The position numbers were made by a program, and so were the translations under genes. A stretch of 25,646 bases of DNA, from IMG/VR virus record IMGVR_UViG_3300044858_001362, positions 1-25,646 of that record. One strand, 5' to 3'. This document shows positions 1-25,646 of the stretch, in pieces. Numbering within the stretch: the stretch's first letter is position 1; each line of letters opens with the position of its first letter. The notes beneath the pieces are model-generated. The model saw only the letters and a program-made list of their open reading frames with translations. It searched no databases and was not told where the DNA came from. Source of the stretch: a virus.

Positions 1-88
1 GACGAAGCGTATGTGCGTCAAGGTTTGGAGATATACTCGTTAGAGATGTAAGTTTATCCATACTTACCATTAATACATAATTACTCAT
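1..88 (-). CDS. Probable head-tail connector (DUF6712-like), 5' part only
   Basis: An ATG at 88 opens a frame that runs off the left edge (29 full codons visible). It begins 3 bases after the portal stop codon. The visible start reads MSNYVLMVSMDKLTS and then ISPNLDAHTLR. The pattern of a short beta lead, 'LT.IS.N.D...L', is what I recall from small head-tail connector proteins (DUF6712 type) of Bacteroidota phages, which often follow the portal or capsid genes. Such proteins would sit as a ring under the portal and join it to the tail. Translation could instead begin at an internal ATG (codon 7 or 10). With only 29 residues the family call is an inference from motif and position; that it is a real gene is more certain. 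Confidence 0.5.
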   Translation of the reverse strand, partial: MSNYVLMVSMDKLTSLTSISPNLDAHTLR

Positions 89-91
89 ATT

Positions 92-1480
92 TTATATTGT
101 TTCTATTTCTTCTTCACCTAAATACGCAGAACATTCTTCTTCTGTTAAACCATATCCTGATTTTAACATTTGTTTTGCCATATCTCTTGTTATTTTATTT
201 TTGGAATATTCCCTAATAATTCTCATAAGGTTTTGATATTCTCTGCCACTCAACTTTTTAAGATTATCATTAATTGACATTTCTGTCTCACTACCAGGTT
301 GTGGTAATGTTGATGTAACCTCTCCCGCTTTTGGTGCGACACCAATTTCACTACCTGTATCTTCAATATCCAAAATAGGGTTTTGTTCTAATACCAATTT
401 AACTTTAACCTTTGTCTTAATAAATATCATTCTTTCTAACTCACCCAAAATTAATCTTTGAACTGGCTTACAAGATGTATTGATAAAGTGATTATAAGAT
501 ACTAATATCTCATCTTTGTTGCTACCTAATCCTGTTGCTCCTGCTTCTCTAATACCTAATAGTAATGGAGATGTAATTTGATGTGCGGTTATAATATTTT
601 GTGTCACCTGTGATGTTATATTCTCATATAGACCATCTGTTGTTGATGGTGTAATAACATCTACCTGTGGTTTCTGTTCGCTGCTTTCAATAAAGTTTAA
701 GAAGAACTTTTGTCCGTTTGTTCCACCATATATACTTCTTAACTTATCCATTATATCTTGCCTCTCTGTTGCTGGCGGTATTTCTCCCACCAAACTTAAA
801 GCCATAGATGGTGTTAAATTACTTTGTATAGATGATAGATGATGATTAACAACCTCTACCGCTAATTGTAATGATGGGACTGCTGATATATAAGTTGGGT
901 AACCATAATAGAATTGTCCGTTGGGTTCATAATCTTTGTAGTAATAGTATTGTCTTGCGTCTGTTGTATTTTCCATATTGAACGCAGCAACTCTAATTGG
1001 TTTATATCTTTGGTCTCTATACCTATCCCAATTCTCACTAAAATAAAAATCTCTTACAATATCATCTTCACCCGCTTTACCACTTCTCCACTTATCTACT
1101 GGTGTATGATAAAAGTGTGCTATACCACCATCGTTTGAACGAATTACTTGAAGACCAAATGAACCTAACACCACATAATCTTTTACCAATTTCTTATACA
1201 AAGAATATATATCCTCTGTTGGATTAGCAAACATAATTAATTCCTGATGTGCTGGGTCTTCTGTTGTAAGTTCCTTTCCTTGTATCCCGTATATCTTTGA
1301 TTGTAGACACGCTCTATGAACGGGAACATTTTGAAAAAATACTTGAAATGAACTATATAAATTATTTGTCTCACCGTATTTTACATAGGGTTCGTTACGC
1401 AAAATCTCCACATATTGTGGTAGCCTTGCTGCTCCATCAAATTGGAACGCTTCTAATGTTACTTTATTAGTTTTACTCAT
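92..1480 (-). CDS. Portal protein
   Basis: A 462-residue protein of normal portal length. Portals form the dodecameric ring at the packaging vertex, through which TerL drives DNA and to which the tail attaches. Supporting segments are NVPVHRACLQSK at about 51-62 (helical wing region), FYHTPVDKWR at 123-132, and the stretch at about 285-335 with 'ITSQVTQNIITAHQITSPLLLGI' followed by GLGSNKDEILVSYNHF, which is typical of portals in Bacteroidota phages and prophages (the 'P-L-L-G-i ... G-L-G-s' signature). The C-terminal 60 residues (MSINDNLKKL onward, ending in an acidic tail) form a helical extension with 'GYGLTEEECSAYLG'. It lies far from the terminase genes and downstream of the fibre genes, which is unusual. 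The start is preceded by AT-rich sequence with no Shine-Dalgarno motif. Confidence 0.85.
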   Translation of the reverse strand: MSKTNKVTLEAFQFDGAARLPQYVEILRNEPYVKYGETNNLYSSFQVFFQNVPVHRACLQSKIYGIQGKELTTEDPAHQELIMFANPTEDIYSLYKKLVKDYVVLGSFGLQVIRSNDGGIAHFYHTPVDKWRSGKAGEDDIVRDFYFSENWDRYRDQRYKPIRVAAFNMENTTDARQYYYYKDYEPNGQFYYGYPTYISAVPSLQLAVEVVNHHLSSIQSNLTPSMALSLVGEIPPATERQDIMDKLRSIYGGTNGQKFFLNFIESSEQKPQVDVITPSTTDGLYENITSQVTQNIITAHQITSPLLLGIREAGATGLGSNKDEILVSYNHFINTSCKPVQRLILGELERMIFIKTKVKVKLVLEQNPILDIEDTGSEIGVAPKAGEVTSTLPQPGSETEMSINDNLKKLSGREYQNLMRIIREYSKNKITRDMAKQMLKSGYGLTEEECSAYLGEEEIETI

Positions 1481-1487
1481 ATACTTT

Positions 1488-1516
1488 AATATATGTAATT
1501 AGTCGTTTATCGTCAA
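1488..1516 (-). promoter_or_regulatory. Possible sigma70-like promoter before the portal gene
   Basis: In the 70-base gap before the portal, the minus strand reads TTGACG (1516-1511), 17 bases, then TATATT (1493-1488). That is five of six matches to each half of a sigma70 promoter with ideal spacing. The start of transcription would fall at about 1481, almost on the portal ATG (1480), so the message would be nearly leaderless. Against it, Bacteroidota vegetative promoters normally carry TAnnTTTG at -7, which is absent here, and AT-rich DNA yields chance matches. Confidence 0.3.
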
Positions 1517-1561
1517 TATTTCACCAATCTTATTCAATTTCTTTTCAATATTAGTCGTTTG
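1499..1561. repeat. 11-base direct repeat flanking the 101-residue gene's stop and the portal leader
   Basis: On the minus strand AAACGACTAAT occurs twice. One copy spans the last codons and stop of the 101-residue gene (about 1559-1549); the other lies just before the portal (about 1508-1498). The gap between them holds no start codon but has an open frame reading IEKKLNKIGEILTIND then stop, which also ends in a TAA inside the second repeat. This could be a small duplication scar or a remnant of a lost 3' end. It is short enough to be chance. Confidence 0.4.
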
Positions 1562-1856
1562 TAAACCATTCTAATGTGTCTTCGTCCCAATAATAAAAGT
1601 TTCCGTCTGTTGGATATGGTATTGGTGCTTCCCATATACAAGTGTCTTCGTTCAATATCCAACTACTATATGGTTGTTGTGTATAGAACGCGTCTCTTTC
1701 TCTGTCGTATATCATTCCAATACCTGCGTAATTTTTTCTTATTCTATTATTATAAGATGTTTGTATCCACTCACCTTCTATTTGTTCTATAAAATCTTGT
1801 TCTGCTACTATAACTTGAACTACTAAATTATTTTCTATTTTTGCGTAATGAGACAT
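1551..1856 (-). CDS. Small conserved phage protein of the 'MSHYAKIENN' type
   Basis: A 101-residue acidic, Trp/Tyr-rich protein. The opening MSHYAKIENNLVVQVIVAEQ, the middle NYAGIGMIYDRERDAF, and the end SSWILNEDTCIWEAPIPYP followed by WDEDTLEW match a small protein I recall as widespread in T4-like cyanophages and other aquatic phages, whose function is not established. The usual form carries an extra segment (a 'GNVHYG...' stretch) between the first and second motif; here QTSYNNRIRKNYAG joins them directly, so this is a short version. It follows the fibre and glycine-rich genes with a 10-base gap, which fits a role in tail-fibre assembly or in the virion, but that is inference only. Confidence 0.7.
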   Translation of the reverse strand: MSHYAKIENNLVVQVIVAEQDFIEQIEGEWIQTSYNNRIRKNYAGIGMIYDRERDAFYTQQPYSSWILNEDTCIWEAPIPYPTDGNFYYWDEDTLEWFTND

Positions 1857-1866
1857 ATTAATTAAT

Positions 1867-2730
1867 TTAAGCGTTGTAAAATGAACTACTTAAAAAAGTA
1901 TGAACTGTAAAAGAACCACTTGTAGTTACTATTCCACCAGAACCAACTTGTGTTCCTGGATATTTTATTATTGCTATACCACTACCACCTGACCTTCCAA
2001 CAACATTTGTATTTGCTCCCATTCCTCCACCACCACCACCTGTGTTAATTTCACCTGCTGTCGCGTTGGTTGTGTTATTTACTGTTCCACCTAATCCACC
2101 ACCACCTGGTCCTCCTGGTGTTAATATTGCTGTCGCTCCACCACCTCCGCCACCACCTGCGTAAAATGTTCCATAGAATAAACTACCTGAACCACCTGGT
2201 CCTCCTTGTGATAATGTTATTCCTCCTCTTTGTCCTACTTGACTTGCTCCACCTCCGCCACCTCCATTTGAACCACCTGCTGCTGAACCTGTCGCTCCGT
2301 TGTTTCCATATATTATTGGAAAGTTTGATGGTATATTTCCTAATCCTGCCCAACCTCCGTTTCTTGTGCTTGCTCTGTGTTCACCGCCACCTGAACCACC
2401 ATTTTTACCGAAGGGCCCTGTTCCTGATAAACCACCTCCGCCACCACCACCGCCTGTTGCTGTGATTTGACCGAATAAACTATTGTTTCCGTTTCCACCT
2501 GGTTGGCTCATAGCACCTACTCCACCTGCTCCAATAATAACTGTGTATGTTGAACCTGAAATTACATTTGTAAATCCATTAAGGAAACCTCCGCCTCCTC
2601 CACCACCAGCACCATTAGTTGATGACGCACCGCCACCACCTACAAGTAGATATTCAACTTGATAAGAACCTGCGGGATAGAATGAACCACTACCTTCACC
2701 TTCCCAAAAACTAATTGGATTATAATTCAT
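1867..2730 (-). CDS. Glycine-rich tail adhesin candidate
   Basis: A 287-residue protein, about one third glycine, with many runs of four to eight Gly. It opens with a short beta segment (VEYLLVGGGGA at about 25-35), continues as Gly-rich loops broken by hydrophobic beta stretches (TVIIGAGGVG), and closes with GGSGIAIIKYPG and SGSFTVHTF. This layout matches the glycine-rich domain family (Gly_rich_2 type) found on many phage tail tips. The poly-Gly runs recall the polyglycine helix bundle of gp38-type adhesins of T-even-like phages, which bind the host receptor. Its ATG overlaps the fibre stop as TAATG, so the two are probably translated together, like gp37-gp38. The structural parallel is inference; no receptor can be named. 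Confidence 0.6.
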   Translation of the reverse strand: MNYNPISFWEGEGSGSFYPAGSYQVEYLLVGGGGASSTNGAGGGGGGGFLNGFTNVISGSTYTVIIGAGGVGAMSQPGGNGNNSLFGQITATGGGGGGGGLSGTGPFGKNGGSGGGEHRASTRNGGWAGLGNIPSNFPIIYGNNGATGSAAGGSNGGGGGGASQVGQRGGITLSQGGPGGSGSLFYGTFYAGGGGGGGATAILTPGGPGGGGLGGTVNNTTNATAGEINTGGGGGGMGANTNVVGRSGGSGIAIIKYPGTQVGSGGIVTTSGSFTVHTFLSSSFYNA

Positions 2731-5700
2731 TAGATAAAGTTTTTAACATTATTCATATATAAATTATTACTATCAACTGATATTAAACTTACAACATCAA
2801 CTGCTGTTGCTCCTGTTGTTGGGACATAAAATGAACCTGATGGTTGTTTAATATTATTACTAAATGTTATTGTTCCTGTTCCTCCATTAGACACAACAAG
2901 ATTTATTGTTTGACCTGGTGTAATGTTAGACGCTGATACAAATGTATCAACCCCTGTTGGTAATGATAGTGTGAAGAAATTACCATTATTTAAGTTTAAT
3001 GAAGCTGTATTAGATGTGATTGTTAAACTATTAACTACACCATAAACAGAACCAGATATTTTTAATGAACCTGTAATATTTTCACTATTTGGGTCAAACA
3101 ATAATGAACCTGTAATTCTTGTAGCACCTTGTGTGATTAATGAACCTGTGATGGTTGTTGAACCTTGTAAAGTATTAGAACCTGTTATAGTTGTAGCACC
3201 TCTTAAAGTATTAGAACCAGACATAGATATTGAACCACTCATTACAACTATCGCAGGATTTGATATAAGTAATGAACCTGTAACTCTTGTAATACCATCT
3301 AATGTATTAGAACCTGTAATTTGATTTACACCTCTTAATACATTAGAACCTGATGACGCTAATGAACCTGTTATTGATTGACTACCTGATATAATTAAAC
3401 TACCTGTAATTGATTGTATAGTAGCAATAGAACCTGTTGTAATTAAACCTGCCCCTGATATTGATGGTGATGTTCCTGATGAACCTGATGTTCCACTTGT
3501 TCCTGTTCCACCACTCGTTCCTGATGTTCCATCACTTCCTGATGAACCTGATGTTCCACTTGTTCCTGGAACACCTGTCTCACCCCAACTAATCGCAGTC
3601 CAATCTACATCTGGATTTGAGGTAAAGGTTGTCCCTTGTGTTACAAATCTAAATCCTGTTGATGATATTGTTGAACCTGATAAAGTTATTCCCCCAAAAA
3701 TACCACCAGTACTTAACACATTATAAGCTACCGTATAATTTGATGAACCAAATGGTTCTGCGAACACAACATCATAATATAAACCATCACTTCCTCCTCC
3801 TAATGGATAAATTACCCAACCAGATGTTGAATTAACATTTCCTGCTTTTGAACTTAAACCAATACCATCTGCTCCACTCGTTCCTGATGAACCTGATGTT
3901 CCGTTAGAACCTGATGTTCCACTTGTTCCATCACTACCTGAACTACCTGAACTACCTGATGTTCCTGATGTTCCATCTGTTCCGTTAGAACCTGATGTTC
4001 CACTTGTTCCATCACTACCTGAACTACCTGATGTTCCACTTGTTCCATCACTACCTGAACTACCTGATGTTCCTGATGTTCCTGATGTTCCTGATGGTGT
4101 TGTTGTGATTATAAATAATATTTGGTCGTTATTATTAAACTCGTATGTTGATGAAACTAATGTTACAGGATAAGACCAATAACTTGTATTGTCTGTTGAT
4201 GTTCCAATATCCCATACTTGTATATTACCTTGAACTGATTTATCTTGTAATGTAATTCTTGAACCACTCTTTAAGTTTCCTAAAAATATATCAAGATTAT
4301 CACCTTGTTGGTCTAAATCACTTACATTAATTTCTGTTGAACCTGATTGTGTTGCGTTATTCCAAATAATATGACCTGATAATGGGTCACCACTTGTTAT
4401 ACTTGTCTTCGCTTGATAGTTGAAGAATGAGTTTGATATACCTGATGAACCTGATGTTCCATCTGTTCCATTAGAACCTGATGTTCCTGATGTTCCTGAT
4501 GTTGCTGCGGTATATGATGTTCCGTTAATTGTTAATGAACCTGATATATTAACTGAACCTGTAAAGTTTGAATTATTATTACTATCAATATGTAAAGCGT
4601 TTCTCCTTGTTGTCGCTGATGTTCCTGTTCCTACAACAAACACTGCTTCATTTGAACTTTCTTGTAATGAACCTGTTGCGTTCCAACGACCAACAAATGT
4701 TGAACCACCCGCTGATATACCTGTATTAGAACCTGTTACAATCAATCCATTACCATATATTAATGTTGAATATAGTGATGTATTGTTTGAACCTGTTATT
4801 TCTAATGAAACACTATTATTTATACCACCAATTAAAGTATCACCAACACTTCTAACGACATTTGTTGCGGGGTTTCCTCCATAATTTATTGTTTGATTTT
4901 GACCTAATATTAAGTTTCTATTGAAAGTGGTATTATTTGCTGAACCTGTATGATAATAGGTATTATTAATTGTTAAACCACCCGCTAATATATTATTTAC
5001 AGAATTAATAGATGAACTAATATGATTATATGTAATACTATTCATCACTATATTATTAGTAAATGTTGGTCTTACTGTAAATGGTGTGGTATTTGCGTTA
5101 TGTGTTATAACATTACTAATGTTATTATTTTGTGCGTTCATAGAACCACTCGCTAAAACAAGATTGAATGTTCCACCATTAATAATATTATTAGTAATTT
5201 GTGGTTCGCCTCCCCCTAATGACGATGTGGTGAAGAATAAAGTCATATTCCCACCTTGAATAGTATTATTATTCATTATCGGTCTTAATATTGAACCTGT
5301 ATTTAATGTTGGTATTGTTGAAAGAATATTTCCATTACCATTAATATACCCATATCTTCCTTGTGGCCCTAATGTGTCTAATCTTGTTGCGTTTGTTAAA
5401 ATATTATTTGAACCTGATATAACTATTGAACCTGTTAAGTTTGCTGCGTTTGGAGAACCACTACCACCCATTATAACATTTGATTGTGAAATAGGACTTG
5501 ACCCTGTAATATTAAATTGAACCGACCCACTCCTATTTGCTTCACTTTGTATTGTAATTAAACCACCATTAAGTGTATTACCAATTAATGAACCTGATAA
5601 TGTTGTGTCTCCATTAACTCTTAATGAACCTGTAATATCAACACCATACTTAAAGTTTGATTTTTTCCATATATCCATATTACCATTAGGAGTAAAGGCT

Positions 5701-7250
5701 ATCGCCGTATCACTACCTGATGGGTTACTACCATTACCTAATATCATAGGTGTCATTACACCAGGATATTCAGGTGAATATGAGTTTGCTGCCATACCTA
5801 TATATGTAAGACCAGCTGAATAACCTTCTTCTGTGAATATTCTAAATGATGTAAATACATTTGTTGTGTCTCCTGTTGATGTTAAAATATTATAATCACC
5901 AAATTGTATCCCTTCATCTTTATTTTGTCCTCTCAACACATATCCGTATCCTGTTGTAGCAACAAATCCTCTATCACTAATAACACCATTTGATTTAACA
6001 CTACCTGTCACATAAAAAATATCATACATCAAACCAGTAAATGTATATGTTGCTCCACTCGTTGTTGTTCCTGCTGATAAAGTTAATTCTAAATAAGTCC
6101 CAAAATTAACTCCTGTGATTGTTGCGTTTGTAACACCTGGTCCATTTACTGTAACACCACTAAATCCATTATTATTCCACTCGTCAAATATAAAACTATC
6201 AAAGTTTGAAAAGTCAGCACCTAATATATTATTACCACCTGGTGCTACATTACTAACTAAAACTATTTGATTTTTAGTTGTGTCTAATGTTAATCCACCA
6301 TTTATTTCTTGATTTGATGTTAATGAACCTGTGGTGATTAAACCATCTCTATTAACACTACCTGTAACCACTGCCACACCATTAACCAATAACTCACCCT
6401 GAACTTGAACTGAACCTGATAATATTTGTTTATCACTTAATTCATCTCCAAATTGGTTTGAACCTGATGAATATATAACTGACGCTGTCTCGTATATCGT
6501 TTCAAGATAATTGAATGACGCGGAGTTTGCTGTAATTGTTCCTGTTACATTTAATGAACCACTTACATCTAAATCTCTTAACGCTGTAATTGTTCCATCT
6601 GTATAGTTTGCTTTATTTTGGAAACCAAACATCGCAGGGTAACTATCAGTTGGGTCATTAACATATATTGCTGGTCCTTTCGTCCAACCACTAACACCAC
6701 CACTTGATGGGTCAGCTGAATATCCAATTTCATCGTTTGTTGCTACAACATTATTAAATATTGCTAATGGGTTCAAACCTGCGCTTAATGTAGGTGTATT
6801 TACATTAATAGTAGTTGACCTAATAGTAGCACTACCACCTGAACCTGAAACTAATAAACGAGGTTGTCTTGTTCCACCAGTATCCATATTACTAATCAAC
6901 ATCTGTCCGTTTAAGTTAATATCATATTGACCTGAACCTGACACATTTAATGAACCTGTAATTCTTGTTGTTCCATTTACATCTAATGAACCTGTTATTG
7001 TTTGGTTTCCTATAAATGTATTTGAACCTGTCGTTGCGAAAGAACCTGTGTTTGTAAATGATACAGGTAGTCCGTTCACTAAAAACGAACCTGATATATT
7101 AACCGTATTTGTTGATACTTGAATAGGTATGTTATTACCCAAACCATCTTGTAATGATTGTGTTGTTGCGGTTACACCTGTTGTGCTGTCCGCCAACTTT
7201 ATTAAACCTTGATAGGTCTGTGATATATTATTACCGAATAATGTGCTCAT
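2730..7250 (-). CDS. Giant tail fibre with collagen-like GTSG blocks
   Basis: A 1506-residue fibre-type protein. The N-terminus (MSTLFGNNISQTYQGLIKLAD, then LQDGLGNNIPIQVSTN) resembles virion-attachment domains of fibres in related phages. Residues about 60-300 and 1265-1410 carry repeated 'ITGSLxVNG' beta turns, the pattern of triple-stranded beta fibres. Residues about 590-860 are Asn-rich with repeated NNI/NNT motifs, suggesting a parallel beta helix. Three collagen-like blocks of GTSG/GSSG/GSDG triplets lie at about 916-938, 1051-1128 and 1228-1262, separated by two compact beta domains. The C-terminus (ITFSNNIKQPSGSFYVPT ... NNVKNFI) resembles fibre-end domains. It probably forms a long trimeric fibre for host contact. 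Its start lies 8 bases after the upstream 190-residue gene. The beta-helix call is pattern recognition, not a fold prediction. Confidence 0.75.
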   Translation of the reverse strand: MSTLFGNNISQTYQGLIKLADSTTGVTATTQSLQDGLGNNIPIQVSTNTVNISGSFLVNGLPVSFTNTGSFATTGSNTFIGNQTITGSLDVNGTTRITGSLNVSGSGQYDINLNGQMLISNMDTGGTRQPRLLVSGSGGSATIRSTTINVNTPTLSAGLNPLAIFNNVVATNDEIGYSADPSSGGVSGWTKGPAIYVNDPTDSYPAMFGFQNKANYTDGTITALRDLDVSGSLNVTGTITANSASFNYLETIYETASVIYSSGSNQFGDELSDKQILSGSVQVQGELLVNGVAVVTGSVNRDGLITTGSLTSNQEINGGLTLDTTKNQIVLVSNVAPGGNNILGADFSNFDSFIFDEWNNNGFSGVTVNGPGVTNATITGVNFGTYLELTLSAGTTTSGATYTFTGLMYDIFYVTGSVKSNGVISDRGFVATTGYGYVLRGQNKDEGIQFGDYNILTSTGDTTNVFTSFRIFTEEGYSAGLTYIGMAANSYSPEYPGVMTPMILGNGSNPSGSDTAIAFTPNGNMDIWKKSNFKYGVDITGSLRVNGDTTLSGSLIGNTLNGGLITIQSEANRSGSVQFNITGSSPISQSNVIMGGSGSPNAANLTGSIVISGSNNILTNATRLDTLGPQGRYGYINGNGNILSTIPTLNTGSILRPIMNNNTIQGGNMTLFFTTSSLGGGEPQITNNIINGGTFNLVLASGSMNAQNNNISNVITHNANTTPFTVRPTFTNNIVMNSITYNHISSSINSVNNILAGGLTINNTYYHTGSANNTTFNRNLILGQNQTINYGGNPATNVVRSVGDTLIGGINNSVSLEITGSNNTSLYSTLIYGNGLIVTGSNTGISAGGSTFVGRWNATGSLQESSNEAVFVVGTGTSATTRRNALHIDSNNNSNFTGSVNISGSLTINGTSYTAATSGTSGTSGSNGTDGTSGSSGISNSFFNYQAKTSITSGDPLSGHIIWNNATQSGSTEINVSDLDQQGDNLDIFLGNLKSGSRITLQDKSVQGNIQVWDIGTSTDNTSYWSYPVTLVSSTYEFNNNDQILFIITTTPSGTSGTSGTSGSSGSDGTSGTSGSSGSDGTSGTSGSNGTDGTSGTSGSSGSSGSDGTSGTSGSNGTSGSSGTSGADGIGLSSKAGNVNSTSGWVIYPLGGGSDGLYYDVVFAEPFGSSNYTVAYNVLSTGGIFGGITLSGSTISSTGFRFVTQGTTFTSNPDVDWTAISWGETGVPGTSGTSGSSGSDGTSGTSGGTGTSGTSGSSGTSPSISGAGLITTGSIATIQSITGSLIISGSQSITGSLASSGSNVLRGVNQITGSNTLDGITRVTGSLLISNPAIVVMSGSISMSGSNTLRGATTITGSNTLQGSTTITGSLITQGATRITGSLLFDPNSENITGSLKISGSVYGVVNSLTITSNTASLNLNNGNFFTLSLPTGVDTFVSASNITPGQTINLVVSNGGTGTITFSNNIKQPSGSFYVPTTGATAVDVVSLISVDSNNLYMNNVKNFI
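3467..3569 (-). repeat. Collagen-like GTSG repeat block (C-terminal)
   Basis: Nucleotide repeat in the fibre gene made of 9-base units reading Gly-Thr-Ser or Gly-Ser-Ser on the minus strand; about 34 codons with one GGTG interruption. It links a compact beta domain to the C-terminal ITGSL region. Confidence 0.85.
3866..4098 (-). repeat. Main collagen-like GTSG repeat block with a perfect 50-base duplication
   Basis: About 78 codons of Gly-x-Ser/Gly-x-Asp triplets. Within it, the 50 bases at 3901-3950 recur without change at 3982-4031, an offset of 81 bases or 27 codons. Perfect identity at third codon positions points to a recent in-frame duplication rather than selection on the protein alone. 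A shorter further copy begins just after 4031. Confidence 0.9.
4439..4503 (-). repeat. Collagen-like GTSG repeat block (N-terminal)
   Basis: Shortest of the three Gly-x-Ser blocks in the fibre gene, about 22 codons, including one GTDG and one GSNG unit. It joins the ITGSL/'SLTINGTSYT' region to the first compact beta domain (SFFNYQAKTS...). Confidence 0.85.
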
Positions 7251-7258
7251 AGTATATT

Positions 7259-7831
7259 TTAATTATAAATTGGATATGGGTCTTCCCAATTAAAGTTTGC
7301 GAATTGCCAATTAACATTTGCTTCGTTCCAAACTAATGGGTCTCTACAAATACCAGGGTCGTAATACACAACCATTATTGCTTCATCATTAGGACTTATG
7401 TAGGATATAAAACAAGTTGGGTCATTATAAACTACCGCCTCGCTAAAAGGGTTGTCGTCTATATATTCAGTAAAACAAATCTCTTCTTGTGGGACAATTC
7501 CCAATCCTGTTTCTACCATACTATTTGAAAGTAATGGGTCAAGATTTGTAGAACTAACCTGGTCGTATATAGTATATCTATATTGACCTTGTTGTAAATG
7601 AATATTACAGGTTGAACCTGTTAATACTTCTGGATTTAATGGGTAAGATGTAAATGTAAATGTATCATACCTACCTGCGTGTGGAACTGTTGCGTTAAAA
7701 GGAATAAAGTATTTCTTTTCCTTTGTCTCCAAATTAGTTAAGACCCACAGGTAATTAGGATTATTTAATTCACTTTCATTACTTACCGTAACATCACAAG
7801 AGTTTAACGCGTTAATATTTAAGTGTAACAT
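7259..7831 (-). CDS. Hypothetical virion-associated protein
   Basis: A 190-residue protein I cannot assign. The N-terminal half (LHLNINALNSCDVTVSNES, then NYLWVLTNLETKEKKYFIP, then TGSTCNIHLQQGQYRYTIYDQ) reads as a beta sandwich. The C-terminal half is acidic and ends in a Trp/Asn-rich motif (WNEANVNWQFANFNWED) that I recall from uncharacterised proteins beside tail-fibre genes in similar phages. No signal peptide or membrane segment is seen. It is the first gene after the intrinsic terminator at 7842-7870 and lies 8 bases before the giant fibre, so it may be a fibre base or attachment protein. That role is inferred only from position. Confidence 0.7.
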   Translation of the reverse strand: MLHLNINALNSCDVTVSNESELNNPNYLWVLTNLETKEKKYFIPFNATVPHAGRYDTFTFTSYPLNPEVLTGSTCNIHLQQGQYRYTIYDQVSSTNLDPLLSNSMVETGLGIVPQEEICFTEYIDDNPFSEAVVYNDPTCFISYISPNDEAIMVVYYDPGICRDPLVWNEANVNWQFANFNWEDPYPIYN

Positions 7832-7841
7832 ATCTAATTAT

Positions 7842-7870
7842 AAAAAAGGGCGGAACTATCGCTCCACCCT
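7842..7870 (-). terminator. Rho-independent terminator after the probable tail tube gene
   Basis: On the minus strand an 8-base stem (AGGGTGGA pairing with TCCGCCCT, one G-U pair) with an 8-base loop is followed directly by six T. The stem arms are 7863-7870 and 7847-7854; the T run is 7847-7842, sharing one T with the arm. It lies 21 bases past the stop of the 188-residue gene and ends 10 bases before the next ATG. It would cut off transcripts of the highly expressed capsid and tube genes while letting some read through to the fibre and portal genes. Confidence 0.8.
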
Positions 7871-7891
7871 ATTTGTGTTTTTATTTTTTTA

Positions 7892-8458
7892 TTAAGCAGG
7901 AACCACAGGAGTAATACCTGTTAATACCGCTTGTATTTGTGTCGTTCCGTAAGGTGCCGCAACATTAACAAAGTTTGCTGGATTTGCTTGTAAGAAAGTT
8001 AAAGTTACATCATAACCTTGTCTATCTGTGTAAGCAGTTCCACTCGCTAAATTAATTGCTGTCGCGTCTCCTCCGTTAAAATCCGCACCGAATAAAAGAA
8101 ACTCATTTTTGTTTGTTTTAACAATTGCTTGAATTGTTCCACTCTTCGCTAAAAGAGAAAATTGGTTTCTTAATTGTGGTGTAAAATCTCTAAACAACGC
8201 TGTGATTGTTTGAGTATATACAACAGTTCCCGTTGCTGGGTCTGCTGCCATATTTTCTGTAAAGTTACTACCGCCTCTGTATAATTCAAACTCCACTAAC
8301 GAACCACTACCACCTATGTTGGTAATTTCTTGTGTGTCAGTTGAAGCACCAGAGTAAGTAATTCCTGTGATAGGTGCTGAAAAGATGTATAAGGATTGGA
8401 TACCTGATACACCACCTTTACAACCTAATCCATAAGCCGATGATACTGCGCAACTCAT
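7892..8458 (-). CDS. Probable major tail tube protein
   Basis: A 188-residue, mostly beta protein. The start MSCAVSSAYGLGCKGGVSGIQSLYIF resembles tube proteins of Bacteroidota phages, which often open with a 'GGVGGIKxVYI'-type segment. The middle (GSLVEFELYRGGSNFTENMA, then VVYTQTITALFRDFTPQLRNQF) and the 'LLFGADFNGGDATAINLASG ... GYDVTLTF' end fit the tail tube/decoration beta-barrel pattern in which a substrate-like strand pair repeats along the tube. Size and position directly after the major capsid protein, with its own A-rich leader and followed by a terminator, fit an abundant structural protein. An alternative is a capsid decoration protein; I favour the tube because no other tube candidate is present. 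Confidence 0.6.
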   Translation of the reverse strand: MSCAVSSAYGLGCKGGVSGIQSLYIFSAPITGITYSGASTDTQEITNIGGSGSLVEFELYRGGSNFTENMAADPATGTVVYTQTITALFRDFTPQLRNQFSLLAKSGTIQAIVKTNKNEFLLFGADFNGGDATAINLASGTAYTDRQGYDVTLTFLQANPANFVNVAAPYGTTQIQAVLTGITPVVPA

Positions 8459-8500
8459 ATATTTTTATATTTTATTTTTTTCTATTTATTTGTTTTTATT

Positions 8501-8527
8501 AAGTGGGGAGAAATTAATCTCCCCCTT
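8501..8527 (-). other. Stable hairpin between capsid and tube genes
   Basis: In the 79-base gap after the major capsid gene, GGGGAG pairs with CTCCCC around an 8-base loop (8505-8510 with 8519-8524), and three further pairs (AAG with CTT) extend it past one bulged base. On the transcribed minus strand it is followed by A-rich sequence, not a T run, so it is not a standard terminator. It may protect or define the 3' end of capsid mRNA or set relative expression of capsid and tube. The remaining gap up to 8459 is almost pure A on the minus strand and acts as the tube gene leader. Confidence 0.6.
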
Positions 8528-8537
8528 AAAATTATAT

Positions 8538-9482
8538 TTAAGCTAAACCGTTAGATAAGATTTGGTCTACACCTGTTTGAACCCCTATACGGAATTGACA
8601 TTTCATTCTCACTTGCTGATTATCAAGGCTATACCACATTTTGAATTGACCGTAGTCGCTTACTAAATCTGTTCCCATAAAGAAATTGTTTTTCTTTGAG
8701 ATAAAGATACGGTTAGAACCATTCAATCCTCTTACTGGAACGATTTGGAATAAAGTTCCTGGATGTAATATCGGTGTTTGTCCGTTACCTGCGTCGTAGT
8801 AGAAATAGTTTTTATTTCTTAACCACTGCGTGTATTTAGTAAAGTTAGCCCAAGACATACAAATCATACCATCTTGTGCTGCTAACAAATAATCTTCACC
8901 TTGTGCTAACATCAAGTCAATACTATCACCGATGTTTGCTGCGGTTACACCTGACGCTGCTGCTACATAAGTAACATTTTGTCCTGTGTATCCTGTTCCT
9001 GTTAATTGTAAGAAACCTGCGAAACCTGTTCCACCTGTTGTAGCTTGAAAGGTCATTAACTCTACCGCTTCCTTAACTTGTTGAACCTTGTAATTTACAA
9101 GATATTCAGCAAATGGAATATCGTTAGGGCTATCATAATATTGACCTGGCTTCAACAAAGTTTGATACCAGTATCCTTCTAAATCATCTACGCAAAGTTC
9201 TTCTTGATATTGTTTCTTTACTGATGTAATTGATTTTTGTGTGTATGATGTTGTTTGACCGCTGTTTGCTGGATCCCAACCACAACCACCTTCTAATTGA
9301 TGTAATGTAGAAGATAAGATGTTTAATTCTTGTGTTCCTTTTACATTTGGAACAACTGTGATTAACGAAGCAAAGTCGCCTGTTAAAATTGTTTCACTAA
9401 TTAAAGTGTTTGTTTTTTGTTCGGTATATTCTTGTAGACCAGACAAATTGAAATTAAAGTCGTATTTTTTTAAGTTACTCAT
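8538..9482 (-). CDS. Major capsid protein
   Basis: A 314-residue protein, a typical length for an HK97-fold capsid subunit without a long delta domain. The N-terminus (MSNLKKYDFNFNLSGLQEYTEQK) is a helical arm. Further support comes from ITVVPNVKGTQELNIL at 41-56, the 'VKKQYQEELCVDDLEGYW' strand and turn at about 88-105, the spine-helix stretch AEYLVNYKVQQVKEAVELMTF at 125-145, and the P-domain end 'NNFFMGTDLVSDYGQFKMWYS' followed by VRMKCQFRIGVQTG, which is characteristic of capsid proteins in this phage group. The gene order protease, scaffold, capsid supports it. Its 25-base leader is almost all A with no Shine-Dalgarno sequence, as expected for strongly translated Bacteroidota genes. Confidence 0.82.
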   Translation of the reverse strand: MSNLKKYDFNFNLSGLQEYTEQKTNTLISETILTGDFASLITVVPNVKGTQELNILSSTLHQLEGGCGWDPANSGQTTSYTQKSITSVKKQYQEELCVDDLEGYWYQTLLKPGQYYDSPNDIPFAEYLVNYKVQQVKEAVELMTFQATTGGTGFAGFLQLTGTGYTGQNVTYVAAASGVTAANIGDSIDLMLAQGEDYLLAAQDGMICMSWANFTKYTQWLRNKNYFYYDAGNGQTPILHPGTLFQIVPVRGLNGSNRIFISKKNNFFMGTDLVSDYGQFKMWYSLDNQQVRMKCQFRIGVQTGVDQILSNGLA

Positions 9483-9507
9483 TTTCTTTTTGTTTTATTT
9501 TATTTTT

Positions 9508-10362
9508 TTATTTATTTTTTATGTGCCCTCTTAACGCTTCTAACATTTGAACGCGGGGATTATCACCTGAACCAAATTGATATTCAACTGGTTTAGAGTT
9601 TCTTTTTAATGGTTCTGCTGCTGGTTCTTTCTTAAACTTACTAAACTCTTCTTTCATAGTTTCTTGTTTATCAGTAACCGACATTACCTTCTTTTTTAAA
9701 TCACTCATTTCTTCCATCATCTGTTTCATCATACCGTGTATTGTTTCAATATTTACAACACCTGTATCCTTAATAACATCTTTTACGGAAGCCATATCAC
9801 CTTCTTCACCTTCGCTTGCGTCATCTTCTTCTTCATCAACCTCAATTGCGTTCTTTTCAACTGGTTTAACCTCTATGATTTTACCACTTTCATCAACAAC
9901 AACAACTGAACCTGACTTTAACTGATGTTCGCCCGCTGGTGGTAATAATTCTTCACCATCTTTAATGATACGCAATTCAGCACCAATAGCGACAGCGTCG
10001 CCTGATATACTAATTTCTGTTCCATCAACGAGGCTATCTTTTACCATTTTAACATTTTCTGCCATAGTTTCTTTTTTTGTTTCTTCGTTTATTTGTTTTT
10101 CAGTAATTACTCTATTACCTATTACATCAGCAATTAAGCCTTTTGTAACTTTTAGAACTTTACCTTGAATAGAATATTCACCATCTTTCGCTGGTTCAAT
10201 CATTCCTTCTTCGGTAATTGAGTAAAGTTCTTTACCGAGTGATAATTCACCATCTACTTCAAATTGGTTACCTTTGTCGTCTGTAATTCTCTTAAAAGAG
10301 TGTTGACTACTCCAACTGAATATCCAATTTTTAATCTGTTGTAATTTTTGTGTAGGGGTCAT
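9508..10362 (-). CDS. Capsid scaffold-like protein
   Basis: A 284-residue acidic, charged protein located between protease and major capsid genes, the usual scaffold position. Residues 34-80 (DGELSLGKELY ... DGEYSIQGKVLKV) and about 112-166 (ISGDAVAIGAELRI ... AGEHQLKSGSVVVVDESGKIIEV) look like two copies of the same small beta module. An acidic stretch (VDEEEDDASEGEEGD) lies at 175-189, followed by a predicted coiled coil at about 203-246 (METs and charged heptads) and a C-terminal helix (VQMLEALRGHIKNK) that could bind capsid subunits. It starts one base past the protease stop, so it is probably co-translated with it. Scaffold function is inferred from composition and position; a decoration role for the beta modules is possible. 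Confidence 0.65.
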   Translation of the reverse strand: MTPTQKLQQIKNWIFSWSSQHSFKRITDDKGNQFEVDGELSLGKELYSITEEGMIEPAKDGEYSIQGKVLKVTKGLIADVIGNRVITEKQINEETKKETMAENVKMVKDSLVDGTEISISGDAVAIGAELRIIKDGEELLPPAGEHQLKSGSVVVVDESGKIIEVKPVEKNAIEVDEEEDDASEGEEGDMASVKDVIKDTGVVNIETIHGMMKQMMEEMSDLKKKVMSVTDKQETMKEEFSKFKKEPAAEPLKRNSKPVEYQFGSGDNPRVQMLEALRGHIKNK

Positions 10363-10363
10363 A

Positions 10364-11635
10364 TTAATCTTCTTTGTTTAATAGATTTTCAATCTCTGTT
10401 AATATATATGTATCTATATCTATATTGGAGTGTTTTTTATGACTTTCGTAAAACTTTGTTAATTTACTTTCAAAATATCCCTCTAACGAGAAACCTTTTA
10501 CCTTTCCATTCTCAACAAAATCATTATAGAACTTTTGGTTCTTACTACAATCAACTACCCCGAACCAGGTTCCTGGCTCACAAGTAAATCCATATTGATT
10601 AGATTTATCGTTATTAGGGTCATCAACAATCCAACTTTCAACAAGAGATACATTATCTAATGTTTGATTGGGGTTATGTTCTATGTTAGTGTTAGATGTG
10701 TTCTTGTCTCTCATATACTTGAACGCTATTTTCTTTACACTTTCTTTGGAAAAAAATACATAATATTCCTCTCTTGTGTGAGGGTCTAATCTGTATATCA
10801 ACTTGTCGGGGATTAGAACAGCACCCGCCATTAAGTATTGTTTTTTTAATTCTTCATTAAACTTTTGTATCTCCTCCGCACTAAACATACCTTGTCCCGC
10901 TCGTCTAATCGTTTGTGGTGATGGGTTGTTTGCTGTTGCTTCGTTTAGATTTGACCCTGCTATGTTTGCTGCGTCTCCTCTGTCTTGTTCGCTAATGGTC
11001 TTATACTTACCTGTTGGAACACCTTTCTTATCAAACACTTGTTGATAAACTATCTTTACAAAGATATGGTTACAATTCGGCCCACCAAAGCGGAAGAAAC
11101 TATTACCCCAACTTGATTGTCCGTATTGTTGGAAACCATTTAGGATTTTGTTTATATCTTCAAGACGATAGGTTTTATTAGCGTTAATCATCTCCTTACA
11201 AAACTTACGAGTTGTTGCGATGATTGCTGGTCTACCTGGTCTTACTGCGTATCTAAATCTTACCTTATACTTTCCTGTTCCATCTTCATAGTCCATTACA
11301 GATTTATCGTTTAATACATCTGTGATAGGTCTTGCGTTAATGTCTGTTGTTGCGAACTTTTCCTTTATAAAGTTTGGTGATATATCTACTGGTTCAACTG
11401 ATTTAATACTATAACCTTTCATCATAAAAGATTGGTGGTCTTCACCCATCTTACTGAATTGTTCTAATACCTTATCTTGTTCCTCATCTGTTAAGACAAT
11501 TTCTTTTGGTTCTTCTTCATCATCTTTGTTAAAAGCGACAAAGTCACTCTCGTGTGCGGGACGACTTACCATTGCCAAAAAATCACCCCCAGCCATTTCT
11601 TCTTCATCGTCTATAAATAATTCTACTATTTTCAT
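10364..11635 (-). CDS. XkdF-like prohead protease with N-terminal extension
   Basis: A 423-residue protein. The C-terminal part (about 265-392: AGAVLIPDKLIYRLDP ... EHNPNQTLDNVSLVESWIVDD ... GTWFGVV ... VKGFSLEGYF) matches the XkdF-type serine protease family (Peptidase_S78_2), which cuts scaffold and capsid arms during head maturation. His320 and either Ser330 or Ser383 are candidate catalytic residues. The N-terminus carries the family's 'VSRPAHESDFVAF' motif at 23-35. Residues about 125-200 (YAVRPGRPAIIATTRKFCKEMI ... YRLEDINKIL ... RFGGPNCNH) form an extra domain with conserved Cys and His that I associate with head-morphogenesis proteins, so this may be a fused minor-head/protease protein. 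It lies directly upstream of the scaffold-like gene, its likely substrate. Confidence 0.75.
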   Translation of the reverse strand: MKIVELFIDDEEEMAGGDFLAMVSRPAHESDFVAFNKDDEEEPKEIVLTDEEQDKVLEQFSKMGEDHQSFMMKGYSIKSVEPVDISPNFIKEKFATTDINARPITDVLNDKSVMDYEDGTGKYKVRFRYAVRPGRPAIIATTRKFCKEMINANKTYRLEDINKILNGFQQYGQSSWGNSFFRFGGPNCNHIFVKIVYQQVFDKKGVPTGKYKTISEQDRGDAANIAGSNLNEATANNPSPQTIRRAGQGMFSAEEIQKFNEELKKQYLMAGAVLIPDKLIYRLDPHTREEYYVFFSKESVKKIAFKYMRDKNTSNTNIEHNPNQTLDNVSLVESWIVDDPNNDKSNQYGFTCEPGTWFGVVDCSKNQKFYNDFVENGKVKGFSLEGYFESKLTKFYESHKKHSNIDIDTYILTEIENLLNKED

Positions 11636-11655
11636 ACTATTATATATTGTTTTAT

Positions 11656-14112
11656 TTAGATTTTAGACCTTTGTTGTATTATTCTGTCTGTCTCTTGTTG
11701 GGACGACATTTCACTTGCTACTACATAGGTTTTGAATATCGGTGGTTCACTATTATTATTAATATTACCATTAAATCCTGAATAGTTGTAGTCCCTTGCT
11801 CCACCACCTAACGCGTTGATTGTTTCTAATTGTGGTCTATACATCTGTGTTGAAGCTCTATTCACCACAAACTCTCCACCTTCTAATTCACCAAATGGTG
11901 TTGATATACCACCCATAGCGTGTGTTGGCCCTTGTAATACACCACCCATCGCCTTTCTAATTCTAACCTCTGGAACATCTACTGTTGGAACTGAAACCGC
12001 TGTAATTTCTCTTACTGTTTTAAGACCTGTTGCGATAATAGTTGCTACATTCACAACCTTTGTAATAACATCAAATGGTGATGGTAGTGTTGATTTTTGT
12101 TTAATCGCTTCACTCGCACCCACATAAGTATTAATCAACGCCTGTGATATACCTAACGCCTTACCCGCTAATGTCTCTTTACCAACCAAATCACTTAACG
12201 CACCTAACATATTCGCTACACCTTGTGCTTGTTCTATTTGTTGTTTATACTCTTTATCATTAATTGACATTCTCGCAGTAGCGTTCGCGTCTTTTGTTTT
12301 GGTGTAGGCTAACTCAATCTGTTGTTTTTTAAGTGCGTCATCACCTGCGGCAGCAATTGCTTTGTCATACGCCTCTTTATCAATCGCCTCTTTCTGTGAT
12401 AATAATTCTCTTTGTAATTCAAAATCACCTTCGGCTTTCGTCATTTTATAATCTAATTCCGCCTTGTCTATATCTTGTTGTGCTATTGCTTTTGCTTTGG
12501 CACTTTCAATTTCTTTTTGGTTGTTTGCTAATACCTGATTAGATAAATTACCAGCTTCAATACTAATATCTCTTAATCTCTGTATATCAGCGTCACTCAA
12601 TTCAGTTTTAGATAATATCGCCATCTTCTCATCTTCAAGTGATTTGGCCCTAATTGCTTGTATATCTAACTGTGCTTTCTTATACGCTTCACTATTTTCA
12701 CCATATAATATTTTAATTCTTTCTAATTCTACATTTTGTTCTGCTAATCTATTCTTTTGTCCGTCCAATAAAATCTTAATCTTATCGTCTTCTAATTTCT
12801 TTAAATCTTCTTTTTCTTTCTTTGTCTTCGCTTCACTTGCGTCTGTGTCCGCTTTAAGTGCGTCCTTTATCGCCTTTTCTCTATTTTGTTTTTGTAGTTC
12901 TAATTCTTCCGCTGATTTTTTAGTTCCCTTATTTTCTAACTCATCTTTCTTTTCAAGATATTGTCTTAATAATTTTTCATCTGTATCAACCTTATTCTTT
13001 TCTAATTCAATCTGTGCGTTTAATTTATTCTTCTGTGCTTCCAACGCTTTACTCGCAGCCTCTTTTGCTGACGCTGCCACCTCATTATCTATCCCTTTTA
13101 ATGTTGCTGCTGTCTTCTTACCTATCTTTGATGAGGCTGCGTCAATCTCGTTAATCTGTGCTAATTGTTGTAATAGTGCGTCTTTCTTCTCACCATTCAA
13201 AGCCTTGTTTTGTAATTGTTGATTGATGAAACTTTTTAATCTCGCACTATCCGCCTTTTTAAGATTTTCAATTTCTGTGGTAGTTAAATCCATATCCACC
13301 GCCATTTGTTGTGCTAATAATCTCGCTTTCTCTAACGCAATTCTTTTACCCTCTTTCGCTGTCGCCTCTTCAATCTTCGCTGCGTCCATTACCGCCTTTC
13401 TTCTTTCTTCAATAGATTTGGTGCTGTCCGCAGCAATTTCTCTTGCTTCCGCTAACGCTGCGTTGGATAGTGATTGTTGATATTCATACTCTGCGGTTGC
13501 GTCGTCTAACTCATTCGTTCTATCAGCCATATCACTTAATATGTCTCCAAAACCTTTTCCACTATCACTTGCTGAACTAAATATATTAACTAATCCTGAT
13601 ATTCCATTTGCTACCGCCTCTACAACTGTTACTACTGCTGGTAAAATTAAGTTTGCTAACTTACCCATAGTGGCAGACCATACATCTAATACCTTATTTA
13701 ATGGTTCCATTACACCATCAAAACTCTTCATCTTCTCTACCACCGCAGCAATAATAGTAGCCAATAAACCTAACATAGAGGTTTTTATTGCCATACCAAT
13801 ATTACCGAACGCTTTACCTAAACCTTGTAATGACTGACCGAACACTCCTACAAGACCTGGTGCTCCCGCCAAAGTTTGTAAATAAGTTTTAGAACTATCC
13901 TGTGCTTTACCAAACGCCTTTTCAGTCCTTGATAATTCATTTGATAATTCCTTAAACTCTTTACTACCTATTGGTGTTCCCGCTAATTTGGTTCTTAACG
14001 CACCAATCTGTTCTTCAAATCCTGATAAAGTATTAATGGTTTTTTCTAACTGTTCGTTCCCGTCTTTTGTATCTACTGTTACTTTTACCTTAAACTCTTT
14101 AAATGACGCCAT
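11656..14112 (-). CDS. Tail tape measure protein
   Basis: An 818-residue protein. Two hydrophobic segments (about 111-125 and 152-178) are followed by long Ala/Lys/Glu-rich coiled coil from about 200 to 640, with many heptad-like stretches. A second hydrophobic patch (ALINTYVGASEAIKQ to VATIIATGLKTV) precedes the C-terminal signature GGVLQGPTHAMGGISTPFGELEGGEFVVNR at about 723-752, which I recognise from tape measure proteins of Bacteroidota phages. It sets tail length by stretching inside the tube and helps DNA entry. At about 1.5 angstrom per residue it would suggest a tail of roughly 120 nm, assuming it is not heavily processed. Unusually it lies downstream of the large tail-tip type gene instead of upstream. 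A 41-base A-rich gap separates them. Confidence 0.85.
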   Translation of the reverse strand: MASFKEFKVKVTVDTKDGNEQLEKTINTLSGFEEQIGALRTKLAGTPIGSKEFKELSNELSRTEKAFGKAQDSSKTYLQTLAGAPGLVGVFGQSLQGLGKAFGNIGMAIKTSMLGLLATIIAAVVEKMKSFDGVMEPLNKVLDVWSATMGKLANLILPAVVTVVEAVANGISGLVNIFSSASDSGKGFGDILSDMADRTNELDDATAEYEYQQSLSNAALAEAREIAADSTKSIEERRKAVMDAAKIEEATAKEGKRIALEKARLLAQQMAVDMDLTTTEIENLKKADSARLKSFINQQLQNKALNGEKKDALLQQLAQINEIDAASSKIGKKTAATLKGIDNEVAASAKEAASKALEAQKNKLNAQIELEKNKVDTDEKLLRQYLEKKDELENKGTKKSAEELELQKQNREKAIKDALKADTDASEAKTKKEKEDLKKLEDDKIKILLDGQKNRLAEQNVELERIKILYGENSEAYKKAQLDIQAIRAKSLEDEKMAILSKTELSDADIQRLRDISIEAGNLSNQVLANNQKEIESAKAKAIAQQDIDKAELDYKMTKAEGDFELQRELLSQKEAIDKEAYDKAIAAAGDDALKKQQIELAYTKTKDANATARMSINDKEYKQQIEQAQGVANMLGALSDLVGKETLAGKALGISQALINTYVGASEAIKQKSTLPSPFDVITKVVNVATIIATGLKTVREITAVSVPTVDVPEVRIRKAMGGVLQGPTHAMGGISTPFGELEGGEFVVNRASTQMYRPQLETINALGGGARDYNYSGFNGNINNNSEPPIFKTYVVASEMSSQQETDRIIQQRSKI

Positions 14113-14153
14113 ATTATTCTTTTTATATTATATATCTTTTTATCTTTATTATT

Positions 14154-17100
14154 TTAACAAGGGTCACAATCAGCAGACACATTACAAGGTGTTCCACAAT
14201 ATGTCTCGGTTAAAAATCCAGAGTTTATTATAATTGAACTACCTGTTTGGATACAGTGCGTTCTACTTGCTCCTGCTATTAAGTTTGGTGATTGTGTAGT
14301 TCCATTACAATTTGTGATTGTATAGTTTCCTGTTGTTCCACCTTCGTTCAATATTGTAATACACTCACAATCTGGCGGAGTAGGTGTATTAGTCGGCGTA
14401 GGAGTTGGTGTGTTTGTAGGAGTTGGAGTAGGTGGTGTATTATTACAAGCCTGACAACTTCCACTTCTTGTTGCTTCATTACTACCACTTGAATGGAATA
14501 TTTGAACGTAATTTCCGTCATAAGACAACCAAAATGTGTTCGTTCCTAATGATGTGAAGAAACTACTTGTATATGTTGTTGTTGCGCAGAATGTTGGTTG
14601 ATTTAATGTTACAGTTATTGCTGTTCCACTATTACAAGCTAAATAACCTGATGGTTGTGTTGTCCCGTGATAATTAACTGAAATTGTTGGGAACGGAGTT
14701 GGTGATGGAGTTGGTGTGCTCGTTGGTGTAGGCGTAGGAGGTTCTGGTGTATTAGTAGGCGTAGGAGTTGGTGTTCCTGTCGGTGTAGGAGTTGGTGGTT
14801 CTGGTGTGTTTGTAGGTGTAGCCGTAGGAGTTGGTGTTGGTGGTTCAGGCGTGTTCGTTGGTGTCACAGTAGGTGTAGGAGTAGGGGTTGGTGGTGTATT
14901 ATTACACGCTTGACACGCTATTGAACGAGTTGCTGTATTACTACTACCTGAATGGAATATTTGTAAGTAATTACCATCATAAGACAACCAATATGTTGTT
15001 GTTCCTAATGTTGTGAAGAAACTACTTGTGAATGTTGTTGTATCACAGAAAGTAGCTGCGTTCAACTGAACCGTTATTGCTGTTCCACTATTACAAGCAA
15101 ACAAACCTGATGGTTGTGTTGTTCCGTGATAATTAACCGAAATTGTTGGGAACGGAGTAGGAGTAGGTGTTGCTGTCGCAGTAGGAGTTGGTGTGCTCGT
15201 TGGTGTAGGAGTTGGTGGTTCTGGTGATGGGGTTGGTGTAACCGTTGGTGTCGCAGTAGGAGTTGGAGTTGGTGGTTGAGGACATAATGTGCTACAAGTT
15301 AATGTTCCTGCTCCACTCATAGTTGTTAATGTTGCTCCTGGTTGTGGTGATACCGCTTCTGTTGCTCTTAAAATTAATGTTGTTGTAGGGTCTAATCTAT
15401 AACGAGGGTTTGGTTCAAATATTGTTAAAGCAACATTATTCGCAACATAAAACTCACTTAAATATTCACAACTACCATCTTCTAAACAACCATACTCTTC
15501 TACTAAATAATAGAAATAAGGGTCAGGAGTTGGTGTAGGAGTTGCTGTCGCAGTAGGAGTAGGTGTAGGAGTTGGAGTAGGACAAGTTCCACAAGCACCG
15601 TTTGGTGTTGCGTTTCCTGTAATACCTAATCCTTTTGTAAAACTCCTTACTTGTGAACCACTACTAATCCAAAACTCACTACCAGGGTCTATATCACTTA
15701 ATATAATATCACCATAGATTGATGTAGCAGAACATAAATCACCACCTACACCATCAAACGAATAAGCAAAGTATGGAACGAATGAACCACCCGCACAAGC
15801 GTTGTCCGCACTTACATAACTAATATATCCTGTAAATGTTGTAGGAACTGGCGTAGGAGTTGGGGTTGGAGTAGGACAAGCAACAATTGCTGTAATTCTA
15901 CCATCATTCGCAGATGGAATATTAACCACATAAACTGTTGAACTATCAAACTCATAATAACCAAACTCTACTGGTGTTGTTAATCCTGATGTTGTATATA
16001 AATCTGTTCCTATTCCTAATGAACCAACATACCAAACTGTAAGTGCTGTTGTTGAAGCACAAGCGTTGTTTAATGTTGCTCCTGAATAAACTGTCATACT
16101 AAATGGTATTGGAGTTGGTGTAGGAGTAGGAGTGCTCGTTGGTGTGCTCGTTGGTGTAGGAGTTGGTGGTTCTGGTGTTGGAGTAGGAGTTGGAGTATTG
16201 GTCGCCGTAGGTGTAGGAGTTGGAGTAGCAGGTGTATAACCAGTACATACATATCCTGTATTACAATTACCTTCTAAATAAGTTAATGTTAAATAACTTT
16301 GGTCTATACCTTCTGTTAATATTGGGTCAAATTGAACCACACCAAGAATTGATTGGATACATTGCTTATATACTCCTGGCCCTGTTGAGAAAGCCCTTGC
16401 TGTTTGAACCCCAAAACAATCGTTATAAACTAATGTAGCAATTGTTCCACCTTCTGGTGGAGGTAAAGTATTTCCTGTCACATATATTGGGAAACAATAA
16501 CACTGCCCCACAGGTGCTGGTGTGCTTGTTGGAGTAGGAGTTGGAGTATTGGTCGCCGTAGGTGTAGGAGTAGGTGTATTTGTTGGAGTAGCCGTAGGAG
16601 TTACAGTTGGTGTATTTGTAGGAGTAGGTGTAGGAGTTGATGGGATACTTTCAATATCCACAGTCAACAACTTAACTAACTCTACTTTTGTTGTTCCATA
16701 ATTTAATAAGTTAAAATTACTAATCTTATTAATTCTATAATAAGCGTCTTTAACAAATATTAAATCACTATATTTTAAGTTGGTTACATCTTCTATGTTA
16801 AGGAAGAAATTAGCACTAACCATTCTTGCGTCAGCGTCTAATAAATTATCTATATAATCCTTATAGTATAAGTTATACGCGGTTAGATTTGTGAATGATG
16901 GTGATACTGCGTCCTGTGGTGAGTTATTATTACCAAAGTTTAAATCCACCGCTTGTTGTGCTTGTGTTGATGGTAATATCTCTTGATGGTGTAAAAATGG
17001 GTAATTAGTATATACATCTGTAAGTTCTGTTACCTCATCTTTAAAATACCAAGTTCCTGATATGTTCTGTCTACCACAATAGTGTAATATACGAGGTTTA

Positions 17101-18953
17101 ATCCTCATAGGTAATAGTTGTGTGATTGTATTACCACTTACCGTAACCTGTTTAATCCCGTAAAAATGGGGACATATTAAAGGTTGTGAGGTATTACTCG
17201 CTTGTAGAAAGTTTCCTGGTGATGGTGAAAAGAATGTCTTTATTTCAAGTGGTTTATCATTTAGTGTAATACCTGATGGGATAAAGTTATATGTTCCAAA
17301 GTTTCTATTGTTGTTAATAGTTTTGGTATAGTTATTTATCTCATCACCATCTTCCTCATATAAAAAGTTTATAGCTTTACCCACCAAATTAGTTATTGGT
17401 GATATTTCTATTGGTTTAGATACATCTAATTTATCCGTCCAATCTAATCTATCTCCTTGTCCCACATAATCACTATATGGTTCCATTATATATGTTTCAC
17501 TCAAATATGGGTGTTTAACAAATACCATATTGAACTGTGTAATAATACCTTTAAGAAAATCTAATTGTTTGTAAGTTCCTGGTAGTTCAAACTGTTGGTT
17601 CACATCTACTGTTGAACCTAATATATTGTTTGGTGCGTCTGTAATTGTAACTACTGATACATCTTTAATAACATTAGGTGCTACAAATCTTCTACTATCT
17701 ATACAAGCGAAAGGGTCACCTATATAATATTTAACAACCATTTCAACAAAATCACCTTGTAGTAAAGGAATTGTAACTGCTGTTCCTGATGATACATTAA
17801 CTGTAAAGTCAAATAAATCAGGGAATGTTTGATATGGTATTACCGAATATCGTGTTGTTCTGTTTTTATACAAATAACATTCACCGTATATACCTGTTTG
17901 ATTATCTTGAAACGCTGATGGAACTTCTAAATCTAATGAATATGTAAAACTATAACTACCATTCTGTGGTGCTATAAATCTACTATTAGCAAAGTTCCAA
18001 CCGTATGGTGGATATGTTGCTCCATTATTGTAAATGTATTTATCCAATTCCACCCAACCTTCAATTACAGCACAAGTTGAACCTGATACAGAAAATCCTT
18101 GTGGTGTATCTGTAATTGATACCGCTGTTTGTGATGTTCCTAATGTTGCTCCCGTTGCTGATATATAATACCCATCGTTGTTGAATATGAGGGGCATATA
18201 TAAACGGTTGAAATATTCCGTATCACAAAAATTACTTTGTAATGTATAACCGTTCTGTTGGAATATTCTATTTAATACTGATTTGATTTGTATTGCTGGT
18301 TTAAAACCAGTCGTCTTCATAGGTGTTGTTATATTTGATATAGAACCCAAATTACCATATAATTCCAATACGGGTGACGCAGTATTACCTGATGTAATAA
18401 TTCTTCCTGTATCGTCATATAAATAACCTATGTGTTGAAATGGATATAATATCTGTCCGTCCTTTAATCCTCCCGATGTTGTTGTTCCTGTATATACTGC
18501 GTCCCAACTTAACTTTACATTTGTTGCGTTATATGTGTGGTTTAAATCTGTATAATTTATATCAGTAAGTAATTTATTACTGATATTATTAATAAACACT
18601 CCAACCTCATCTTGTATATTCACCTCATATTCTACCTTATCATTTGTAATAATAATCTTTAACAATCTTAATATACCATCAATTATTGTATTACCCTTGT
18701 AATTTACACTACATAACACAGATTTTTGTATATCAAACGATAGATTATCTGCGTTGACATTAAACATATAATTGAAGAAACTATTGTTTATTGATGTTCC
18801 TGGCACCCTAAAAGTTTGTGAATATCCACTATTACGACTTGTAATATCCTGTATCTCCGCAAAGGACATATTAAGATTTACTAATACATCATCGTATAAG
18901 TCAAGTATAATAGTTGAACCACTTAAATTGGTTACCTGAATGAGTGTCTCCAT
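14154..18953 (-). CDS. Giant tail-tip protein with Pro-Thr linkers and Cys-domain array
   Basis: A 1599-residue protein. Residues 1 to about 765 form a tail-tip/baseplate-like part: it opens METLIQVTNLSGSTIILDLYDD, then 'GYSQTFRVPGTSINNSFFNYMFNVN' and 'NTIIDGILRLLKI', a pattern I know from large tail proteins of Bacteroidota phages and prophages. From about 768 on, seven Pro-Thr-rich linkers (runs of PTPT with NT, AT, EP inserts) alternate with beta-rich domains of 75-95 residues, each with Cys. Two of these (1268-1352, 1421-1505) are a duplication. The last domain ends in a Cys-rich tail (CNVSADCDPC). This would be a tail-tip hub carrying an extended string of small exposed domains for host or surface binding. 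It starts 3 bases past the previous gene. The N-terminal hub role is inferred. Confidence 0.75.
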   Translation of the reverse strand: METLIQVTNLSGSTIILDLYDDVLVNLNMSFAEIQDITSRNSGYSQTFRVPGTSINNSFFNYMFNVNADNLSFDIQKSVLCSVNYKGNTIIDGILRLLKIIITNDKVEYEVNIQDEVGVFINNISNKLLTDINYTDLNHTYNATNVKLSWDAVYTGTTTSGGLKDGQILYPFQHIGYLYDDTGRIITSGNTASPVLELYGNLGSISNITTPMKTTGFKPAIQIKSVLNRIFQQNGYTLQSNFCDTEYFNRLYMPLIFNNDGYYISATGATLGTSQTAVSITDTPQGFSVSGSTCAVIEGWVELDKYIYNNGATYPPYGWNFANSRFIAPQNGSYSFTYSLDLEVPSAFQDNQTGIYGECYLYKNRTTRYSVIPYQTFPDLFDFTVNVSSGTAVTIPLLQGDFVEMVVKYYIGDPFACIDSRRFVAPNVIKDVSVVTITDAPNNILGSTVDVNQQFELPGTYKQLDFLKGIITQFNMVFVKHPYLSETYIMEPYSDYVGQGDRLDWTDKLDVSKPIEISPITNLVGKAINFLYEEDGDEINNYTKTINNNRNFGTYNFIPSGITLNDKPLEIKTFFSPSPGNFLQASNTSQPLICPHFYGIKQVTVSGNTITQLLPMRIKPRILHYCGRQNISGTWYFKDEVTELTDVYTNYPFLHHQEILPSTQAQQAVDLNFGNNNSPQDAVSPSFTNLTAYNLYYKDYIDNLLDADARMVSANFFLNIEDVTNLKYSDLIFVKDAYYRINKISNFNLLNYGTTKVELVKLLTVDIESIPSTPTPTPTNTPTVTPTATPTNTPTPTPTATNTPTPTPTSTPAPVGQCYCFPIYVTGNTLPPPEGGTIATLVYNDCFGVQTARAFSTGPGVYKQCIQSILGVVQFDPILTEGIDQSYLTLTYLEGNCNTGYVCTGYTPATPTPTPTATNTPTPTPTPEPPTPTPTSTPTSTPTPTPTPIPFSMTVYSGATLNNACASTTALTVWYVGSLGIGTDLYTTSGLTTPVEFGYYEFDSSTVYVVNIPSANDGRITAIVACPTPTPTPTPVPTTFTGYISYVSADNACAGGSFVPYFAYSFDGVGGDLCSATSIYGDIILSDIDPGSEFWISSGSQVRSFTKGLGITGNATPNGACGTCPTPTPTPTPTATATPTPTPDPYFYYLVEEYGCLEDGSCEYLSEFYVANNVALTIFEPNPRYRLDPTTTLILRATEAVSPQPGATLTTMSGAGTLTCSTLCPQPPTPTPTATPTVTPTPSPEPPTPTPTSTPTPTATATPTPTPFPTISVNYHGTTQPSGLFACNSGTAITVQLNAATFCDTTTFTSSFFTTLGTTTYWLSYDGNYLQIFHSGSSNTATRSIACQACNNTPPTPTPTPTVTPTNTPEPPTPTPTATPTNTPEPPTPTPTGTPTPTPTNTPEPPTPTPTSTPTPSPTPFPTISVNYHGTTQPSGYLACNSGTAITVTLNQPTFCATTTYTSSFFTSLGTNTFWLSYDGNYVQIFHSSGSNEATRSGSCQACNNTPPTPTPTNTPTPTPTNTPTPPDCECITILNEGGTTGNYTITNCNGTTQSPNLIAGASRTHCIQTGSSIIINSGFLTETYCGTPCNVSADCDPC
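14439..14693 (-). repeat. Duplicated Cys domain, C-terminal copy
   Basis: Encodes 85 residues (FPTISVNYHGTTQPSG ... CQACNN) that align without gaps to the copy at 14898-15152; by eye 69 of 85 residues are identical. Both copies share four Cys and the 'WLSYDGNY.QIFHS' core. The duplication included flanking linker sequence, since both copies are bounded by 'TPFP' and 'NNTPP'. Confidence 0.9.
14898..15152 (-). repeat. Duplicated Cys domain, N-terminal copy
   Basis: Partner of the copy at 14439-14693. Differences are scattered and mostly conservative (F/Y, T/S, L/V), so both copies appear to be under selection to keep the fold rather than one decaying. Confidence 0.9.
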
Positions 18954-18956
18954 AAA

Positions 18957-20225
18957 TTACATTTGTTGTGTTCTTGTTGGTGTAGAATATTTGTATTTGA
19001 AACTAACCTGTCTTAATCTCACATTTCCTTTTATTTGTCTCTTAAAGTCGCTGCTGGTGATATTGATTGGCAATAATTTGTTTGATACTATATCATCTAA
19101 CAAATATACCTGTGGTGATGTTAATAATTCCTCCAACCAATTCACACTATCTCTATCTATAAAATCACTCATCACCTCACCTTCTACTTCTAAACCTGTT
19201 GATATATTACTTGTTCCTCTCTCGTATGTTTTATAATCGTATGTTGTAGAAGCCCAAGTTCCATACGCTCTTTCGTATGTTCCTCTTGTAATTTTTATCG
19301 CCTCATCTTTACTACCATAAAATCTAAATGTGTCCCATACTCCATATCTATTTTGGAATATAACATCTCTCGGTTCGTATTTCTGCCAAGGACAATTCTT
19401 TTTATATATAATTCTTTTTTCATATTCGGTAGACATAGATAGTTCAACTCTAATCCAATCCTTTGTTTGTGAATTGGCTGTTAATATATCTTGTATTGTT
19501 CCCGACATATAATATCCATTAATGGTGCTCGCTGTATATGAACCATTATTACTTGTATAACCTGTGCTTGTTCCATCTGTAAAATAAAATGTTGCTGTAT
19601 AACCTAACCTTGATATGTTAGCGTCTTCACCTGCTTGATTATCTCCCGCTAATACTCCAATACAAATTGGTTCGTCTGCTTCCCTGTATTGTGTTAGTGG
19701 TTGATTAGATAAAATATATCTATTTGTTGCTTTGAAATAATTTGTATTAACCCAATTATATCCTTCACTAAATTGATGAACCCCGTTAAATACATTTAAT
19801 ACTCCTGTGCTTGTTGATGATAATGTTGTTCCTGTTGAAGCTGTCCCATTACCATTATATAATACTGTTGAACCTGATAATGATGTTGAATATTCTTCCC
19901 CACACATTACATAGTATGTTCCTAATGTTGTCTTTAATGTATAAGGAACCCAATTCAAATCAGCGGTATTACCACTATATAAATCCTGTGATAATTGTAA
20001 TTGTAAGTATCTACTTAAATCTAACATACCAACTCCTGATGGGTTTGGTGTTTGTCTTACTCTACCCAAATAGGTATAAGATACTGCTTCATTTGTCTTT
20101 GCGAATAAATCAAAGACATACTTAAACTTAAAGTTTGATACTACCTGATTTGATGATACTGTTAATACATTATCACTATACGCCTGTTTTATATATTGTG
20201 GTGTTTGTGTTACCGTTACTGCCAT
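18957..20225 (-). CDS. Conserved tail structural protein
   Basis: A 422-residue, Tyr/Thr/Ser-rich, mostly beta protein. Its conserved-looking core is at 280-305 (WQKYEPRDVIFQNRYGVWDTFRFYGSK), and I recall this motif from uncharacterised tail proteins encoded next to the large tail-tip gene in Bacteroidota phages. The N-terminus (VTQTPQYIKQAYSDNVLTV) and the C-terminal 'SDFIDRDSVNWLEELLTSPQVYLL' with 'FKYKYSTPTR' also look domain-like. No signal peptide or membrane segment is seen. It is packed tightly between the gp10-like gene (1 base) and the tail-tip gene (3 bases), so it probably joins tail-tip or distal-tail assembly. The exact role is unknown. Confidence 0.7.
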   Translation of the reverse strand: MAVTVTQTPQYIKQAYSDNVLTVSSNQVVSNFKFKYVFDLFAKTNEAVSYTYLGRVRQTPNPSGVGMLDLSRYLQLQLSQDLYSGNTADLNWVPYTLKTTLGTYYVMCGEEYSTSLSGSTVLYNGNGTASTGTTLSSTSTGVLNVFNGVHQFSEGYNWVNTNYFKATNRYILSNQPLTQYREADEPICIGVLAGDNQAGEDANISRLGYTATFYFTDGTSTGYTSNNGSYTASTINGYYMSGTIQDILTANSQTKDWIRVELSMSTEYEKRIIYKKNCPWQKYEPRDVIFQNRYGVWDTFRFYGSKDEAIKITRGTYERAYGTWASTTYDYKTYERGTSNISTGLEVEGEVMSDFIDRDSVNWLEELLTSPQVYLLDDIVSNKLLPINITSSDFKRQIKGNVRLRQVSFKYKYSTPTRTQQM

Positions 20226-20226
20226 A

Positions 20227-20799
20227 TTAATTGTATTTTTCTAAAACTCTCTTCATATTATCTATTATATAATCTTCTATATTAACCATATAATCGTCCG
20301 CTATTTGTTCCCCAAACTCTTCCAAAAATCTCTCGTTGATTGTTGATATAATGTTTGTAGCTTCAATACCCTCTTTAAGTATATTCGTTCTTATTGCGAA
20401 CGCTAAACTCATAGTGGATAATTCTGTTCTAATTCCTTTTGTTTCTATCCAATTCATTATGGATTTAAGAAATGGTGATGAACCACCACCTCCTCTTTTT
20501 CTTCCTTCCTGAAACCTACCACCTCTTACACCCTGGTCTAAATAATATATATAATCAGGTAGTCCAAATATAATCTCGTATGTTCCATCATCGTTGGTTA
20601 TAATCTCATAACCTGCTTCTAACGCTCTACCTGACGCAATACTATTTGCGGTCACAGGACTAAACCCACTCTTTGCTTGTCCGTCCTTTCCTAACCCGTG
20701 TGGTCTATTCTTTCCTAACTCTTCCCTATAAATCTTCAACCACTCTCGTGCTGACCTTTGTAGGGATTGTCTTAATAATAATCTTTCAGGTATTGCCAT
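20227..20799 (-). CDS. HK97 gp10-like neck/tail completion protein
   Basis: A 190-residue protein. The middle reads FGLPDYIYYLDQGVRGG (79-94), a Gly-rich basic loop (GRKRGGGGSSPF, 99-110), then LKSIMNWIETKGI (111-123) and SLAFAIRTNILKEGIEATN (131-149). The 'Y..lDqGv' plus 'i..wi..KGi ... lAf.I...I...Gi..t' order is what I recognise in HK97 gp10-like proteins, which work at the head-tail joint or in finishing the tail. Helices dominate both ends. It overlaps the upstream gene as TAATG, implying coupled translation in roughly equal amounts. Confidence 0.7.
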   Translation of the reverse strand: MAIPERLLLRQSLQRSAREWLKIYREELGKNRPHGLGKDGQAKSGFSPVTANSIASGRALEAGYEIITNDDGTYEIIFGLPDYIYYLDQGVRGGRFQEGRKRGGGGSSPFLKSIMNWIETKGIRTELSTMSLAFAIRTNILKEGIEATNIISTINERFLEEFGEQIADDYMVNIEDYIIDNMKRVLEKYN

Positions 20800-21290
20800 T
20801 ATTCAAAACTATCAAATGGTGCGTCACATCTATCAAGTGGTTGTGCTAATGTGATGTTTATGGTTGCGAAGTATCCACAGACATAGTCGTCAAACTTGTC
20901 CGCAAATGGTTGTAATTGAACTGGTAAATCTATTTGATATATCCCTGTATAATCTCCATTCTCTGCTGTATATGAGAAAGCGAACTGTGCTATTACATCT
21001 TGTAATATTTGGTTCATATCACTCATAATATCTAATAGGTTGTCGTCTGTGTAATTAACAACTCTATCCATCATAATCAATCTAACTGAATATTGTAAAT
21101 CTCTTTCATCTACTACTGTATTATCAGGTATAACAAACATATAAGGGTATTGTGTAGTTGTGTCTCCCTGGTTCTTGAATGTAACATCTTCTATAAATCC
21201 AAACCCAAAGTCCTTAATCTGTTGGTGTTTTTCATATATCTTTTTCAGGTCTTTAACAAACCCCCTTAATGTTTTTAATTTAATACTCAT
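20799..21290 (-). CDS. Tail terminator-like protein
   Basis: A 163-residue alpha/beta protein: helix with 'LRGFVKDLKKIYEKHQQIKDFGFG', then YPYMFVIPDN, 'YSVRLIMMDRV', 'IMSDMNQILQDVIAQF', and an end with 'LQPFADKFDDYVCGYFATINITLAQPLDRCDAP'. This order of strand, Asp-rich turn and helix matches small neck or tail-terminator proteins in related phages, often encoded just before a gp10-like protein. These cap the tail tube and join it to the head. The ATG overlaps the upstream stop by four bases (ATGA). Family assignment rests on pattern and order, not on a decisive motif. Confidence 0.55.
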   Translation of the reverse strand: MSIKLKTLRGFVKDLKKIYEKHQQIKDFGFGFIEDVTFKNQGDTTTQYPYMFVIPDNTVVDERDLQYSVRLIMMDRVVNYTDDNLLDIMSDMNQILQDVIAQFAFSYTAENGDYTGIYQIDLPVQLQPFADKFDDYVCGYFATINITLAQPLDRCDAPFDSFE

Positions 21291-22075
21291 AGGTTCATTT
21301 TGTTTTGTTGTTGAAGAATAAGTTGTTTCTCATCTTCTATCTTTAATTTAATATATGTTAAATGGTTAAAACATTCAACTAGCGGACGACCCGTCACATA
21401 ATCTATTTTGGTAAAATCATCTCCTGTTAAAGTCATAATCATCTTATACCAGGGTAAATTGGTTTGTTCTTCCTCTTCGTCCTTCTCTTCTTTTGGTTTA
21501 GTAGGTAAATCATCATCACCAAATAATACCACAAAGTCCTTTCTCATCTGCGCTAAAAAGGTAAATAGGTTCTTGAATATCCCAAAGAAATATTGTAGTG
21601 GTAGGTCTTTGAATATCTCACTCTGTATTTCGTGTTGTTCTACATCGTATGGACTTATCTTACCATTTATTTCAGGTCTGTATAGTAAAGCACATATCTT
21701 ATGTATATTCATATATATGGACGCTTCGTTCTTAATTAAATTGATTATATCAACATACTCACCAAAAGTCATCTTATTAAACACCACACCCACATAATTT
21801 ACATCTTTATAAGTAAATGAGGGTATATATCCAACATCGTGAGAACTGACCTTATTTTGGAGATATATGGATAATTCCGCCATATCATCAGGGTTCAACT
21901 CTCGTAGTATGGTATATGGTATATTAAGTATTACACCAATTATATCGTGTGCTTTATCTATTACATTCTCACTCAAAGACATTCTCCTCATTATCTCGCC
22001 ATAGTGGCTCACCGTAATTTCGTCTGGCAAAGTATAATCAATACCATCAATCTCTATGTCTATCTGTTTTATCAT
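21287..22075 (-). CDS. Unassigned tail-module protein, possible assembly chaperone
   Basis: A 262-residue, largely helical acidic protein. Segments include DIEIDGIDYTLPDEITVSHYGEIM near the start, 'MTFGEYVDIINLIKN' in the middle, 'LPLQYFFGIFKNLFTFLAQM', an acidic Lys/Glu linker at about 193-204, then 'LPWYKMIMTLTGDDFTKIDYVTGRPLVECFNHLTYIK'. The W-Y...LtgdD..K.D.v...pl.e...hL' ending occurs in proteins that precede tape measure or neck genes in Bacteroidota phages, and I suspect a tail assembly chaperone or hub-assembly protein. I found no convincing programmed frameshift, the usual mark of chaperone pairs. It starts in a TAATG overlap with TerL. Confidence 0.5.
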   Translation of the reverse strand: MIKQIDIEIDGIDYTLPDEITVSHYGEIMRRMSLSENVIDKAHDIIGVILNIPYTILRELNPDDMAELSIYLQNKVSSHDVGYIPSFTYKDVNYVGVVFNKMTFGEYVDIINLIKNEASIYMNIHKICALLYRPEINGKISPYDVEQHEIQSEIFKDLPLQYFFGIFKNLFTFLAQMRKDFVVLFGDDDLPTKPKEEKDEEEEQTNLPWYKMIMTLTGDDFTKIDYVTGRPLVECFNHLTYIKLKIEDEKQLILQQQNKMNL

Positions 22076-23298
22076 TACGCTACTACAAACTTTTTAGGAA
22101 CATTATTTCTTTTACTCTCTACTGCGAACGCTAAACTCATCACACAATCATCGTGAAACCCTGCTGGTGCGAAATACCTAATCTTCCTTGACTTTGTGCT
22201 ATACTCAAATGTGAAGACCCTTAATTCTGTGTCTAATGGTTCAAACAGTTGTTTAGTTGGGAGTAGTATTGTCTGTTCGTTTATTTGAACTATAAGGTTT
22301 CCAATTATCTCTTCCTTGTTTTGGTTGGTTGTGTGGAACGCTTCTATCTTTCTATACCTTTGGAATATCTGTTCGTATATCACATCACCAATACTATTCA
22401 CCTCCACTATTGCTCGTGCGTTATATTTCTGTAATATCCTTACAATCTCATCTACTATGTTCGTCCAATTATTTCTTCTCTCTCTGTATATATAAACTAC
22501 CTGATTGAAATTATTTATTATAGTCAATACAGTAAAGTCATTCTGTCTACCTAAATCTATTCCCGCCCAATACCTTTCACTCTCCACAGGTTCTTGCCAT
22601 CTCGTTATTAGTTGCGCCTGATGATAGTGTCTAAACACCTCTCCACCATCTTCAATAAACTCCGCCATAATCTCTTGACGGAATATATCATCAGGTAGGC
22701 TATTTTTCGCCTCGTTAATTTCATCTTCTGTAATAAAGGGTGTGTCATAACTTGTATATTTTAAGGATAAATAATCAGGTGTCTCTTCACTTACACCTTT
22801 ATTGTATAGGTTATAAAAATAGTTCTTACCCTTTGGTGTGGATATAAACAATATCTTCTTACCTCTTACTAATGTTGCTGGTCTTAATACTTCATTCCAT
22901 ACCTCATCTCTAATGAACGCAGCTTCATCTACTACGAGAAAATCTAATGTATAACCTCGTAGGTTGTCTGGTTTCTCTCCTGACTTAAAGTGTATGGTTG
23001 AACCGTTTGTTAGTTTAATCCATACCTCGCTTCTATTTGTGGTCTTAATTAATCCTGTTTCCTTTAAGGCTTTAACCAATTCATCAAACACTTTCTTTGC
23101 TTGTGAATAGATAGGACTAACCCAAAACCCAACACTATTATCATTTTCTAAACACCATTTTAATATTAAGTTCTGTGCTAATAATGATTTACCGAACTGT
23201 CTACCACAATCAATAATGATATACTTTGCCAAAGAACTTTCAATCTGGTTGATACACTCTCGTTGTTTTGCGTGTGGTTTGAATAATCTTATATTCAT
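22075..23298 (-). CDS. terL: Large terminase subunit (ATPase-nuclease packaging motor)
   Basis: A 407-residue protein, a normal TerL length. Walker A is CGRQFGKS at 31-38; Walker B is FLVVDEAAF at 120-128 with catalytic Glu125; the coupling motif is ISTPKG at 152-157. The C-terminal RNase H-like nuclease has Asp248 (GIDLGRQNDF), Glu299 (IVEVNSIGD) and the Asp pair 383-384 (FHDDCVMSLAFA), all intact. TerL pumps DNA into the prohead through the portal and cuts it at the end. Its ATG overlaps the stop of the methyltransferase-like gene (TAATG), and its own stop overlaps the next ATG in the same way, so it sits inside a tightly coupled set. Both enzymatic halves appear functional. Confidence 0.95.
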   Translation of the reverse strand: MNIRLFKPHAKQRECINQIESSLAKYIIIDCGRQFGKSLLAQNLILKWCLENDNSVGFWVSPIYSQAKKVFDELVKALKETGLIKTTNRSEVWIKLTNGSTIHFKSGEKPDNLRGYTLDFLVVDEAAFIRDEVWNEVLRPATLVRGKKILFISTPKGKNYFYNLYNKGVSEETPDYLSLKYTSYDTPFITEDEINEAKNSLPDDIFRQEIMAEFIEDGGEVFRHYHQAQLITRWQEPVESERYWAGIDLGRQNDFTVLTIINNFNQVVYIYRERRNNWTNIVDEIVRILQKYNARAIVEVNSIGDVIYEQIFQRYRKIEAFHTTNQNKEEIIGNLIVQINEQTILLPTKQLFEPLDTELRVFTFEYSTKSRKIRYFAPAGFHDDCVMSLAFAVESKRNNVPKKFVVA

Positions 23299-23843
23299 TA
23301 AAATACTTGTTTGTGATATGATAATATCTTATTTGGTTGTCGTCCAAACTTTACCCACGCGTATCTACCAAACCATCTTTTATCTCCTACGATGTGTAGG
23401 TTCTGTATATACCAACCTTTGTTCTCCATCTCTTCAACTCTGTTCGGTGTAAAAACATTTAACGATGAAAAGTTAATCAACCAATATATCTCTCGTCTTG
23501 TTGTCTCCATCGCCTTTTGATGAAACGACCAAAACAATTTGCGTGGGACAAATGGTGGGTTTGATAATGTTATATCTACATCACCTTCATAAGTTAGATA
23601 GTCCTTACCCATATTAATCTCACAGAATATATTATCTGTATTAGTTGGTAAGTTATTGTAGAACGCTCCATCACCAAAACAAGGTTCCATTACTTTATCT
23701 CCGTCCTTAAAATCAATAAGGGATATAAGATGTTTAGCCATACCCTCACTTGTATAACATATAGTAGGGTCTTTAATAACCATCTCTGTTAAGTGGTCTG
23801 TTCCACTCTGTTCTTTTTTCCAATCCCAAATCTGTTGTCTCAT
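23298..23843 (-). CDS. Short N6-adenine DNA methyltransferase-like protein
   Basis: A 181-residue Rossmann-fold methyltransferase. Motif X-like CYTSEGMAKHLI (29-40) precedes SAM-binding motif I, VMEPCFGDGAFY (51-62), an acidic residue after the second strand (FCEINMG, Glu75), and motif IV NPPF (95-98), where the target amine is flipped in. This order is that of gamma-class adenine N6 methyltransferases. At 181 residues there is little room for a target recognition domain, so specificity may be low or supplied by a partner. Likely effect is modification of phage DNA against host restriction, or an unconventional substrate. It lies between the glycosyltransferase (5-base gap) and TerL (TAATG overlap). 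Confidence 0.75.
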   Translation of the reverse strand: MRQQIWDWKKEQSGTDHLTEMVIKDPTICYTSEGMAKHLISLIDFKDGDKVMEPCFGDGAFYNNLPTNTDNIFCEINMGKDYLTYEGDVDITLSNPPFVPRKLFWSFHQKAMETTRREIYWLINFSSLNVFTPNRVEEMENKGWYIQNLHIVGDKRWFGRYAWVKFGRQPNKILSYHKQVF

Positions 23844-23848
23844 AATAA

Positions 23849-24424
23849 TTAATTGTGTATATATAATACTTTATTTACTTTTCTCGGTTTAATCCCTCTA
23901 AAAGTTCTTAAAAACTCCTCAACATATAAACCATCTGCTTCGTTCTTATCTACTTGTAACCTTATATCCTTACCATATCTTGTGCGAACTATAAAGTTTC
24001 CTATATCAATCCTGTATGTCTTTGGTTCACTATCCACAGGTATATAATTATTATTGACCCAATTATGAACCATATTACAATATACAAAGTGTGTTCCGTC
24101 CGCTACCTTTAACATCTCATCTACAAACACAGGAACATAGTAGTTGTCGTCACCAGTCATACATACCCACTCTTCTGTTGAGTTGTCTAATCCATATTGA
24201 CGAGGTGTGTGTCCCCAATCATTATAGTTCTTATCTAAATGTGTAAATCTAATCTGTGGGTGGTTTTGGTATATTTCTTTAACCTTATCATAATCATTTG
24301 TTTCCCCATCTATAACAATATGTGCCGTCCAATTATTATTTGTTTGGCAAACCAAAGACGCTATTATTACCATTATCTTTTCAGGTCTGTTATATGTTGG
24401 TATAATAAAATCTATTCTACTCAT
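23849..24424 (-). CDS. Family 2-like (GT-A) glycosyltransferase
   Basis: A 191-residue GT-A type enzyme consisting of little more than the catalytic domain. It opens with the nucleotide-sugar binding strand FIIPTYNRPEKI (6-17), followed by HIVIDGETNDYDKV (35-48), the 'TPRQYGLDNSTEEWVCMTGDDNYY' segment with the metal-binding DDN at 92-94 (DXD equivalent), and an acidic stretch NEADGLYVEEFL (161-172) where the catalytic base is expected. No membrane segment is seen, so it is cytoplasmic. Its acceptor is unknown: modified DNA, virion proteins and host surface sugars are all possible. It lies just after the small terminase and before the methyltransferase-like gene. Confidence 0.8.
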   Translation of the reverse strand: MSRIDFIIPTYNRPEKIMVIIASLVCQTNNNWTAHIVIDGETNDYDKVKEIYQNHPQIRFTHLDKNYNDWGHTPRQYGLDNSTEEWVCMTGDDNYYVPVFVDEMLKVADGTHFVYCNMVHNWVNNNYIPVDSEPKTYRIDIGNFIVRTRYGKDIRLQVDKNEADGLYVEEFLRTFRGIKPRKVNKVLYIHN

Positions 24425-24427
24425 ACA

Positions 24428-24826
24428 TTAATTTTCTTCATCACCAAAGGATACTCTTATTATTCCCTCGTGTTTAACATTTATTTTTTCAGGTGCGTCT
24501 ATACCTTGTATTTTTCGTATATCCTCCAATAGTTTCCTTGATGTTCCAAAGTCACCTGTCTCTCTTGCTTCTTTGTATAGGTCATACATCTCGTATATTT
24601 GTTTATTTATTAATTGGTCTGTTTCCAGAGCGAACCTTGATTTAATAATACTCCAACACTTATTCCATTCTTTATAGGCGTTGTGTTTAGACATATCATA
24701 CTCCTCTATGAACCAATCAATAAACATCGTATAGTTTAGATGGTCTTTGATTATCTTTTCAACACAGGTTTGTAACCTCTTTTCTAATTCTAACTTTGTG
24801 CTCTTTCTAAACTCTCTCTTATCCAT
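24428..24826 (-). CDS. terS: Small terminase subunit
   Basis: A 132-residue, highly charged helical protein. It reads MDKREFRKSTKLELEKRLQ, then 'HLNYTMFIDWFIEEYDMSKHNAYKEWNKCW' and 'LYKEARETGDFGTSRKLLEDIRKIQGI'. The first part fits an HTH-type DNA-binding region, the second an oligomerising helical hairpin, and the 'L..A...gD......L.di.ki.Gi' ending is familiar from small terminases of Bacteroidota phages. TerS recognises the packaging site and starts TerL. I chose the ATG at 24826 (37 bases inside the upstream gene, with AAGAGAATT before it) over a TTG start at 24865, which would add 13 basic residues and deepen the overlap. Confidence 0.7.
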   Translation of the reverse strand: MDKREFRKSTKLELEKRLQTCVEKIIKDHLNYTMFIDWFIEEYDMSKHNAYKEWNKCWSIIKSRFALETDQLINKQIYEMYDLYKEARETGDFGTSRKLLEDIRKIQGIDAPEKINVKHEGIIRVSFGDEEN

Positions 24827-25047
24827 AATTCTCTTAATTTTTCTTTTATATAATCGTCCCAACAATTAAGACAAGTCATCATAACATTTTCATTATACTG
24901 TTCGTTATAGAACTTGTATAGTATATCTCTTTCGTTTTTACTTAATTCTTCTTCCCTTATTACACCTTTGTTTATTAACTCAAACCCCACCAACTTATCA
25001 ATCGGTGCTGGTGCTTGTCTTCTATTACCTTTACAATTACAACTCAT
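24790..25047 (-). CDS. Small CxC/CxxC protein, possible zinc binder
   Basis: An 85-residue protein starting MSCNCKGNRRQ, with Cys3 and Cys5, and a second pair Cys59 and Cys62 (CLNC). Four Cys in two close pairs could bind one zinc ion. Small proteins beginning 'MSCNC' are common in Bacteroidota phages and have no known function. It overlaps the sigma-like gene by 11 bases upstream and the small terminase by 37 bases downstream, so its expression is tied to both. A regulatory or nucleic-acid-binding role is possible but not shown. Confidence 0.65.
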   Translation of the reverse strand: MSCNCKGNRRQAPAPIDKLVGFELINKGVIREEELSKNERDILYKFYNEQYNENVMMTCLNCWDDYIKEKLRELWIRESLERAQS

Positions 25048-25555
25048 ATCTACCTTTTTCTTTATTCCAATTATCTCTTATGGTCTTCTTGACCTTTCTT
25101 ATGTGGTATTGACAAGTTGATAATGGAATAACCATCTCGTCCGCCAATACTTGTGCGCTATAATTCTTCTGGATATATGTAGAAAATAGAAGTGAACTAA
25201 ACCAATTCATCTTTTTTAATTCTTCCTCAATAAACTTTAACTGTATTTGTTCTACATCATCTTCTTCATATTCTACCTCTGCCTGTTCTAATATAACATC
25301 TTTGGAGAGAATTGTGTATCTTTTCCACTCCCTAAAAAATTGAGATGTATTAGATGTTGCTTGTAGTTTTAGTGTTCTTGATATGTATTTCATCTTATCA
25401 TCATCTTCAAGTTCATCTAAAAAGGTTGTGTCTTTCTTTTGTAAAAACTTTTCTAATGTAAAGTGTAATACCTCATCACCGTTCTGTCTGTCTATCTTGT
25501 TAGATAAGATTAAAAGTTTATTATAGTTTTGGTTTAGCCAACTCAAAAAGGTCAT
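25037..25555 (-). CDS. Sigma-70-like HTH transcription factor
   Basis: A 172-residue protein. The N-terminal third (helical, 'DEVLHFTLEKFLQKKDTTFLDE' and 'KMKYISRTLKLQATSNTSQFFREWKRY') fits a reduced sigma region 2; an acidic linker lies at about 92-105; the C-terminal part (LKFIEEELKKMNWFSSLLFSTYIQK, then NYSAQVLADEMVIPLSTCQYHIRKVKKTIRD) has the helix-turn-helix of sigma region 4 at about 132-160. Phage-encoded sigma-like factors just before the packaging genes are frequent in Bacteroidota phages and probably direct RNA polymerase to late promoters. A region 4-only regulator cannot be excluded, because region 2 motifs are weak. It overlaps the upstream partial gene by 35 bases. Confidence 0.65.
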   Translation of the reverse strand: MTFLSWLNQNYNKLLILSNKIDRQNGDEVLHFTLEKFLQKKDTTFLDELEDDDKMKYISRTLKLQATSNTSQFFREWKRYTILSKDVILEQAEVEYEEDDVEQIQLKFIEEELKKMNWFSSLLFSTYIQKNYSAQVLADEMVIPLSTCQYHIRKVKKTIRDNWNKEKGRYEL

Positions 25556-25646
25556 TTTGTAATATTGTTATAGCGTCCTTTAACATCTGTGCCTGACTAT
25601 ACATTTCCAATTCAACGAACTGTTCCTGTAAGGAGTTAAGGTTTAT
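25521..25646 (-). CDS. 3' end of an upstream gene with a UVR-like helix pair
   Basis: An open frame entering from the right edge gives 41 residues ending '...QEQFVELEMYSQAQMLKDAITILQNDLFELAKPKL' then TAA at 25521-25523. It is helical, with a pattern (EQ.vE.E.Y..A..lkD.I..L) like UVR-type helical hairpins found at the ends of small phage proteins. It overlaps the sigma-like gene by 35 bases in another frame. No start is visible, so the full product is unknown; it is probably a short protein co-transcribed with the late genes. Confidence 0.55.
   Translation of the reverse strand: MNLNSLQEQFVELEMYSQAQMLKDAITILQNDLFELAKPKL

Follow-up and report, generated by a model that had tools for sequence, protein, structure and literature searches.

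Does the tail-associated protein encoded in this stretch of viral DNA (25,646 nt, hereafter the window) end in a fixed set of domains, or is its C-terminal part a string of small modules that phages duplicate, lose and trade? An earlier note, made from the sequence, had described PT linkers joining Cys-containing beta domains and had proposed that modules could be swapped through repeated linker DNA. We followed up this reading with structure prediction, comparison of relatives carrying the same body, a census of the modules on other proteins, and null models for the linker DNA.

Layout of the module string and folding of its domains

The gene encodes a protein of 1599 aa (Table 1). The first 770 residues form a body without linkers, and the rest, from residue 771 onward, is built of seven PT-rich linkers and seven domains of 72–90 residues in alternation. 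The translation thus bears out the linker-and-module architecture of the C-terminal part and the presence of Cys in each domain. The span given for it in the earlier note, 14374-16642, covers linker 1 to linker 7 but omits D7, which is part of the array. Cysteines are enriched in the modules (32 of 569 residues) relative to the body (7 of 770; Fisher p 5e-7; odds ratio 6.5-fold). D3, D5 and D6 make up one family, here called B, in whose alignment four Cys are invariant. Four Cys columns are conserved in D1/D7 and four in the D4 family. D5 and D6 are near-duplicates.

Table 1. Position of the module-string gene, its parts and two neighbouring genes in the window.
Feature	Position	Strand	Remarks
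Tape-measure-like 818-aa protein	11656..14112	-	Label inferred from position and make-up; PHROG without function
Whole gene, tail-associated protein with C-terminal module string	14154..18953	-	Single open frame from ATG
D7, aa 1528-1599, 8 Cys	14157..14372	-	94 copies (58 ORFs, 49 loci), more than for any other module family
PT linker 7, aa 1504-1527	14373..14444	-	
D6, aa 1424-1503, B family, 4 Cys	14445..14684	-	AlphaFold2 pLDDT 92.1; 83% identical copy in L119
PT linker 6, aa 1351-1423	14685..14903	-	Longest linker
D5, aa 1271-1350, B family, 4 Cys	14904..15143	-	80% identical to D6
PT linker 5, aa 1226-1270	15144..15278	-	40-nt exact DNA repeat with linker 2
D4, aa 1144-1225, 4 Cys	15279..15524	-	Found at 17 viral-contig loci; body-less carriers have it at up to 67% identity
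PT linker 4, aa 1125-1143	15525..15581	-	DNA colinearity with L013 stops at window 15529
D3, aa 1038-1124, B family, 4 Cys	15582..15842	-	B-family alignment; copy in L101 (carrier type 3) 52% identical
PT linker 3, aa 1027-1037	15843..15875	-	
D2, aa 949-1026, 2 Cys	15876..16109	-	Several carriers have relatives; that in L109 (carrier type 3) is 65% identical
PT linker 2, aa 907-948	16110..16235	-	DNA repeats with linkers 1 and 5
D1, aa 817-906, 6 Cys	16236..16505	-	AlphaFold2 pLDDT 91.2; 79-85% identical copies elsewhere
PT linker 1, aa 771-816	16506..16643	-	45-nt exact DNA repeat in common with linker 2
Conserved N-terminal body, aa 1-770	16644..18953	-	Probable tail-tip/baseplate part; conserved in IMG/VR relatives
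422-aa tail gene	18957..20225	-	Distant homologues carry tandem D7 modules

D1 and D6 were predicted singly with AlphaFold2 because a combined MAFFT alignment piled up fragments from several families over a single domain. The D1 model, built on a 28-row alignment of relatives, is compact and all-beta (pTM 0.78); the D6 model, built on 20 rows, is compact and mostly beta with two short helices (pTM 0.82). With mean pLDDT of 91-92 these domains are therefore not disordered, the outcome that the earlier note had named as counting against it, and for both predicted domains its term 'beta domains' holds, with the two helices of D6 as a qualification. As to the sugar-binding or Ig-like folds that it had suggested looking for, the absence of a convincing PDB match for D1 and D6 neither supports nor excludes them. 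Foldseek gave no PDB match at E <= 0.001 for D1 or D6, and the best Z in a second look with VIA-align, 3.2 for D1 and 5.9 for D6, is common background according to the tool. The D1 alignment to a CBM35 chain (Z 3.2 over 71 residues) lies at this background level. The BFVD search gave one match for D6, to a domain of an uncultured Caudovirales protein (E 6e-4, TM 0.80). No Pfam family matches the window protein at E <= 0.1, so no BACON (PF13004), Ig or CBM model does. The analysis defines several widespread module families with no assignment in Pfam or the PDB and no PHROG function.

The gene order runs TerL, neck-like genes, the 422-aa gene, the module-string gene and the tape-measure-like 818-aa gene, which suggests a tail-tip or baseplate protein. 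We infer the tail location from this order because PHROG 38559, to which the body is assigned, carries no function and the body profile (45 rows) has no sequence match in the PDB. The cultured phages gave no match for the body, the D5/D6 module, the module arrays of contigs L057 and L113, or the L089 carrier. Only divergent bodies reach the Nonlabens phages P12024S/L (gp45). The N-terminal part of the body is related to gp45 of the cultured phage P12024S, which is annotated as hypothetical and has a sub-threshold BACON match (18 bits against a cut-off of 25). P12024S/L have a similar order (TerL gp37, ... gp44, gp45, ... gp49), and the portal of the window matches the same phages at 23%. From these divergent-body and portal matches a flavobacterial host is likely. 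No relative of the body or of D4 was found in bacterial and archaeal genomes.

Two other regions of the window deserve mention. A 1506-aa fibre-like protein (2730-7250, minus strand) contains collagen-like repeats (GTSGTSG; Pfam Collagen, E 2.7e-14) as well as numerous 'TGSLxVSG' repeats, and distant relatives contain matching patches of 48-140 aa. Between the small and large terminase genes, at 23298-24424 on the minus strand, lie genes that by eye are glycosyltransferase-like and methyltransferase-like.

Module sets on related bodies and on unrelated carriers

Two scans of IMG/VR yielded 80-odd loci with relatives of the body, which is 60-90% identical in close relatives and 26-40% identical in about 70 more. 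Six loci, the window among them, have readable C-termini and bodies at least 60% identical to that of the window. The C-terminal extensions on such bodies measure 829 aa in the window, 727 in L013, 160 in L015, 1589 in L016 and 854 in L057; that of L014 is cut by the contig end. L015 has a single module and L016 about eleven, a DUF285 region among them. The first module of L057 is the one in fourth place in L013, and L057 has three copies of D4. Bodies that are 60-80% identical thus carry from 1 to about 11 different domains, and the domain set is therefore not fixed. The comparison of domain number across relatives that the earlier note had called for accordingly ran against a constant set without exchange.

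With L013, the closest well-covered relative, the window shares a colinear stretch of 7.8 kb that reaches linker 4 at 82-83% DNA identity; at the protein level TerL is 99% and the neck genes are 90-97% identical. The colinear stretch spans the body, D1 and D2, which keep the same order in both; D3 is already only 36% identical, the array differs after linker 4, and similarity returns just past the gene end. In L014 colinearity is lost in linker 1, and in L016 it resumes exactly at the gene end. Homology breaks between relatives thus fall in linkers (linker 4 in L013, linker 1 in L014).

Three further observations concern the surroundings of these genes. L009 is 91% identical to the window in DNA from the terminase to the neck genes and only 70% identical in the tail region; the abrupt change before the tail genes suggests a recombination boundary. 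A glycine-rich domain (PF21722) is encoded by a separate gene in the window (1867-2730, minus strand), and in L028 similar glycine-rich stretches follow 'TPTNTI' linkers within the tail-tip protein itself, so that this domain is possibly another exchanged module. Small ORFs that open with 4-9 residues, followed by PT-type linkers and one D2 module, lie just downstream of the tail-tip gene in L041 (about 11450), L037 (about 9312), L061 (about 9159) and L042 (about 7167).

A census by module searches, together with iterated HMMs run on every ORF of the collected loci, found 29 copies of D1, 29 of D2, 23 of D3 and 21 of D5 (D3 and D5 being one overlapping B family), 30 of D4 and 94 of D7. The regions that precede the arrays cluster into nine multi-member carrier clusters plus singletons, with no mutual BLAST similarity, and the five module groups are distributed over these clusters and singletons. 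The carriers include the body family of the window, a 430-860-aa protein (type 2; L113-L121), a 1400-2460-aa protein (type 3; L089, L093, L094, L098, L100, L101, L109) and homologues of the gene just upstream of the module string (L026, L086). In the last two, seven and three tandem D7 modules lie mid-protein without PT linkers (L026:381-3374 and L086:5175-7391). Large phages take part as well, on contigs of 335 kb (L095) and 217 kb (L104).

Different phages, and proteins with no homology to each other, have modules in common. Copies of D1 with 79-85% identity occur in L113-L121 and L117/L119, where structural proteins match those of the window at about 26-38% if short matches within the repetitive fibre protein are set aside. 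In L119 the copy of D6 reaches 83% identity, against 28% for the body, and relatives of D5/D6 on the unrelated 1610-aa protein of L089 are about 64-68% identical to D6. Relatives of D2, D3, D4 and D5/D6 at 45-67% occur in loci L089-L109, where a test of 14 window genes detected hardly any homologue, the exceptions being one 70-aa fibre-protein patch in L095 and the near-identical strain L090. D1 and D6 pass the threshold of at least 70% identity for sharing used by Smug et al. (2023, PMC10684548), and D1, common to the tail protein of the window and the body-less type 2 carrier, counts by that measure as recently shared. The swapping of modules proposed in the earlier note is well supported by these matches. 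A diversity-generating retroelement was set aside as the source of the variation, which concerns whole modules and not point substitutions; by eye, no RT-like gene was seen among the ORFs of the window, which belongs to an incomplete contig.

Repeats in the linker DNA and competing explanations

Exact repeats join linkers 1 and 2 (45 nt) and linkers 2 and 5 (40 nt). Repeats of this length were reached in 0 of 2000 trials in which synonymous codons were shuffled among linker positions, and in 0 of 2000 simulations under a first-order Markov model of codons. Linker DNA repetition therefore exceeds what protein sequence and codon use explain. Among 50 module-bearing arrays with at least three linkers (200 shuffles each), 10 had a repeat excess at P<0.01, where 0.5 are expected, carriers from other phages included; 33 did not reach P<0.05. 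In the jumbo-phage protein of L095, which bears two D4 modules, linkers share 98 exact nt. The exact repeats detected in the window all lie in one reading phase, and since the Pro-Thr unit is 6 nt long, a misaligned crossover would keep the frame. The idea of swapping through repeated linker DNA holds as to the exchange of modules and the repetition of the DNA, and the sequence comparisons strongly suggest that linkers are the place of the crossovers.

Could the mosaic arrays have arisen in assembly, from short reads running through repetitive linker DNA and joining modules of different genomes? The linker repeats, which reach 45 nt in the window and 98 nt in L095, could mislead assemblers, and the contig of the near-identical strain L090 (99.9%) ends inside D6. 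All arrays come from metagenome assemblies, and that of the window is independently confirmed only at its D6-D7 end, where L090 reproduces the junction of D6, linker 7 and D7 and the downstream genes at 99.9%. However, identical arrays recur in contigs of different samples (L115/L116, L119/L120, L091/L092 and L062-L065), which argues against gross chimerism; all junctions keep open frames, and the module carriers are full tail-region genes. We therefore consider artefacts a very improbable main source of the mosaics. Purely vertical inheritance, with lineage-specific duplication and loss and with sharing that is only apparent since all carriers had modules anciently, is harder still to credit. 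The common order of D1 and D2 in the window and L013 fits it, and the D1 data are compatible with a clade of the two, which a test on D1 failed to reject (p 0.62). For D1, fast divergence in L013 would suffice as another explanation in this case. Against descent by this route, D1 and D6 are far more alike between phages than any backbone gene, the carriers are non-homologous, and AU tests on the module trees, which are short and long-branched, reject descent of the modules with the tail-tip protein: a single clade of tail-tip copies is rejected for D1 (4e-55), B (7e-56) and D4 (8e-5), as are window+L013+L057 for D4 (3e-9) and window D5/D6+L013 for B (1e-82).

A different objection accepts the exchange and doubts the binding. 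The modules might be passive spacers or virion decoration, serving stability, adherence to mucus or particles, or shielding, with a variability that reflects weak constraint plus recombination. In line with this, Foldseek and VIA recognised no binding fold in D1 or D6, D7 modules also stand in 3-7 unlinked tandem copies within another tail gene, and the extension of L015 keeps one module only. The Cys and core positions are strongly conserved within module families, though, and modules keep 79-85% identity between phages that agree at about 30% elsewhere, which points to a selected function and makes the spacer reading unlikely.

A putative adhesin array and known modular systems

We thus favour, as the probable explanation, a tail-anchored array of host-surface adhesins, diversified by in-frame module exchange that repetitive linker DNA aids. 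The conserved body would anchor the protein in the virion, at the tail tip or baseplate, and the C-terminal 830 residues would form a flexible string of seven small domains, stabilised by disulphides or Cys, on PT linkers. The modules most likely act as low-affinity, multivalent binders of a glycan or envelope protein on the host surface, and such a string would widen reach and avidity before the tail commits. This and unrelated phage lineages would draw modules from a common pool, in which they are duplicated (D5/D6), replaced, added and lost in frame. The CCN-ACN linker DNA would give homology at module borders, and its 6-nt unit would preserve the frame.

If so, uncultured phages of aquatic bacteria could diversify host recognition fast while keeping the tail machine, by means of a conserved body, plug-in modules and linker DNA that keeps exchanges in frame. 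The exchange of receptor-binding parts between unrelated phages would become directly testable, through crossover positions and the ligand of each module. A wider view, which we advance tentatively, is that PT-linker arrays serve in general as a platform for trading cassettes: small adhesin domains, Cys-stabilised and of undescribed folds, would form a shared pool that circulates in frame on different tail proteins among unrelated phages, from 30-kb siphophage-like to jumbo, with linker DNA as a standing recombination site. Such arrays might then constitute a natural plug-in system of host recognition.

Some secreted, multi-module polysaccharidases and adhesins consist of independent small domains on flexible proline/threonine-rich linkers. 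The earlier note had likened the tail protein to such surface enzymes and adhesins; unlike PT-linked polysaccharidases, it has no catalytic or known carbohydrate-binding domain according to Pfam. Domain shuffling of phage receptor-binding proteins is already known. A PT-linked cassette system with several unassigned module families and several carriers appears to be undescribed, and no description of PT linkers in phage tails was found among open-licence papers.

In the mosaicism of receptor-binding proteins, fragments are common to otherwise unrelated tail proteins, and tail fibres and spikes show the strongest recent sharing, at 70% identity or more (Smug et al., 2023, PMC10684548); the word 'linker' is absent from that paper. 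The array of the window likewise has fragments shared by otherwise unrelated tail proteins. Unlike in those cases, its modules are small, of unassigned fold, strung on repetitive PT linkers and placed on several non-homologous carriers, and they have no match in the cultured phage set. The BACON domains of crAss-like phages form tandem, tail-associated arrays in phages of Bacteroidetes, which grew by duplication and horizontal transfer of single domains and for which a role in host binding was proposed (de Jonge et al., 2019, PMC6949934). The modules of the window are similarly small, tandem and tail-associated and have grown by duplication and transfer, but by Pfam they are not BACON, and several unrelated families are mixed on PT linkers. 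T-even phages swap tail-fibre adhesins at conserved motifs (Tetart et al., 1998, cited in PMC7468147). As far as that citation describes the system, a repeated conserved sequence at module borders is in both cases the likely place of recombination. In T-even phages these are conserved motifs in the distal fibre locus of related phages, whereas in the window low-complexity PT linkers connect whole independent domains, carried on non-homologous proteins.
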